From Verrucomicrobia bacterium S94 (GTDB lineage: Bacteria > Verrucomicrobiota > Kiritimatiellia > Kiritimatiellales > Pontiellaceae), in assembly GCA_004299845.1 (NCBI GenBank), contig CP036201.1, forward strand, positions 2,170,001 through 2,234,000: a stretch of 64,000 nt of DNA, given 5' to 3'. Below are positions 1 through 64,000 of this stretch, in pieces. The position numbers and the translations under genes are program-made. Under the pieces are notes generated by a model. It was not told the DNA's origin, did no database searches, and saw only the letters and a program-made list of their open reading frames with translations. Positions within the stretch are counted from its first letter, which is position 1. The number at the start of each line of letters is the position of its first letter.

Positions 1-350
1 CGTAATCAAACTGTCATTTTCCGCACATAGACTACGAATACCCTGCACATCGCGCTTGCGCATCAGCTCCTCAATCCGCTCTTTCAAATCCTGCCGCAGC
101 ATATTTTTTTCGCGAAGAAGCAGAAGATTCCGAATGATAAAATAAAACATCGCCACCGAAAACAGCCCCAGCGGATACATGGCCCAGCCCCCTGCTTCAG
201 CAGAGTTCCGAGTGTAACCGACTCCGCAGCCTCAGCCTGAACCGCGGCAGCATCCACCCCGGCCTCCTGCGCAAGCGTCGTTGCAATCGGCAGCATCATG
301 CCAACAAGCAGCACAACCATTGCAAAAACTCCGAAATAACCTTTTTTCAT
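1..350 (-). CDS. ExbB/TolQ/MotA-family proton channel, N-terminal part, apparent frameshift, runs off left edge
   Basis: The start at 350 follows a GGAGG ribosome site at 360-364 and opens with MKKGYFGV and a hydrophobic export signal ending near TTLAQ. A second hydrophobic stretch (MYPLGLFSVAMFYFIIRN) follows a GGWAMYPL-like motif typical of ExbB/MotA-family inner-membrane channels. The frame breaks at the CCCCC run at 188-192: one added base joins the two halves into TLLKQGGWAMYPLG and leaves the frame open to the edge, ending in an ELMRKRDVQGIRSLCAEND-type cytoplasmic segment. It sits 4 nt after the 272-residue gene and is probably the third gene of this TPR operon. Proton-driven energy transfer to an outer-membrane or periplasmic partner is inferred from the family. 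The break is probably a base-calling error, though true decay cannot be excluded. Confidence 0.7.
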
Positions 351-354
351 AACG

Positions 355-1173
355 CTAACCTCCACGGCTTCCAGTTGATTCCATTTTAATCGTTTCGCCC
401 CGCTTACTCCAACGCGAATTCGGATAGGCAATAATCAGTTCGTCCGCAACCGCCGCAGCCTTAACCGGCTGCCCCAGCTTCTGATAAATCTCTGCTTCCA
501 GCACCGTGGCCGGCGGCAGCCACTCCTCATCCCGAATATGAAAAGCGATAATTTTAGCCACATGCTGCATCGCGGTTTTCAGTTTCCCCGCCTCCAAAGC
601 AAACCGCCCCTGAATATATTCCGTCATAGGCTCCGAAATGTCCGCCGGATTTCCAATGTCCGAGAAAACAGTCCGGGCATTCTCCACATTGCCCTGATCC
701 AGCAGCATCAGCGCGAAATACATCCCCGCCACATCCATATCTCGTTCGTTTCCGGTTTTCCGAATATAACCCACCGTGGTACCGGCACCACCGGTATTTC
801 CGTTCCAATATTGGCACCTCAGCCACCACACCAGATAATCGCCCAGATTGGTCGGCAGAGCACTGTATTGCGCCACCGGACCGACATACTGCTCCAGCAG
901 TCCTTCAAGCGCTTTGCGGTCGCCACGATAAAACATCGATTCACACATACTTAACCCAACCCCCGAAAAACGGAACTCAATGGATTGAATCATCGACAAA
1001 GCAAACGACGAAGAACCTGTATCCTGCATCAGCCGATCGCCCTGAATATTGAGCGCCTTCACCACAAAGGAATGTCCCGAATTCAGCGTTACTTTCGCGG
1101 CATACTGCGACTTCGCCGCAACAGTAAGCATCGACAGCAAGATCACTGCGACGGTTTTAGACCGCATCCTCAT
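355..1173 (-). CDS. secreted hypothetical protein of the TPR/ExbB operon
   Basis: A 272-residue protein with a signal peptide (RSKTVAVILLSMLTVAAKSQ, cleavage probably near residue 22). A short beta-rich N-terminal part (AAKVTLNSGHSFVVKAL) is followed by helical, TPR-like repeats; the C-terminal stretch LEAEIYQKLGQPVKAAAVAD resembles a TPR helix pair. The start ATG overlaps the stop of the upstream TPR gene (ATGA at 1170-1173), so the two are probably translationally coupled, and an ExbB-like gene follows 4 nt later. A periplasmic scaffold or partner role with the channel is inferred from context. I do not recognise a named family. Confidence 0.75.
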   Translation of the reverse strand: MRMRSKTVAVILLSMLTVAAKSQYAAKVTLNSGHSFVVKALNIQGDRLMQDTGSSSFALSMIQSIEFRFSGVGLSMCESMFYRGDRKALEGLLEQYVGPVAQYSALPTNLGDYLVWWLRCQYWNGNTGGAGTTVGYIRKTGNERDMDVAGMYFALMLLDQGNVENARTVFSDIGNPADISEPMTEYIQGRFALEAGKLKTAMQHVAKIIAFHIRDEEWLPPATVLEAEIYQKLGQPVKAAAVADELIIAYPNSRWSKRGETIKMESTGSRGG

Positions 1174-4030
1174 GGTACCACCTCCCCGGCCCGAAGCTCC
1201 CCAAGCCGCATCGCCGCCTCAATCCCCTCCGGCGTGGCCGCCACTTCCTCGTTCGCCAGCATTTCCCGCAGCGTATTAATAATTTCCTGTTCGTAGCCGC
1301 CCAGTGTTTCCATACACTGAATACTCTTCATATAAGCCGGCGCCACCCATTCCGTATAATCTTCGTACAACACATAGATTCGCTGAAAATAGGCAAAAGC
1401 CTCATCGACCGCCCCGAGCTCCATTTTACAGATCCCCGACCAATACAACGCCTCCGGCGTCAGCGCCCCGCGCCATTCCCGAATGGAAAGCACCTCGGTA
1501 TACGCCTCCAGCGCCCGCTCGAAATCGCCCGACATCCGGAACGCATCACCGCGCCGCTTCCGCGCATACCCCACCGATTTACTGTACCCGAACTTCAACA
1601 GAATCTCCTCGGAACGCTCAACCGCTTCGGGATACCGCTCCTCCCCGATCAGCGCATCAAGATCTGCGATCATAATATAGAGCATATGGTTCGAAACCGG
1701 AAAATGGACCATAAACCGCTCGTACGCTTCATGAACCAGCACCCAATCCTCCCGCTTCACCGCCTCACGGGCAATCAGCAGCAACGTGCCGGACCCCGCA
1801 GCCGGAATATTTTCGGACCGCACCACCGCACCCACAAAAGCCTCACGCTCGCCCCCCTCCGTAATTTCGGCCAAAACAGTCTGATAGCGCAATTCCAGCG
1901 TTCGCTCCGCTCTCCCGGAAACCGCCTGCAGATGCTCTTCCAGCGCCTCCATAATCATGGGTTTATGGACCGCAAGATCCGGATTCCGGTAGTCACTCAC
2001 AATCTCATTCAGGATCAGATCCACTCCACCCTTAAACGCCTCATTTCCGTAGGCATTCACAACCTCAAAATAGGTTTCCAACGCACGGGCATACTGATTC
2101 ATTCCCTTATAGGCTTTGCCCTTCCAGTTCGCCGCACTGGCAAAATCACCCTCCGCCCCATACTCCTTGAGATAGTCCGACATCATTTCCACAATATCGG
2201 CATAACGCTGCTCCATCTCCAGCACCTTGGCCGCCTGAAACAACGGATAGTTCACCTGCCCGATATTCAGCGCCTTCTCCCGGGCCATCCCGTAAAAATC
2301 GAGTGCCACATCCAGATCACCCTCAGCCGCACGCAGATCACCCAGCATTGCATAAGCCTCCGACAACAGCGTACTGTCCGGATAACGTTTCACAAAAGAC
2401 CGGAAAGTCTCCTCCGACGCCACAAATTTCTCTGCGCCATACTGCGCAATACCCAGCCGGTATGAAGCATCCTCTTCATAAAGCCGTTTCTCATACTTCG
2501 GGTTACTCAGATACCCCGCAAAGGCCGGCTCCGCCTTTTCAAATTCCCCAGAAACAAAAGCGTCATCGCCCGCCAGTATTCCGCAGATTCATAATACCGG
2601 CTCTCCGGCCACATCCCGAGCACCTTGGTGAAATGCCGCAACGCCTCCTGATAATCCAGACTCTTGAAACGGATGTATCCCATCAGATACGTAATCTGAT
2701 CGATATACTTATGGTTCGGCGAAAGTTCCAACGCCTTTCGCCCCATCTCATATGCCAGCTCAAACTGCTGCCGGGTCATATGCACCTGCATCAGATTCAG
2801 CGTCACATCATCACGGAATTCCCCGTTCGGCATCTGCTCGATATAGGCATACCCCTCCGCCGTAGCTATCGCCCATTCTCGCTCATCAATCATTACCGTA
2901 AACGCAGAATAACGCGCCTGATCCGCCAGTTCACTGCCCGGATTTTCATCAAAAATCCGTTGATAAATCGCATGGGCCGGCCAGTTCCGCCCCAGATCAT
3001 TATAGCACTGGGCCATGCGCAGCAGAACATCCATGTCATAATCCTGAAAATTAACGATCACATCATACTGCGCCTTCAACCGGTCAAACAGTTGCTGCTG
3101 CTTCAACTGCCGCTCCTTGTATTCCGTCAGCGTCTGCTTTCCGTCCGCCACAAACGGTTTCATCGCCGTTTTGATATCGCGCAGCTGCTGTTCATAATGT
3201 GCTGTCAGCTCTGCTTTGGTCAGCACCAGACGATAGAGCAGCAGCGCCTTCTGAAATTCATGGTTATTATAATGCGAATCGCCCGCCTCCAGCAGAGCCA
3301 GATTCAGCCCGACATCATGCCGCGAGGCCCTATCACAACGCGGCAGAAACCGGAAAAGGTTTTGAAAATCATTAAGGCGCACATAACAGGTCACCAGCAT
3401 AACCGCCGCCCCCGACCGGACCGTATCCGTCTTCGCCATCCGGTAAAGTGCCGACAGCGGCTTGACCGCCTCGGCCCATTTCTCCTGCTGATACCGCGCT
3501 TCCGCCAGCAGCTGCGTTACCGGGATTTTCAACGCCTCAGCCAGCCGAAGATTCCGCAGCACCAGCATCGCCTGCTCCTCCACCGCCGGCCACTGCTGCA
3601 CCATCGTCAGACACTGAGCTGCCATCACCCGGGCCGATTCCTGCTGCGGATCATCCGGAAACGCATCCGCAAAGCGGACAAAATTTCGCGCACCGGAAAC
3701 ATATTCCCCCAGCTGCATCTGGCAGTAAGCCAGTTGATAAAGGGTAAACGCCAGCGTCTGCCGGGCCTTTTTCTCGTTATCCCCTTCCAGACGGACCAGA
3801 ATTTCCTCCAGAAAAGGCAGCGCATCCTCCAGCTGCTCATTCTTCAGCAGAGCCTTGGCCGATTCCAGCAGCACACTGGTGGATTCGGATTGCGGATTCA
3901 GACGTGCCAGCTCGCTTCGCGTCATTCCCCGCCCCCGCTGCCGCAATTCCTGCTGAGCTTCAGCCCCGAAAAGAAGCCCCGCCGTCAGCAGACCCGTTAA
4001 CAGCCCGGACATTTTATGCGCATTCAACAT
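1170..4030 (-). CDS. large secreted TPR-repeat protein, apparent frameshift at 2546-2549
   Basis: Two reading frames form one protein. The first (from 4030) has a signal peptide (GLLTGLLTAGLLFGAEA) and many TPR units such as ALPFLEEILVRLEG and LAYEMGRKALELSPNHKY, then stops at 2507. The second frame is open from about 2550 to 1170 and carries further TPRs (ETFRSFVKRYPDSTLL, GDFERALEAYTEVL). One added base in the CCCC run at 2546-2549 gives a seamless LFLGEFEKAEPAFAGYL and a 953-residue protein. Such long periplasmic TPR proteins commonly accompany ExbB/ExbD systems and resemble the YbgF/Tol accessory type. The stop overlaps the next gene's start (ATGA). Probably a sequencing error in an intact gene. 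No strong ribosome site was seen before 4030; the ATG at residue 7 is an alternative start. Confidence 0.8.
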
Positions 4031-4098
4031 AGGTGAAAAACTCTACTCAAGCCTCTGAAAGGACGAAAGTGCAAAGTCGAAAAAAAGAAAAATCTGCC

Positions 4099-4125
4099 TT
4101 GCGTCAAGCCCGCTGTTCCTATAAA
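4099..4125 (+). promoter_or_regulatory. possible sigma-70-type promoter of rpmE
   Basis: TTGCGT at 4099-4104 and TATAAA at 4120-4125, with a 15-bp spacer, lie 36 bp before the rpmE start in an AT-rich intergenic gap. The spacer is shorter than the usual 16-18 bp, so this is only a candidate. Confidence 0.3.
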
Positions 4126-4160
4126 AACCTCGCTCCCTTAAAGAACTAGAGGATTTTACC

Positions 4161-4367
4161 ATGAAAGCAGATATTCATCCGAAGTATGAAGAAGCGACCA
4201 TCCGCTGCTCCTGCGGTAACGAGATTGTCACTCGTTCCACCGTTAAGGAAATGCATGTCAACACATGCTCCAGCTGCCACCCCTTCTTCACCGGAAGCGC
4301 AAAACTGATCGATACCGAAGGCCGCGTCGACCGCTTCAAAAAGCGTTTCGCCGAAGGTATGTATTAG
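4161..4367 (+). CDS. rpmE: 50S ribosomal protein L31
   Basis: A 68-residue zinc-binding (C+) form of L31, a late-assembling protein of the 50S subunit that helps bridge the two subunits. The start MKADIHPKY is characteristic. Zinc ligands are visible as CxC (C16, C18) and CxxC (C36, C39), followed by HPFFTGSAK and the C-terminal DRFKKRF tail. An AGAGGA ribosome site lies at 4148-4153. The gene ends in its own terminator and is followed by prfA, a common rpmE-prfA arrangement. Presence of all four cysteines implies the zinc-replete form. Confidence 0.97.
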
Positions 4368-4385
4368 TCGATTTGCCTTTAGCAA

Positions 4386-4417
4386 AGCCGAACCTGCGAA
4401 AGCACGTTCGGCTTTTT
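4386..4417 (+). terminator. Rho-independent terminator after rpmE
   Basis: Arms AGCCGAAC (4386-4393) and GTTCGGCT (4406-4413) pair perfectly around a 12-nt loop, followed by a run of T to 4417. It lies 18 bp past the rpmE stop, so it can separate rpmE from prfA or attenuate read-through. Confidence 0.85.
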
Positions 4418-4497
4418 TGCGTTTAAACACTATTAAGGTATCGCAAAGCCCTCGCTTCGAAAATCCCGGACTTTTGCGGTTAAAACGAAGGTGAACC

Positions 4498-5580
4498 ATG
4501 GTCGACCAAGCCTATTTAGATCAGCTCCAGTCCAATATCAGCGAACTTGAAAGCCGCATGTCGCTGCCCGAAATTTCGTCTGACCCCAAAAAAATGCAGG
4601 AATGCATGCGCGAATACGGCCACCAGAAAAAACTCGCCGAATGCGCCGCCAAAGTCATCAACCTTGCCAATTCCAAAGCCGAATCCGAAGCCATTCTCGC
4701 CGACCCTGACTCCGACGACGAACTCCGGGAAATGGCCGAAATGGAACTCACGGAAATCACCGAACAGCTGCCCGCCGCCGAACGCGAAATGGAAATTGCG
4801 CTCATTCCGCCGGACCCGACCGACTCCCGTAACGTCATTATGGAAATCCGCGCCGGCACCGGCGGCGACGAAGCTGCGATTTTCGCCGGCGACCTCTACC
4901 GCATGTACACCCGCTATTTCGATGTGCGCGGCTGGAAACACAAGGTACTCGACGTCAGCCCATCCGAATCCGGCGGCTACAAAGAAATCTCCTTTTCCGC
5001 CGAAGGCGAAGATGTCTATAAAGTGCTTAAACATGAAGGCGGAACCCATCGTGTACAGCGCGTTCCGCAAACCGAGACACAGGGCCGCGTCCACACCTCC
5101 GCCGCCACCGTCGCCGTACTGGCTGAAGTAGAGGATGTTGATATCGAGATCAAAACCGAAGACCTCCGCATCGACACCTACCGCGCACAGGGTGCCGGCG
5201 GACAGCACGTCAACACCACCGACTCCGCCATCCGCATCACCCACATTCCCTCCGGCGTGGTCGTGCAGTGTCAGGACGAACGCTCCCAGCACAAGAATAA
5301 AGCCGCTGCCATGAAAATGCTGCGCGCCAAACTCTACGACGACCAGCAGCGCAAAGCCGCCGAAGAGCAGGCTTCCGAGCGCAAATCCATGGTCGGCTCC
5401 GGTGACCGTTCCGAGAAAATCCGGACCTACAACTATCCTCAGAACCGCCTCACCGACCACCGGATCAATCTTACGCTTTATAAACTGGACCGCATCATGG
5501 AAGGTGCGCTCGATGAAATTCTTACGGCTCTCTACGAGCATGACATTGAGCAACGCATCAAACAGCAGATGAAAAAATAA
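4498..5580 (+). CDS. prfA: peptide chain release factor 1
   Basis: A 360-residue class I release factor that recognises UAA/UAG and triggers hydrolysis of peptidyl-tRNA. The GGQ catalytic motif is at residues 234-236 ([13 protein letters not shown]). The codon-reading tripeptide is PQT at 190-192 ([15 protein letters not shown]), the PxT type of RF1 rather than the SPF of RF2. The length equals the usual RF1. The start is preceded by GAAGGTGA at 4485-4492. The methyltransferase gene prmC, which often follows prfA, is not next to it here. Confidence 0.97.
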
Positions 5581-5685
5581 GCTGCGCCCTGCTTTTCTGC
5601 CGGTTTATACATCCAGGCTGCCGCTGTGTATTTACGCACCCTTCCTGCTTTAAGTTATTCTCCTGAAAATGGAACCGGGTGATCT

Positions 5686-6180
5686 ATGAGGGTTTCGTCA
5701 TCAAAAGGCCGCAGGCTGACCGGCAGAATGCTGTTCAGCGGATTCGGGCTGTTCTTCGCATTCATCGGCGCACGGTTTGTGCAACAGGAATGGAATGCCC
5801 TGCAGGACGTCAAAGCCATGCAGCAATGGGTGCAGACCTCCTTCAGGATTGTAACAAGCAGAATCGATGATGATCACGAAGGCTTCCGCCTCTTTGTCAG
5901 CTACACCTATTCCGTCGACGGGCATACCTGCAGTGCAAACCGGATCGGGAAAAGACGATATTTAACCACCTCAAATATCGGTAACATTAAACGCCTTGAA
6001 AAACGCTTTCCGCCCGGGAAACTACGACGGAATCCAATGACAACTGGTTTTCCACGGCAGTATCCCACACTGGCCCGACATGAAAAAGGAATTCCTCCTC
6101 CTCGTCTACCCGCAAGAAACGGACGCCTAATCCTTTTATTTGCAGAACAGGAGACGTATATTCCTCGCCCGAAAGGATGA
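5686..6180 (+). CDS. small membrane-anchored protein resembling DUF3592, 3' half uncertain
   Basis: One hydrophobic segment near residues 14-29 (MLFSGFGLFFAFIGAR) is followed by a soluble part with SYTYSVDGHTCSANRI and RLEKRFPPG. This matches the DUF3592 pattern (YxYxVdGxxYxsdRi then YPvGs). Beyond residue about 112 the translation turns into low-quality sequence rich in R and P and lacks the expected YYDP motif. Another frame reads GNYDGIQ, then a stop, then KKEFLLLVYPQETDA. The 3' end is therefore either frameshifted or decayed. The function is unknown. It lies between prfA and a small coiled-coil gene on the same strand. Confidence 0.5.
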   Translation: MRVSSSKGRRLTGRMLFSGFGLFFAFIGARFVQQEWNALQDVKAMQQWVQTSFRIVTSRIDDDHEGFRLFVSYTYSVDGHTCSANRIGKRRYLTTSNIGNIKRLEKRFPPGKLRRNPMTTGFPRQYPTLARHEKGIPPPRLPARNGRLILLFAEQETYIPRPKG

Positions 6181-6184
6181 TTAG

Positions 6185-6457
6185 ATGAGCGGAATGAAAA
6201 GTGCATACGAACTCGCAATGGAACGCTTTGGCGGTGAATCCACCGAACTTTCCAACGAACAGAAAGCGGCCATCGCTGAAATCGATTCAAAAATGAAGGC
6301 CAAAGTCGCCGAAACCGAAATTATGTTCGATCAGCAGCTCGCTGCTGAACAGGACCCTGCCAAAGCCGGCCTCATTCAACAGACCCGTCAGCAGACCATC
6401 GCCAAAATTAAAGCAGACGCTGAAACCGAAAAAGAACAAGTGAGGCAAAAGGCATAA
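6185..6457 (+). CDS. small helical, probably coiled-coil protein of unknown function
   Basis: A 90-residue, highly charged protein with no hydrophobic segment. The start SAYELAMERFGG is followed by two long amphipathic helices rich in A, E, K and Q (KMKAKVAETEIMFDQQLAAE, IAKIKADAETEKEQVRQKA). An AGGATG ribosome site precedes the ATG, which lies 4 nt after the previous gene's stop. I do not recognise a named family. The codon use looks like that of its neighbours, so I take it as a real gene. Confidence 0.75.
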   Translation: MSGMKSAYELAMERFGGESTELSNEQKAAIAEIDSKMKAKVAETEIMFDQQLAAEQDPAKAGLIQQTRQQTIAKIKADAETEKEQVRQKA

Positions 6458-6529
6458 GGAACTCAGGGCATACGTGAAACTGAAACAATTCACTGATGCC
6501 GGTCAACCTGACCCTTAATTTCGTTTCCC

Positions 6530-8149
6530 ATGAAAAACACACCCCAGAATGCAGACTTTCTCGTAATCGGCTCCGGCCTCGCCGGCCTGACCGCAGCAAT
6601 GGAACTTTCCAAACATGGCAAAGTGCTCGTCGCAACCAAAGTTGAAGCTTCCGAATGCAATAGTTTCTATGCCCAGGGCGGCATCGCCTGCGTTATCGAT
6701 CCCGATGACACGGTGCGGGCGCACGTAGAGGACACCCTCAGCACCGGCTGCGGACTGAGTGATCCGGACGTGGTCGAAACAATCGTACGCAGCGGCTATG
6801 ACCGCATCCATGAACTGGAAGAACTCGGTATTGAATTTGATCTGAGCAAACTCAAAGGCAAAGAGACCGAATATGACCTGGGTCAGGAAGGCGGCCATTC
6901 ACACCGCCGGATTCTGCACGCAGGCGACATTACCGGCAAATCAATGATGCAGACGCTTATTCTACGCGCCAAAGAAAATAAAAACATTGTCCTGCGCGAG
7001 AATCTGATGGCGATCGACCTCGTCACCACCGACTGGATTAACCATCCCGGCCAGAACCGTTGCATCGGCGCCTATTTTCTCGATTCAAAAACCGAGGAGA
7101 TTTTTGCAGTGCACGCAAAATGCACGGTCCTTTCGACCGGCGGCATAGGAAAAGTCTATCCATACACCTCTAATCCGGATGTCGCCACCGGCGACGGCGT
7201 TGCCATGGCCTGGCGCGCCGGTCTGCCGATCCGCAATATGGAATTTGTGCAGTTCCACCCGACCTGTCTTTATCATCCCGATGCCAAATCGTTTCTGATT
7301 TCGGAAGCAGTTCGCGGAGAAGGTGCCGAACTCATGGATGTCCGCGGCCGGAAGTTCATGAAGGATTTCGATGAACGCGGCTCCCTGGCCACTCGCGATG
7401 TCACTGCCCGCGCCATCGACGCCGTCATGAAAAAACACGGCGATGAATTCGTTTATCTCGATATTTCCCACCGCTCCGAATCTTTCCTGCGCGAACGCTT
7501 CCCGAATCTATACAATGCCTGCCTGCGCTACGGCGTGAATATGGCCAAAGAACCGATTCCCGTCGTTCCGGCCTGCCACTATTCGTGTGGCGGCGTCGTG
7601 GCCGAAGTGAATGGGAAAACCGCCCTTCCCGGTCTCTATGCCTGCGGCGAAGTGGCAAGTACCGGACTGCACGGTGCCAACCGCCTTGCCAGCAACTCCC
7701 TGCTCGAAGCTCTCGTCTGCGGCCACGCCACCGCCGTCGAAATTTCCAGGGTCTGGAAAGAATTCAGCGAAGATGCCGTCATTCCCGACTGGCGCTGCGG
7801 TCAAGCCGTATCATCCGACGAAGCGGTCGTGGTCGAGCATAACTGGAATGAGGTCCGCACCGCCATGTGGGACTATGTCGGTATTGTCCGCACCGAACGC
7901 CGCCTCGCACGCGCACGTTCACGCATCCGTAATCTGCGGCAGGAAATCAAACAGTATTACGGCGACTATCTCGTAACCGCCGACCTGCTCGAACTGCGAA
8001 ACATCGCCGATGTCGCCGAGCTGATCATCCGCTCCGCCGAACAGCGCAAAGAGAGCCGCGGGCTGCATTTCATGTCAGATCATCCGGAAACCTCCGATGA
8101 GCTCGAACATACCGTCATTCACGACGAACCCGGCGGACCGCTGACATAA
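6530..8149 (+). CDS. nadB: L-aspartate oxidase
   Basis: A 539-residue flavoenzyme that oxidises L-aspartate to iminoaspartate, the first step of de novo NAD synthesis. The FAD-binding GxGxxG is at residues 14-19 (GSGLAG), followed by SFYAQGGIA (45-53). Other family signatures are GQEGGHSHRRILHAGD, EFVQFHPTCL, FLISEAVRGEGA, HYSCGGV and SNSLLEALVCG. Length and order match NadB rather than the SdhA/FrdA flavoproteins. The partner genes nadA and nadC are not in the window. No clear ribosome site was seen; the start was chosen because the Rossmann fold begins directly after it. Confidence 0.95.
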   Translation: MKNTPQNADFLVIGSGLAGLTAAMELSKHGKVLVATKVEASECNSFYAQGGIACVIDPDDTVRAHVEDTLSTGCGLSDPDVVETIVRSGYDRIHELEELGIEFDLSKLKGKETEYDLGQEGGHSHRRILHAGDITGKSMMQTLILRAKENKNIVLRENLMAIDLVTTDWINHPGQNRCIGAYFLDSKTEEIFAVHAKCTVLSTGGIGKVYPYTSNPDVATGDGVAMAWRAGLPIRNMEFVQFHPTCLYHPDAKSFLISEAVRGEGAELMDVRGRKFMKDFDERGSLATRDVTARAIDAVMKKHGDEFVYLDISHRSESFLRERFPNLYNACLRYGVNMAKEPIPVVPACHYSCGGVVAEVNGKTALPGLYACGEVASTGLHGANRLASNSLLEALVCGHATAVEISRVWKEFSEDAVIPDWRCGQAVSSDEAVVVEHNWNEVRTAMWDYVGIVRTERRLARARSRIRNLRQEIKQYYGDYLVTADLLELRNIADVAELIIRSAEQRKESRGLHFMSDHPETSDELEHTVIHDEPGGPLT

Positions 8150-8192
8150 AACCAGAGAGCTGCTCCTGAGCCGCTGATCCCGCGCCGACGAC

Positions 8193-8423
8193 CTATGTTC
8201 TCACGGCTTCATTCAGATGACCGCAGCGCGGGCAGCGGTCCATAGGCCGGTTCCGGGCAAAGGCATAGACGTGGTCGCAGTTGGAACACTCATAAATACT
8301 CTCACGCTCACGCATCGGGCGGTGCTTCGCCCGGAGATTATAGAAAATCGCAAGAATGCCGGTCACCAGCAACGGTGCTGATACAAATACCATCAGCAGT
8401 ATTTCAACATCAAGGGCTATCAT
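8193..8423 (-). CDS. small membrane protein with C-terminal zinc ribbon
   Basis: A 76-residue protein with one N-terminal membrane helix (VEILLMVFVSAPLLVTGILA), a basic linker, then a zinc ribbon with two CxxC pairs (YECSNCDHVY and DRCPRCGHL). A GAGGAGGG ribosome site precedes the ATG, which overlaps the stop of the TonB-like gene (ATGA at 8420-8423). It is the last gene of the ExbB-ExbD-TonB-like operon. The function is unknown. Confidence 0.75.
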   Translation of the reverse strand: MIALDVEILLMVFVSAPLLVTGILAIFYNLRAKHRPMRERESIYECSNCDHVYAFARNRPMDRCPRCGHLNEAVRT

Positions 8424-9166
8424 TTTCCCTCCTCTGCATCGGATACAGACTCCGGCGCAGGCTGAGTTTCAGGAGAGTAGATTTCCACAATGCCCTCCAC
8501 CGGCTTACCCGCACTGAAATTCAGCCCGTACAGCATTTTCAGAACACTCCGGTTGAGCGGAGCGGAATCAAGTGGTTTTTCAAGAAAAACATGCTGTACC
8601 ACCCCCTGCTCGGAAATACTGACTTCAGCACGTACCGCCCAGGGTTTGGAAACGTCCTGATTCAGCTCCGCCGGCAGCACAATTCCACCCACCACGCGCG
8701 ATTTCAGTTCCGGCGCAATTGATACCCGCCGGGCAGCAGTTTTTTCAGGCGCAGCACGGTAAATATCGTCCGGGACTCCAGGCCCAGAACCGATCGACGT
8801 TGTAAGCATGAGCTCGGACGAATTGAGTTCGTTCCTTCGGTGCATCCCCTGCACATCAAGAAATCGCTCCGGTTTGCCTGAACCTGGATCAAAACGAGGA
8901 GTTTGGATTCGATCACCGAGAAATTCGCGACTGAACCCGATACTCGACGGCAGCGAAAAAAGAACCGGAGAAGAAACCGTGCGAACACCGGGGCCGGACA
9001 TGGGAAATGCGGTATGACCACCAGCCTGATAACGCGTGGCCGGCACATCCATGTTAATTCCGCCCTCCGGATCCTCCAACGGGTGGACCGGAATAAACAG
9101 CAGGACGTGAATTCCTGCAGCCAGACCTAGCGCCTTCAGTATTCCCATGGAAGAAGTCCGACTCAC
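8420..9166 (-). CDS. TonB-like energy-transducing protein
   Basis: A 248-residue protein with one N-terminal membrane helix (LKALGLAAGIHVLLFIPV), a long Pro/Gly/Ser-rich periplasmic linker, and a C-terminal domain (WAVRAEVSISEQGVVQHVF then APLNRSVLKMLYGLNF) matching the beta-alpha-beta TonB C-terminal pattern. The GTG at 9166 is the start because GGAGG lies 4 nt upstream. It follows ExbB and ExbD, so a role in transmitting proton-motive force to outer-membrane transporters is likely. The C-terminal match is recognisable but divergent, so the precise partner is unknown. Confidence 0.7.
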   Translation of the reverse strand: MSRTSSMGILKALGLAAGIHVLLFIPVHPLEDPEGGINMDVPATRYQAGGHTAFPMSGPGVRTVSSPVLFSLPSSIGFSREFLGDRIQTPRFDPGSGKPERFLDVQGMHRRNELNSSELMLTTSIGSGPGVPDDIYRAAPEKTAARRVSIAPELKSRVVGGIVLPAELNQDVSKPWAVRAEVSISEQGVVQHVFLEKPLDSAPLNRSVLKMLYGLNFSAGKPVEGIVEIYSPETQPAPESVSDAEEGK

Positions 9167-9624
9167 GGCACCTCCTCGTCAACAGCGGAAATGCGCGTTG
9201 CAATCGACACTTCGGTGATTCCGGCTTCGAGTGCCGCATTCCAGGCTTTTACTACGGTACCATGCGAAACATGTTCATCGGCCTCGATGATCAGTACACT
9301 GTCCCGATGCCGCAACGCTGCTGTACGAAGTGCCTCGCGCAGTCCGGCCTCATCCAACCGCTCATTATTGAAATAGTACCATTCGCCACGCGTAATCGAG
9401 AGCACCATCGACCCAAACCGCGCACCGCCGGAAAACGGAGATGCCGGCAATGTAATGTTAATACCCGGTTGCATGACAAACGGTGAAACCGCCAGAAAAA
9501 AGGCCAGTGCCAGTAATGCGGAATCGCAGAAACCCAGAGCGATAGTAAACACCCCTGCCGGCTTTCGGGTGGGTTTGAAATTTCTGAGCTGCTGGCTTTT
9601 TTTATGAGGATCAAAGGGTTTCAT
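9163..9624 (-). CDS. ExbD/TolR-family biopolymer transport protein
   Basis: A 153-residue protein: a basic cytoplasmic N-terminus, one membrane helix (FCDSALLALAFFLAVSPFV) and a periplasmic domain with ITLPASP and a TVVKAWNAALEAGITEVSIAT end typical of ExbD. The helix carries an Asp (FCDSAL), consistent with the proton-path Asp. The start at 9624 overlaps the 3' end of exbB by 14 nt; upstream Met codons lie deeper inside exbB and lack a ribosome site. It should form the inner-membrane motor with the neighbouring ExbB. Confidence 0.82.
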   Translation of the reverse strand: MKPFDPHKKSQQLRNFKPTRKPAGVFTIALGFCDSALLALAFFLAVSPFVMQPGINITLPASPFSGGARFGSMVLSITRGEWYYFNNERLDEAGLREALRTAALRHRDSVLIIEADEHVSHGTVVKAWNAALEAGITEVSIATRISAVDEEVP

Positions 9625-10252
9625 TACCGTCAACTCCGCCTTCGATGCGGTCATAAACCAGAAAATGATAAACCTCTTCGGCGGCATATTCCATATTCAG
9701 CGTAATGCGCTCCACCCGGCTCAACAGAAAGTTATAACCGGCAAAAGCGGGAATGGAAACACAGAGACCAACCGCAGTCGTGATCAGCGCCTGCCAGATT
9801 CCGCCGGCCAGATCCCCGATCTCAGCCAGCGGCGCATGCTGCTGCATGGCCATGAAAATCTGAATCAGCCCCACTACAGTGCCCAGCAGGCCCAATAAAG
9901 GTGTAATTTGGGCAATCGTCAGCAAACCGCCCAGATTTTTCTCCAGACGCGGAATCTCTCCCAGACCGGCTTTGATTATGGTCTGCTTCAACTCTTCCGG
10001 CTTTTCATCGGCATGCAGCAGTCCCGTGCGGATAATGTGTGCGACCGGACCCGGAGTCTGATCGCATATCGAAACAGCTTCAGCCGTATTTCCGCGGTTT
10101 ACAATCGTATAGATTCCGCTCAGAAAATCATCCTGTTTGATCTGCGCACGATGCAGATGAAACACCCGCTCCAGAAAAAGTGCAGCAGCGGCAATACTGC
10201 AGACCAGTATCGGCCACATAATCCAGCCTCCCTTAACCATCAGTTCCAACAT
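9611..10252 (-). CDS. ExbB/TolQ/MotA-family proton channel
   Basis: A 213-residue inner-membrane protein with three hydrophobic segments: GGWIMWPILVCSIAAAALFLERV near the N-terminus, ITPLLGLLGTVVGLIQIF in the middle, and ALITTAVGLCVSIPAFAGY near the C-terminus. The GLLGTVxG and TTAxGLxVSIPA motifs are diagnostic of ExbB. The ATG at 10252 is favoured over the GTG at 10258 because GGAGG sits 5 nt before it. It is followed by overlapping exbD, then the TonB-like and zinc-ribbon genes. Confidence 0.9.
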   Translation of the reverse strand: MLELMVKGGWIMWPILVCSIAAAALFLERVFHLHRAQIKQDDFLSGIYTIVNRGNTAEAVSICDQTPGPVAHIIRTGLLHADEKPEELKQTIIKAGLGEIPRLEKNLGGLLTIAQITPLLGLLGTVVGLIQIFMAMQQHAPLAEIGDLAGGIWQALITTAVGLCVSIPAFAGYNFLLSRVERITLNMEYAAEEVYHFLVYDRIEGGVDGNETL

Positions 10253-10355
10253 AAGCACCTCCGGGAATCTGAATACGCATTTTTGATTTCATATCGCCAG
10301 AACAGACCCGCCCGGGCCCGTGAACCGATTAATCGGCAATCAGAAAACATCATAC

Positions 10356-12887
10356 CTATTCCGCCTCCTCCTGCTCCTGAAAGAGCAGCCAGTTTTCCTG
10401 TTTAATTTTAGCAATTCGTTCTTCCGCCCATTGATTAGCCGATTCATTCACATCAGCTTCGAGCAGTCGTTCATAAACCTGTACAGCCTCTTTCCAGGCG
10501 CGCTGCCGTTCTTTGATTGCACCGGCTGAACGGGCCGAACGGGTAAACCACGTAATGGTGTAGGGAGACCGCTCAACATCTTCATTGATAAATGTATAGA
10601 CCACATTCATATAGCGGCTGAACGCCTTATCCGAAACATTTGTCTTTTCCAGACACTCTCCGATTTTGTTTTCCACATGGAGCTTCAGTCCGATCGGCGC
10701 CGACGGACGGTCAAGAATCGCCTGATACGAATTCATCGCCTCTACATACCGTTCGGGATTATCCACCCCCAGCGAAAACTGGCAATCGCCCTTCCGTCCC
10801 CAAGCCGAATTAACCAGATAACTATCAGGATAATTTTTAATAATTTCCTCAAACGCCAGAATCGCCCGGGCGAACTGACCGAGTTCCGTCAGCGTGTCGC
10901 CCTGCGCAAAACGCACCTGCGGCATGATATCGCTGTCCGGATAGGTTTTCGCCACCTCTGAATACCGTTCGATGGCCTCCACATAGTTCGACTGTGCCGC
11001 CGCCGCCCGACCGGCCCAATAAAGCGCACGAGCCGCATATTCGTGCCCCTTGAAATCCCTGGCAATCCGCAGAAAAAGCGGCTCAGCCTCATCATAACGC
11101 CCCTGATTATAAAACTGCTCCCCCAGCCAGAAGATCACTTTAGGCGACCATTCCGACTCGGGATATTTTTCAATGAACCCCATGCAGGCTTCAATCGACT
11201 CCTCATAGAATCCCTGCAACGCCATACTGAAACCCCGCATAAACTCAGCCTGCTCCACATATTCGCTATCCGGATATTTTTCAATCACCTCTTCGAAGGC
11301 CTTCTGAGCCTCGGGGTACTGCTTTAAATATTCATAAAGCACCAGCCCCTGCATAAACCGGCAGGTGGCGGCTGTGGATTCATTGGTATAGGTACTGATA
11401 ATCTGATCATACTTTTCCAATGCGGCATCCCATTCCCGATTGGCTCGCAGTACATCGGCCGACCGCAGTGCTGCCTGCTCGGCGAACGGACTTTGCGCAT
11501 GGTTGGACTCCAGGATACCGAAGGTGGTCAGAGCTTCATCACGACGACCGATCCGCATCAGGGAAAGGCCCAGCTGATAAAGCGCATTCGGCATATTATC
11601 GTGCGTCGGGAAATCGGTTACAAACGAGCGGTACCGTTTCTCTGCATCCTCAAGCCGGTCCGCCTTGAAATAACTGTCCGCCGCCTTGAACAGTACACTT
11701 GCCTGCAGTTCCGGATCTTTCAGCGCTTTGTAAGCTTTATCAAAAATACTCGCGGCTTCGGCATATCGGGCCAGCTCCCAGAGGCACAGCCCTTTGCCGT
11801 AATACGCCTCCGCCAGCCCGGCTTCATCCACAGCTACATCAAGATACACCTGATAGGCCTCCGCCGCCTCCTGATAGCGTTTGGCCTGAAACAGCGCATT
11901 GGACTTTTCCAACTGCAGCTCAGCCGCAATCTCCTGATCCGGGGCCTCCGCACGGCACTCTTCCAGCAGCTTCAATGCAGGTTCAGTTTTCCCCTCTCCC
12001 AGGAGCAGTCTCGCCAACGCCAGTTTCAACGGCACCCGCTGGCGTGCATCCGGCGAGAGTGCAATCCCCGAGCGCATTGCCGCCTCGGTTGCCTGAAGGT
12101 CGCCGACCTTCTGCTCCAGTGCCGCCAGATCAACCCAGGCATCAATGCGGTAAAGCAGTTTCAAATTTTCATTGGTAGCAAGTCCGGTCAGAAGTCCACG
12201 GGCCCGCTCGGTATTTTCGTCTGCCCCCTGTGTATAAAGCAGATGGGCGAGTTTCAGTTTTGCCCGTGATGCCGTATTGGTGTTCTCCGATTCACCCAGC
12301 TGTTCATACAGCGCGATAGCTTCGGGGATGCGCAGTTGCAACGCGTATACCTCGGCAAGATCAAACCGGTTTTCAGTCAGATATTGATGATTCGGAAAAT
12401 GATCGGCAAACTGCGTATAGGTAGCCTCTGCCGCCGCAAGCTGACCGGTCTTTTTTTCCATAAAACCTTTAAGCCGCAATGCGGAAGGTGCATACCGACT
12501 GTTGGCAAGCTCTTCCCCGGCTGTATTCAGGATCTCCAGTGCCTGGGCATACTGACGTAATTCGAAATGAGCTCGGGCACGCCAATAGGCAAATCCCGGA
12601 TCCCCGGAAAGGCCTTTCAGCTCCAGCAAAAGTTCGGAGTACCGCTTCTGTCCCCAGAGCGCATGCGCTAAAAGCAGGTTGGCCTCAATGGCCTCCTCCT
12701 CTTTCGGTTCAAGCAGCACCACTCCGCGGGCCTGCTGTTCCGCCAGCACAAAAAAACCATCATCCAGCGAAGCGCGGATGTTGGGATAACGCGAGCTCAG
12801 CGGCTTTGGAACCGGTTCCTGTGCAACCGCTTTGAAAGCAATAAACAACGCTGAAAAAAATAATATGGATAAATAGGATAGCCGCAT
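10356..12887 (-). CDS. large secreted TPR-repeat protein
   Basis: An 843-residue protein with a signal peptide (LSYLSILFFSALFIAFKAVAQ) and repeated TPR/Sel1-like helix pairs over almost all its length, for example RYEEAEPLFLRIARDF-type and KAFEEVIEKYPDSEYVEQAE units spaced about 34-37 residues. The repeats resemble those of the Tol-Pal accessory protein YbgF/CpoB. It heads the minus-strand ExbB-ExbD-TonB-like operon, about 100 bp upstream of exbB. A periplasmic scaffold working with the motor is inferred. It is distinct from, but organised like, the TPR gene at 1.2-4.0 kb. Confidence 0.82.
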   Translation of the reverse strand: MRLSYLSILFFSALFIAFKAVAQEPVPKPLSSRYPNIRASLDDGFFVLAEQQARGVVLLEPKEEEAIEANLLLAHALWGQKRYSELLLELKGLSGDPGFAYWRARAHFELRQYAQALEILNTAGEELANSRYAPSALRLKGFMEKKTGQLAAAEATYTQFADHFPNHQYLTENRFDLAEVYALQLRIPEAIALYEQLGESENTNTASRAKLKLAHLLYTQGADENTERARGLLTGLATNENLKLLYRIDAWVDLAALEQKVGDLQATEAAMRSGIALSPDARQRVPLKLALARLLLGEGKTEPALKLLEECRAEAPDQEIAAELQLEKSNALFQAKRYQEAAEAYQVYLDVAVDEAGLAEAYYGKGLCLWELARYAEAASIFDKAYKALKDPELQASVLFKAADSYFKADRLEDAEKRYRSFVTDFPTHDNMPNALYQLGLSLMRIGRRDEALTTFGILESNHAQSPFAEQAALRSADVLRANREWDAALEKYDQIISTYTNESTAATCRFMQGLVLYEYLKQYPEAQKAFEEVIEKYPDSEYVEQAEFMRGFSMALQGFYEESIEACMGFIEKYPESEWSPKVIFWLGEQFYNQGRYDEAEPLFLRIARDFKGHEYAARALYWAGRAAAAQSNYVEAIERYSEVAKTYPDSDIMPQVRFAQGDTLTELGQFARAILAFEEIIKNYPDSYLVNSAWGRKGDCQFSLGVDNPERYVEAMNSYQAILDRPSAPIGLKLHVENKIGECLEKTNVSDKAFSRYMNVVYTFINEDVERSPYTITWFTRSARSAGAIKERQRAWKEAVQVYERLLEADVNESANQWAEERIAKIKQENWLLFQEQEEAE

Positions 12888-13070
12888 AGAATGTCCATTA
12901 ATTAGCCGTCATTATTTCCAATGACCGGGTAATATAAAAGCCCTTTTTCCCGTTCTGTCGCCTGTTAATTTTGCCGACGCCGGTAATTTTTATCACAATA
13001 TCGCAGTGATGCTGTCCGTTTGACAGGTCCAGGCACCGTCAACCCTTGCAGAGAGGAGCTCTGCCGAACC

Positions 13071-14495
13071 ATGAAAATGCTGCAGCCACAAAACTGGAAT
13101 TATCAATGTGCGGCGCACCTGCTGGTTCGCAGCGGCTTCGGCGCAACACCGGAACAGATTGATGCCGCCGCATCCCGATCTCTGGAAAAAACGGTCAACA
13201 CACTGTTTCAGCCCCCGGACAACATCCCTCCGCCGAAATGGGTGACTCCCGAATCCGCCATTAAACCGAATCTTCGGATGCTACGCGCTCTCTCCGACGA
13301 AGAACGGCGACGTTACCGTCGGGAACAGCAACGCGAAACCCGCCGCCAACAGCAGGAACTGACCGGCTGGTGGCTCAAACGCATGATCAGTTCCCCCTGC
13401 CCTCTGCAGGAAAAAATGACCCTTTTCTGGCATGGTCACTTTGCCACCAGCAGCCGCAAAGTCCGCTCGGCTTATATGATGTATGCCCAGAATCGGACCT
13501 TCCGCAGTAACGCCTTCGGCAACTGGAAGCAGCTCATCACCGCCGTTTCGCAGGATCCCGCCATGCTCATTTATCTCGACAATACCCGTTCCCGCGCCGG
13601 GGCCCCGAACGAAAATTATGCCCGAGAACTGATGGAACTCTTCACCCTCGGTGAAGGTCATTATACCGAAGACGACATCAAGGAAGCCGCCCGTGCGTTC
13701 ACCGGCTGGATGGTCCATCCGCAACGATACACATTTTTCAATAATGTCCGGAATCACGATCGCAAACCGAAAACCTTCTTCGGCCGGACCGGAAATTTTG
13801 ATGGACACGATATCATCCGGATCATTCTCGAACAGGATCAGGCCGCGGAATTCCTGGTTTCCAGACTCTGGACTTTTTTCGTCGGCAAAATTCCCTCTCC
13901 GGAAACGGCACAGGAACTCGCCGCACAATTCCGTGAAAACAACTACGAACTGCAGCCGCTGCTCAAAACCATGTTCATGAGCGAAGCCTTCTACAGTCCG
14001 GAAGCCCTGCGTACACAGATCAAAAGTCCCGTGCAGTGGCTCGTCGGCTCCTGCATTGCCCTCGGCATCCGACAGCCCGACACCCGCCAGAGCATCAACA
14101 TGCTGCGCACGCTCGGACAGGAACTGTTTGTACCACCCAATGTAAAAGGCTGGGACGGCGGCTATGCCTGGATCACCACCTCCTCACTGACAGCACGCTA
14201 CAACTTCGCAAAACAGCTGGTCAATCAGCGTAGACAGGAAAATGAAAAAGAACAACGTTCCGGAGGATATGTCGTCAATACCGCCGATGTACTGCCCTGG
14301 AATAAAAGAAACAGCCTCGAGCAGGCGCGCAGCCACCTCGAACTGAAGATTTATCAAACCGTTCTCTCCCCTGCCGACCGCAGCAGAATCAGCGGTTATT
14401 TTAACCACCTCAAGCCGGTCAGTGACTGGACAGATTCCGATGTCCGGAATATCCTTCATGTCTTGATGAGTACACCGCAATATCAGCTCACCTAG
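13071..14495 (+). CDS. DUF1800 family protein
   Basis: A 474-residue protein of the DUF1800 family. Motifs include AAHLLVRSGFGATPEQID near the start, WWLKRMISSPCPLQEKMTLF, FWHGHFATS, NENYARELMELFTLGEGHY, ARAFTGW and the NVKGWDGG end region. It is paired with a DUF1501 protein 10 nt downstream, the usual arrangement in Planctomycetota, Verrucomicrobiota and Bacteroidota, where the pair is thought to act in the periplasm; the function is not established. The ATG at 13071 is preceded by GAGAGGAG at 13051-13058; an in-frame TTG at 13020 has no better site. Confidence 0.9.
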   Translation: MKMLQPQNWNYQCAAHLLVRSGFGATPEQIDAAASRSLEKTVNTLFQPPDNIPPPKWVTPESAIKPNLRMLRALSDEERRRYRREQQRETRRQQQELTGWWLKRMISSPCPLQEKMTLFWHGHFATSSRKVRSAYMMYAQNRTFRSNAFGNWKQLITAVSQDPAMLIYLDNTRSRAGAPNENYARELMELFTLGEGHYTEDDIKEAARAFTGWMVHPQRYTFFNNVRNHDRKPKTFFGRTGNFDGHDIIRIILEQDQAAEFLVSRLWTFFVGKIPSPETAQELAAQFRENNYELQPLLKTMFMSEAFYSPEALRTQIKSPVQWLVGSCIALGIRQPDTRQSINMLRTLGQELFVPPNVKGWDGGYAWITTSSLTARYNFAKQLVNQRRQENEKEQRSGGYVVNTADVLPWNKRNSLEQARSHLELKIYQTVLSPADRSRISGYFNHLKPVSDWTDSDVRNILHVLMSTPQYQLT

Positions 14496-14505
14496 GAGTA
14501 AGACC

Positions 14506-15753
14506 ATGAAAAGACGCGAATTCATCTACACGACGGCCTTTGGCGGAACCATCGCCCTCTCCACTTCAAACCTCTATGCCGACCTGCCGTCTGCCGCCGA
14601 TCCCGTCACAGTCATCATTCAGCTTGCCGGAGGAAACGACGGTCTGAATACCGTCATCCCGATTGATAATGACTATTATTACAGAGCCCGCCCAAAACTG
14701 GCCATCAAACCTTCCGCCGCGCTGAAACTCAACGATACCACAGGACTGCATCCCGATCTCGGCGGGTTCAGAACCCTGTATGAGACCGGTCAGCTTGCCA
14801 TCGTCGAAGGCGTGGGCTACCCCGAACCCAACCGCTCCCATTTCCGCGCCACCGAAATCTGGCATACCGGATCCGATGCCGACACCGTGGAACAGCACGG
14901 ATGGCTCGGCCGTTATTTCGACACCTATTGCGCCGGTCATCCAGCCAGCGTCGGACTCGCCATCGGCAAACAGAACCCACAGGCCTTTGCCGCCGCCATG
15001 CCCACCGGAGTGACCTTTTATGACCCCCGCCAGCTCAACATCCGGAAAGCGCGCGGCAATGAAGATCTGATGATGAGTATGATGGGTATGGACGACGCGG
15101 ACGAAATGTCGGGAGCGTCCATCGCTGCACTTTCCGGTGGAGGGCAATCTCCGGTTTCCGGAACACTTGATCCTCTCGCCTATCTCGAAAAAACGGCAAC
15201 CGAGGCCCGGGTCAGCGCACAGCAGATTGATACCATCCTCACAAAAGTCAAACCGCAACGTGACTATCCGCAGAGCCGTTTTGCTCAGGAACTCAAAGTG
15301 GTCTCTCAACTCATCCGCGGCGGCATGCCGTCGAAGGTCTATTATCTTTCACGAGGCGGATTCGACACGCATACCAATCAGGCCGGATCGCACGCCAGCC
15401 TCATGAAAGAAATTTCCGAAGCCCTGCTTGAATTCAATATTGAACTGGAAAACACCGGGCACAACCGGCGCGTAGCCGTAATGGTCTATTCCGAGTTCGG
15501 CCGGCGCGTCAAAGAAAATGCCTCCGGAGGAACCGACCACGGCGTCGCGGCACCGGTCTTTATCATCGGCGGAGCCGTGAAAGGCGGCTTCTATGGCAGA
15601 CGGCCCGATCTCGCCCCCGAAAATCTGCTCAAAGGCGATCTCGCCCACACCACAGACTATCGTCGCATTTACGCCACGCTGCTTGAAAAACATATGAAAG
15701 TGGATTCCATCCCGGTACTGCTGAAAAAATTCCAGCCCCTGGAATTTATCTAA
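14506..15753 (+). CDS. DUF1501 family exported protein
   Basis: A 415-residue protein beginning MKRREFIYTTAFGG, a twin-arginine-like signal. Family motifs are IIQLAGGNDGLNTVIP, EGVGYPEPNRSHFRATEIWH, SRGGFDTHTNQ, VMVYSEFGRRVKEN and GGTDHGVAAPVFIIGG. It belongs to the alkaline-phosphatase-like superfamily that includes sulfatases. It follows the DUF1800 gene with an AGGAG site before its ATG, so the two are co-transcribed. The biochemical role is unknown. It ends tail to tail, with no gap, against era on the other strand. Confidence 0.92.
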   Translation: MKRREFIYTTAFGGTIALSTSNLYADLPSAADPVTVIIQLAGGNDGLNTVIPIDNDYYYRARPKLAIKPSAALKLNDTTGLHPDLGGFRTLYETGQLAIVEGVGYPEPNRSHFRATEIWHTGSDADTVEQHGWLGRYFDTYCAGHPASVGLAIGKQNPQAFAAAMPTGVTFYDPRQLNIRKARGNEDLMMSMMGMDDADEMSGASIAALSGGGQSPVSGTLDPLAYLEKTATEARVSAQQIDTILTKVKPQRDYPQSRFAQELKVVSQLIRGGMPSKVYYLSRGGFDTHTNQAGSHASLMKEISEALLEFNIELENTGHNRRVAVMVYSEFGRRVKENASGGTDHGVAAPVFIIGGAVKGGFYGRRPDLAPENLLKGDLAHTTDYRRIYATLLEKHMKVDSIPVLLKKFQPLEFI

Positions 15754-16677
15754 TCAGGCATAACCAAGCTTCTTGAGAATCCAGAAATTCTTACGCCAGT
15801 TTTTTTCAACTTTGACCCAGAGATTGAGCTTAAAGCGAACGCCGTACATGTCGTATAGTTCTTTTTCAGCCTGCTCGCGCACCCATTTGATCAGGCGCCC
15901 TTTATTCCCGATCACGATCCCTTTCTGGGAATGGCGTTCCACCATGACCGAAACCTCAACCGTCCACTTTTTTTCCTGCTCATCGATATCCTCAACCCAG
16001 ATCGCCAGGGCGTGCGGAAGCTCCTGCTCCAGACGCTGAAAATATTTTTCCCGGATCACATCGGCAATATTCAGTTTCCGCGGATAGTCCGTTAGGATAT
16101 CGTCAGGGAACAGCGGTTCTCCCTCGGGTACCGTCTCGAACAGCGTTGCAAGCAGTTCGGGCATATGATCACCCTGCAGCGCAGAGACCTCCATCCAGGA
16201 GACCTCCTTGTCCGATCCCCGGTCGGCTTTAACGGCTTCCCACATTTCATGGTATTGATCGGCGCAGCTGTAGCGGCGATCGCATTTATTCAGAGCCACA
16301 ATCACCGGAGCTTCTTCGCGAGTGATCCGCCGGAACCAGCCATCATCCTCCAGCTCAGGTTTCGAAGCCCCATCCAGCACCAGCAGAATGGCGTCCACCC
16401 CCTGCACGGCTGAACGGGCGGCTTTGTTCAGATTTTTACCCAGCTCACCCTCCGCCTTATGCACTCCGGGCGTATCCAGAAATACAAGCTGTCCGCGTTC
16501 CTCGGTCAGAATAGCGCGGATCACATTCCGTGTGGTCTGAACCGTATCACTGACAATGCTGACCTTCTCTTCGACAAGATGGTTCAGCAGCGTCGATTTC
16601 CCGACATTGGTCCGGCCGACAATGGCTACGATACCGGACCTTCCTGGGCCTGTAACTTCTGTATGCTCTTCACTCAT
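15754..16677 (-). CDS. era: GTPase Era
   Basis: A 307-residue GTPase needed for 16S rRNA maturation and 30S assembly. G1 is GRTNVGKS at 21-28, the switch region has TTR at 48-50, G3 is DTPG at 68-71 and G4 is NKCD. The C-terminal KH domain shows GIVIGNKGRLIKWVREQAE and ends KLNLWVKVEKNWR, both diagnostic of Era. Length matches the family. No clear ribosome site was found upstream of the ATG; the start fits because the G1 motif begins about 20 residues in. Confidence 0.95.
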   Translation of the reverse strand: MSEEHTEVTGPGRSGIVAIVGRTNVGKSTLLNHLVEEKVSIVSDTVQTTRNVIRAILTEERGQLVFLDTPGVHKAEGELGKNLNKAARSAVQGVDAILLVLDGASKPELEDDGWFRRITREEAPVIVALNKCDRRYSCADQYHEMWEAVKADRGSDKEVSWMEVSALQGDHMPELLATLFETVPEGEPLFPDDILTDYPRKLNIADVIREKYFQRLEQELPHALAIWVEDIDEQEKKWTVEVSVMVERHSQKGIVIGNKGRLIKWVREQAEKELYDMYGVRFKLNLWVKVEKNWRKNFWILKKLGYA

Positions 16678-16779
16678 GCGAGCGGGTTTTACAGGGATTG
16701 GAAATCCGGATAAAGAATATTCGCTGATTTGCTTTTCGGCGTTGCGCCCTGAGCACCCTTTAACTATGGTGTCAGTGTT

Positions 16780-17778
16780 ATGAGATCAGCCTGTCAACTT
16801 TTACTATTCGTCGCACTTCCGTTAAGTGCATTTTCCCAGTTTCTACCCGGTGCTCAGCCTCAGCCTCAGCAGCCGATTTCGATTGAAATCGACGGTTATG
16901 CCGCAAAGGTCAACGACCGAGTGATCACGCGCGGCGAAGTACGCGAGGCCATGGCCCCGGTCCTGCCCGAAATCTACCGCCAGTTTCAGGGGCCCCAGCT
17001 TGAGGAAGAACTTCAGAAAGCTTTCAATAAAGCGCGTGAAGATCTTATTGAACGCGCCCTGATTATGGAAGCGTTCGAAGAGCGCGGCGGCATGATTCCC
17101 GACCAGTATGTGAATGATGAAATTAAACGCATCATCAACGACCGGTTCAAAGGCGACAAAGCCATGTTTGAACAGCAGCTGGCCGAACAAAAAAAAACGC
17201 GCGAGGAATATGCCGACATGATCCGCGAACAGATGGCCGTCGGAATGATGATTAACGAAGAAGTCTCCCGCCGCGCCCGCGTTACTCCGGAACAGATTCG
17301 GGAGGCCTATGAAAGCAATAAAGAGGCATACTTTATTCCCGAAAAGGTAAAATACAGCGTGATCGTGCTGAACAAAGGCGACACCCCCGAAGACCAGGCT
17401 GTAAAATTCGAAGAAGCCCGGAACATTCGTAAGAAGCTGCTCGAAGGTGCCGATTTTGCAGAAACGGCCAAAGCGGTTTCGGAAGGAAGTCGCGCTGCGG
17501 AAGGCGGTGCATTCCCCTGGCTGCAGCCTAAAGATGTTCGTGAAGAACTACGTGAAATTCTGCGCATCCAGCCGGTCGGCGAAATCAGCGAAATCATTGA
17601 GACCGATACCCAGCTTTATATTCTGAAAGTGGATGCCCGCCGCCAGCCGGGCTATAAACCCTTCGATGAAGTCCGCAATGATATCAAAACCGCTCTCACG
17701 GCCAAAGAACGGGCGCGGTTGCGGGCGCGCTGGATTGAACGGCTGAAAGCCGATAATTACATCGTAATTTACGACTAA
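16780..17778 (+). CDS. SurA/PpiC-type periplasmic peptidyl-prolyl isomerase
   Basis: A 332-residue protein with a signal peptide (CQLLLFVALPLSAFSQF) and a SurA-like N-terminal helical domain beginning YAAKVNDRVITRGEVREAM. A parvulin domain (about 187-285) is marked by KYSVIVLNKG, ADFAETAKAVSEGSRAAEGG, FPWLQPKDV and VGEISEIIETDTQLYILKV. It probably folds or escorts outer-membrane proteins. Only one parvulin domain is present, against two in E. coli SurA. The stop overlaps the convergent GGQ gene by 4 bp. Confidence 0.85.
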   Translation: MRSACQLLLFVALPLSAFSQFLPGAQPQPQQPISIEIDGYAAKVNDRVITRGEVREAMAPVLPEIYRQFQGPQLEEELQKAFNKAREDLIERALIMEAFEERGGMIPDQYVNDEIKRIINDRFKGDKAMFEQQLAEQKKTREEYADMIREQMAVGMMINEEVSRRARVTPEQIREAYESNKEAYFIPEKVKYSVIVLNKGDTPEDQAVKFEEARNIRKKLLEGADFAETAKAVSEGSRAAEGGAFPWLQPKDVREELREILRIQPVGEISEIIETDTQLYILKVDARRQPGYKPFDEVRNDIKTALTAKERARLRARWIERLKADNYIVIYD

Positions 17779-18179
17779 TCATCCGGTCGGATCCGACCGC
17801 GCAGCTTTTTCTTCTGGCTCTGTTTCGATTTATCGTCGAGCATACGCGCCTTTGCACGGCGGGAGCGGCGGCGTTTCTGACGGCGTATTTTTTCGATCGC
17901 CTGCTGTTTTCTGCTTTTTGCGCCAAGACGCTGCTCCTCGATTTGTTCACACAGCTCCACGCGGGCCCAATAGCGGTTTTCCGCCTGCGACCGGGTTTTC
18001 TGGCAGCGAATCTCCATCCCGCTTTTTCTGTGGCACAGCTGTACGCAGGAAGACGTCTTATTGATCTTCTGTCCTCCTTTGCCGGAACCGCGGATAAACC
18101 GTTCTTCAAGATCCTGCTCAACAATCTCCAGCGCATCCATCCGCCCGCGCAGTTTTTCCCATTTTTCAGGTTTAATCAT
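17775..18179 (-). CDS. GGQ-domain peptide release factor-like protein (ribosome rescue type)
   Basis: About 134 residues, containing only the catalytic domain of class I release factors: RFIRGSGKGGQKINKTSSCV with the GGQ motif, then KTRSQAENRYWARVELCEQI and a strongly basic tail (RRQKRRRSRRAKARM). It lacks the codon-recognition domain, as in ArfB/YaeJ and RF-like rescue proteins, whose basic tail senses an empty mRNA channel. The start at 18179 is chosen because the longer in-frame opening (18302) would run into the divergent CPBP gene. Rescue of stalled ribosomes is inferred from the family. Confidence 0.8.
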   Translation of the reverse strand: MIKPEKWEKLRGRMDALEIVEQDLEERFIRGSGKGGQKINKTSSCVQLCHRKSGMEIRCQKTRSQAENRYWARVELCEQIEEQRLGAKSRKQQAIEKIRRQKRRRSRRAKARMLDDKSKQSQKKKLRGRIRPDD

Positions 18180-18249
18180 GTCGACAGCATAGGTCCCCGC
18201 TCCGACGTCCGCAATTGATTTCGCGAAACGGTCCTGTAAGATATGCTGA

Positions 18250-19068
18250 ATGGAAGAGTCCGTATCTATCTGGCAACAGGCCCTGCAATGCTTTCTCCTC
18301 ATTGGTGGTGGAATGGCATTGGCCGGTGTTATTGCCTATGAAAAACGGCATCCGGCCGACCGGAAGCAGCTCGATGATATTCTGGCCAACCGCTCCTGGG
18401 AAACCAGGCAGGTCTTCATGCTGCTGGGCACACTTGTAATGCTGTACCTCGCCGCCGGTTTTACCGGACAGTTTTTCCAGGGAGAACGGCGGCCGTTGCT
18501 ACCCTATATCCAACTCCTCGTCACCCTGATCATTTATGTCGTGCTCATGCTGGAAGCCGGCATCATCAGCCGGATTCGCGGTGGAAGCTGGACAAAGAAT
18601 CTGGGCGTTGACCGTTCCTGCTTCCGGAAAATCAGATTTGCTCCTCTCATCTACCTGGCCGCCATTCCGCTGATCATCGTGGCTTCAAAACTCTATCAGC
18701 TGCTACTGTCCCTCCTGCTCCGGAACGAGCCCGAACTGCAGGAGGTTGTCGAAATTGTCTCGCGCGATATGAGCCTGCTGAAAATGCTGTATATCGGGAT
18801 GGCGGTTTTTGCAGCTCCTGTTTATGAAGAACTCCTCTACCGCGGGGTCTTTTTTCCCTTTATGGTCAAACGCTCCAACCTGACCATAGGCACCGTACTG
18901 GTTTCCGTACTTTTTGCCGTCATGCACAACAACGCCGGCTCTCTGATTCCTCTGATGCTGCTTTCGGTCGTATTAAGCCTGGCCTACTGGCGCACCGGTT
19001 CACTCTGGGTCAGCATCGGCGTGCATATGCTCTTCAATGCCGTAACCGTTATCGCCCTGAATATATAG
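18250..19068 (+). CDS. CPBP-family intramembrane metalloprotease
   Basis: A 272-residue polytopic membrane protein of the CAAX protease/bacteriocin-processing (ABI) family. Catalytic motifs are EELLYRG with the glutamate pair E193-E194, FAVMH with H226, and HMLFN with H259 and N263. Several hydrophobic segments precede them (FMLLGTLVMLYLAAGF, IQLLVTLIIYVVLML). The substrate is unknown. It is divergent from the GGQ gene with a gap of about 70 bp, and converges on the hexokinase gene. Confidence 0.88.
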   Translation: MEESVSIWQQALQCFLLIGGGMALAGVIAYEKRHPADRKQLDDILANRSWETRQVFMLLGTLVMLYLAAGFTGQFFQGERRPLLPYIQLLVTLIIYVVLMLEAGIISRIRGGSWTKNLGVDRSCFRKIRFAPLIYLAAIPLIIVASKLYQLLLSLLLRNEPELQEVVEIVSRDMSLLKMLYIGMAVFAAPVYEELLYRGVFFPFMVKRSNLTIGTVLVSVLFAVMHNNAGSLIPLMLLSVVLSLAYWRTGSLWVSIGVHMLFNAVTVIALNI

Positions 19069-19069
19069 C

Positions 19070-20364
19070 TTAAAACGTCACCAGTCCGGCAATGGCAGCC
19101 CCGATCACGGGCGCGTCGTCAACCTGAATGCAACGGATATGCAGACCACGCTTTTCCAGCAACGGTTTCAGGTAAGTCTGTACTTTCTCTGCCATCTGAT
19201 AGGTATAGTAATATGTAGATCCGTCAATATTCACACAGACCGGATGAGCGGCATCTTTTCCGGCACCGCTTTTAACCGTCGCGGCACAGAGATTCACCGC
19301 AGTCAGCAACGCAGCCCGATCCACGACCCCGTTGAAAACAGTACGCATAATTTCGCGGTCACCCTCCGTAAACCGATCCGAACCGAGTCCGCCGATATCG
19401 CGTCCGTTTTTCGCGGCCAGATTGTCGATCTGAATAATGTACAGCTCGTCCAGCGCAGCCAGCGCTTCGCCCCCGCTTTCCGAAAAGACCGCCAGATCGT
19501 TCTGAAGCGCTTTCAGCAATTCCAGCGTAATGGAGCCCATGTACACTCCGGAGAGCGCTTTTTCAAAAACATGACTTCCCGGATTTTCGCTCGCTGCATC
19601 CAGTTTAAGATCGATAGCACTGCGAGGATAAGCCGCAAAACCGCCGGATTCCACATTAATGACCTGTTCGCCTTCGTTCATCTCCGGCAGTTTACCGATA
19701 TTGCGGTTCTGCTCCACATAGGCGGTGTTGGTTCCGGTGCCCAGAATAAAACCGATATAAGATGAGGCTCCAAAGCTCTGCCCCGAGAAAGCCCCGCGAG
19801 CAGACAGGCCACGGTATCATTCAGCAGAACCACTTTTTTACCCGTGATTCCGCGCGCCTCCAGCGCTTCAATCAATCCGGCCCCTACATGCTGACCGACC
19901 AGTTCCGGAATTTTGATTTCCTTCGTCCAGTGCAGCAGCCGTCCGTCAAAATCCGGTTTAATTTCGGCCGGATAGGAAAAACAGAACCCGATGCTGTCAA
20001 AATCATCCTTCATCGGTTCCAGCGCATCCACCAGTACCTGATAAAACTCGGTTTTACTCTTTTCCTCGAACCGCCCCGGCATCGGCTGTTTACTGAATCC
20101 TTCGAGCTCAACATCGCCTGCTTCGTTAAAACGGGCAATACAGACACGCAGGTTGGTGCCCCCGGCATCGATCACCGCAACCGGTTTCCCGGCCGGCACC
20201 TTTCCGGAAGCGCCCACAAAAGCCGGAATCATCGCCAGAGAACTCTCTTCGCCATTCAGCCCCTTTTCCATTTCCTCCAGAAAATTGGCCAGCAGCTCTT
20301 CCGGCTCATAGGCTTCCGCCGACACCAATCGCTCTTTCAACCACGCATCAACACCTTCACCCAT
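19070..20364 (-). CDS. hexokinase (eukaryote-type family), apparent frameshift at 19781-19784
   Basis: The N-terminal frame from 20364 holds AVIDAGGTNLRVCI (phosphate 1), GFCFSYPAEI, LHWTKEIKIP and VVLLNDTVACLLAGLSRG. The C-terminal frame continues with VEQNRNIGKLPEM, INVESGGF, SGVYMGSITLELL and CVNIDGSTYYYT. One added base in the CCCC run at 19781-19784 restores LSRGQSFGASSYIGFILGTG, the conserved adenosine-side loop, and gives a 431-residue protein of normal length. It should phosphorylate hexoses with ATP. The ribosome site AAGGAG precedes the start. Because both halves are fully conserved, a sequencing error is more likely than decay. Confidence 0.85.
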
Positions 20365-20439
20365 CGTCAGCTCCTTGAAAAAGCATTTTTTATACGTGTT
20401 AAAAATACAGGCGGCAAGCGGCGTTATCCTTGTAGTCGT

Positions 20440-21915
20440 TCACATCGTATCCGCACCGGACGGAATCGCCATCAGAAACTCGTTCCGATACCAGGCCCGA
20501 AGCGATACCCCATTGCGATGCAACGTGTATCTTGAATATTCCACCCGAAACCGAGGCTCCTGCTGAAGCCCGTTGAGCACCAGCAGATCAAACGTCTCGG
20601 AATCCCCGCAGAGCAGAATATCGGGCTTCCAACGGTAAAACAGCTCGCGGTTGAATCCGGAATGATTCTTAACGTGGGCGGCATCGCCCGGCGCATGCGC
20701 CATCTCCGTTGAATTCAGCCCCATCAGATCCAGAACAGAGCCGGCATAACCCAGCTTGTTTCCCCCGGCGGTAATGACGGCCACCGTCGGCCATCCTTCC
20801 AGATCCTGAAACATCCGGGTAAGCGTCTCTCCGTTCCGGCGTCCCTCTTCTGCAATACGGAATTCATGCCTGATTTTTCCGGAGACCGGAAAAAAGGCCC
20901 AGCTGATCAGAAACAGCAGCGGAAGGACATATGGACGCAGTTTGCCCGGGAAACGTCCCTCCGCCAGACGGTTCCATTCAAGAACCGCCATCAAACAGAG
21001 CAGCGGCCAGAGCGGCTGATAAAAGCGGAACGATCCGAAATGGTCCCCTCCGACCAATACCGGGATCCCGATCCCCGGCAGTAGAAACCAAACGATCCGG
21101 GCGGCAACCGGATCCGCTTTTTCCCGTTTTATGACCAGCGTCAGAAACAGCAGTACAACCGCAAAAACCATGGCTCCGCTGAACAGGTAACCCACCGGAT
21201 AACCGAGCCCATCCAGAATATTGGAAAAAAAGCCCGGCGTTACTTTTGCATAATAGGTATTCGGAACCGGCCACCCGAAATACCACAACCGAAATGCAAG
21301 CAGTGCACTCAGCGAAATGGCATAGGTTACGAATACAGGAAGTGCCGCCTTGAAACGCGCCCCTTTGTCGGCAAAGACAAAAACCAGAAGAATCACCCAG
21401 GCGCCCCAAAGCATCGATTCAGGACGGGTAATCACCAGTAACGGCATCAGCAGAGCCGCCGCTCCGCTCCGCCGTTCGGCGACCGCCAGACCGAGCAGCG
21501 TTAACAGCATACACCACAGGCCCGTTTCCATCAGCGTAACCTGACACCAGGCAAACCACGCCGGCGCTCCGGCGAACATAATAAGAAATCCCGGCACCTC
21601 TTTCGCCCGCTTTACACAGGCTGTAAGGGTTACCGCTCCCAGAACCAGATTCAGGAAAAACAGTGGAATTTCCACCGTTTGAAAAAGTGCGACAAATCCG
21701 GAACAGATCAGCGTCCAGAGCAACGAAGTAAAACCCTCTACACGCTCTCCACCGATGTTATAAACGAAGCCATGACCGTCTGCAAAATGGTTGGCATAGA
21801 CCAAAAAGATGTCGGCATCATCAATTCCGGTATGCGGCATACCCAGCATAATCCAGGCTCCGAGCGCGCCTAAAGCAACGGTCAGCAGCGAATAGATTGT
21901 AATCCGTTTAAACAT
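20440..21915 (-). CDS. polytopic GT-C-like membrane protein (putative glycosyltransferase)
   Basis: A 491-residue protein with about ten hydrophobic segments. The first luminal loop contains GIDDADIFLVYANHFADGHG and YNIGGERVEGFTSLLWTLI. The DD pair after the first membrane helix and the VEGFTS motif recur in GT-C proteins related to the arabinosyltransferase/mannosyltransferase families. The soluble C-terminal domain has WPTVAVITAGGNKLGYAG, VLDLMGLNSTEMAH and YRWKPDILL, known from this family's large periplasmic part. Polyprenyl-phosphate-sugar-dependent transfer to an envelope glycan is inferred. It lies upstream of hexokinase on the same strand. Confidence 0.7.
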   Translation of the reverse strand: MFKRITIYSLLTVALGALGAWIMLGMPHTGIDDADIFLVYANHFADGHGFVYNIGGERVEGFTSLLWTLICSGFVALFQTVEIPLFFLNLVLGAVTLTACVKRAKEVPGFLIMFAGAPAWFAWCQVTLMETGLWCMLLTLLGLAVAERRSGAAALLMPLLVITRPESMLWGAWVILLVFVFADKGARFKAALPVFVTYAISLSALLAFRLWYFGWPVPNTYYAKVTPGFFSNILDGLGYPVGYLFSGAMVFAVVLLFLTLVIKREKADPVAARIVWFLLPGIGIPVLVGGDHFGSFRFYQPLWPLLCLMAVLEWNRLAEGRFPGKLRPYVLPLLFLISWAFFPVSGKIRHEFRIAEEGRRNGETLTRMFQDLEGWPTVAVITAGGNKLGYAGSVLDLMGLNSTEMAHAPGDAAHVKNHSGFNRELFYRWKPDILLCGDSETFDLLVLNGLQQEPRFRVEYSRYTLHRNGVSLRAWYRNEFLMAIPSGADTM

Positions 21916-21941
21916 CGGAGAAATCTAACGAATCACCCCGC

Positions 21942-21959
21942 GGTTTCCAATCATTGGAA
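21942..21959. repeat. palindrome GGTTTCCAATCATTGGAA upstream of the ankyrin gene
   Basis: The arms TTCCAAT and ATTGGAA flank a single C. The same 18 bases occur in the hairpin at 25676-25693, and a near match lies at 31187-31203. It sits between the divergent GT-C and ankyrin genes and has no T run, so here it may be an operator or a mobile palindromic repeat rather than a terminator. Confidence 0.5.
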
Positions 21960-22092
21960 CAGAGAATCCCCCGGAAATTCGCCACCCGGCCACACATATC
22001 GGTCCTTCCCAAAGGAATAGGTTTCCAGGGATTGGACGCCGTGCCGCAGTGTGGTATAAACCGGGCATTTTATGACAAGAATGAGGAAAAAT

Positions 22093-23898
22093 ATGAATAT
22101 GCTCCGACTCCTGCCTTTGCTGCTTATTGCCCTGTTGTCCGGTTGCTCGATGCAGGAACCCGCCGATACATCCGATCCCGAGGTATCTCAAAAATGGATT
22201 GCCCATTGCTACAAGGAAGCCGGCAAAGCCTCGGGTGCCATGAAAGCTGCCTGGCTGGTGAAAGCCTATGAATTTGCGGAAAAGGCGGATCTTTTTTCCG
22301 AGCAGGAAAAACAGGTTCCAGAACAGGTACTGCAAATCGGACTTCAGACCAAAAATTTTTCAGCATTCAACTGGGCCATTGATCATGGTGCAGAGCCGGC
22401 GGTTCAGTTCGGCGATCTGGTTGCCTATCATGAACTCGGCCGGGAGTGGCGGGATAAGGTCGTAGAATACAGTCCCGACAGTCTTCCGGTATTCATGAGC
22501 CTGGCGGTGGATGAATTTGATCGGAAATTTTTCAGAAAACATGCTGCCGCGTTCATGGAATATGATTTTGAGGTTCCGCAACCGCTGGAAAAAACCGAAT
22601 TTAAAATCCGCTACCGCCGCTTTCTGGGTATTCAGCTGAAGGAAGCCCTGGAAAAACAGGACGAGGAAATGATCCGTTTCCTTATTTCCGTCACTCCCGA
22701 ACTGGAAAACACCGGCTATCTGGACGAGGCCGCCCGCAGAGCCATGCAGGCTGCAGGCGAATATGTCTTCGGGACCCTGAACGATGAATCGCTGAAACTG
22801 AAACTGCTGGAGCTGAACTGGCCGCTGAAACCAATCGACTTTTCCAGTCCTGACCTGAGCGAGGAATTTCTCGAAGCCTATCGTGCCAAACCTGAATATG
22901 TCATTCACACACAGGGCCTCGAAGAATGGGACGGTCCAATGTCTCCGGAGGAAGCCCGTTTTCTGACAACCCTGCCGGAAAAGGCATGGGCACTCCTTCC
23001 GAAACTGCATTTCGATGAGCTCACCGAAGAGAGTGTAAAAATGGTGGATTCCGACGCCGCCGCACGGGTGATCGCCTTCAAAGCCGCTCAGAAACCGCTA
23101 ACCCAGGCAGACTATAACGAGCTGGTCAACTGGGCACTTAAACACGGAAACAAATCCGTCTTTGAATATGTAATGCAGAAATCAGGAAAGCTGGACATCT
23201 TCAATATCGACTTTGCCGCGCTGGCCGAAAATCAGAAGCTGTTCGAAATCTATGCTCCGAAAATCATGAGCCGCATCTATTACACCATGGACACGGAACC
23301 GCGCGAGGACGGCGTAACCATCGGCAACATCAAACGGGTCTTCGGAGCCAAAAATGAAAAAGCCGGCCTGTGGCTGGTGCATAATTATGATCTTTCCGAA
23401 TCCTGGGTCAAAGCAACGAAAGGACAGACCCTGTTGATGGATGTCTGCGAAATGGGCAATCTGCTCGCCACCCGCTATCTGGTGGAAAAACGCGGCGAGA
23501 ATGTGCGCCAGCAAACCGGCTACACGGAAATGCAGTTTACTATCTTCGGCACCACCAAACCCACCGAAGGTAAGCTTTCTCCGATCTTTTTCGCCGCCAA
23601 AAGCGGAAACCCGGAGCTGATCAAATACCTCGTTTCCAAGGGGGCCAATGTAAATGCGCGCTCGAACTACCGTGCCACACCATTGATGTATGCTGTGAGC
23701 GCCGGTAAAGTGGAAGCCGTAAAAACCCTGATTGCACTGCGGGCGGATGTGAATGCAGAAATGAATCCGAATCTTAAGAATATGGACCTGCGCGAACTCG
23801 GCGTATTCCATGAGATCAGCAATCCCTACCGCCGTGCCATTAGCACCAACAACAAAGAAATTCAGCGTATTCTGAGAGAAGCCGGCGGCCGCCCCTGA
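22093..23898 (+). CDS. ankyrin-repeat lipoprotein
   Basis: A 601-residue protein with a lipoprotein signal: the hydrophobic stretch LLPLLLIALLSGC ends in a lipobox with Cys 18. The start at 22093 is preceded by GAGGA at 22083-22087; an ATG at 22072 lacks a site. Most of the protein is helical and unassigned. The C-terminal quarter carries ankyrin repeats: LSPIFFAAKSGNPELIKYLV and RATPLMYAVSAGKVEAVKTL, with a weaker one at TLLMDVCEMGNLLATRYLV. A protein-binding role in the envelope is inferred; partners are unknown. Confidence 0.8.
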   Translation: MNMLRLLPLLLIALLSGCSMQEPADTSDPEVSQKWIAHCYKEAGKASGAMKAAWLVKAYEFAEKADLFSEQEKQVPEQVLQIGLQTKNFSAFNWAIDHGAEPAVQFGDLVAYHELGREWRDKVVEYSPDSLPVFMSLAVDEFDRKFFRKHAAAFMEYDFEVPQPLEKTEFKIRYRRFLGIQLKEALEKQDEEMIRFLISVTPELENTGYLDEAARRAMQAAGEYVFGTLNDESLKLKLLELNWPLKPIDFSSPDLSEEFLEAYRAKPEYVIHTQGLEEWDGPMSPEEARFLTTLPEKAWALLPKLHFDELTEESVKMVDSDAAARVIAFKAAQKPLTQADYNELVNWALKHGNKSVFEYVMQKSGKLDIFNIDFAALAENQKLFEIYAPKIMSRIYYTMDTEPREDGVTIGNIKRVFGAKNEKAGLWLVHNYDLSESWVKATKGQTLLMDVCEMGNLLATRYLVEKRGENVRQQTGYTEMQFTIFGTTKPTEGKLSPIFFAAKSGNPELIKYLVSKGANVNARSNYRATPLMYAVSAGKVEAVKTLIALRADVNAEMNPNLKNMDLRELGVFHEISNPYRRAISTNNKEIQRILREAGGRP

Positions 23899-24004
23899 TT
23901 TCCTGCTGCTGGTTACAAAAAATGGAACCGCTGTTCCTGCCGTAAAAAGCGGGATCAGGTGCAGGACTGCAGATATGCGGATCTTCCCGGAAGCCTGAAA
24001 CCCG

Positions 24005-25132
24005 TCAGAAACTGTAGCCGATGCCGATCACCATCTGATAGTCATCCTGCTCCGGATAATCCAGCCCGCCGACACCGTCATCCACCGGCTCCGGATCTTC
24101 CATCCGGTCCCAGATCAGAGAAATATCGAGATCCAGATCATGGATGATTTCATAGGAAAGCGTTGCCACCATGTGGTGCGTATACCGCCCGTTTTCCCTG
24201 CTCAGGAAACGGGCGGTATAGTCGTAAATCAAATCCACATCGCCCGTTACTTCATAATCCAGACGCGTACCGATCGTTCCGAAAGCCGATCCTGAATTTT
24301 CATCGGCGGGCGGCACCACCTCATCATAACCCGTCTCCTGATAACCGCCCCCCGCATTGGCCGTCCATTCGGTACGGGCCGTACGGATGACATCGTAACC
24401 GATACCGGTTGCCAGCGACACCTGATCGCTGATATTCACAAATTCATCGCTGTAATATTCCGCATCCACAATCCGCCAGTAAAATCGACCGGTCAGAAAC
24501 CAATCGGCATATACGCTCAAACGATGATTGCCGGCTGTTTTCTCTGTATCCTTATCCGAGGTTTCCACCTCGCTATAATTTCCGATATAATCCATATTGA
24601 ACCGCGAAGCCGCTGTACGACGCTTGATATTCACCATAGCCGTAATATCAAGCGTTTCTGTATTACCTCCGCGCAACGTCGCCCCCAGTGATGCACTGCC
24701 CGACCAGTTATCCCGTTTGCTGTTCGATCCGCCTGCAATAGAAACCAGTTGGCTCCGTTTAAACGTCTGCACCTCGCTGTCGTTAATGACCTTCACTTCT
24801 GACCCGTCAAGCTCCACAATCCCCTGCAGCACCTCGGTTTCCCGGCGTTTTATCTCAAACATTATTTCCTGGGGATCGCACGAGCGGATTTTTTTCACGT
24901 CGTCCAGATCCAGTTTCAGCAGGTCCAGTTCGTCGGAATCAAACTCCAGCGTATAATTATAAAGCACCTTGATTTCACCCTTAAGCCACTCGCCTGAATC
25001 CAGCTGAATCCAGTCAAATTGCTGATCCGGTGGAGGGACAAAATGATCCCACAGATCCTTATCCCCGGCTGCCGACGACGGGCCGGCCAGCAGAACCGCA
25101 AAACCTGCTCCAGAAATCCAGCGAGCCAACAT
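24005..25132 (-). CDS. DUF481-family outer-membrane beta-barrel protein
   Basis: A 375-residue protein with a signal peptide (WISGAGFAVLLAGPSSA). The N-terminal third is a small beta domain (WIQLDSGEWLKGEIKVLY, KKIRSCDPQEIMFEI). The rest is a DUF481 (YdiY-like) barrel with alternating strands: SGSASLGATLRGGNTETLD, AASRFNMDYIGNYSEVE, GRFYWRIVDAEYYSDEF, and a terminal aromatic QMVIGIGYSF. It is probably a porin-like envelope protein with unknown cargo. The start at 25132 has a GGGAGG site 5 nt upstream and lies 13 bp after the rlmH stop. Confidence 0.85.
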   Translation of the reverse strand: MLARWISGAGFAVLLAGPSSAAGDKDLWDHFVPPPDQQFDWIQLDSGEWLKGEIKVLYNYTLEFDSDELDLLKLDLDDVKKIRSCDPQEIMFEIKRRETEVLQGIVELDGSEVKVINDSEVQTFKRSQLVSIAGGSNSKRDNWSGSASLGATLRGGNTETLDITAMVNIKRRTAASRFNMDYIGNYSEVETSDKDTEKTAGNHRLSVYADWFLTGRFYWRIVDAEYYSDEFVNISDQVSLATGIGYDVIRTARTEWTANAGGGYQETGYDEVVPPADENSGSAFGTIGTRLDYEVTGDVDLIYDYTARFLSRENGRYTHHMVATLSYEIIHDLDLDISLIWDRMEDPEPVDDGVGGLDYPEQDDYQMVIGIGYSF

Positions 25133-25145
25133 GTTTCCTCCCTTT

Positions 25146-25628
25146 TTACTCATTGTGATACGGATGATGCTCCACCACCGTAAAGGCGCGGTATATTCCC
25201 TCAAGCAAAACCACCCGGGCAACACCTCCGGCCATCACCAGCGACGACAGAGACCACACCGCATCCGCTTTATTCCGAACCGATTCCGCCAATCCCAGCG
25301 CCCCGCCGATCACGATCACCATACGGCGCTTTCCAGCCATTGGAAATGCCCCCTGCCTTCCGGCCTTCAGCAGTTCCGCCATTTCCAGAGTCTTGATGTT
25401 CCCTCCCCGCTCATCACATGCCACCAGATAATCCCCGCCTTTCAGCAGTTTTAAAATCCGCTGCCCTTCCGCCTCTTTCGTCTGTTCCGGAGTGCGCGAC
25501 GAAACCTTCTCGTCTTTATACTCCAACACCTCCACCCCGAACGGTTTAAGGCGTTTAATATATTCATCCTGCGCCGCCGCCAGCGCTTTCGGCTTTATTT
25601 TCCCCGGAAATAAAATACAGATTTTCAT
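25146..25628 (-). CDS. rlmH: 23S rRNA pseudouridine(1915)-N3-methyltransferase RlmH
   Basis: A 160-residue SPOUT methyltransferase that modifies the pseudouridine at the 23S rRNA A-site helix 69. It starts MKICILFPGKIK and shows the knotted SAM site LVACDERGG, VIVIGGALGLAESVRNKAD, and the C-terminal EGIYRAFTVVEHHPYHNE. Length matches the family, and it runs directly into the DUF481 gene. Confidence 0.93.
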   Translation of the reverse strand: MKICILFPGKIKPKALAAAQDEYIKRLKPFGVEVLEYKDEKVSSRTPEQTKEAEGQRILKLLKGGDYLVACDERGGNIKTLEMAELLKAGRQGAFPMAGKRRMVIVIGGALGLAESVRNKADAVWSLSSLVMAGGVARVVLLEGIYRAFTVVEHHPYHNE

Positions 25629-25660
25629 GCCGCGCGTTATGCCTTAATTCTTCTCCCATT

Positions 25661-25699
25661 GAAAAAGAAAAAGCCGGTTTCCAATCATTGGAAACCGGC
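25661..25699 (-). terminator. Rho-independent terminator after the SPFH gene
   Basis: Perfect 13-bp arms GCCGGTTTCCAAT (25673-25685) and ATTGGAAACCGGC (25687-25699). Read on the minus strand the hairpin is followed by TTTTTCTTTTTC. It separates the NfeD-SPFH operon from rlmH. The stem contains the recurring TTTCCAATCATTGGAA palindrome. Confidence 0.85.
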
Positions 25700-25728
25700 A
25701 CGGAAACGAAATACCGATTCGGCTTAAA

Positions 25729-26646
25729 TCATTTTCCGACCTTACCGATCACTTCCTTGGCCGTAGCCACAAGACCGGCGACATCAGACAGGTTCGTAGG
25801 AATAATCATCGTGTTGTTTTCTTTGGCGAGCTTGCCGAATTCGGAAATATACTGCTCGGCAATTCGAAGATTCACGGCATCCGTTCCGCCATCCGCATTA
25901 ATCGCCCGGGCAATTTCCGTGATGCCTTCGGCCGTGGCGGTGGCAACAGCGCGGATTTCGGCCGCCCGGCCTTCGGCCTCATTGATGCGTTTCATCTTTT
26001 CCCCTTCGGAACGGGCAATCGCCGCCTGCTTTTCGCCGTCGGCCTGATTGATCTGCGCCTGCCGCTCCCCTTCCGACTCCGCAATTACCGCACGTTTTTC
26101 GCGCTCGGCCTTCATCTGTTTTTCCATCGCATCTTTGATACTTTGCGGCGGAGTGATGTTTTTCACTTCATAACGGGTCACTTTTACGCCCCACGGATCT
26201 GATGCAGCATCAACCGCATCAACAATCGCCCCGTTGATGGAATCCCGTTCTTCAAAGGTTTTATCCAGATCCAGTTTACCGATCACAGAACGCATGGTGG
26301 TCTGCGCCAGCTGTGTGGAGGCGAAGCTGTAGTTGCCGATCCCGTACGATGCATTTTTCGGATCGATCACCTGCATATAAAGAATCCCGTCGACTTCAAC
26401 GGAAATATTGTCTTTCGTAATACACATCTGCGGCGGCACATCCACGGCCTGCTCTTTAAGCGTGTGCTTATAGGCAACGCGATCAATGAACGGAATCAGA
26501 ATATGCATCCCCGCCTCCAGCGTCTTACGATATTTCCCCAATCGCTCCACGATATAAGCATGCCGCTGCGGCACAATCTGCATGGTTTTTGCAATCGCAA
26601 TAAATACGAAAACCACAACTGCCCCTGTGAAAACCAACCAACCCAT
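25729..26646 (-). CDS. SPFH/Band 7 (stomatin/QmcA-like) membrane protein
   Basis: A 305-residue protein with one N-terminal membrane helix (FTGAVVVFVFIAIAKTM), a Band 7 domain (VPQRHAYIVERLGKYRKTLE, GMHILIPFIDRV, ISVEVDGILYMQVIDP, YEVKNITPPQSIKDAMEKQM), and a long charged coiled coil (AEREKRAVIAESEGERQAQI). It ends in a helix with NTMIIPTNLSD. Such proteins assemble large membrane rings and pair with NfeD-like proteins in membrane quality control. The NfeD partner lies directly upstream. AGGAG precedes the start. Confidence 0.93.
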   Translation of the reverse strand: MGWLVFTGAVVVFVFIAIAKTMQIVPQRHAYIVERLGKYRKTLEAGMHILIPFIDRVAYKHTLKEQAVDVPPQMCITKDNISVEVDGILYMQVIDPKNASYGIGNYSFASTQLAQTTMRSVIGKLDLDKTFEERDSINGAIVDAVDAASDPWGVKVTRYEVKNITPPQSIKDAMEKQMKAEREKRAVIAESEGERQAQINQADGEKQAAIARSEGEKMKRINEAEGRAAEIRAVATATAEGITEIARAINADGGTDAVNLRIAEQYISEFGKLAKENNTMIIPTNLSDVAGLVATAKEVIGKVGK

Positions 26647-26655
26647 TTTTTTCTC

Positions 26656-27093
26656 CTATTTGCTTTTAACCATTAACGTCAGACTCTTCTGACCGCTGAT
26701 CACGACACGCTGCCCGACCGTAAGCGTTTCCCCGGACTCCGCTTTCCACGCCGTTCCATTCAGAATGACCTTTCCGGGCGATTCCGGAGTAATTTCCACC
26801 GACACTTCAGCCTCCCGGCCGATCATGCCTTCGTTATAAGAGTCTGTATTCACATCACTCTCATTTCCGGTAAACACCGGCTTAATCAGACGGCGCAGAC
26901 CGAAAAGCGATACCAGTGAGGCAACAGTGAAAACCATCAGCTGCGCCGAAAGTCCAACCGGCAACAGCCAGCTCACTAAAGCCGTGATCAGTGCCCCGAT
27001 CCCGAAAAAAAACAGAATCAGACCGGGCATAATAAATTCGCAAAGCATCAGCCCCACACCAATAATTGCCCACCAGAATATGGGAGTGAACAT
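26656..27093 (-). CDS. NfeD-like membrane protein
   Basis: A 145-residue protein with three or four hydrophobic segments (FWWAIIGVGLMLCEFIMPGL, ILFFFGIGALITALVSWL, LMVFTVASLVSLFGL), then a cytoplasmic OB-fold domain (GMIGREAEVSVEI, VILNGTAWKAESGETLTVG). This is the short NfeD type without the serine protease domain. An AAGGAGG site precedes it, and the SPFH gene begins 9 nt after its stop, a classic NfeD-SPFH operon. Confidence 0.9.
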   Translation of the reverse strand: MFTPIFWWAIIGVGLMLCEFIMPGLILFFFGIGALITALVSWLLPVGLSAQLMVFTVASLVSLFGLRRLIKPVFTGNESDVNTDSYNEGMIGREAEVSVEITPESPGKVILNGTAWKAESGETLTVGQRVVISGQKSLTLMVKSK

Positions 27094-27182
27094 ATCAACC
27101 TCCTTGCAATGTTTAAAAAGATAGATCTTTATTTTAACACTATCGATTACAAAGTGCCACGCTGTTTATAATCCATTAAAAA

Positions 27183-27210
27183 GGCCGGCTTCCACTTCTG
27201 GAAACCGGCC
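27183..27210 (-). terminator. Rho-independent terminator after the SDR gene
   Basis: Arms GGCCGGCTTCCA (27183-27194) and TGGAAACCGGCC (27199-27210), with one mismatch and a 4-nt loop. On the minus strand it is followed by TTTTTAATGG. It lies 26 bp past the SDR stop. Confidence 0.8.
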
Positions 27211-27235
27211 GCCCCGAATGGTCAGTTAACAGCAA

Positions 27236-28051
27236 TCAGACTCCGCTGAAGGTCGAGAAACCGCCATCGACCGGCACCACGGTTCCGGTCACAAACGATG
27301 CCGCATCGGAAATCAGATAATGAATTGTTCCATAAACTTCATCCTGATTACCAAAGCGACGAAAAGGCGTATTGTCAATAACCTGTTGTCCACGTTCGGT
27401 GTAGGAACCGTCTTCGTTGATCAGCAGCGCGCGGTTCTGATTACCGATGAAGAAACCCGGGGCAATCGCGTTTACCCGGATTTTATCACCGTATTTAAGC
27501 GCCATTTCAGCCGCCATCCAGCGGGTAAAATTATCAATGGCCGCCTTGGCGTTGGAATAGCCCAGCACACGGGTAATCGCCAGCGGAGAGGACATGGAGG
27601 AAAAATTAACCACACAACCGGCTCCCTGCTGTTTGAAGGCTTTGGCAAAGGTCATCGTCGGCATGACCGATCCCTTCAGGTTCAGATCGAGCACTTTGGA
27701 ATAGTCCTCGATCTTAAGATCAAACACATCCTGATCCGGCCCGATCGTGGCTCCCGGCATATTTCCGCCGGCGCCGTTGATCAGCGCATCAATGCGCCCG
27801 CATTTGTCCATGACCTGATTATAGACATGATCAAGCGCATCCTGATCGAGCACATTACAGGCAAACCCGCAGCACTTGTCGGAAATTTTCCGAGCTTCCG
27901 CCACGGTTTCATCCACTTTCTCCTGAAACAGATCCAGGTAGACGACATAGGCCCCCTGTTCCTGCAGATAGCGGGCGGTTCCCCCTGCAAGCACACCGGC
28001 CGCACCGGTAACCGCAATAACTTTATCCTGAATATCAAACAACTGATTCAT
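27236..28051 (-). CDS. SDR-family oxidoreductase, probable D-mannonate oxidoreductase type
   Basis: A 271-residue short-chain dehydrogenase. The cofactor loop is TGAAGVLAGGTARYL, the NNAG-type motif appears as NGAGGN, and the catalytic Ser and YxxxK occur as NFSSMSSP and YSNAKAAID. The C-terminal part (NRALLINEDGSYTERGQ, NTPFRRFG, SFVTGTVVPVDGGFS) resembles the SDR-type D-mannonate oxidoreductases (fructuronate reductase) of hexuronate breakdown. That substrate is an inference. The start at 28051 has GGAGAG upstream. It lies downstream of the GH43-like gene on the same strand, which fits uronate-rich polysaccharide use. Confidence 0.8.
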   Translation of the reverse strand: MNQLFDIQDKVIAVTGAAGVLAGGTARYLQEQGAYVVYLDLFQEKVDETVAEARKISDKCCGFACNVLDQDALDHVYNQVMDKCGRIDALINGAGGNMPGATIGPDQDVFDLKIEDYSKVLDLNLKGSVMPTMTFAKAFKQQGAGCVVNFSSMSSPLAITRVLGYSNAKAAIDNFTRWMAAEMALKYGDKIRVNAIAPGFFIGNQNRALLINEDGSYTERGQQVIDNTPFRRFGNQDEVYGTIHYLISDAASFVTGTVVPVDGGFSTFSGV

Positions 28052-28120
28052 AAACTCTCCTATTAACCTCAAAGGTTTGAGATATAAGAAAAACAAAATA
28101 ACAATCCAATGAAAAGAAGT

Positions 28121-31081
28121 TTATTCCCCGGGGATGTGATAAAGCATCATTCCGTTATAAAATGCGGGCTGTCCCTCTGTCACCAGCCCCACCTGTGAAG
28201 CCGGCCACCGGCCTTCCACCTCAACCATGGGGCGACCGTTCAGCTCAATCAGCACACGATCCTCCAGTTTGACGCACCGGAAAAAATAGCTCGATTCCAC
28301 CTCCAGAGTAATCACCGTTTCCTGCGGACGCGACATCGTATCCGATTCGGACGAACCATCACCAATCGCTTCATTCGATCCCAGCGACTCCCCCGGCGTG
28401 TATCCGCGTTTATATTCCCCTGTACGGCTGTCGATCACAATCGATCCGGGAATATAAAACCCGAATCCGATATAATTGCCGACCAGCGGACGGAACCGGA
28501 CCGGATTAAAGATACCCGCCTTCTGAACCCGGGGCCCGGGTTCATCGGCCTCATAAAACCGTCCATCCTCCCAGAGATTAGGCTGTTCGCCCCGATCAAG
28601 TTTCGCGTATTTGATCACCATATCATCGCCCGGAATCAGGAACTCCTGACGCAAATGCTCAAACTCACCCTCCAGCCATCGAATATCCATAGAGGAAATC
28701 ACCGACTCGGAGCGCAGACCATAGACCCACGAAGTGACATTCCGATACGCGGTGCTTTTGTCGTAAAGATGCCGATGTACCACTTTGGTCCGCAGTTTCC
28801 TGTGTACCGGCTTAATCTCGCGCCCATCGAGCTTCCCGGTCACCACCAGTTCACGTGCCCGCGTATCAATCATGGCTTTCAGATAGTTCTTCCGATCTGC
28901 AAACACCGGGAAAATCCCGTACGTACGGTTTTTGCCCTCTTCCATCTCTTCAAGCCGCACATTGACCGTAAATTCATATTGATTCAGGAGATCGCCCTTA
29001 AACAGACGACCGGTTTCAGAATGAGTGCGCTGCTCCAGACCCAGCGCTTTATGCATACGCCATTCACCGGACGGTCGCGTTCCGTCGGCCGCCCCGCCCC
29101 AGCCCGAAATAAACTGATCATGCTCATCCCAGCCGACGGTGTAGGTCACACCATCAAATTCGGCCTCCGAATTACCGCAATAGAAGCCGGGAACACCGGG
29201 CCGGGTGATTTTTGTCATCAGCGGCTTTCCGGGCAGCAGATCAATTCCGTTGAGTTTAACATCGAACCTGGTCCCGTTCCGGGTCACCCGCAACCGCTGC
29301 AGCGGCGCATCGGCTCCATCCATACCCGGCGGCTTTTCCAGCAAGCGGAATGTTCGGGGAAGTTTGAATTTTTTCGGAACCAGTCCGCCCGGTTCGATAT
29401 GATAGGACCAGGTGCGTTTTGCCGGATTAATACTCACAATCAGATCGGATTCACCATCGCTCCAGGCCACCACGCCGACATCACCCTTTCCGGAAGCCGG
29501 AAACCGGATCCCCGTCTCAAAGAGATAATTCATTCGGGGTTCCTGCTTCAGATACGCCTTGGCTTTTCCAACGGGAGCCGACTGGCGCATGGCCCCATCC
29601 ACACTCATCCATTTTCCGCCGGAAAACATCCACCGTTCCGCCCAGTCGATCTGCTCACCGGACGGAAATGTATCCGAAAACGTCGGCGGCACCGGTGCGG
29701 GATGATACCCCGGGCTGACCGCTGTGGTAGGGCCGTCAACCACCAGCTCCTTATCATAGAAAAAGACACGGTCAAGCCCGGTTCCGGGTTTGCCGTTCCA
29801 CCAGGCCTGATACAGCATCCATTTTTCAAACCCGTTCGGCCCGTGAATCAAACGCGGAGCAGTAAGACCGTAAACAGTCGGCTCCACCGGAAGTTCCTCC
29901 GCATCAAACAATCCGAAATCAATAAACCGTACCGGCGCGTCTTCAGGAACCCGCACCCGAACCGCAATCACATTCTCCTCCGGATTGAACACTCCGTTGC
30001 AGTCCTCGGAAATATCGAAATTGCTGTAGGCCACAGCGGGCTCGGCCGATTCATAGACCTTTACCCCGTTAATAAACACCTGCACGGCTCCTTCATGGCG
30101 GATATTCAGCACCGGCGTTTCCGGAATTTCATGACGCAGATCAAATTCCCGGCGCACCCACAAATATTCCCCTTTATCCCATTTCGTACGACAGGCATGC
30201 AGCTGTGCACCGTTCACCTCATCCGGCGAACCGAATCCGCCGTCGCCCGTTCTCCACTTCGAATATTTATACCCGGACCTCATCCAGTCCCCCTCCGGAG
30301 GGATGGTGGTATAGCGCCCGCGCCAGGGCATAAATTCACCGGTAGGAAGAATCGTTTTATAGATATAGGAAAGCCGGTCCGCATTACGCCGCAGCACCGG
30401 ATCGGACCGTTTATCGGTATTATCAAATTTCAGCGGGTTTTCATTCACCGCCACCCCCACTTCGCGCAGGCCGGTGCGCGGTCCCGGATTATTTGCAGCA
30501 TAGAGCAGATAATAATTCCCCCGATATGCAACAACCTCAGGCTCACCCAGATCGGCACTATCAAGCGAATCCCACATCCCCCGACGCCCGTCCAGCAGCT
30601 GATCCGGTTTACCATACGCCTTCCAGGGTTTGGAATAGCGCTGCAGCCAGATCTCACCCTCTTTTTTACTGCCCGCGCGCCGGTTTACGGAAAAAAGCAT
30701 TCCGCCTGAATCCTGATACATCCGCATTTCATTCCCGGAAAGCCCTGTTTTCTGCAAATCGGAAAACGGCTCAAGCGGATGTGCTGCCGAAGCATATCCC
30801 TGCCCCTGCGCATAAAGATGAAACAGACCGTTGCGGTAAAAAAGCTCATACGGACGGGCCACCGTCTCCGGAAGAACCCGGATAGGCTCTCTCCAGTCCA
30901 CCAGATTCCCGGACCTCAGCATCACTCCGTTACTGACACCGTCCAGTGCATAATAGGCCCCGTTGTAATGCACCATCGCTCCGTCCAGCCGGACCGGCAG
31001 CGGATTGTTCAGTGCCAGAGCGCAGGAAGCTTCCCACAGCAACGCGGATATCATGCAGAAATTACTCAACCTTATGCCCAT
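28121..31081 (-). CDS. secreted GH43-like five-bladed propeller protein with added beta domains
   Basis: About 986 residues with a signal peptide (LSNFCMISALLWEASCALAL). The N-terminal third looks like a GH43/GH32-type beta-propeller: DGAMVHYNGAYYALDG, ELFYRNGLFHLYAQG, GEPEVVAYRGNYYLLYAA. Then comes an insert with a sugar-binding sandwich like that of GH2 enzymes (RREFDLRHEIPETPVL, VQVFINGVKVYE). The second half has LamG/DUF1080-like stretches (YLFETGIRFPASGKGDVG, YGIFPVFADRKNYLKAM). Secreted glycan hydrolysis is inferred; catalytic acids cannot be assigned confidently. The start at 31081 has GGGAGAGG upstream. Confidence 0.65.
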   Translation of the reverse strand: MGIRLSNFCMISALLWEASCALALNNPLPVRLDGAMVHYNGAYYALDGVSNGVMLRSGNLVDWREPIRVLPETVARPYELFYRNGLFHLYAQGQGYASAAHPLEPFSDLQKTGLSGNEMRMYQDSGGMLFSVNRRAGSKKEGEIWLQRYSKPWKAYGKPDQLLDGRRGMWDSLDSADLGEPEVVAYRGNYYLLYAANNPGPRTGLREVGVAVNENPLKFDNTDKRSDPVLRRNADRLSYIYKTILPTGEFMPWRGRYTTIPPEGDWMRSGYKYSKWRTGDGGFGSPDEVNGAQLHACRTKWDKGEYLWVRREFDLRHEIPETPVLNIRHEGAVQVFINGVKVYESAEPAVAYSNFDISEDCNGVFNPEENVIAVRVRVPEDAPVRFIDFGLFDAEELPVEPTVYGLTAPRLIHGPNGFEKWMLYQAWWNGKPGTGLDRVFFYDKELVVDGPTTAVSPGYHPAPVPPTFSDTFPSGEQIDWAERWMFSGGKWMSVDGAMRQSAPVGKAKAYLKQEPRMNYLFETGIRFPASGKGDVGVVAWSDGESDLIVSINPAKRTWSYHIEPGGLVPKKFKLPRTFRLLEKPPGMDGADAPLQRLRVTRNGTRFDVKLNGIDLLPGKPLMTKITRPGVPGFYCGNSEAEFDGVTYTVGWDEHDQFISGWGGAADGTRPSGEWRMHKALGLEQRTHSETGRLFKGDLLNQYEFTVNVRLEEMEEGKNRTYGIFPVFADRKNYLKAMIDTRARELVVTGKLDGREIKPVHRKLRTKVVHRHLYDKSTAYRNVTSWVYGLRSESVISSMDIRWLEGEFEHLRQEFLIPGDDMVIKYAKLDRGEQPNLWEDGRFYEADEPGPRVQKAGIFNPVRFRPLVGNYIGFGFYIPGSIVIDSRTGEYKRGYTPGESLGSNEAIGDGSSESDTMSRPQETVITLEVESSYFFRCVKLEDRVLIELNGRPMVEVEGRWPASQVGLVTEGQPAFYNGMMLYHIPGE

Positions 31082-31192
31082 AGCCTCTCCCTTTTTCGGA
31101 CCGGGATTATCCCGGATCACCACCCCGAAAACCAGCGTATTTTACGCACGATAGGCTTTACTCCCGCGGTCGGGTCCGCCACGTTTTTTCCC

Positions 31193-31567
31193 ATGATTGG
31201 AAATGCACGTTTTTTTTATCTGACAGCCGGGTTCGCTCTCGTAGGACTGGCAACCCTCGGTATTTTTCTTCCACTGCTGCCCACCACCCCGCTCCTGCTT
31301 CTGGCAGCCTGGTGTTTTGCCAACTCCTCCGATAAATATCACCAATGGCTGCTCAACCATAAAGTATTCGGAAACCTTATCCGCAACTGGCAGGAAAACC
31401 GCTGTATGCCCCGGAAGGCTAAAATTCTTTCGGTAACCATGATCCTCCTCTTCGGCGGTTTTTCCATCTACCGGATTGAAAGCATCCCGATCAGAATCAT
31501 CGGCGGTCTGCTCTGCCTGACCGGACTTTTTTTCGTTCTCCGGATTCCGGTCTGCAAAAAAAATTAG
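31193..31567 (+). CDS. DUF454 (YbaN-like) inner-membrane protein
   Basis: A 124-residue protein. The DUF454 signature LATLGIFLPLLPTTPLLLLA is followed by AAWCFANSSDKYHQWLL, WQENRCMPRKAK and a second membrane pair (ILSVTMILLFGGFSIYRI, IIGGLLCLTGLFFVLR). The start ATG lies inside a near-palindrome (TTTCCCATGATTGGAAA, 31187-31203). The function is unknown. The stop overlaps the convergent thiamine-binding gene by 4 bp. Confidence 0.85.
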   Translation: MIGNARFFYLTAGFALVGLATLGIFLPLLPTTPLLLLAAWCFANSSDKYHQWLLNHKVFGNLIRNWQENRCMPRKAKILSVTMILLFGGFSIYRIESIPIRIIGGLLCLTGLFFVLRIPVCKKN

Positions 31568-31863
31568 CGGATTTTTTCCATCACACTGTCAACCTTGTCT
31601 TCGAGCGACTGCTCCCGATCCGTACGGGTTCCCAGTTTGATATTCGTATGAATCCGCGGAGCACCCATTGCATGCACCTTTTCATGACAGGCCTTCACCG
31701 CAGCCATAACCTGATCCCATTCACCCTCGATGGAAGTTCCGTTGGGATGCAACGATGTTTTGAGCCCCGGCTGATTTAGAATCTCCTCACAGGCCGCAAC
31801 ATAGCCTGACAGCGAGACCCCCACTCCGATCGGAACAATGCACAGATCCATAATAACCTTCAT
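31564..31863 (-). CDS. MTH1187-family thiamine-binding protein (DUF77/YqgV-like)
   Basis: A 99-residue ferredoxin-like protein. The signature features are IMDLCIVPIGVGVSLSGYVA, the YQLHPMGT-like TSLHPNGTSIEGEWDQVM, and IHTNIKLGTRTD. Family members bind thiamine or a related pyrimidine. A GGAGG site overlaps the end of the pabBC gene immediately upstream, so the two are probably co-transcribed. Confidence 0.88.
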   Translation of the reverse strand: MKVIMDLCIVPIGVGVSLSGYVAACEEILNQPGLKTSLHPNGTSIEGEWDQVMAAVKACHEKVHAMGAPRIHTNIKLGTRTDREQSLEDKVDSVMEKIR

Positions 31864-31864
31864 C

Positions 31865-33583
31865 TCAATCCTCCAACACCGCTTTCTGCCACTTTCTCAC
31901 CGAATTTACGAGCCACACTTCATCGGCCGATTTCAGATCCGCCAAAGTAATCACACCCTCTTCAATCGTACCGGCTTTCAACAATGAAGCCCGGAATGTA
32001 CCGCCCAGCAGCCCGCACGCCACCGGCGGCGTAATCTTTCTTCCGTCCTTCGCAATCACCACATTGGTAAACGTCCCTTCTGTCACCTCACCCCGTTCAT
32101 TCCAGAGCAGTACTTCATCATACTCAGGAAATGCAGCCCGTGCCTCTTCATAAACCGCACGGTGTGTGGTTTTGTGATAAAGAAAAACATTGTCCGAATC
32201 GACCGGTTTTTCCGCAATCGCAATTTTCCAGACCTCTTTTTCCGAAGCCTTCACCGGAAACCGCTGCACTTCTGAACCTCCCGTCTTTGAAACCAGCAAA
32301 CGAATCCGCAAAGACTCACACCCGAGATTTTCCAGACTGCGCATAATCGTCTGCAGATCCAGAGGAATATCAAAATAGGCCGCCGACTCGTGTAACCGCC
32401 GCATATGCTCATCCAACAGATAAATCCCGCTCTCAGGCTCCCACAGCATGGTTTCCAAAAGGTGGAAATCCGGGCGGGGCTGAGTCAGCACCCGCGCCTT
32501 CGTGAGCGTTTCCTCATATTCCGACTCTGCCTCCGAATCCCACACAATTCCGCCACCGACCCCGAACTCCAGCATCCCGTTCTGAATCAGCGCCGTACGG
32601 ATGGCCACGTTAAAACACGCTTCGCCCTCCGGTGTTATGAATCCGATCGACCCGGTATACACCTTTCGCGGCGAAGTTTCCAGCGACCGGATAATCTCCA
32701 TGGTTTTCGCCTTCGGCGCCCCTGTAATGGATGCGCAGGGATAAAGAGCCTTAAAAACTCCGGAAAACGTTCCGTTTCCCCCCGTACTTATCCGTGAAGC
32801 CACACGCCCTTTCACCGTCGAGGTCATCTGCCAGACGGTTGGATATTTTTCGACATCAAACGTGCTGACCGTTTCGACACTCCCCGCTTCGGCGACGCGA
32901 CCGATATCGTTGCGGATCATATCGACAATCATGATGTTTTCCGCCCGGTCTTTTTCCGATTTCTGCAATGCCTCCGCCTGCTTTTGATCATCAGAAAAAG
33001 TAAATCCCCGCCGCGCCGTTCCTTTCATCGGACGGGAGCTGACGATCCCGTTTTTCATCTGGAAAAAAAGTTCGGGCGATGCCGAACAGATGGCAAAGTC
33101 CTCGGTTTCAATAAAAGCCGCATATTCCGTATTCTGTCCGTTCACCAGTGCACAGAAAAAAGCCCATGCATCCCCCGCAAATTCAGCATGCAGCCGGTAG
33201 GTGTAGTTCACCTGATACGTGGCCCCTGCCGCAATGCTTTCCTTAATAGAACCAATCGCCGCGGTGAATTCCTCATTTGAAACAGAGGGTTCAGGTGTTC
33301 CGACAGAAAAAGCCGCCGATGAAACCGCATCAATATCCTCAAGAATTTCCGGAGCCCTGAACAGCCCCCACATCAACAGCGGAAAATCCCCCGAATCATG
33401 CACCCGAAGTGCCGGATCAAAGGCCGGAGCGGCTTCATAGGAAAGGAACCCCGCTGCATAAAGTCCCGACTGCTCCGCTTCGCCGATCGCGGGCAGTACC
33501 TCCTCCAGCCGCTCCGCTTTCAACACCTTTTCCGGATGCTGAAACCGCAGCCACCGCTTCCCCTGTTTGAGAACCACTTTCAT
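31865..33583 (-). CDS. pabB/pabC: aminodeoxychorismate synthase component I fused to aminodeoxychorismate lyase
   Basis: About 572 residues and two enzymes of p-aminobenzoate (folate) synthesis. The PabB part (1-360) shows NYTYRLHAEF, FSRPMKGT-like SSRPMKGTARRG, DMIRNDIGRVA, YPCASITGAPKAKTMEII and GSIGFITPEG. The PabC part (about 375-570) is a class IV aminotransferase fold: LLETMLWEPESGIYLLDEHM, NERGEVTEGTFTNVVI and PPVACGLLGGTFRA. Such fusions are known in many bacteria. The start at 33583 (second Met) fits AGGA 5 nt upstream. A separate PabA glutaminase is not visible here. Confidence 0.93.
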   Translation of the reverse strand: MKVVLKQGKRWLRFQHPEKVLKAERLEEVLPAIGEAEQSGLYAAGFLSYEAAPAFDPALRVHDSGDFPLLMWGLFRAPEILEDIDAVSSAAFSVGTPEPSVSNEEFTAAIGSIKESIAAGATYQVNYTYRLHAEFAGDAWAFFCALVNGQNTEYAAFIETEDFAICSASPELFFQMKNGIVSSRPMKGTARRGFTFSDDQKQAEALQKSEKDRAENIMIVDMIRNDIGRVAEAGSVETVSTFDVEKYPTVWQMTSTVKGRVASRISTGGNGTFSGVFKALYPCASITGAPKAKTMEIIRSLETSPRKVYTGSIGFITPEGEACFNVAIRTALIQNGMLEFGVGGGIVWDSEAESEYEETLTKARVLTQPRPDFHLLETMLWEPESGIYLLDEHMRRLHESAAYFDIPLDLQTIMRSLENLGCESLRIRLLVSKTGGSEVQRFPVKASEKEVWKIAIAEKPVDSDNVFLYHKTTHRAVYEEARAAFPEYDEVLLWNERGEVTEGTFTNVVIAKDGRKITPPVACGLLGGTFRASLLKAGTIEEGVITLADLKSADEVWLVNSVRKWQKAVLED

Positions 33584-33595
33584 TGGCATCCTGTT

Positions 33596-34501
33596 CTACT
33601 GATCCGCCAGAATGATTAAAAGCACACCGATCATAATTCCAAGCAGCACCCAGCTCTTTTTTCGTCTATTGACCTCTTTAAAAAGCAGAGCCCCAACGAA
33701 AAAGCCGACCAGCACACTGCACCGGCGAAGCACCGAAAGAATCACAATCAGTGCCTCCGGATTTTTTACGGCACAGAAATAGACCCAGTCGGAAAGAACC
33801 AGAAGAATCCCGATCATCGGAACCGTCCAGCGCCACTTAAACGGCGTAGTTGCTTCCCGTTTCGGCAACCAGAACACAGCGTTGACAATCACGAAAAAGA
33901 TAAAATTGTAGAGCGAATACCAGACCAGGACCTGCATCGGTTCAAAATCCATTCGCTGAATCAGCCATTTATCCATCAGGGTGCTGCATGTCCCGATCAG
34001 CGTTGCCGCAAAAATCAGTCCGACCCATAGACTCCGGTGAAACTGAATGCCCTCTTCCCGACCCAGAACAGAAAACCCGAAATATCCCGCAAAAATCAGT
34101 GCCATTCCGCACCACTGCAGCGGCGACGGCATTTCGCCGAAAAGCAGAACCGCTCCAAGCAGCGTCCACAACGGACCCGAAGCCCGGATCGGCGACACAA
34201 TCGAAATCGGCAGGTGCTTCATCGCAAAAAAAGCACAGATCCAGGATGATGCAACAATGGTCGATTTAAGAACCAGCAGGCCATGCGCCGCCGGGCGCAG
34301 CGGCGCGGCATAAATCCCCGCTGTTTGCGCCGCTTCCGGAAACCATCTGGAAAAACAAATAATCGGCACAGTCAAACAGATGCCTGCCAGGTTTGAAAAA
34401 AAGAGCGTCGGAAGAACCGCATTATCAATCAGAGCATGTTTTTTGCTCAAATCATATAACCCGAGCAGAAGCATCGAACAGAGTCCCAGCCAAATCCACA
34501 T
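33596..34501 (-). CDS. EamA/DMT-family transporter
   Basis: A 301-residue protein with about ten membrane helices in two related halves. The first has WIWLGLCSMLLLGLYDLSKK and SWICAFFAMKHLPISIVSPI, the second GILLVLSDWVYFCAVKNPEA and SVLRRCSVLVGFFVGALLFK, both followed by the EamA-type exit LLGIMIGVLLI. Efflux or uptake of a small metabolite is inferred; the substrate is unknown. The pabBC gene begins 12 nt downstream. Confidence 0.83.
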   Translation of the reverse strand: MWIWLGLCSMLLLGLYDLSKKHALIDNAVLPTLFFSNLAGICLTVPIICFSRWFPEAAQTAGIYAAPLRPAAHGLLVLKSTIVASSWICAFFAMKHLPISIVSPIRASGPLWTLLGAVLLFGEMPSPLQWCGMALIFAGYFGFSVLGREEGIQFHRSLWVGLIFAATLIGTCSTLMDKWLIQRMDFEPMQVLVWYSLYNFIFFVIVNAVFWLPKREATTPFKWRWTVPMIGILLVLSDWVYFCAVKNPEALIVILSVLRRCSVLVGFFVGALLFKEVNRRKKSWVLLGIMIGVLLIILADQ

Positions 34502-34628
34502 TTCCGTGCCTTTCCAAGATTTTCAGGTCCGCTTTTACCGGACATAAGGCGCGGACAATAGCGGCTTGCGTTCCCGAAGCAAATCAAATAGCGTGCCCAC
34601 CTTTGTGAACGAAAACGGAGAGAAACCT

Positions 34629-35738
34629 ATGAAAACTGGACTTATCGGATGGCGCGGCATGGTCGGCTCAGTGCTGATGGAACGCATGCGTGCGGAAAAT
34701 GATTTTGAATACATCGATCCGGTCTTCTTCACTACATCCCAGGCCGGACAGGCCGCTCCGAACGTCGGCAAGGGAGAATCCGTTCTCGTGGATGCCTACG
34801 ATTTCGAGGCACTGATGGAAATGGACACCATTATCACCTGTCAGGGTGGCGGCTATACTGAAAAAATGCACGCCGATTTACGCGCCAAAGGCTGGAACGG
34901 CTACTGGATTGACGCGGCTTCCACCCTGCGTATGGCCGATCAGGCCACCATCGTGCTTGACCCGGTCAACCGCCCGGTCATCGACCGGGCACTCGCTGAC
35001 GGAAAAAAGGATTTCATCGGCGGCAACTGCACGGTCTCGCTCATGCTGATGGCTATCGGCGGCCTCTTCAAAGCCGGACTCGTTGAATGGGTTTCCTCCA
35101 TGACCTATCAGGCAGCCTCCGGTGCCGGCGCCCAGAATATGCGCGAACTGCTGGCTCAGAAGGGTCACCTGTTCGAAGCGGCGGTGGAGGAGCTCAAGAA
35201 TCCGGCATCCGCCATTCTCGATATCGACCGGAAGGTCAGCGAAGCCCTGCGCAGCGAAGCTATGCCGACCGAACAGTTTGGAGCGCCGCTTGCCGGATCG
35301 CTGATTCCCTGGATCGATAAAGCTGTCGACGACGGCCAGACCCGTGAAGAATGGAAAGGCTATGCAGAAACCAATAAAATCCTGCAGAATGATCCGCTGA
35401 TTCCAATCGACGGCACCTGCGTCCGCATCGGTGCCATGCGTTCACACAGCCAGGCGTTGACCATCAAACTCAACAAGGATGTTTCCGTTGAGCAGATTGA
35501 AGATATTCTGCGCGGTGACAACGACTGGATTGACGTGGTTCCCAACAACAAAGAGGATACCCTCGCGCGTCTGACTCCCGCCGCCATCAGCGGAACGCTG
35601 ACCGTTCCGGTCGGCCGCATCCGTAAAATGAAAATGGGTCCGGAATACCTGAACGTATTCACGGTAGGTGACCAACTCCTCTGGGGAGCCGCCGAGCCGC
35701 TGCGCCGGATGCTCCGCATCCTGCAGGAATCGTCATAA
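34629..35738 (+). CDS. asd: aspartate-semialdehyde dehydrogenase
   Basis: A 369-residue NADPH-dependent enzyme making aspartate semialdehyde for lysine, threonine, methionine and diaminopimelate synthesis. The start [19 protein letters not shown] and the catalytic [10 protein letters not shown] (Cys 134) match the E. coli-type Asd. Other motifs are [15 protein letters not shown] and [21 protein letters not shown] precedes the ATG at 34629; an upstream opening from 34566 is rejected. The last 40 bases (35690-35729) recur at 39811-39850. Confidence 0.96.
35690..35729 (+). repeat. direct repeat copy 1: 3' end of asd
   Basis: The 40 bases coding the C-terminal [13 protein letters not shown] of Asd recur at 39811-39850 with a single C/T difference. 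The core holds an inverted repeat, GGATGC-TCC-GCATCC. Two secreted-protein genes lie between the copies, as in an insertion at a gene 3' end. Confidence 0.8.
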
Positions 35739-35774
35739 AGAGACCGAAATCCTTTCAATGTATAAAAATACAAC

Positions 35775-35806
35775 AGCCCGCACTCCTCATTGCGGGCTTA
35801 TTTTTT
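35775..35806 (+). terminator. Rho-independent terminator after asd
   Basis: Arms AGCCCGCA (35775-35782) and TGCGGGCT (35791-35798) pair perfectly and are followed by TATTTTTT. It lies 36 bp past the asd stop. Confidence 0.9.
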
Positions 35807-35928
35807 ACTCTCCACCCGAGCAGACCAAAGTCACCTCCCTCGGCAGATACAAAAACGTGAGATAATTACGCCCGTTCTTCCTCTTTTCGGGAAAATACCC
35901 GACAAAGGCAGCATAACATAAAGTGCTT

Positions 35929-38751
35929 TTATTTCATAAGCTCAACTCCGAGTTTATAGAATCCACAGTCATCCGTTCCGTGAAAAACGTCCGTAAAGGC
36001 CCCGGCGGTCACATTACTTTCCAGTAGCTCGAATTCACTGAAGAGGTTCGTGGCCCAGTAAACCGTGTACACCCGTCCGGGAACCGCCGGCCAAAACAGT
36101 CTGTTTTGCGATGGCGAGGAATCGATCCCGGACAGCAGAAAAACTCTATCAGCTTCTGAGGGATCAATACCGGCGACATAGCATTGCTCAAATGTATTGA
36201 CGGCATTGGCGGCGATTCTGTCCGTAGCCGCGTTGGTGACGCCGCCCGTGTATTTATACTCCCACCAGTCAGGGAGCCCGTCCTGATCAAAGTCCTGCGC
36301 AACAGCGGCATTCTCGGGAGCGCGCCATTCCAGATTGATCAGCCCCGTACTGAGATTTTCCGTATGCAGTACATCCCCGGATACCGTAATCGCATCTATC
36401 AGCGAATCCGCTTCGACGATCAGGCTTAAGGCATATTTCGAAAAGGAATCCGGCACCGAATTTCGATCTATCCGGATCGTCAGCACATGCCCCACCGGAT
36501 GAGTTTCAATACCGCAGGCATCGCGGGTTTTTAAATATTCATTAACCGTCTGCGGTCCGGCAAACCACATGCGATCGTCTCCGTTCTTGCCATAGGCATT
36601 CGCGAGGTACTCCATATACTCCCTGAAATCAGAAAAGCGCATACTGCCGCCGTGGTAATCGGGTTTGCCCACCCGGTGCGAATATTCGCTAAGCCACCAA
36701 TGAACCCCGTTCGTGCTGGCCGCCGCAACCGTATCGACCTGTTCCCGGTAGAAGTCCAGTCCGGTATCCGCTGTTGAAAAAATTCCACGGCGGGTAAGAT
36801 TAAAATTAGACTCCGGCATATCAACGGCAGCTTTGTACGTACCCAGGGTTGCAGGATACTGCTGATCGTAGCATGCGAGAATACCATAGATATCCGGTTC
36901 GAACGGTTCGTCATAGTAACGTCCTGAATCGGAACCCCCGGGCCGAATCCAGTGGTTCATCCTGATCAATCCATCTGTCATGTTATACACATGGGCTATG
37001 TTATTTAAAATCTGCGCGTCCCGATCAAACGGCCAGGTGGCCGCATGCGACCAGCTGTGGTTGATGCAGTCCCAGCCATTGGTATAGAGTTCAATCAGAT
37101 TGGACCAGGTCATATAGCCCGGGGTGATGCCGGTATGTAAATCGTTACCGGCGGAACTTACCGAATTCCAGACCAGCCCGGCGGTAAACGGCAGATCATT
37201 GCTGCACCCATCGGTATAATAGAGTCCGTCAGAGTGTGCATAAACATTGGTTTCCCAAACAGGGATTCCTCCGTTGAAGAGCGGCCAGGCGGCCGTGTAC
37301 GGACAGTCATAGGCATCATCCATGCTCCAACTGAACGCAAAATCCTTCCCGTACTTCAGTGCACATTTTTCGATGCCCCACGCAGACGGCTCCCGATTAA
37401 ACCTCACCGTAATGAGTATTTCGTCGTGATCTTCGGGCAGGATGATCAGCTCTCCTTCAAGGTCATCATCCGTTTTACCTCCGTTTTCAGCGGTCAAATC
37501 AAGCGAGCCCGCTCTACTGGATGAAATTTCAAACAGCACAGCACCTGAATCACCGGAAACAAACGTATAGGTGCACTCTCCCGATTCGGAAAAATCCGAC
37601 TCCCCCATACCGACGGCAAGCCGCCAGGCGATATCAGACGGCGTGCCGTCGGTCGTCAACCGCACGGAACCCTCAAAATTCGTCATTGGAAACCCGGCCG
37701 TGTCGACCGCGCGAACTTCAACCGGTTTCCATTGGTTCTGTATTTGATAATCAGCGTGCTGAATAACAAAATGCCCCAGCACCCCCGTTGGCGCCGGAGG
37801 CGCATTAGTAATCAGCAGCGGACTTTCGATTAAATCCGGGCCGTATTGTATGGATTGACTTTGCTGCATAACATTCGATGCACTTAAATTGAGTTCGCCG
37901 GCCACAGCGGCGGAAACCTCCAGTAGCGCCACTCCGGTTTCATTGGACGCAAAGGTATATGAACCTTCACCGTCGACGGACACATCCAGCATGCCGGCGT
38001 CCGCCCCGAGCCGCCAGGCAACATTGCCCGAACCCCCATCCGTTGTAAGATGAACCGTATTTGTACATGCTGTCATCAGCTGCCCGGCAGTGTCAATGGC
38101 GCACAATTCCACAGAGCCCCACTCATTGGTCAGCTGGGCCCCTTGATGCGTCAGAACAAAGTGATCCAGAATGCCGGTCGGTTCAGGGAGAATCTCACCC
38201 AGAAAGAGGAATTCTGTTGCCCGGCCGCTCATCGGCGCAGCCGATTTCAAAATAAGATAGCGTGCCGCCGGAGTGATGGCCGCCTGCGTACTGCCCGCCT
38301 GCCAATCCCTGTACCACAGAATACCGGATGAACCGGTCACAGAGGCTTCGGTCAGAAAATTCAGTTGTTCTTCCGGAGTTGTACCGACGGAATTCGTACT
38401 GATGCCCGGACTCCAGAACAGCTGAACAAACGGACTCGCGGCATGGGAACCGCTGAACGGCCTGTAGCCCGTCCAGGTTTCATGAATCCGAATGCCGGCA
38501 TAGTTCGTTCCGAAATCCACATACCCCCAACGCCCGGAGGAAGCATACACATCGGATCCGCCGCTCTCATACCCCGAAATTTCGTCCCCGTTCACCACCG
38601 GAGCATTAATCGGCTGATGATCGAACGCACGTTCAAACGGGAAGTAGAGGCTTCCCGCCTTCCCCGCCGTCACAGCAATCGGCCCAATATCAGAAACAGC
38701 CAGCGAAACCACACCGGAAAAAATCGCCACAGAAATCCGAATCTTTGTCAT
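35929..38751 (-). CDS. large secreted protein with polysaccharide-deacetylase-like domain
   Basis: A 940-residue protein with a signal peptide (ISVAIFSGVVSLAVS) and an N-terminal PEP-like/discoidin-like beta part. Two tandem Ig-like repeats of about 115 residues follow (HFVLTHQGAQLTNEW and HFVIQHADYQIQNQW, each with LTTDG and AWRL). The middle domain resembles NodB/CE4 deacetylases: AFSWSMDDAYDC for the metal Asp pair and NHSWSHAATW for the HxxxH-like histidines. The C-terminus carries DFDQDGLPDWWEYKYTGG, a calcium-binding-like motif common in this phylum, then an Ig-like end. Deacetylation of an extracellular glycan is inferred. GAGGAACC precedes the start. Confidence 0.72.
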   Translation of the reverse strand: MTKIRISVAIFSGVVSLAVSDIGPIAVTAGKAGSLYFPFERAFDHQPINAPVVNGDEISGYESGGSDVYASSGRWGYVDFGTNYAGIRIHETWTGYRPFSGSHAASPFVQLFWSPGISTNSVGTTPEEQLNFLTEASVTGSSGILWYRDWQAGSTQAAITPAARYLILKSAAPMSGRATEFLFLGEILPEPTGILDHFVLTHQGAQLTNEWGSVELCAIDTAGQLMTACTNTVHLTTDGGSGNVAWRLGADAGMLDVSVDGEGSYTFASNETGVALLEVSAAVAGELNLSASNVMQQSQSIQYGPDLIESPLLITNAPPAPTGVLGHFVIQHADYQIQNQWKPVEVRAVDTAGFPMTNFEGSVRLTTDGTPSDIAWRLAVGMGESDFSESGECTYTFVSGDSGAVLFEISSSRAGSLDLTAENGGKTDDDLEGELIILPEDHDEILITVRFNREPSAWGIEKCALKYGKDFAFSWSMDDAYDCPYTAAWPLFNGGIPVWETNVYAHSDGLYYTDGCSNDLPFTAGLVWNSVSSAGNDLHTGITPGYMTWSNLIELYTNGWDCINHSWSHAATWPFDRDAQILNNIAHVYNMTDGLIRMNHWIRPGGSDSGRYYDEPFEPDIYGILACYDQQYPATLGTYKAAVDMPESNFNLTRRGIFSTADTGLDFYREQVDTVAAASTNGVHWWLSEYSHRVGKPDYHGGSMRFSDFREYMEYLANAYGKNGDDRMWFAGPQTVNEYLKTRDACGIETHPVGHVLTIRIDRNSVPDSFSKYALSLIVEADSLIDAITVSGDVLHTENLSTGLINLEWRAPENAAVAQDFDQDGLPDWWEYKYTGGVTNAATDRIAANAVNTFEQCYVAGIDPSEADRVFLLSGIDSSPSQNRLFWPAVPGRVYTVYWATNLFSEFELLESNVTAGAFTDVFHGTDDCGFYKLGVELMK

Positions 38752-38896
38752 TTGGTTCCTCTACATGATCACCCATGGATTGAACAGCAAATACCCACAG
38801 TACCGCATGAATCATTCCGACATTGACATCAACAGGAACCGCGGTACATTTGCCCGCAATTTTAAAAATTAACGGCCAGAACGGAGACATCGGAAA

Positions 38897-39772
38897 ATGA
38901 AACAGATTTGGACAGCTGCAATCGGAATGATGGCTCTCTGCAGCACAACACAGGCCGATTTCACAACGATCGGGTATGCAGGAAACGCGGCACAAAACGC
39001 CTCCAATCGCGACCACAACTTCCAACAGGGCGACGGTAACGGTGCCGTAGCCTACAGCTACCAGATCAGCAAAACCACAGTGACTATTGCCCAACTTGAA
39101 GCCGCCGGAGTCGGCAGCGGAAATGAAAATTACTGGAATGACGGCACCCGCACTGTGGGTGCCGATGCCCCGGCCGTTAGAGTGAGCTGGTATGAAGCGG
39201 CGCAATACTGCAACGTTCTTACCTCCGGCAATGCAAACTCCGGAGTTTATCAGTTTGATGATGAAGGCACGCTGACCGGTGTGATGTCGCGCGAAGAAAT
39301 GCTGGAAACCGGCAACCTCTATTACGCATTGCCGACACTCGATGAATGGTACAAAGCGGCCTATTTCAAAGCGGATGGAAGTGGATACAGTCTTTATGCC
39401 GACGGTACCAGCAATACCGCAACGCCGCCCACCGCTGGAACCGACGGATGGAATTACGGATCATCTTCGCCGTGGAGTGTCGGAAAGGGGGCCGAAGAGC
39501 AGAACGGCACATTCAATATGATGGGAAATGTCTATGAATGGACCGAGACCTTTGAAGAGAGCGGCGGAAACACACATGCGGTCCGCCTTGGCGGTCGGTA
39601 CTCCAGCAGTGAAGAATATCTGAGATCGTCCAATACGAGCATAACCTACCCAGAGGCAGACACTGAAAATTATATCGGGTTCCGCGTTGTGGCCATCCCC
39701 GAACCCGCCGCCGCCAGCCTGATCCTTCTCTTCGGAACAGGTTTTCTGTTTGCAAAACGACGGTTTTCATAA
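38897..39772 (+). CDS. PEP-CTERM protein with formylglycine-generating-enzyme-like domain
   Basis: A 291-residue protein with a signal peptide (WTAAIGMMALCSTTQA), an FGE-sulfatase/SUMF1-like fold, and a PEP-CTERM sorting signal at the end. Fold markers are VSWYEAAQYCNVL, ALPTLDEWYKAAYF, FNMMGNVYEWTETF, VRLGGRYSS and GFRVV. The tail has IPEPAAASL, a hydrophobic helix and KRR. The catalytic cysteines of true formylglycine-generating enzymes are not visible in their expected place, so this is probably a binding module. PEP-CTERM implies processing by an exosortase (not in this window) and surface export. It is divergent from the deacetylase-like gene. Confidence 0.87.
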   Translation: MKQIWTAAIGMMALCSTTQADFTTIGYAGNAAQNASNRDHNFQQGDGNGAVAYSYQISKTTVTIAQLEAAGVGSGNENYWNDGTRTVGADAPAVRVSWYEAAQYCNVLTSGNANSGVYQFDDEGTLTGVMSREEMLETGNLYYALPTLDEWYKAAYFKADGSGYSLYADGTSNTATPPTAGTDGWNYGSSSPWSVGKGAEEQNGTFNMMGNVYEWTETFEESGGNTHAVRLGGRYSSSEEYLRSSNTSITYPEADTENYIGFRVVAIPEPAAASLILLFGTGFLFAKRRFS

Positions 39773-39810
39773 ATCAGTTTCAGTTTTTTATAACATGCGG
39801 GACTGGCTGA

Positions 39811-39862
39811 CGCCGAGCCGTTGCGCCGGATGCTCCGCATCCTGCAGGAAAACGCCTCGTAA
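39811..39862 (+). pseudogene. detached asd 3'-end remnant (direct repeat copy 2)
   Basis: Bases 39811-39850 match the end of asd (35690-35729) at 39 of 40 positions. The frame continues as [16 protein letters not shown] and stops at 39860-39862, so it still reads like an Asd C-terminus but has no upstream gene. The following hairpin is a typical terminator. It could be the original asd 3' end, displaced when the 36-39.8 kb segment was inserted. Confidence 0.75.
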
Positions 39863-39886
39863 CCGTTTCTACACACAGAAAGCAGA

Positions 39887-39916
39887 AAAGCCCGGGATAC
39901 AGGTTCCGGGCTTTTT
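39887..39916 (+). terminator. Rho-independent terminator after the asd remnant
   Basis: Arms AAAGCCCGG (39887-39895) and CCGGGCTTT (39906-39914) pair, with T bases continuing to 39916. It lies 25 bp after the remnant's stop, the same arrangement as at the intact asd, and may be the former asd terminator. Confidence 0.8.
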
Positions 39917-40113
39917 CATTTTCACCCCACCTACTTTTCAGAAGAGGTTGAAGACACTTAACGGTTTCAACAGCAATAAGGTTGTCGCCTTCACTATTTG
40001 GATGTCGATTTCCATACCACCCGTCGACATGACCCATTACCGGATCAAATGATGTATCATTCACCTGAACCACTCATACCAAACGTTAAAACTATCCGGC
40101 ATAAATTTGATCC

Positions 40114-40184
40114 CGCGCAGAGGCGCTGAGGCCGCAGAGAAATTCAGACATAAACGGCTCCGCGCTCTCAGCGTCTCTGAGCGG
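40114..40184. repeat. REP-like imperfect inverted repeat
   Basis: The left arm reads CGCGCAGAGGCGCTGAGG and the right arm ends AGCGTCTCTGAGCGG; they pair imperfectly over about 26 bp with an 18-nt centre. CGCAGAG/CTCTGCG-type repeats of this kind are common intergenic elements in environmental genomes. The surrounding interval, 39917-40213, holds no gene I can support. Confidence 0.55.
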
Positions 40185-40213
40185 AATAACGCTGTCATTA
40201 AGACCGGAATGTA

Positions 40214-40381
40214 TTAGTAAATGGTATCATTCATCCCGCCTTTGCCGGCGTTCATCACTTCCAATTGCGGCAGCCCTTCCGCTTCGGCCAGTTTTTCAAT
40301 CATATCCTCCAGATGCGCCCGGTTCGGTTCAATCTTCCGGAGAACATTACCCATGGCGGTACTGTCTCCCACCAGCAGCAT
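40214..40381 (-). pseudogene. possible SGNH-hydrolase N-terminal fragment
   Basis: A short frame from 40381 reads MLLVGDSTAMGNVLRKIEP and later EVMNAGKGGMND, then stops at 40214. GDST and NAGKGG match blocks I and II of SGNH/GDSL esterases, but the remaining blocks are missing. The frame can be read upstream without a Met (ENRLFVLHVFTKSGALR) to a stop near 40460. It looks like the remnant of a larger gene; the call rests on two short motifs. Confidence 0.35.
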
Positions 40382-40526
40382 TCTAAGAGCTCCGCTTTTT
40401 GTAAAAACGTGCAGAACGAAAAGCCTGTTTTCATATCCGCTTTCTTCTCATGCTGCCTCCGGATTTCGGACTTTTCCCGAAGGCTGTACCGCACCCCATC
40501 CCGTATTCGGATTGTTTTTTTTGCGC

Positions 40527-43510
40527 TTAAGGGGTTGCACCGGGCTTTGCAGAAATCCGGTAGCTGATACGGTTTCCCGAAGTCTCTGCATAAACCTCCT
40601 CGACCACACCATTTCGATGATTCAACTCAACGCCGGAACGCTTCAGCTCCAGACCCTGCGGTTCCAGAACCGTAAAAGTAACGCCTTTACCCTCCAGCAT
40701 AAGGCTTAGCTGATTTTCCACCATCTCAACAACGGAGTGCTCTTTCCCATCATATACCAATGCAGGAAACGAAACCCGGATGCCTTCGGATGACTTAATC
40801 ACATCTTCAACCGTCACCCCGTCCTTATCGATCGTGATCGTTTGAGAAAGCTCCGGATAGTTGACTTTAAAACAAACTTTACCAGGCTCTTCCTCCAGCG
40901 TTTGAACCCAAGGATTCCGCCCGTTGTAATCTGCCAGTTTCTCCCATGTTCCATCTGCCTTTTTCCATGACGGCCCCACGGCCAGATTAACTCCTTCTCC
41001 GCTGAAAAAGGAAGCAGCTCCATCGGACGGTCCGAGCTGCGGGTGCCCGTTTTTCAGATGAATACGCAGCAGTCCGGTCGGATTGTATTGGTGATCGCCG
41101 TTGATATCATATTCCACATAATTTCCGGCAGCATTGGCAAAAATTTTCCGAAAATTCCCCAGCACCGGAATAACATAGCCGCCGACATCCGCCGGGGCCG
41201 GAAGTTCTTCAATTGAATCATCCGCAAACTGCCACGCCTGCGCCAGCATCGAACAGGTCAGCAGGTTGTAACACGAATGCTTGGAATAACGTTCATAGCC
41301 ATGCTTCGCTTCGATCGGATAACGGTTTTTCACCACATAACCCGTGCCGTCGGGCCGTATCCAGCTTTTAACGGATGCGAGCGAAAGATTTGCGGCCCGC
41401 TTAAATGCCCCCGCCTCGGCCTTCTTTCCGGCTTTAGCATAAGCCGCGGCATATATTTCAAAAACAACCGCCTGCTCGGCCTCGTTCCAAATATGGTGCG
41501 AACTGCGATGCCCGGCCGGCAGCTCACCAAACGGTGACTGCATCAGCAGCGAAGTCCACGCACCGCGCCACAGAATATCCCGATAGGTTGAATAAACATA
41601 TGAATCGTAGCCTTTTTCCAGCATGCCATTCAGGTAATGCCGCGCAAAAAGGTCATAGGCCAGCGGATTCCCCCCTCGTTATACATACCGTATTTTGAAA
41701 AGTTTTTCAGCTGCATGGTCAGACAGTAATCCACATACCACGGATCACCGAAACCATGACGCGTTCGCGCCCATTCTCCGGCAGTATGAACCAGATTCCA
41801 GTTGATCGCAAAATGGCCATTGTAGATTTTATAAAATCCGCGATGGTCCAGCGGATCCACCGGCTTCCGGTAGAAATGATATTTCGTGTGGTCGATTTCA
41901 CCCAGCTTCCGCCGCCATTCCGTCTTCCGTTCTTCGGAAGCTACTCCGTCGAAAAGCTCCACGGCGAGTACCATCGGCCACGTATAAAAATCGCTGTGCC
42001 CCATCCCCGAGTCAGACGCCATATCACCCAGCGCAACATCCAGCGCCTTCATCCCGCTTTCAATAATCTCATCACGGACCGGATAACCGGAAGCAGCCAG
42101 AGCGGCAACACTGTGAGCATAACACGGAGTGGAATAATACCGCTCCATATGATCTACCGGATCAATAATCCGTCCTTCCTCATTCTGAAAGGTATGCATC
42201 ACCTTCACCTGCCCGGCGATCACCTCAAGATAGTCCTCGCGTTTATACCCAAGCGGCTTTATTTCCTCCCGTGACTGGTGAGCAAGAAAAGCATTCATCT
42301 GCTTTGCCGCCGGATGGTTTGCGGGGATAAACGCATCCGTAAAAGCGGCAGGAGGCAGCAGCCGGCTCTGCTCCGGAAGGCCGGCGTTTACCACTTCAGG
42401 CGTAATGATCCCCTCTTTCACCAATTGGTATACCTGAGCACCGGCATAGAGAAACAGGCCGACCCCGTATTCCTGTGTCGATTTCGGATGCGACGGTCGC
42501 GGTGCGGCATCCACCGGCTGAATCCATCCCATAAAACCATCCGGATGTACCGCACTGTTCAGCGCATCCCATCCGCGAATCACTACCGGAAGATAGGTTG
42601 CCGCATCCAGAATTCCTACCCGAACTCCCCAGGCGAAACCGGCCGTAAAGAAGGCCGTACTGCTGCTTTCCGGCATCCGGTAATGCCAGTCATCGGCAAG
42701 GTTCGCACGCCAGAATCCGTCATCGCCCTGCCGTTCGGCCAGCGAAGCCGCCATCTTTTTGTACAGCTCAACATAGCGCCCGTAATACGGATCCTCTTTC
42801 GGAAGATACTTCAGCAGCCGCGCCAGCCCCGCAAATACCCAGCCGTTTCCGCGCGCCCAGAGCACCTTTTCACCGTAAGCCGATTTCTTTCCGATATAAT
42901 GCGGGTCCCGGTAATAAAGATCATCCTCCGAATCATAAATTTTGTCGGTAATATTCCAGAATGCATCATGCAGCAGATCCAGATAGTGCCGGTTTCCCGT
43001 TGCCTGAAAAAGCATGGCAAATGCAGGTGCGGCGTACAGTGAATCGGCATAAACCCAGCCGGCATCGTTCTGATGCGGCTCGTGGCCATACCAGATTCTT
43101 CCGATTTCAGGCTTAAACGGCTTCTCCTCCTGCAGCCCTGCTTCAATATTTTCGATCTTTTTCGGATCAGGCTGCAACAGATAGAGTTCCAGCCAGGTCA
43201 TTGTGCAGAACATGCGGTTGAACCCGGAATGTTCATGACCCAGACTATAGTGGTGTTTCTCTGCCCAGACCTCTGCCTGCTTCAGATAAGCCGGATCCTC
43301 TGTAGCATGATAGGCCTCCATCACACCGGTATAGAGGGTCGCCCGAATCCAGTCGCGGTCATATTCCCGCCAGGGATGCTCCACAGCATACGCATTCACC
43401 CGCTTCATCGTCGAACGAATGACTTCGGGTTCAAAATACGATGCACGCTCCCGGCCTCCTGCCGAAAAAGCCAGTGCGGTAAAAAGGGTAAAAATCAGTT
43501 TTCGAATCAT
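40527..43510 (-). CDS. secreted GH105-like unsaturated glycuronyl hydrolase with second barrel domain, apparent frameshift at 41670-41675
   Basis: The frame from 43510 has a signal peptide (KLIFTLFTALAFSAGG) and a GH88/GH105-like (alpha/alpha)6 barrel: WADSLYAA-type VYADSLYAAPAFAMLF, KVLWARGNGWVFAGLARLL, GDDGFWRANLADD, STAFFTAGFAWG. It stops at 41630. The second frame continues with RSSHHIWNEAEQAVVFEIY and HSCYNLLTCSMLAQAW, a barrel resembling GH154-type proteins. One added base in the C run at 41670-41675 restores YNEGGNPLAYDLFARHYLNG, giving 994 residues. It probably acts on lyase products of pectin-like or ulvan-like glycans. The C-terminal family call is tentative. GGAGATGGAG precedes the start. 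Confidence 0.75.
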
Positions 43511-43554
43511 AACTCCATCTCCTGTCTGTTTATCGGAGAACTCCGCTCTCCGCA

Positions 43555-43574
43555 GCACACCCCCGACGGTGTGC
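43555..43574 (-). promoter_or_regulatory. hairpin in the leader of the GH105 gene
   Basis: The perfect inverted repeat GCACACC (43555-43561) and GGTGTGC (43568-43574), with a 6-nt loop, lies 45 bp before the GH105 start. No T run follows, so an operator or leader structure is possible. Little else can be said. Confidence 0.3.
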
Positions 43575-43681
43575 CGAAGAACCAGCAATAGATGGATTCA
43601 GGATTTCATGCCTCCGGAATGATGACCATAAAATCTCTCAAATAGTGATATTCGGTTTATTTCCAAGGAAAACGGGAAAAA

Positions 43682-45025
43682 TCAGGATCCGGATTCCTGC
43701 AGTTTTTTGAACTCAAGCGGCGAGAGACCCTCTGATTTTTTAAACACCGTGCTGAAATAATTCGAATTATTATAGCCGACTTCGAATGCCGTATCCGTAA
43801 CAGACCGATCGCGCAGCAGCTCTTTGGCCCGTTCCATGCGAAGTGTCGTGATATACTGGTTTACGGTCTGCTCTGTGGCCTTTTTAAACTCCCGCATCAG
43901 GTGAGCCCGGCTGACTCCCAGCTGCTCCGCCACCATCAACACGCTGACCCCCTCGCAGAAATGATCCCCGATATAGGCCTTCGCACGATGCACCAGCATA
44001 TTGGCCCGCTGCTCCGGAATATCCGCAATCATTGCAGAAAGCTCGGCCGCTTCTGTCTCTGCAATCGCCCGGATGTTTTCCGGATTTCCGCTTTCTTCAA
44101 TGGCGCGCTCCTGCTCCCGGTGACGCTCAATCAGCCCTTCGGGATCTCCTCCGGCTGTAATTGTCACATCCGTGAGCATGCTCAGGATTTCGCGGACCCG
44201 GATTTTATAACGGTCCAGATTGCCCTCGGAAAGCGCTTCAAGCGTGCGGAGCAGTTCAGCGATACGCGGCACATCGGCTTTTTTTCCGGATAGCACAAGA
44301 TACTGCAGCTCTTCTTTAAGCAGTGCGGCACGGCCTTTCATATCGCGAATATCCTGAAAAACCGACCACGCCCAGCAGCAGGCCGGAATCACCGACCCCG
44401 TGTAATAAAATGCAACGCGGTGATCCCCGGAAACCCCCACCATCATAAAAATACCGAAAATCAATGCCCCGGAAAGAAATCCCGACAAGGTCCGGTTCCG
44501 ACCGCCCGACAATTCCCGAACCATTAAAAATCCCGACGGCAGCACCAGAGTGATCAATGCCCCGTAGAGCAGTATTCCCCGTCCGGTCCGAATGGTCGCC
44601 GGCACAGGAGATGCGGAAAGCATCTCCTCAGTAAAAACAAATCCGCTCATTGCCGCATCCATATAAACCACATAAACGGCCGCAACCAACGCCCCTGCTG
44701 CATACGCAGGAACCACCCATTTCCAGTGGCTGACAAATCCCGACTGCCGGGCCGCAGCCACCTGCAGCGACGGAACCCCCACCGAAAACAGCAGCGCCAT
44801 CCGGAACAGCAGAATTTTCTGGCCGGTAACGGCGTCAGAAAACTCCTGAACAGCCCGGCCGGCCAGAAAGATTGTGAACGTCAGAAGAAAACAGACGAGC
44901 AGTTTATAATCCGCTGAAATCCGTTTCCGGACAATCAGGACATAGATTAAAACCCCCATAAAAATCTGCGCCGCCAGTAGCGGAGCCAGCAGATTTTCTA
45001 TATATTCTTTCGGAATATCCGGCAT
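43682..45025 (-). CDS. membrane-bound AraC-family transcriptional regulator
   Basis: A 447-residue protein. The first half has about seven hydrophobic segments (LLAAQIFMGVLIYVLIV, LLVCFLLTFTIFLAG, LISGALIFG-type FLSGALIFGIFMMVGV). A charged coiled linker follows (ALLKEELQYLVLSGKK). The C-terminal AraC double HTH shows GVSVLMVAEQLGVSRAHLMR, MERAKELLRDRSVTDTAFEV and GYNNSNYFSTVFKKSEGLSP. Seven-TM AraC regulators sense extracellular or membrane signals. It lies between a sigma-54 activator (17-nt gap) and the GH105 gene, so it may control carbohydrate genes. GGAGGG precedes the start. Confidence 0.87.
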   Translation of the reverse strand: MPDIPKEYIENLLAPLLAAQIFMGVLIYVLIVRKRISADYKLLVCFLLTFTIFLAGRAVQEFSDAVTGQKILLFRMALLFSVGVPSLQVAAARQSGFVSHWKWVVPAYAAGALVAAVYVVYMDAAMSGFVFTEEMLSASPVPATIRTGRGILLYGALITLVLPSGFLMVRELSGGRNRTLSGFLSGALIFGIFMMVGVSGDHRVAFYYTGSVIPACCWAWSVFQDIRDMKGRAALLKEELQYLVLSGKKADVPRIAELLRTLEALSEGNLDRYKIRVREILSMLTDVTITAGGDPEGLIERHREQERAIEESGNPENIRAIAETEAAELSAMIADIPEQRANMLVHRAKAYIGDHFCEGVSVLMVAEQLGVSRAHLMREFKKATEQTVNQYITTLRMERAKELLRDRSVTDTAFEVGYNNSNYFSTVFKKSEGLSPLEFKKLQESGS

Positions 45026-45042
45026 AGGGCCCTCCTCTCCTT

Positions 45043-46671
45043 TCAGGGCTTCTTCTCAATATCTTTCAGCTTACGCCACAGCGTGGCAGGACTGATTCCC
45101 AACGTTCTCGCAGTTCGGGATTTATTTCCGCCGGTCCAGTCCAGCACCCGCAGAATATGCTCCTGTTCCACTTCCGCCAGCGTACGCTGTGGAGAAAATG
45201 TATCGGGAGCGGCATCGCGCGCCGGATGAAGAATGTACGGCGGCAGGTGCTCCGGCAGAATCACCCCTTTGCTGCACAGCACCACGGCCCGCTCCATGGC
45301 GTTTTCCAGCTCGCGTACATTCCCGGGCCAGCGATAGGCCTGCAGATAATTCACACATTTGGCATCCAGATGCAGATCGGGTTTATTGAACCGGCTCGAA
45401 ATACGGTTCACAAAATAACGGGCCAACGGCAGAATATCCTCCGGCCGCTCCCGCAGCGGAGGAATTTCAATTTCAATAACACGTAACCGGTAATAGAGAT
45501 CTTCACGGAAAGAACCCGACTGAACCGATGCTGCAAGATTACTGTTGGTCGCCGCCAGAATTCGGACATCCACTTTGCGGGGACGATTTTCCCCCACCCG
45601 GACAATTTCCCGTTCCTGCAGCACCCGCAGCAGTTTCATCTGAAGCGCAAGCGGAATGTCACCGATTTCATCGAGAAAAACAGTGCCGCCATCCGCCTCC
45701 TCAAACAGACCGATCCGATCGTGCTGCGCACCGGTAAAGGAACCGGCCTTGTGCCCGAACAGCTCACTGTCGAGCAGCGTTTCCGGCAGTGCCGCACAGT
45801 TAACCGCAACAAACGCATTTTCCGACCGCTTCGAACTGCGGTGAATATATCGCGCCAGAACCTCTTTCCCCACTCCGCTTTCCCCGGTGATCACCACCGA
45901 GGAATCATAGCGGGACACCCGTGCAGCCAGATCCACCACCTGTTCAAAAGCCGTGCTATGCACTTCAAAGAAAGAGGGATTGGTTTTGTTTTCGAGCTGA
46001 CTCATCCGTCGCCGCTGCCGGGCCAGCCGGAGTTCACTCTGCTTCAACTCTTCGGAAAGCTTGCGCACCTCCCGGCCGATTTCCACCTCCTGAAAGTATT
46101 CCCGGTGCAATTCGAGTTTCTGATCCCACGAGTCAACATCGCGCCCCGTGGCCCTGCATAGTTTTTTTCCGGATGCCAGACACTGATCCTCGATAAACAC
46201 CACCTCTTTACCCAGACAGAACGAAGCATAGCCACTGGCATATCCCGTCTGGATCCAGCAGGCCGGGGCCTCCGCCTCCCCGAAGGCCGCCGAAAATTCC
46301 GCCGCTTCGAAGGAATCCCTCCACGTAACCCCCATGTGCAGATATCCCTCTGCTTCATCCAGCTCAAATGCATCAATGGTCACTCTGGCCAGACCCTGCA
46401 GCGACTGCATGGCCGGTCCGGCCCGCAGCCATTCCTCCAGATTATCCCACTCAAAAATCCGCTTCATCGCAGCCGCATCGGCCTGCCCCTGAATATAGCC
46501 GAAGCGCGTCAGAATTTTACGCGCGGGCACAGGCCCGACCCCTTCAAGCAAATCTTTGCGCAGATGCGCAAAAGCCCGGATATCATGAAGAATAAGACGT
46601 CTTCCCTGCAGACTGATCAATCCGCTGGAAAAACGGATCAACTCATCCAGTTGTAGTTCTTCTGCTTTCAT
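45043..46671 (-). CDS. sigma-54-dependent activator of the XylR/DmpR type (V4R sensor)
   Basis: A 542-residue enhancer-binding protein. The N-terminal XylR_N/V4R sensor ends in [20 protein letters not shown] and [18 protein letters not shown], as in aromatic sensors XylR and DmpR. A coiled linker ([20 protein letters not shown]) is followed by the AAA+ domain with Walker A GESGVGKE, the sigma-54 loop as GSFTGA (normally GAFTGA), GTVFLDEIG and [10 protein letters not shown] Fis-type HTH ends the protein ([20 protein letters not shown]). It should respond to a small ligand and activate RNA polymerase-sigma54. It is divergent from the peptidase/kinase operon, whose promoter matches sigma-54. The start at 46671 puts the sensor at the N-terminus. 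Confidence 0.92.
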
Positions 46672-46686
46672 AAAAGTATATTTATA

Positions 46687-46723
46687 TGAAATGCATAATT
46701 TCACAATGAAATACTATTTCATT
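46687..46723. promoter_or_regulatory. two inverted repeats, candidate upstream activator sites
   Basis: TGAAAT-GCATA-ATTTCA (46687-46703) and AATGAAAT-ACT-ATTTCATT (46705-46723) share the half-site TGAAAT. Their centres are about 19 bp apart, 77-96 bp upstream of the -24 element and just upstream of the activator's own start. That is the usual place for sigma-54 enhancer sites and would allow autoregulation. Confidence 0.6.
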
Positions 46724-46789
46724 ATAAAAATAATCCTCAAAATCCATAACCCGCTAAACAGCCGCACGATACAGCAACCGACCTTCTGG

Positions 46790-46805
46790 TGGCGCACTAA
46801 ATGCA
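46790..46805 (+). promoter_or_regulatory. sigma-54 (-24/-12) promoter of the peptidase/kinase operon
   Basis: TGGCGCACTAAATGCA has GG at 46791-46792 and GC at 46803-46804 with exactly 10 bp between, matching the consensus TGGCAC-N5-TTGC closely. It lies about 40 bp before the ATG at 46844 and is divergent from a sigma-54 activator gene. Confidence 0.72.
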
Positions 46806-46843
46806 TTAGAGCCCTTAACAAAACAACAGATAGGAGATAAATC

Positions 46844-48061
46844 ATGTATTCGATACTCAGAGGTAAAAATACCGGACTGCATGTGCAGGAAATCAATTTT
46901 GCACAGCGACTGATTCAGATTCCAAGCACCAGCGGGCATGAAGCGGAGGTTGCCGCCTGCATCGAACGTGAAATGCAGCATATGGGATACGATCAGGTGT
47001 TCCGCGATGAATTCGGGAATGTCATCGGCACCATGCTCGGACATGAAGGCAAACCGACCATTCTGCTTAACAGTCATATGGATACGGTAAATCCCGAAGA
47101 TAACGAACAATGGAAAACATCGCCCTTTGAAGGCAAACTTGCAGACGGCAAACTGTATGGAACAGGCGCGGCCGACTGTAAAGCGGGACTGGCCGCCCAG
47201 GTTTATACCGGTGCACTGCTGCAGCGCAGCCTCCTTCCTCTGCGCGGAAACCTGGTGGTTGCAGCCACGGTGGCCGAAGAAAACGGCGCCAGCGTCGGCA
47301 TCCGGGGCCTGCTGGAACAAACCCTCCCGGAACTCGGCCTGATGCCCGATTATGCCATTCTCGGCGAGCCCACCAGCCTCGGACTCTATTACGGCCACGA
47401 CGGATGGATTGAGGTGGACATACTGATCGACAGCTCCGCCACAGAAACGCTGCATGACGCCACCCGGAAAATCGCGGAGGAATATGCCGAACCGGAACAG
47501 CAGCCGTCATGGGCCGAAATCCGGGAAGTCGGCCCGATCTACCCGGACGACAGCGGTCGTTCCTGCCGAACCCTGCATGTAGCCCAGCGGATGGTTGAAG
47601 GTATGCCTGCAACCGCCGTACTCGACGAAATCAATCAGCATGTTCAACTGGCCGTCAAACCGCTGCCCGACATTCATGCGGCTGTGGCTGTCCACGAAGA
47701 GACACAGCAGATGCACAGCGGACACATGGTGACTATACGGCGCATTTCCAATGCCTGGACAACCGATCCGTTCTGCCGTCTGATCGAACGTTCACGCCAG
47801 GCCCTCGCCGCGGCCGACTGCGAAGTCCGGACCGGACGCTGGAAACTCGGAAAACTCGGCATGGGTACTGCAGGAGCTGTCCTGGTGAATGATTTTCACA
47901 TTCCCACCATCGGCTACGGTCCCGGCAACGAAGATCTGGCTCATGCCGCAAACGAACATGTGAACTGCTCCGATATTCAGCAGGCGGTATACGGCACCGC
48001 ATCCATTGTGCACGCACTGATCGGCGTACCGGTCTGCGGCTGGACCGCAGATGAAATATAA
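46844..48061 (+). CDS. M20-family metallopeptidase/deacylase, YgeY-like
   Basis: A 405-residue zinc hydrolase of the ArgE/DapE/YgeY class. Metal ligands can be placed: H and D in LLNSHMDTV, D in GTGAADCKAG, EE in VAEENGAS, E in LGEPTSLG, and H in DLAHAANEHV. The lid domain is unusual: the typical SAHGS-like loop after the GWIEV motif is replaced by IDSSATETLHDATRKI, so substrate choice may differ. AGGAG precedes the ATG. It is the first gene of the operon behind the sigma-54 promoter and precedes two acetate-kinase genes by 12 nt. It may release an acyl or amino compound feeding them; that link is inferred. Confidence 0.85.
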   Translation: MYSILRGKNTGLHVQEINFAQRLIQIPSTSGHEAEVAACIEREMQHMGYDQVFRDEFGNVIGTMLGHEGKPTILLNSHMDTVNPEDNEQWKTSPFEGKLADGKLYGTGAADCKAGLAAQVYTGALLQRSLLPLRGNLVVAATVAEENGASVGIRGLLEQTLPELGLMPDYAILGEPTSLGLYYGHDGWIEVDILIDSSATETLHDATRKIAEEYAEPEQQPSWAEIREVGPIYPDDSGRSCRTLHVAQRMVEGMPATAVLDEINQHVQLAVKPLPDIHAAVAVHEETQQMHSGHMVTIRRISNAWTTDPFCRLIERSRQALAAADCEVRTGRWKLGKLGMGTAGAVLVNDFHIPTIGYGPGNEDLAHAANEHVNCSDIQQAVYGTASIVHALIGVPVCGWTADEI

Positions 48062-48073
48062 CGGAGTGAACTC

Positions 48074-49315
48074 ATGAACATTCTCGTATTCAACTGCGGC
48101 AGCTCATCGCTGAAATACCGCCTCATTGCCTTTCCCGCCGAAACCGAAATCGCGGCGGGAGAAGCCCAGCGGGTGGGACCGGCAACCGCCGAATCCTCCC
48201 GAATCTACCACCGCGTCGGCGGAGGTGAACAGGAAGTACACTATGCTGATATGCCCAACCACGGCGCAGCATTTCGGGAAGTGATGCAATTACTGAAAGC
48301 GGCCGGCCTCGAACCCGATGCGCTGGGCCACCGGACCGTACATGGCGGAACCCGGTTCACACAGCCGACCCGCATGGATCCGGAAGCCGTTCACGAGCTG
48401 GAAACGCTCAACAATCTCGCTCCGCTGCATAATCCGCCGACCCTGAATTTAATGCACAGCTGCAGCATGCAGTACCCCGACCTTCCGCAGGTTGCGGTTT
48501 TTGACACAGCATTTCATTCAACCATTCCGGAGGAAGCCTACACCTATGCTATTCCGGAAAAACTCCGCGAGCGGCATGGCCTCCGCAAATACGGTTTTCA
48601 TGGCACCAGCCACCGTTTTGTGGTGGAGGAAGCGGCCCGCATACTGAATAAACCACTGAACACCCTGAATGCCGTCAGCTGCCACCTCGGCAGTGGCGGA
48701 GCCAGCCTGTGCGCAGTGAGAAACGGACGCAGCATAGACAATACCATGGGCTTTTCACCTCTGCAGGGACTCATCATGAGCACCCGATGCGGCGATATTG
48801 ACCCGGCACTTACCCTCAGTCTGCTGATTTCCGAAAAAGATGGAGAAGCCGCCGTTGAACAGGTGCTGAACACCCGTAGCGGCGTCCTCGGGCTCAGCGG
48901 AACTTCCGGAGATATACGCGATATCCTCACGGCCGAAGATCCCGACGAATCCGTGCGGAATACCGCCGACGCTTACATCTGGCGGATCCGCAAATATCTG
49001 GGCGCCTACCTGACCGTGGTCGGCCAACTCGATGCAGTGATTTTCACCGACACCGTGGGCGAACAGGTACCCGATGTCCGCGAAAAGGTCTGCCAGGGCT
49101 TCTCCTGTTTCGGCCTGAAGCTGGACGCCGAAAAAAACCGCGCGGCTTCCGCTCTGCCCTGCGATATCGCCGCGCCGGAAAGCCGGATGCATATTCTGGT
49201 GATCCAGACCAATGAGGAACTGGCTATTGCGCGGGAAACCTATCAATTGCTGCAACAGGAACAGTGGAACGACTGTCCGGGAAAGGAATCCGATTATGCA
49301 AAGCTTAATACTTAA
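48074..49315 (+). CDS. ackA: acetate kinase
   Basis: A 413-residue acetate/propionate kinase with all expected active-site residues: N7, S10, S12 and K14 in the first loop (FNCGSSSLK), R87 in GHRTVHGG, D144 in FDTAFHSTIP, H176 in YGFHGTSH, R238 in STRCGDID and E381 in TNEELA. It should make ATP from acyl phosphate or the reverse. GGAG precedes the start. It lies between the M20 gene and a degenerate paralogue that begins inside its last 20 bases. No phosphotransacetylase is nearby. Confidence 0.95.
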   Translation: MNILVFNCGSSSLKYRLIAFPAETEIAAGEAQRVGPATAESSRIYHRVGGGEQEVHYADMPNHGAAFREVMQLLKAAGLEPDALGHRTVHGGTRFTQPTRMDPEAVHELETLNNLAPLHNPPTLNLMHSCSMQYPDLPQVAVFDTAFHSTIPEEAYTYAIPEKLRERHGLRKYGFHGTSHRFVVEEAARILNKPLNTLNAVSCHLGSGGASLCAVRNGRSIDNTMGFSPLQGLIMSTRCGDIDPALTLSLLISEKDGEAAVEQVLNTRSGVLGLSGTSGDIRDILTAEDPDESVRNTADAYIWRIRKYLGAYLTVVGQLDAVIFTDTVGEQVPDVREKVCQGFSCFGLKLDAEKNRAASALPCDIAAPESRMHILVIQTNEELAIARETYQLLQQEQWNDCPGKESDYAKLNT

Positions 49316-50366
49316 ACTCGAAACCAATGCGCTGGCCTATGGCTTTTTCCCTTCGGGAAAAAAGACTGCGGCCCTGCAGGGATCCATTCCGGGAATCCGC
49401 AACGACATCAGTCTTTCCTCCGCCTTCAGACAGATCCTCAAACGGATTGAAGCTGAAGGGTATTCCTCATCGGAAAACACCGTCGGACTGCATGTGGCGG
49501 CAGGCGGCCTGAACTTTGCTTCACATACCGTGGCAACCCCCGAAATCATCAGAAAACTGCGTTCCCGGATTCCTGCTGCTCCCATGCATCTTCCCGCAGT
49601 TCTGGAACTCATAAAATGTGCCGGTCGCGACCTGCCGTCATGCCCGGTCGTGCTGTTTTTCGACACGGCGTTTTTCAACAAACTGCCGCCCCGGGAATAT
49701 CTCTATGCCATTAACTCAGAGCTTCTGCAAGGACCCGAAGTGCGCCGCTACGGCTATCACGGACTGTTCCATCAGGCGGCCGCGCGGGCCGTGGCAAAGT
49801 CGGCCGAACCTCCATCCAGACCGGAAAAAATCATTTCGATCTGCCTGGAGCCGCATCCGGAAATGGCGGCCATTTTAAACGGCAGACCGGTCATGGTCAG
49901 CGGCGGCGCAACCCCGCTGGAAGGTCTTCCTGGACAAACCTCCTGCGGAGACATCGACTCCGGTGTACTGCTGACGCTTGCCCGAAAAGAACAGGCAGGC
50001 CCGGAACAGCTCAATCAGCTGCTCTCCCGGCAAAGCGGAATGCTCGCCCTTGCGGGCCGACCGGTAACCATTGAGGAAGTACTGATTTCAGAAGAGCAGG
50101 AACTGGCCCTGGCCAGAAAGGTGCTGGAATACCGCATTCTCCTGCGCACCGGCATGGCGCTGGCTGCGATGGACGGATTTGACCGCATTGTATTTTCCGG
50201 ACGCTATGCAAAGGCCGGACAGACACTCGGTCCGCGTCTTCTGAAACAGCTCCCACAGAACGGAAAACCACCCCGTCCGGCCTGGCAGTGTTTTGAAACC
50301 CCGCTGATGCAGATTATGGCCGAACAGATCCCGAAACTGCGGCAGCCGGCCGACACAACAGGCTGA
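49296..50366 (+). CDS. acetate kinase-like protein lacking catalytic residues
   Basis: A 356-residue homologue of the upstream kinase, with preserved fold landmarks FDTAFF, YGYHGLFH, GATPLEGLPGQTSCGDID. Key residues are lost by position: N7 to K, S10 to T, S12 to A, K14 to A, the GHRTVHGG Arg to His and its His to Ala (GLHVAAGG), and the STRCGDID Arg to Ser. The phosphate-binding CHLGSGG motif has become CLEPHPEMA. It is shorter at the C-terminus. GGAAAGGA precedes the ATG, which overlaps ackA by 20 nt. A pseudokinase that binds or regulates the active enzyme, or an enzyme with new chemistry, are both possible. Confidence 0.85.
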   Translation: MQSLILKLETNALAYGFFPSGKKTAALQGSIPGIRNDISLSSAFRQILKRIEAEGYSSSENTVGLHVAAGGLNFASHTVATPEIIRKLRSRIPAAPMHLPAVLELIKCAGRDLPSCPVVLFFDTAFFNKLPPREYLYAINSELLQGPEVRRYGYHGLFHQAAARAVAKSAEPPSRPEKIISICLEPHPEMAAILNGRPVMVSGGATPLEGLPGQTSCGDIDSGVLLTLARKEQAGPEQLNQLLSRQSGMLALAGRPVTIEEVLISEEQELALARKVLEYRILLRTGMALAAMDGFDRIVFSGRYAKAGQTLGPRLLKQLPQNGKPPRPAWQCFETPLMQIMAEQIPKLRQPADTTG

Positions 50367-50419
50367 ACCGAAAAACCAGCCCGTCAAATGATGCCCCAAA
50401 GCGCTGGATAATCTCCGCG

Positions 50420-51058
50420 CTAACGGGGCCGCTCAAACGCACTGCGTTCACGCTCAACGATCTCCCGGATGGCACAGCCTTCCAGATGATCGTTCACCAG
50501 GCCCATCGCCTGCATAAACGCGTAGGCCGTTGTCGGCCCGAAAAACTTCCAGCCCCGCTTTTTCAGATCCCGGCTTAATTGTTGCGACGTTTGGGTGATG
50601 CTCGGAATCGGGGCATCTGCAGGTTTTCCGATTTGCGGTTCGCGGGAATCCGGCTCCCATGACCAGATGTAGCGCGCCAGCGAACCGAATTCGTTCACCA
50701 GCTCCTGCGCCCGACGAGCATTGTTGATCGTTGCTTCAATTTTTCCGCGGTGACGGATAATGCCTTCGTTTTGTACGAGCGCCGTAATATCGGCGTCACC
50801 GAATTCCGCAATCCGGTTAAAATCGAATCCGGCAAAGGCCGCACGGAAATTTTCCCGTTTACGCAGAATAGTCAGCCAGGAGAGGCCCGACTGGAACCCC
50901 TCCAGACAGATCTTCTCAAAGAGCCGGGTGTCGTCCGCCACCGGACGCCCCCACTCCTCATCGTGATATTTCCGGTAAATATCCGGCCCATGCCCCCACC
51001 AACATCGCCGGATTCCACCATCAGACGTATGCAGGTATTTTGAATTCAACGCGCTCAT
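50420..51058 (-). CDS. tag: DNA-3-methyladenine glycosylase I
   Basis: A 212-residue base-excision enzyme removing 3-methyladenine from DNA. Tag motifs are RRCWWGHGPD, YHDEEWGRPVADDTRLFEK, EGFQSGLSWLTILRKRENF, and the C-terminal KKRGWKFFGPTTAYAFMQAMGLVNDH with the zinc-site-like GC. The start at 51058 has GGGGGAGG immediately upstream; an earlier Met at 51073 is less likely. It lies 21 nt after the DUF2293 gene on the same strand. Confidence 0.94.
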   Translation of the reverse strand: MSALNSKYLHTSDGGIRRCWWGHGPDIYRKYHDEEWGRPVADDTRLFEKICLEGFQSGLSWLTILRKRENFRAAFAGFDFNRIAEFGDADITALVQNEGIIRHRGKIEATINNARRAQELVNEFGSLARYIWSWEPDSREPQIGKPADAPIPSITQTSQQLSRDLKKRGWKFFGPTTAYAFMQAMGLVNDHLEGCAIREIVERERSAFERPR

Positions 51059-51079
51059 TTCCTCCCCCTGCAAAATCTC

Positions 51080-51772
51080 TTACGTTAGCGCCCGGGCCAA
51101 GGGGCATAGACCGCGGTCAATATCCCGTCCCTGCCGATAAGCCGAAAGAATCCTTTTGGATTGCTGGGCCAGCTCGCGGCGGACTTCGCGGCGTCGGCCT
51201 TTAACCAGCGGAATGTGCATGTTGTCGTAGGCGGTGGTGGCGTGACGCATCCAGGCGATGACGGCGGCCGACGCACGGTCTTCAATCGGAATGCGTTTGG
51301 TGCGGGCCACGGTTCCACTGCCGACCGGCACAGCGTGCGCACAGATCAGTTTGGCCATTTTTTCGGCTTCGGCCTGATAGCGCGGATGGAAATCCAGCCA
51401 GTTCAGCAACGCTTCATAAAACATGACCTCATATTCGGCCTGCTTTCTTTCCCGGCGTTTCAGATCGGATTCGCGTTTTTTGGCGTAGCTGGATGCCGCG
51501 CGTTTTTCAGCAACAAGACGCCTGGCCTCCGCAATGTTTTCCGCAGGAGCCCAGACCCCGTCGGAAAAAACCTTCCGACCCTTTTTACGCGTGGCCGTCC
51601 AGGTCGGGCCGAGACCTTTCAGGGTTTTGGTAACGGCCGCATCCCCCGGTTTCAGACACGCCCAGTTTTCTGGAATATCCAGCCTCCTCCCCTCTTTATC
51701 CCACACAAAACGGTGAAACGGACTCGGAGAGGAGGTAACCAGAAGAGTTTCATTTTCAGGGTCCTTCATCAT
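51080..51772 (-). CDS. DUF2293-domain protein
   Basis: A 230-residue protein without a membrane segment. The N-terminal part has FHRFVWDKEGRRLDIP and WACLKPGDAAVTKTLKGLGP. The C-terminal domain (HATTAYDNMHIPLVKGRRREVRRELAQQSKRIL) resembles DUF2293, a small helical domain also found in fungi. The middle is a basic coiled stretch. The function is unknown; it may be co-transcribed with tag. Confidence 0.75.
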   Translation of the reverse strand: MMKDPENETLLVTSSPSPFHRFVWDKEGRRLDIPENWACLKPGDAAVTKTLKGLGPTWTATRKKGRKVFSDGVWAPAENIAEARRLVAEKRAASSYAKKRESDLKRRERKQAEYEVMFYEALLNWLDFHPRYQAEAEKMAKLICAHAVPVGSGTVARTKRIPIEDRASAAVIAWMRHATTAYDNMHIPLVKGRRREVRRELAQQSKRILSAYRQGRDIDRGLCPLARALT

Positions 51773-51810
51773 CCATACAGATTATCAGAATCCCCCGAAC
51801 AGAATCACCC

Positions 51811-52554
51811 TCATTTTTTCAGTGCCGCAGTAATTTCAGCAGGTTCAGCCCGGTTGCGGTAATCCGCATCGAGGAAGGCATACGTAATTTTTCCATCCTG
51901 ATTGATCACATACGTCGCCGCCAGCGGCAGCTCGGCAGATTCATTTCCATTGTAATCCGAAAGCCCGAACTTTTCCTCATAGATCGCCGCCACTTCATCC
52001 GTAAGCTTAAAGACAACACCGTATTCACGCGCAACGTTGTTATCAATATCACTCAGCACCTGAAATTCCAGTTCATTTTTCTCCGCCGTACTCATGGATT
52101 TATCCGGCACTTCCGGCGTCAGCGCAAACAGCGTCGCACCGGCGGCTTTGAAATTCGGCAGCTCTTTCTGCATGGCATGCAGGGTCAGATTGCAGTACGG
52201 ACACCATCCCCCGCGATACCACATCAGCACTACCGGCCCCTCTTTCAGCGCATCACTCAGTCTGACCTTTTCGCCCGACGCATTCATCAGCTCAAAATCG
52301 GGGGCAACATCTCCAACCTGTTTTGCATGCTGCAGAATCCCGCTGTCAATGACGGCCTGAATTCCCTCGGCATAGATCTTCTTCACATCCTCCGGAGCTT
52401 TTGCACCGAACGCGTTTTTCCGGCTCTCCAACCGGGCTTTAAGACTGGCTTCTGTCTGTTCTGTGCTCATTTCTGATTCTCCTGATTCTTCTGTGCAGGA
52501 AACCAGCAGGGTGGTTACGGCAAGCATAGCTCCAGCTGTTATCAATATTTTCAT
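51811..52554 (-). CDS. peroxiredoxin-like lipoprotein (AhpC/TSA fold)
   Basis: A 247-residue protein with a lipoprotein signal ([11 protein letters not shown]), a charged linker, and an AhpC/TSA thioredoxin-like domain from about residue 75 ([20 protein letters not shown]). The redox centre is [16 protein letters not shown], the CPYC form found in peroxiredoxin-like bacterial proteins. Peroxide or disulfide reduction at the envelope is inferred. AAGGAG precedes the ATG at 52554. It is divergent from the MFS gene with about 210 bp between. Confidence 0.88.
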
Positions 52555-52765
52555 GCGTATCTCCTTGTTTATAAATACGTATGGAGTACCTACAGCCGAC
52601 CGGCGTTCAATCTTTACCCGGTGTTTCAAACAAAGATCTTCTCCTCCGGTAACCCGAACAGCCTGCACATTTCTTGACATCTTCGGGGCGGAATCTATTT
52701 TCGACCGGATCTTTTCACCCCTCTTGTGCAGAAGATCATTTTTTAACCCTGAAATACACAGCCAT

Positions 52766-53934
52766 ATGTCCACTCCAGAAAATCAAGCTTCAGATCAGCC
52801 CCTGCGGTCATTAACCATCGCAGTTTTCATCACCTATCTCACCGTCGGCCTTCCATTGCCGGTTATTCCGCTGTTTGTGCACAATACCCTCGGACTCAGC
52901 AATACGATGGTCGGTCTTGCAATCGGAATTCAGTTTCTCTCCACCGTTGCAACACGCGGCTATGCCGGCGGACTGGCCGACCGCTACGGTGCCCGACGCG
53001 CCGCCATGCAGGGCCTCGCGGCCTGTTCCCTGGCTGGAATCGCCTATCTCACCGCAGCCCTGCTCCCGGTTTCCGTACATTGGAAATTTGCAGCTCTGCT
53101 GATCGGCCGGATCATTCTCGGATTCGGTGAAAGCCAGCTGCTCACCGGCACGCTCGCCTGGGGATTCGGACTGGCCGGCCCCGGCCAGTCCGGAAAAGTC
53201 ATGTCATGGGTCGGGATGGCGATTTTCGGCTCCCTGGCCGCCGGTGCACCGCTCGGCCTTTGGTTTAATCAGCATTGGGGCTTTGCCTCATTAGGTGTCT
53301 CCACCCTGCTGCTCCCGGTGCTCGCCTGGCTGATCAACCGCCGCGTTCCGGCCGTCGCCCCCATCCCGGCACCCGGCTTCCACTCACAAAAGTCATCGGC
53401 AAAATATGGCGGCCCGGACTGGTTCTGGCGCTGCAGGGCGTCGGTTTTGCCGTCATTGGCGCCTTCATCTCACTCTTCTTTCATGCAAACCAGTGGAACC
53501 ACGCCGGACTGGCCCTCTCCTTTTTCGGTTTAGCCTTTGTAATGCTTCGCATTATAGCCGGACACCTCCCGGACAAACTCGGCGGCATACAGATCACGGT
53601 CGTCTCGCTGCTGGTTCAGATGACCGGACTGCTGCTGCTCTGGAAATCCGGCAGCAGCCAAATGGCCTGGATCGGTGCAGCATTGGCCGGCGGAGGATGC
53701 TCCCTGATTTTCCCCGCCATGGGTGTGGAAGTGGTTAAACTTGTTCCACCGCAGATGCGAGGCACCGCCATCGGAGGCTATGCCGCCTTCCTGGACATTG
53801 CCTATGCCGTCACCAGCCCGCTCGCCGGCATGCTGGCAACCTCGCACGGCTATGCCTCCATTTTTCTGGCCGCCGCCGGCTGCGCCGCCCTCGCCATTCT
53901 CATCACCCTCCGCTTTGCACAACGGCGTCCCTGA
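52766..53934 (+). CDS. MFS transporter, YhhS/YfcJ-like, apparent frameshift near 53358-53374
   Basis: The first frame carries six helices ([58 protein letters not shown]). After [10 protein letters not shown] it loses homology, while the next frame starts [20 protein letters not shown] and continues with [27 protein letters not shown] and [17 protein letters not shown]. One added base in a C run (CCCCC at 53358-53362, or CCC at 53372-53374) joins them into a 389-residue transporter of normal size. YhhS/YfcJ proteins are drug/sugar-efflux-type MFS carriers; the substrate is unknown. Probably a sequencing error. Confidence 0.82.
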
Positions 53935-53944
53935 AAACGGTAAT

Positions 53945-54646
53945 TCAGGATTCCTCTCCCTGCACAGAGACCGGAACGGTTGCTTCAGCGACACCGCCAC
54001 TCAGCCAGCCATCGACTATCGACAACCTCCGGCTGTAGAATTTGACGAACAGTCCGACCAGCAGAGCGGCCGCCAGTGTCCCCTCACGAATGCCTTTCAA
54101 CTGATGCAGCAGCACAAAAGAACTCAGAAGCCCCGCCAGAACCAGCGCACTGTCCACCCCGATTTTTACTTTGCCGAACTCGTGCTCAAACTTTTCAACC
54201 ACCGCTGCAACAAACCCCTCGCCGGGCAGATAAGTCAGATCAGACTTCACCTCAAGAAAGACGCCGAATCCCAGCACCGCACAACTGAGCATGCACCAGA
54301 AAGCCCGCAGCCCGTAAGAGGAGACCGGCAGATCTGCCAACAGGTGCAGTGCCAGATCGATAAACATGCCGAAAACCATCACCGCCGGAAGCTGAATCAA
54401 CTGAATAATACGGTAGTTTCTTTGCAGTATAATCATCTGTAAAATCATCAGCAATATGTTCAGCAGAACCGTCAACTCTCCGACGCTGAGCGAGGTCTTC
54501 AAACTGTAGACATACGGAACGCACGAAATCGGCGATACCCCGAGATCCGCCTTGATCGATAAAGCGACCGCAACAGCCATAATAAAAAGGCCGGTCATAA
54601 AGAGAGCAATTTTTTTAACCAACGTAGAGAGTTTCATTGAATACAT
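53945..54646 (-). CDS. YczE/YitT-like membrane protein (DUF6198 type)
   Basis: A 233-residue protein with five hydrophobic segments. The signature is near the start: MTGLFIMAVAVALSIKADLGVSPISCVPYVYSL, the KADLGVSP pattern of YczE/YyaS proteins. Later segments are LLNILLMILQMIILQRN, FWCMLSCAVLGFGVFLEV and YLPGEGFVAAV. A transport role is often proposed for the family. It converges on the MFS gene with a 10-bp gap. Confidence 0.82.
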   Translation of the reverse strand: MYSMKLSTLVKKIALFMTGLFIMAVAVALSIKADLGVSPISCVPYVYSLKTSLSVGELTVLLNILLMILQMIILQRNYRIIQLIQLPAVMVFGMFIDLALHLLADLPVSSYGLRAFWCMLSCAVLGFGVFLEVKSDLTYLPGEGFVAAVVEKFEHEFGKVKIGVDSALVLAGLLSSFVLLHQLKGIREGTLAAALLVGLFVKFYSRRLSIVDGWLSGGVAEATVPVSVQGEES

Positions 54647-55123
54647 CTTTCTTTCCCCGGCTGAACCCGGAAATGTAAGCGCGACAGAATAAGAACTGAC
54701 GCCGTTTTGTCAAACCGCCTTCCCCCGCTGAAGACACCGAATGCAGAAATCAGATGTCAGTTACAGTAGAAATGGGCCTCGCCCAACATACGATCTCCAG
54801 ACGAGTGAAAATAATTAATGGCCTGAACTTCGGCGACCGAAAAGGATTCAACCCCAAAAACCGGAGTATAATACAACGTAAAAATGAGTCACTGCGCCTC
54901 AGAAAAATAAAGTTTTTCTATCCCTTAAAAACCCATTCTGATTATTTTCCAAATCTCACAGGCTCACCTACTTTTCTGAAATACATAGTGTTTTATGGAA
55001 CTCACCCTCGGTTCTGTGTTTCTTCAACCGAACTTTTCCGGGGTATGACACCTCCCGGTTTAAAAGTTCTGCGGTAGCGTATCCCTGCCGTTTGAAAATT
55101 AAATTAACTGATGGAGGTATAAA
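54647..55123. other. intergenic stretch without a supported gene
   Basis: About 480 bp, more AT-rich than its surroundings. A 107-codon opening at 54754-55077 has no ribosome site and an implausible composition. The only structure seen is an inverted repeat, GAACTTTT (55030-55037) with AAAAGTTC (55062-55069), reinforced by CCGGG/CCCGG inside. It may be the leader of the 44-residue gene that follows. Confidence 0.4.
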
Positions 55124-55258
55124 ATGGCACTTGATTCAAATCATGACTATTCACAGGCGGAACTCGACAACCATGCCAATCAGCTGAACCCCGATGCTGA
55201 AGCCTATTGGGACAGCCGAGGTGAGGAGATGCCCGACAACCACGACGACCGGTTCTAG
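55124..55258 (+). CDS. 44-residue acidic protein
   Basis: A short gene with a good GGAGG site at 55113-55117. The product begins MALDSNHDYSQAELDNHA and contains QLNPDAEAYWDSRGEE, then ends PDNHDDRF. It is very acidic and hydrophilic. NP-x-x-AYW-x-SRG-like motifs recur in short bacterial proteins, but I cannot name a family. It converges with the 215-residue gene, overlapping by 4 bp, and sits at the left edge of the defence island. Confidence 0.6.
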   Translation: MALDSNHDYSQAELDNHANQLNPDAEAYWDSRGEEMPDNHDDRF

Positions 55259-55902
55259 GAATCCGCCCCGCCCTCGTCCGGCAATCGCCAGACGGGGGCG
55301 GTTTCTTTCGCCAGTTTCAGGTGATGCCGATACCAACCAGCATATCCCGCATATACCATCGCAAGCTCCCGGGAAGGCATTCCATGTTCTATACATATTT
55401 CATGAAAACGATGCAGAGCATGGGCAATGCCATACTGAATAATCAGTCCCAGCGCTTCCAGGTCATCCAACTCCGCCGCCTGGACAATCTTGAGCATCCG
55501 CTCCCACGGAAGAACGGGATCGGCTTTGCGCCATTTATACATTTCCCTCCGTGCCACATCAAAATCCAGCTTAAGCCATTCCGCCAGCTTTTCGGCCAGT
55601 TCTTCCAGCGACTTCGATTCACTGTTGATCTTCAGCTGATCGAACCAGGCCCGCATGGGAGAACGCCACTGCTCATTTTTCCATTGCGGAAGATAGATGA
55701 ACAGGCTTGGCTCCGGAAGAAAGCCCTCCTCCGTCCGTGACAGCGATAGATCGAGCACCGCCAGCACATAAAGAAAACTGTCGATGATCGGAAACCACAT
55801 CGCCTTTCTGAGATAATCCAGATCAGTCACATTCTCCGGCCAGCGCGTACCGAAATATGTTGCCTGAAACAACGGGAAATCCTGCAGCTCATTCCGGATC
55901 AT
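55255..55902 (-). CDS. hypothetical protein with HTH-like segment, downstream of the TAC genes
   Basis: A 215-residue soluble protein with no recognised family. The stretch SLEELAEKLAEWLKLDFDVARREMYKWRKADPVLPWERM looks like a helix-turn-helix of the Xre type, where the YKWR-K-x-P pattern falls at the recognition helix. The rest is helical and aromatic-rich. Its start overlaps the stop of the 147-residue gene (ATGA at 55899-55902), so the two are co-translated. An accessory or regulatory role in the defence island is inferred from position only. Confidence 0.6.
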   Translation of the reverse strand: MIRNELQDFPLFQATYFGTRWPENVTDLDYLRKAMWFPIIDSFLYVLAVLDLSLSRTEEGFLPEPSLFIYLPQWKNEQWRSPMRAWFDQLKINSESKSLEELAEKLAEWLKLDFDVARREMYKWRKADPVLPWERMLKIVQAAELDDLEALGLIIQYGIAHALHRFHEICIEHGMPSRELAMVYAGYAGWYRHHLKLAKETAPVWRLPDEGGADS

Positions 55903-56342
55903 TGACAGTGCCCCTCAAAATCGGCGGCATGCAATAAAGCATTTAGCCGGAAACAAGCCCGTTCCAACGATTCCATCTCAAGCAGTGATGTCTCAGAGAA
56001 AAGGCGGGCATCCGGAGGAATTTCAGCACCGAATCGGCCTCTTAAAATGCCATCTTGAAAAACCCTAAGATTAAACGCCCACGGATATTCCATCGCTTCA
56101 TCGGGAATATCCAAGTTAAAAACCGATGACAGAAACTGTTCAAACTTTGCGCCGCCTCCCGGAGCCAACCGGTCCACACTTTCCGCCATCTTTGCCCGGG
56201 TGCTCGGAATGAACCGAGGCGGCTTTTTCCGCCAGTTTTTAAAGGTCCTTTGAGTAATCAAAGGAAACAGCTTATGCATAAACCAGTCCGGCGACGCACC
56301 GACCAGTTGAGTCATAACGAGATGATGAGAGATAAAGATCAT
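55899..56342 (-). CDS. hypothetical protein paired with the 215-residue gene
   Basis: A 147-residue (or 138, if it starts at the Met at 56315) soluble protein. Near the N-terminus TQRTFKNWRKKPPRFIPSTR has the NWRKxPP pattern seen in atypical HTH proteins and resembles the segment in the downstream 215-residue protein. The C-terminal half (SLLEMESLERACFRLNALL) is helical. No ribosome site clearly decides the start. It lies 69 bp after the SecB-like gene and overlaps the next gene. Confidence 0.6.
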   Translation of the reverse strand: MIFISHHLVMTQLVGASPDWFMHKLFPLITQRTFKNWRKKPPRFIPSTRAKMAESVDRLAPGGGAKFEQFLSSVFNLDIPDEAMEYPWAFNLRVFQDGILRGRFGAEIPPDARLFSETSLLEMESLERACFRLNALLHAADFEGHCQ

Positions 56343-56411
56343 TCCGAATCTGTCTTCGAGCCTCCCAAATGCAAACCGAAGCTTGCCATGGGAACCCCGG
56401 GACGGGAAAAA

Positions 56412-56825
56412 CTAACTATCGCCTGGCAGCGGAAGGCCCGCGAACTCAGTGTCCAGCAGCAGAAGCCGCATTTTACTTAACAGCTTTTGCCTGCAGATCT
56501 CATCAAAATACCAGGCCAACCCCGCAATTTCGTCAAAATCGGCGGACTCAGAAAGCTCAAACTGTCCTTCCACAGAAGCCGTTGCTTCCATCAGCAGGAG
56601 GTCTTTTTCGGGATCGGGTTGCTCCCCTGTTCCGCTGAAGGCTTTCACCACCAACGAGGCCTTCCAGCAAATGGTTTTCGCCGGATCGCACAGGCATTCT
56701 TTACGGTTATCGTTAAAGTGAAAATTAACAAATCCTTTACCCTCCGCCGGCTTGGAATTGTGCGAAATGAAAGTTTGCTGCGTAACCCGCAGTTGATGAA
56801 CTGAAATATCAGGCTTCGTATTCAC
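56412..56825 (-). CDS. SecB-like chaperone of a toxin-antitoxin-chaperone system
   Basis: About 137 residues, the usual SecB size. The beta strand pattern ISVHQLRVTQQTFISHNS, then a long strand pair with DLLLMEATASVEGQFELSE, and the C-terminal helix-plus-PLP end (KLLSKMRLLLLDTEFAGLPLPG) matches SecB-like proteins (AGFPPLxLP in true SecB). The GTG at 56825 is the start because GGAGG lies 6 nt before it, inside the end of hicB. Such solitary SecB paralogues next to toxin-antitoxin genes protect the antitoxin. It overlaps hicB by 17 bp. Confidence 0.7.
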   Translation of the reverse strand: MNTKPDISVHQLRVTQQTFISHNSKPAEGKGFVNFHFNDNRKECLCDPAKTICWKASLVVKAFSGTGEQPDPEKDLLLMEATASVEGQFELSESADFDEIAGLAWYFDEICRQKLLSKMRLLLLDTEFAGLPLPGDS

Positions 56826-57270
56826 GGACGTCCTCCTCAATCCGATATCCACCGCCCCGCCGCATCGCATCAAAATCAAGCGGTTCGGTTACGCTGGTCT
56901 CCAGATGAATGTGCTGCTCGTTGTGATGGTGCACCTCACGCCCGGCCAGTTTCTCGGCAACCGCCTGAGATACAAAGTCGTTCAGCGTTGTTTCCTGCAG
57001 TACCGCTTCGATCGCGGCAGCTTTATGAAGCTCCGGGGTCATACGGACATTAAACGTGCCTTTAAAGGATTTGTCGGGATCCTTACCAATCGCAGCGCAG
57101 GTTTCGAGATAGTCATCGACGGAATCCCTAAAGGCCGCTTCGAGTTCAGGAACGGTCTCGGCCTCGTAGGTCACTAAATCATTGATATAAAGAATTTTTC
57201 CATGCAGGCATCTGTCCTCAAGGCTGTAATCAACCGAGCCGACATAGCTATTGTATTGAAGAGGTTTCAT
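56809..57270 (-). CDS. hicB: HicB-family antitoxin with C-terminal extension
   Basis: A 153-residue antitoxin. The degenerate RNase H-like half (MKPLQYNSYVGSVDYSLEDR, HGKILYINDLVTYEAETVPE, AFRDSVDDYLE) is followed by a ribbon-helix-helix DNA-binding part (SFKGTFNVRMTPELHKAAAI, LNDFVSQAVAEKL). Typical HicB of this type ends there, near residue 110. Here about 43 more residues follow (HHHNEQHIHLE, EPLDFDAMRRGGGYR). With a SecB-like gene directly downstream, this tail is a candidate chaperone-addiction sequence. Its start overlaps hicA's stop (ATGA at 57267-57270). Confidence 0.9.
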   Translation of the reverse strand: MKPLQYNSYVGSVDYSLEDRCLHGKILYINDLVTYEAETVPELEAAFRDSVDDYLETCAAIGKDPDKSFKGTFNVRMTPELHKAAAIEAVLQETTLNDFVSQAVAEKLAGREVHHHNEQHIHLETSVTEPLDFDAMRRGGGYRIEEDVREYEA

Positions 57271-57518
57271 TTCAATTCTCCATTCTCCCGCAGATGCGCC
57301 CTAACGTCTTGAAGGGCATATTTTTTGACGATCGATCCAGGGTGCGGTTCATGCAAACTGATCAGATCCCCCGTGCTTTCCTTGTAAAACTTTCTTCGGG
57401 AACCTTTTCCTTTAATCATTACGTATCCGAAACCACTCAGTAGCGAACAGAGTTCTTTCCTGGTAAAATCCGCCGGAATCGTCTCAAACCGCGCTCTTAC
57501 TTTTTCCTTCTTGCCCAT
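57267..57518 (-). CDS. hicA: HicA-family mRNA interferase toxin
   Basis: An 83-residue double-stranded-RNA-binding-fold toxin. Family motifs are FTRKELCSLLSGFGYVMIKG, GSRRKFY and ISLHEPHPGSIVKKYALQDV with H56. This subgroup carries GSRxKF in place of the GSHxxF of classical HicA. It should cleave mRNA when free of HicB. It is the first gene of the hicA-hicB-secB-like set, with an AAGG site before the ATG and a palindrome 27-45 bp upstream. Confidence 0.92.
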   Translation of the reverse strand: MGKKEKVRARFETIPADFTRKELCSLLSGFGYVMIKGKGSRRKFYKESTGDLISLHEPHPGSIVKKYALQDVRAHLRENGELK

Positions 57519-57544
57519 CTTCTACCTTATTCCCCGCCAAACAG

Positions 57545-57563
57545 GCAACTGAATTTCAGTTGC
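57545..57563. promoter_or_regulatory. 19-bp perfect palindrome, candidate HicB operator
   Basis: GCAACTGAATTTCAGTTGC is perfectly symmetric around one T. It sits 27 bp upstream of hicA in the only long intergenic gap of the operon. RHH antitoxins such as HicB bind palindromes over their own promoter. The site function is inferred. Confidence 0.6.
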
Positions 57564-57679
57564 AAATGCGCCTGATGCGGATGAAGCCATAGAATCAGCA
57601 TCCATCCCGCCTGCACCGCCCGTCCGGGGCGGCATTGATCCAAATCATTGGTCCTCAAATCTTGACAAAATTGAAGGGG

Positions 57680-60600
57680 TTATTGGGTTTTGGCGAGTAT
57701 CCGGTGGAAATAATCGGGCTGATTTTCCATGAAGAAGACGTGGTGGGTGTTGAATTCTTCGAGTGTCATCGAATCACCCCACCAGGAAACCTGTTCATAA
57801 GGGGTGTTGGATATAATAAAAGAGTTCAGAATAACATTCGGATCGCCGAGACGGGTTTCAAGGTTTTTTATGGTGCGGTAAAAGGCGATTTTCGGATCTT
57901 GCGTCCCTTGGAGATTGCGCAGGCCCTTGGGGTCGATGAAATTGATGCGCTGGGTTTTCCCTTCGAGAATCCAAAGAATAAAATCCGGATAGAAGTTACC
58001 GGCCTCGAAAAAGCCGATCCCGTGACCACGCGACATATTACGAAGCATGTAAAGCTCACGCCCGTCTTCAAAAAATTCGGGGTGTTCTTTGCAGTACGTT
58101 TGCACATCGACAACAAACTGTTGTTCACCCTGATTCAGGGCAACCGGCTTGATTTCGACATGAGAACTATTGACGTGCAAAAGCGGCTTATAAAGGTGGC
58201 GGTCAAACTGGATGGCTTTGAAACCCTGAAATTCCAGCGGCTTGAAAACACCTTGCGCCATATCCTCTTTGAGTCCGTTAATGCGCTCGATGATTTCGGT
58301 ACAGGATTTGTCAATAGCGAGCTTGTACTCCTCAATGAAATTGGGATCGTCGGGGGTCAAAATGCGGTATTCGAGTTTATCTTTTTCCCATTCGGATTTT
58401 TTATAGGTATAGAACCGTTCCGCGTATTTTTTGAGCAGGGAAACGGCAATCTCCTGCCAAAGGCGCACCTGCCGGAAGGAACCGGCTTTGGAAATATCGA
58501 GCTGTTCCGGCGGGATATAGAGCGTGTACCAATCATTATTTTTCAGCAGTTGTTCAACCTGAGTTCGTTCAATAGCCAGGTTGAACCAAGCCCTTTCATT
58601 CTTCAATTGCTGGAGTTCAAAATAAATGGAATCCAGGTCCATGAACGCGATGTGCTGAACGGTCAGTTTTCCTTCGTGCTTTACAACCGCTTCGCCTTGT
58701 CGCATGTCTCTGGCTTGAAGAACTTGAAGCTGGGGATATTTATCAACGTTCACTTTGGGAATGCGCTCGTCGGGCAACGGCGGACGCAAAACAGGCTTTT
58801 CGGCCTGCCGTTTAAAATCAACACCGTCCTGCAATTTGATGGTTTTGAGCTTTTGGGTGCCGAGCAGATTGGTAACGGGAAGAATAATTTCCTCTCGGTC
58901 GTCGGCGGTAGGCAGCCCCTCCTCTTCGAGGTAGGCTTTAAACTGGGCCATATAGTCAGCTTTGACACCAAAAATCTGCAGTGTCTCCACTTGATCGATA
59001 TGAGCCGGCGCGGCAATGCCCAGCAGCGCAGTGGTACGCTTAAGGCAGTAGTCTTTCCCTTTTAAGCGGACACCGCGGCCGAAGAGCTGGATCACCTGGG
59101 CTCCCTCGGTTTTTCCCATATTCATCAAACCCATCGAAGAAACCCGCCATGAGTTCCACCCTTCGGTGAATTTTCGCGATCCAATCAGCAGATTAACCGA
59201 GCTGTTTTTGTCGTTAATGGACTGGAACAGGGAATCAGCAAATTCGCGCTCTTCTACAACCAGAAGATCGCCCGCATAATCCTCGCAGAGTTTGCGGAAT
59301 TTTGCGGTGTCCCCGATATTGATCACCGCAAAGGGGTCGTTATCGGCACCGATACTCACGGCAATTTCGCCGTCGGCATTTTTGAGTTCGCTGACATGCA
59401 AGGCGGCGACGGCGTCCGCATTGAACAGGGTCTTGAGAATCTCATCGTACAGGATAGCAGGCGCATATTTCTTTTTAATGAGATAGCCGAACGTATGGTT
59501 AAACAAAGAATGCCCCTGCGCATCGGTCAAAGCATCATTTCCGGAAACCAACCGGCCCAGCAGATCCTGCATCTGCTCGCGATTGCCAATAAAGCGGGAA
59601 AGGAACAAAAGCACGTCGAGCACGTCGGAAACGGGCTTTTTCTTTTCGGTACGCACGGCGTTGACGCTGTTACCAACAAAGACCCACAGCGGCTTGGCGA
59701 GCAGGTAAGGAGCAAACTCAGCCTCTTTATCCTGATAGAGTTTGAGTTGCTGAAAAAAGGAAAGCAGAGCGGCGGCCAGATAGTGATCCTTGAGCTCCCC
59801 CTCTTCGTTGTTCGGTAGATTGTAGATGCGGTACTGCTTGCCATAACCGTCGGTATAAAACCACTTGTAGGAATAGTCGAACAGCGTGCAGCGGGCATAT
59901 TGCTGCTGAAGCGCCTCATTGCCTTTAAGCGCCTGACCGAACGTGGCGGAATACTCAAAGGAAAATCCTTCGGCGCACAGCTTGTTGCGCTGTTGAAGCC
60001 AGAGCCCTTCTTCCGCACCGGACATGCCGCGGTGCCCTTCGTCGACAAATACGAGATTATTCCCTTCGAACGATTCAATCGCGAAGGTTTTTTCGCCTTT
60101 CTTTTCCTTCAGCTTATGGATGTCGATGATCTCGATGTTGTGGCCGGCAAACAGGCCGCGACTTTCGCCGGTGAACATTTCGGCCTGAATGTTGGAGAGT
60201 GAAAATTCACGCAAATGCTGACGGGACAGCCCTTCGTTGGGCGTAAGCAGAATGACGCGGTTGAGCTTTTTCTGCTTCCTGTGTTTTTTGAGGTAGTGCT
60301 GGTACTGGAGCAGGTTGACGTGCAGCAGCAGGGTTTTGCCGCTGCCGGTGGCGCACCAGAAGGCCAGCTTGTTCATTTCCTCCAGCGTGAACGGTTCGAT
60401 GGCGGGCGCGTCGAGCAGTTCGGGCCGGGCGTTGAACGTTTCCAGAAATTCGTTCAGCTCGGCGAGCAGCTGTTCTTTGTCGGTGAACCAGCGATCGAGG
60501 TAGATTTCGGTAAAAAGCAGGGAAAGATACTGGAAATATTTCGGATAGAGCGGCTGACCGGCCTCCCGGTTGCGCTTTTCGCTGATGCGCTTCCAGTGGC

Positions 60601-60850
60601 GCACAATATTGGCGTCGTAGGTTTCGAGCTGCTCGTTGGACAGGGCGATGCGGCCAACCAGACTGCGCAGATTGTAATAGAAATGGCTGCGCCCCTCAGC
60701 ATCAACCCCTTCAAACCGCGAATCGTTCAGCTCTTGGGCGAATCTGTGGAAATCCGCCACTTCAAAAAGTCTCAACATCCAGTTGAACAGCACCAGACGC
60801 TGGTCGAAACGGGCTTTTACTTTTTTGGATCCTCGTTTACGTGAGGCCAT
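57680..60850 (-). CDS. type III restriction-like helicase-nuclease (Res)
   Basis: A 1056-residue superfamily 2 helicase. Walker A is ATGSGKT at 167-173, motif II DEGH at 270-273, motif III SAT at 301-303, and motif VI-type QLFGRGVRLKG near 640. The C-terminal region has a PD-(D/E)xK nuclease pattern: DFILWILEGKTQRINFIDPKG. The order matches type III Res subunits, which translocate and cleave DNA with a Mod methyltransferase partner. Mod lies two genes upstream on the same strand. The intervening DUF3800 and BECR-like genes make the locus non-standard. GGAGAG precedes the start. Confidence 0.88.
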   Translation of the reverse strand: MASRKRGSKKVKARFDQRLVLFNWMLRLFEVADFHRFAQELNDSRFEGVDAEGRSHFYYNLRSLVGRIALSNEQLETYDANIVRHWKRISEKRNREAGQPLYPKYFQYLSLLFTEIYLDRWFTDKEQLLAELNEFLETFNARPELLDAPAIEPFTLEEMNKLAFWCATGSGKTLLLHVNLLQYQHYLKKHRKQKKLNRVILLTPNEGLSRQHLREFSLSNIQAEMFTGESRGLFAGHNIEIIDIHKLKEKKGEKTFAIESFEGNNLVFVDEGHRGMSGAEEGLWLQQRNKLCAEGFSFEYSATFGQALKGNEALQQQYARCTLFDYSYKWFYTDGYGKQYRIYNLPNNEEGELKDHYLAAALLSFFQQLKLYQDKEAEFAPYLLAKPLWVFVGNSVNAVRTEKKKPVSDVLDVLLFLSRFIGNREQMQDLLGRLVSGNDALTDAQGHSLFNHTFGYLIKKKYAPAILYDEILKTLFNADAVAALHVSELKNADGEIAVSIGADNDPFAVINIGDTAKFRKLCEDYAGDLLVVEEREFADSLFQSINDKNSSVNLLIGSRKFTEGWNSWRVSSMGLMNMGKTEGAQVIQLFGRGVRLKGKDYCLKRTTALLGIAAPAHIDQVETLQIFGVKADYMAQFKAYLEEEGLPTADDREEIILPVTNLLGTQKLKTIKLQDGVDFKRQAEKPVLRPPLPDERIPKVNVDKYPQLQVLQARDMRQGEAVVKHEGKLTVQHIAFMDLDSIYFELQQLKNERAWFNLAIERTQVEQLLKNNDWYTLYIPPEQLDISKAGSFRQVRLWQEIAVSLLKKYAERFYTYKKSEWEKDKLEYRILTPDDPNFIEEYKLAIDKSCTEIIERINGLKEDMAQGVFKPLEFQGFKAIQFDRHLYKPLLHVNSSHVEIKPVALNQGEQQFVVDVQTYCKEHPEFFEDGRELYMLRNMSRGHGIGFFEAGNFYPDFILWILEGKTQRINFIDPKGLRNLQGTQDPKIAFYRTIKNLETRLGDPNVILNSFIISNTPYEQVSWWGDSMTLEEFNTHHVFFMENQPDYFHRILAKTQ

Positions 60851-60988
60851 CGAACTCTCCTGAAAAACGTTTAAAATTGAATATTGCCATTCTCAACTGG
60901 ATGTGGGTTACTTCCCTCGATGCCGGTTTTCCGGCAGTGACTCCACGCCTCAAGGCGGCGGATACGGTTTCTGGCCCCGTGTACCAGT

Positions 60989-61477
60989 TTAATCACGGGG
61001 CATCTTTTTTTCATTCATCTTTATCTTCACACCCCGGCGCGTGTAGCCGCGGATATCCTTCCTCCCCGCACAATAAGCGGAAGAAAACCGCCACCCGCCT
61101 TCTTTTCGGGACCAAAGCCATATCACATATCTTTCCTTCCATACCACATACAACCGGTCTTTTGTCTGTTGAGGAACAATCCAGCATTCCACATCATCAA
61201 TATCCCCTTCCAAAATCGCCTTAATCCAACGCATTCGTTCAATCCGATCCCGTGCCACCGCCTTTTTGCTGTGGGGATTGCGGGCACGGTTCGGCGAACA
61301 CCGAAACGCATGATCATACCGGTCTTCATGAAAAACCACCGGATCGCCATTGTGCAGGGTAAGTTCCCCGACTTTCCCTTTATTTAAAAAAATTTCTCGA
61401 TACATTTCCCGCCCCAGCTCTTCGAGCCCCTCGTCAGAAATCCCGTTCGTATCGACTAATAATTCCTCCAACTCCAC
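60989..61477 (-). CDS. possible BECR-fold (PBECR-like) nuclease protein
   Basis: A 162-residue protein with a GTG start (GGGAGAG upstream, 3 nt after the DUF3800 stop). The segment VVFHEDRYDHAFRCSPNRAR, then RIERMRWIKAILEGD, LYVVWKERYVIWLWSRKEG and WRFSSAYCAG has the spacing of BECR/PBECR nucleases: a His, an Arg-containing helix with a WI-x-x-L core, paired strands and a C-terminal S/T. The catalytic set would be H in DHAF, R in RIERM and S in FSSAY. This is pattern matching, not a proven family. It lies between DUF3800 and res and may be a nuclease or toxin of the locus. Confidence 0.5.
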   Translation of the reverse strand: MELEELLVDTNGISDEGLEELGREMYREIFLNKGKVGELTLHNGDPVVFHEDRYDHAFRCSPNRARNPHSKKAVARDRIERMRWIKAILEGDIDDVECWIVPQQTKDRLYVVWKERYVIWLWSRKEGGWRFSSAYCAGRKDIRGYTRRGVKIKMNEKKMPRD

Positions 61478-61480
61478 CGG

Positions 61481-62185
61481 CTATCTCTCCCTTGGGGTTC
61501 TAAAATGGATGTTGAAGACATTAAACTTCTGGTCAACAGAACACGAGATCGACTGAACCGTCACGGCCCGTCCCCGCTTTTCGCCAATATAGCGGATCAG
61601 GTCACGTTTTGCGGAGTCCGGGGGAAGGTTGTCGCACCAGGCTGCCGCGCAGGCTCCGGTCAGCAGATCCGCCAACTGCATCAGGCGGCTTTGATGCGAA
61701 TCGATCACCGTCAGATCTGAAATCCAGGCTCGGCCCCGAATCTTATTTTCCAACACGCGTCGCAGTTCGGTAAAGCGGTCGGCCCCTTTGTTCTTCTTAA
61801 AATCAAGCAGCAGCAGGTATTCATTGCCCTGCGTCAGCCACTGGTTCAGCATTTCATAATAAAACTTATAGAACCCCAGCTCGCGGTCACTGCCGTGGAA
61901 GCGGGCATAGTCCACCTTGTCCTGCTCTACGAGAATTACGCGAAAGCAAAGCTGCTGGTGGTCGAAAAAAAAGTCAACCAGCCGCTTGTATGCGTCCAGT
62001 TTTAAGCGGCTCACCTTATGCCACTTGATTTCCGATCCAAAACCGCATTCCTCACACACGCGCCGGAAAGCTTTGGACAAAACCGGTTTGTCCTCACGAG
62101 GGAGCCAGAGCCCGCCAATGGCCATATAAGGATTGGCGCCATGGCCGTCGTGACGGCTCTCGTCACAATAAACAACCATCTTCAT
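61481..62185 (-). CDS. DUF3800 domain protein (RNase H-like fold)
   Basis: A 234-residue protein. DUF3800 hallmarks are VVYCDESRHDG at the start, EIKWHKVSRLK, LLLLDFKKNKGADRF, and DSHQSRLMQLADLLTGA near the end. The acidic residues (D and E of CDES, D of LLDF, D of QLAD) are the expected metal-binding set of an RNase H-like fold. DUF3800 genes recur in defence islands beside restriction enzymes, but their biochemistry is poorly known. The start at 62185 has GGGGAGGG upstream and overlaps the end of mod by 23 bp. Confidence 0.88.
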   Translation of the reverse strand: MKMVVYCDESRHDGHGANPYMAIGGLWLPREDKPVLSKAFRRVCEECGFGSEIKWHKVSRLKLDAYKRLVDFFFDHQQLCFRVILVEQDKVDYARFHGSDRELGFYKFYYEMLNQWLTQGNEYLLLLDFKKNKGADRFTELRRVLENKIRGRAWISDLTVIDSHQSRLMQLADLLTGACAAAWCDNLPPDSAKRDLIRYIGEKRGRAVTVQSISCSVDQKFNVFNIHFRTPRER

Positions 62186-64000
62186 TAGAACCCTCCCCGG
62201 GGAACATGCGGAGCATGAATTCTTCTTCGATGAGGCGGACTTTCCAGGTCTGCTCGTCCTTGCGCAGGTTTTCGAGGTGATTGTCGCCGTTGACGTAGAT
62301 GATGTCGAACTCCATGTCTTTGGTGCTGTAGCCCTGTTTCACAAACCAGTCGTTCAGGGCTTCGCTGTCTGTTTCGGCCACCCTGCGCCAGAGCACGAGA
62401 ATTTTTTCGCCCGCCAGATTTTCACCGGTCAGCACGGTGACGCCCTTAATGAGATCCTGCGTCTGCACCTTGAGGCCGATCAGGTAATTGAAGGTTTCGA
62501 TCAGATCCACGTTGACGGGTTTTGTTTCGCCGACGGAGCCGGTCGCCACCTTGAGCGAGTACGAAAACGGATCGGCGAACGCGCTTACATTGAGCAGGCT
62601 GCCTTTGCACTCCACATCGAGCATATAGTGCAGCGTGTAGTCTTCCTTAAGCGCCGCATTCTTTTTGAGCAGATCGTCCTGTTCCGCCGTCCGCTTCAGC
62701 TCCAGATTGTTCAGACAGTCCTCATACGATTCGAGGCGCAGGTATTTAAAGCAATGGGAAATTCCAGACTTTGGATCGGTCGGCTTACCTTTTTTCCAAT
62801 CTTTGGAAAAGACCACTTTCTGAATGCGCGGCTTGAGCACCGTATCGAAATAATCGCCCATTTCAATGAGTATGAATTTACGCTGGCCGGGATACTCTCG
62901 ATTCAAAGACATTAGTCCATGGCCTGCTGTGCCTGAACCAGCAAAACAATCCAAAACAAAACCTTCTTTTTCCTCAACTGAGTAAAAGATCCACTCAGCA
63001 AGCTTTACGGGTTTTGGATAATCGATCATTCCTCCTAAACCCAAATTTTCGAGCTGAATGCTTCCATCACTTTTCAGACTGATAATTGAGCGGAGTAAAA
63101 ATGATTCTACTTCTTTCAGATAGTTGATTGAACTCGGCTGAATTGTTTCTTTGGGAGAATACCAAATCCGTCCTTTGAGAACGCTGCCGTCTGGAAGTTT
63201 GTATGTAGGACCATCCGCTTCTGCCTTACGGAATGTATCCTCCTTCCAGCGCCAGCCACGATCTGGGATGGGGACTGGTTTCCCAGTTGCGGGACTGATG
63301 ACTTCATATCGGGGCCCTTCTGTTTTTGCATTTGGCCACGACATATTAATTTTTCCAAATATTTCATAGTTGGGATCGAGCTCACAATAGAGGGTGATTC
63401 CGCGATCAAAGCCCTGCTTTTTGTAGAATTTCTTAAGTGCCTTCTGGGCAGAAATTAAATCCCTTTTTGCGGATTTCTCCTTACGGATAAGCTCATAGAT
63501 ATCCTCGAGAGCATCCTTTCTCATCACGAAACCGCGATCTTTAGAACGTCGCAGCTTTTGGTCTTTGGCAAACAAATAGATGTACTCATGAATGTTCCCA
63601 ATTCCTTTGTCGTTTTTGGGAACACGCTTATTCCAAGTAATAGTTTCCACATGATTTTCTTCACCAAATACGGACTGAAGAATGTGTCCAAAATTCAAAA
63701 ACTCATTCTCATCGCAATTCGCAAAGAGCGAACCTTCAGCATCTAAAAACCAATACAGATTACCAACTGCTTGGTTCATCATAGTTGCCCACGATGAGGA
63801 CTGATAATTGTCTTTGTAAGCAAACCCATCATCACCAGTATTATAGGGTGGGTCAAAATAGACACATTTAACCTGTTCTCGGTAACGCTCCTGTAAAAGA
63901 TTCAACGCCTGGAAGTTTTCTGAATGAATGAGAAGTCCATCGGTCTGCTCGTCGATGTTGTCGATGGCTGCGAGCAGCTTTTGCTTAAATTCGGCATCGT
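62163..64000 (-). CDS. type III-like site-specific DNA methyltransferase (Mod), runs off right edge
   Basis: At least 612 residues, open at the right edge. The N-terminal part (DEQTDGLLIHSENFQALNLL) leads to motif IV DPPYNTG and later motif I DCFAGSGTAGHGLM, the beta-class order (IV before I) of adenine-N6 or cytosine-N4 methyltransferases such as type III Mod. The stretch from about 62890 to 63900 is visibly more AT-rich (about 40% GC in a sample) than the 3' part, so the gene is mosaic and its recognition region may have been swapped. It heads the mod-DUF3800-BECR-res set. Its true start is outside the window. Confidence 0.9.
   Translation of the reverse strand, partial: DAEFKQKLLAAIDNIDEQTDGLLIHSENFQALNLLQERYREQVKCVYFDPPYNTGDDGFAYKDNYQSSSWATMMNQAVGNLYWFLDAEGSLFANCDENEFLNFGHILQSVFGEENHVETITWNKRVPKNDKGIGNIHEYIYLFAKDQKLRRSKDRGFVMRKDALEDIYELIRKEKSAKRDLISAQKALKKFYKKQGFDRGITLYCELDPNYEIFGKINMSWPNAKTEGPRYEVISPATGKPVPIPDRGWRWKEDTFRKAEADGPTYKLPDGSVLKGRIWYSPKETIQPSSINYLKEVESFLLRSIISLKSDGSIQLENLGLGGMIDYPKPVKLAEWIFYSVEEKEGFVLDCFAGSGTAGHGLMSLNREYPGQRKFILIEMGDYFDTVLKPRIQKVVFSKDWKKGKPTDPKSGISHCFKYLRLESYEDCLNNLELKRTAEQDDLLKKNAALKEDYTLHYMLDVECKGSLLNVSAFADPFSYSLKVATGSVGETKPVNVDLIETFNYLIGLKVQTQDLIKGVTVLTGENLAGEKILVLWRRVAETDSEALNDWFVKQGYSTKDMEFDIIYVNGDNHLENLRKDEQTWKVRLIEEEFMLRMFPGEGSNEDGCLL

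Follow-up and report, generated by a model that had tools for sequence, protein, structure and literature searches.

Within the window, the stretch of 64,000 nucleotides of Verrucomicrobia bacterium S94 that was analysed, four genes stand side by side. The first encodes a divergent sigma-54 activator (45043 to 46671, minus strand), to which Pfam assigns XylR_N and V4R sensor domains of the DmpR/CapR/MopR type. On the plus strand follow the genes of an M20 metallo-hydrolase (46844 to 48061), of an acetate kinase (AckA) of 413 aa with intact catalytic residues and an altered phosphate-donor pocket (48074 to 49315, PF00871 E 1e-119), and of a degenerate AckA paralogue of 356 aa, here named pAck (49296 to 50366).

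A sequence-only reading had proposed pAck as an acetate-kinase pseudoenzyme in an intact reading frame, with its own ribosome site and a 20-nt overlap with the upstream gene, and all of this was confirmed. The uninterrupted ORF of 356 aa matches the Pfam profile PF00871 Acetate_kinase (E 4e-47, 161 bits at a cut-off of 22, residues 41-304); its TIGR00016 score of 148 lies below the cut-off of 293. The AlphaFold2 model (pLDDT 81, pTM 0.83) aligns with Thermotoga AckA 2iir over 345 of 356 residues at a Z of 33.3 and thus predicts an AckA fold along the whole chain; residues 206-223, the region of a LOOP3-like motif, are low-confidence. The ribosome-binding site of pAck (49282 to 49295, plus strand) is located within the ackA coding sequence, with AAAGGA ending 8 nt before the ATG, and ackA and pAck overlap by exactly 20 nt. 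This overlap and a GGA-type site are seen in all six Pontiellaceae loci, and six other loci have an overlap of 4 nt (ATGA). The overlaps point to translational coupling of ackA and pAck.

Searches for pAck covered the family, the class, the phylum and two distant groups. Of the 18 loci found, six belong to Pontiellaceae and the other twelve are spread over at least five further families of the phylum. S94 has a Pontiella-like genome (Kiritimatiellota), and the named relatives are Pontiella sulfatireligans F21, the Pontiellaceae bacteria B1224 and B12219 and a Kiritimatiellales MAG. Identity to S94 pAck is 62-82% in the other five Pontiellaceae and, where measured, 33-47% in the other families. 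Some distant copies (G642, G156) are very divergent, and a common role is less sure for them. No relative was found on viral contigs, and the matches in the plasmid collection, all below 60% identity, look like ordinary acetate kinases. The next-best matches to the pAck profile (G306, G594, G539 and G194; loci L098-L101) were rejected as ordinary AckAs with no adjoining M20 gene, activator or second AckA.

Using the residue numbering of Methanosarcina thermophila (Mt) AckA, S94 pAck has N7 changed to K, S10 to T, S12 to A, K14 to A, R91 to H and R241 to S, and the His of HGG is replaced by Ala. These changes include every loss read earlier from the sequence (N7, S12, K14, the Arg and His of the HGG region, the Arg of STRCGDID). 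H208, the ADENOSINE motif (GIGEN) and E384 are also absent, and D148 (FDTAF), H180 (YGYHG) and H123 are kept. An orthologue with intact catalytic residues was sought among the 18 copies and none was found. The PHOSPHATE1 set is intact in no pAck: K14 and S10 occur in none of the 18, N7 in two and S12 in one. All 17 copies long enough to include position 241 have Ser or Thr there, and neither an AckA-type ADENOSINE motif nor the TNEE motif carrying E384 is present in any of the 18. The retention of D148 and H180 noted before is correct for S94 but less fixed in the orthologues, where position 148 is Glu in 14 and Asp in four of the 18 copies, and where H180, present in 15, is Cys or Gln in three. 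Likewise the loss of R91 holds for the six Pontiellaceae copies, all with His, and not for the twelve others, all of which have Arg. H123 is found in 16 copies and lost in two, and the hydrophobic position 93 is not retained. Judged by these residues, pAck carries neither PHOSPHATE1, PHOSPHATE2, ADENOSINE and E384 nor the catalytic set R91/D148/H180/R241 of a functional AckA. It retains H123, Asp/Glu148, H180 and a basic residue at position 91, and has lost R241 and every donor-binding element. The counts over 18 copies thus show a site that lacks its phosphate-donor half and retains part of its acyl half. Because this degeneracy is common to 18 loci, it is neither chance nor a local error.

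A site of this kind could belong to a ligand sensor, in which pAck would bind acetate or acyl phosphate and pass on information about the pathway's state to the activator or the M20 protein. The partly retained acyl side (H123 16/18, Asp/Glu148 18/18, H180 15/18, Arg/His91 18/18) next to a vanished donor side would suit this role, and ROK repressors, which derive from sugar kinases, as well as CoaX in complex with Dop are among the other structural matches of pAck. However, R241 and the hydrophobic position 93 are lost, the activator already has a sensor domain of its own, and the fixed coupling of pAck, the last gene and directly after ackA, is to AckA. We therefore regard a sensor as unlikely.

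Where CHLGNG and GIGEN were, pAck has CLE(P/N)xPE and SGRY-type motifs. CLE(P/N)xPE and a second new motif, GxTPLEGLPGxT(S/T)CG(D/E), are nearly invariant over the 18 divergent copies, which would be expected if they formed, together with Asp/Glu148 and H180, the site of a new catalytic activity. We consider this quite improbable, as no nucleotide- or phosphate-binding loop is left in pAck, H180 is replaced in three copies and H123 missing from two, and the LOOP3-like motif, situated in the low-confidence part of the model, could equally be structural.

The dN/dS values (Nei-Gojobori) are about 0.06-0.22 for pAck, 0.035-0.18 for AckA and 0.04-0.22 for M20, those of many distant pairs being only rough because synonymous sites are saturated; for pAck pairs with unsaturated dS the range is 0.07-0.21. 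pAck is under clear purifying selection, and there are no stops or frameshifts in well-covered copies. Selection has maintained the protein over a long period. That pAck is a decaying duplicate without a role is scarcely credible: its evolution is about 1.5-2 times faster than that of AckA, and most of its catalytic residues are gone, but the dN/dS range and the undisturbed frames speak against decay, as does its presence in six or more families at 33-82% identity to the S94 copy, never absent from the module. Decay and sequencing error were thus both rejected, given 18 degenerate orthologues (intact or cut by a contig end) and the low dN/dS. With no intact orthologue and no sign of relaxed selection, the earlier suggestion that a non-catalytic or altered role is under selection is well supported. 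In the tree, pAck forms one clade and the partner AckA another, each with 100/100 support and separate from ordinary AckAs. As to pAck being a tandem duplicate of the partner AckA, the full tree leaves both options, and a reduced tree joins the two weakly (81/69).

The upstream gene had been taken for an ordinary active AckA, which needs revision. All catalytic residues as well as E384, D283 and R285 are intact in the partner AckA, and the acyl-pocket positions V93, L/I122, F179 and P232 are retained, so that a short carboxylate is still the likely acceptor. The donor site differs. PHOSPHATE2 has an extra Gly and a Ser for Asn211 (CHLGSGGAS versus CHLGN-GSS), and Gly239 is replaced by Ser (MSTR versus MGTR). 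In the ADENOSINE region (FTDTVGEQ) Asp stands for Ala330 and Thr for Gly331, the FTDT being present in 18 of 18 partners and the comparison AckAs having Ala/Gly-Gly; Asn335 is replaced by Gln, Thr, Glu, Leu, Ser or Cys. The full donor-site set is found in all 18 partner AckAs and in none of 25 comparison AckAs. By its residues the partner is a distinct AckA subfamily with an altered phosphate-donor site.

The best PDB match of the PHOSPHATE2-LOOP3 fragment is the Entamoeba enzyme EhACK (4h0o), with MSTRCGDIDP in both proteins and the partner CHLGSGGAS aligned with CHLGTGGSS, although the partner, compared over its full length, resembles ordinary AckAs more closely than it does EhACK. The residue-by-residue alignment with EhACK covers the PHOSPHATE2-LOOP3 stretch, and the ADENOSINE comparison relies on published residues (PMC5517563, PMC5931981). 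According to Dang and Ingram-Smith (PMC5517563), two features, the extra Gly and the Asp, are confined to the PPi-dependent enzyme of Entamoeba and to a few ACKs of Anaerolineaceae, whose donor is unassigned, and Gly331 is completely conserved in ATP-dependent ACKs. In EhACK the ATP cleft is blocked by T201, D322, Q323, M324 and E327 (PMC5931981), and Gly239Ser mimics EhACK (PMC4390882). With EhACK and the putative PPi-ACKs of Anaerolineaceae the partner shares the extra PHOSPHATE2 Gly, Ser/Thr211, Asp330 and a residue other than Gly at 331, and with EhACK alone also Ser239 and the absence of Asn335; residue 331 itself is Thr in the partner, Gln in EhACK and Asp in Anaerolineaceae. In contrast to these enzymes the partner comes with a pseudoenzyme and an M20 gene, and its use of PPi is a prediction. 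Since EhACK residues put into Mt or E. coli AckA gave no gain of PPi use (PMC5517563, PMC5931981), the motif set is suggestive but not sufficient.

Alternatively, the pair could be an ATP-dependent acetate or propionate kinase, in which the ADENOSINE change tunes nucleotide preference and pAck stabilises or regulates. The intact catalytic residues, E384, D283 and R285 are compatible with this, and Mt Gly331 variants still use ATP, at reduced activity (PMC4390882). On the other side, E. coli Asn337Glu, which corresponds to Asn335, raised the Km for ATP more than 45-fold (PMC4390882), and a donor-site set with the extra Gly has otherwise been reported only for PPi-type or unassigned ACKs (PMC5517563). 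We regard ATP dependence as possible, though rather less likely than not.

Studying the gene neighbourhoods, we found in most loci the order divergent sigma-54 activator, M20, AckA, pAck; the exceptions, G001 and G156, are loci that end at contig ends. With strict thresholds, searches of 387 genomes of the phylum gave an identical set of 11 genomes for the M20 subfamily and for the AckA subfamily. In ten of these 11 pAck scores above threshold downstream of AckA, and in the eleventh (G156) its reading frame continues past the contig end. Thus the dead and the live paralogue adjoin each other in every one of the 11 genomes, once cut by a contig end. The genes flanking the module vary from genome to genome, are unrelated and give no clue to a pathway; an AraC-type gene beside the activator is common only to S94 and its nearest relative. 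The unit is therefore not the gene pair, as had been thought, but a four-gene, sigma-54-controlled module.

Within Pontiellaceae the module is patchy. Six of 29 genomes carry it, and it is absent from most at 92-95% completeness (G003-G027), which points to gain and loss or to transfer. Module-bearing genomes also carry an ordinary AckA, so acetate kinase as such is not what they lack. In S94 the ordinary ackA, beside pta and outside the window (contig 2402646-2403811, minus strand), is split near GHRVVHG into two reading frames; it is intact in the relatives checked, so that the split is either a sequencing indel or a broken housekeeping ackA. In another genome (G461, locus L096, 9262-10452, minus strand) a second, ordinary AckA gene directly adjoins the activator of the module. 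Membrane pyrophosphatase was considered as a marker of PPi metabolism and dropped as uninformative, because it is present in all six module-bearing Pontiellaceae and also in most others.

The activator was given the start that its orthologues have, 46671, rather than that of the longest ORF, 46704. Its best PDB match is CapR (6iy8, 338 bits), and it adjoins the operon in every locus whose contig extends to it. The Cys and Glu positions of V4R align with the DmpR/CapR type and are mostly retained, and the position aligned with the LHS His of CapR varies between Gln, His and Leu. For this reason the ligand probably differs from those of DmpR, XylR, MopR and CapR. With these activators the protein shares XylR_N, V4R, AAA+ and HTH, but unlike them it regulates no aromatic-degradation genes here. 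A pattern match places a sigma-54 -24/-12 promoter, TGGCGCACTAAATGCA, at 46790 to 46805 (plus strand). Of 16 testable loci, 15 have the same pattern between -53 and -82 relative to the M20 start, where 0.3 are expected, and the sixteenth (G251) has a near match. A putative activator-binding site, the 13-bp inverted repeat TTTCACAATGAAA (46699 to 46711), fits the repeat pattern TTTCAnnnTGAAA and is followed by the palindrome ATGAAATACTATTTCAT at 46706-46722. Operator-like copies of TTTCAnnnTGAAA with at most one mismatch are found close to the activator end in 16 of 16 loci (0.4 expected). On the basis of the promoter, the operator-like repeats and the adjoining activator, the module is in all likelihood a sigma-54 operon that has a switch of its own.

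The first gene of this operon encodes a protein of 405 aa, which is YgeY/ArgE-DapE-like (PF01546, E 4e-27). Its best NCBIfam match is YgeY-like, at 206 bits below the cut-off of 321, and the metal-site residues are conserved. This match is its likeness to the YgeY family of M20 hydrolases, from which the module differs by the score below the family cut-off and by a kinase of the AckA family; E. coli ygeY presumably also has a sigma-54 regulator and a kinase nearby. The three f42 genomes (L059, L060, L062) have Gln in place of the second Glu of the EE pair, a residue that usually binds metal. A near-invariant CGWTxDEI tail ends the M20 protein in 11 of 11 copies and could be an interaction motif.

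Taken as a whole, the reading that we prefer sees pAck as a conserved pseudoenzyme which pairs with AckA as a non-catalytic heterodimer subunit, the pair being an acyl kinase with PPi or another non-ATP donor that works with the M20 protein; in our judgement the evidence leaves this evenly poised. Given the gene coupling and the precedent of TsaB and TsaD, pAck would most likely be the non-catalytic subunit of a heterodimer with the upstream AckA, as TsaB supports TsaD. TsaB is an inactive ASKHA paralogue in a heterodimer with TsaD (PMC9654439, PMC9889334). Both cases have an inactive and a catalytic ASKHA paralogue kept together across genomes; however, TsaB-TsaD, of tRNA t6A synthesis, belong to another ASKHA family with another reaction, and their pairing has been demonstrated, whereas that of pAck and AckA is proposed by us. 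Because the AckA pocket resembles that of the PPi-dependent Entamoeba enzyme, the pair would probably be an acyl-phosphate or acetate kinase with PPi/Pi or another non-ATP donor. It may interconvert a short carboxylate and its acyl phosphate, in whichever direction. The M20 hydrolase would act in the same pathway, cleaving an N-acyl or peptide-like substrate to release a short carboxylate, and would supply or use the carboxylate. The DmpR-type activator would turn on M20, ackA and pAck together on a small-molecule signal. A bolder version, speculative and in our view rather doubtful, is a bacterial PPi-dependent acetate kinase which works only as a heteromer with its dead AckA paralogue, is coupled to M20 and switched on by the DmpR-type sensor, the whole forming a PPi-driven acyl-phosphate pathway in Kiritimatiellota and related anaerobes.

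Acetate kinase is among the best-studied bacterial enzymes. pAck shares with the AckA family (PF00871, TIGR00016; ASKHA superfamily) the fold, the profile match, H123, Asp/Glu148 and mostly H180, and differs in having lost R241, E384 and every phosphate-donor motif. Live enzymes with a dead partner are already known, and so are PPi-type ACKs. In open-licence PMC papers, the scope of our search, we found neither an AckA pseudoenzyme or prozyme nor a conserved dead AckA together with a PPi-type AckA in a sigma-54 operon. pAck and its partner point to a paired enzyme that has not been described before, with pyrophosphate rather than ATP as its possible donor. Should the pairing prove real, the control of a live kinase by a dead paralogue could be studied in a simple system. 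Should the partner prove to use PPi, it would be, to our knowledge, the first assayed PPi-dependent acetate kinase outside Entamoeba, and what decides between ATP and PPi, a long-standing question, could be tested directly in a bacterial system.
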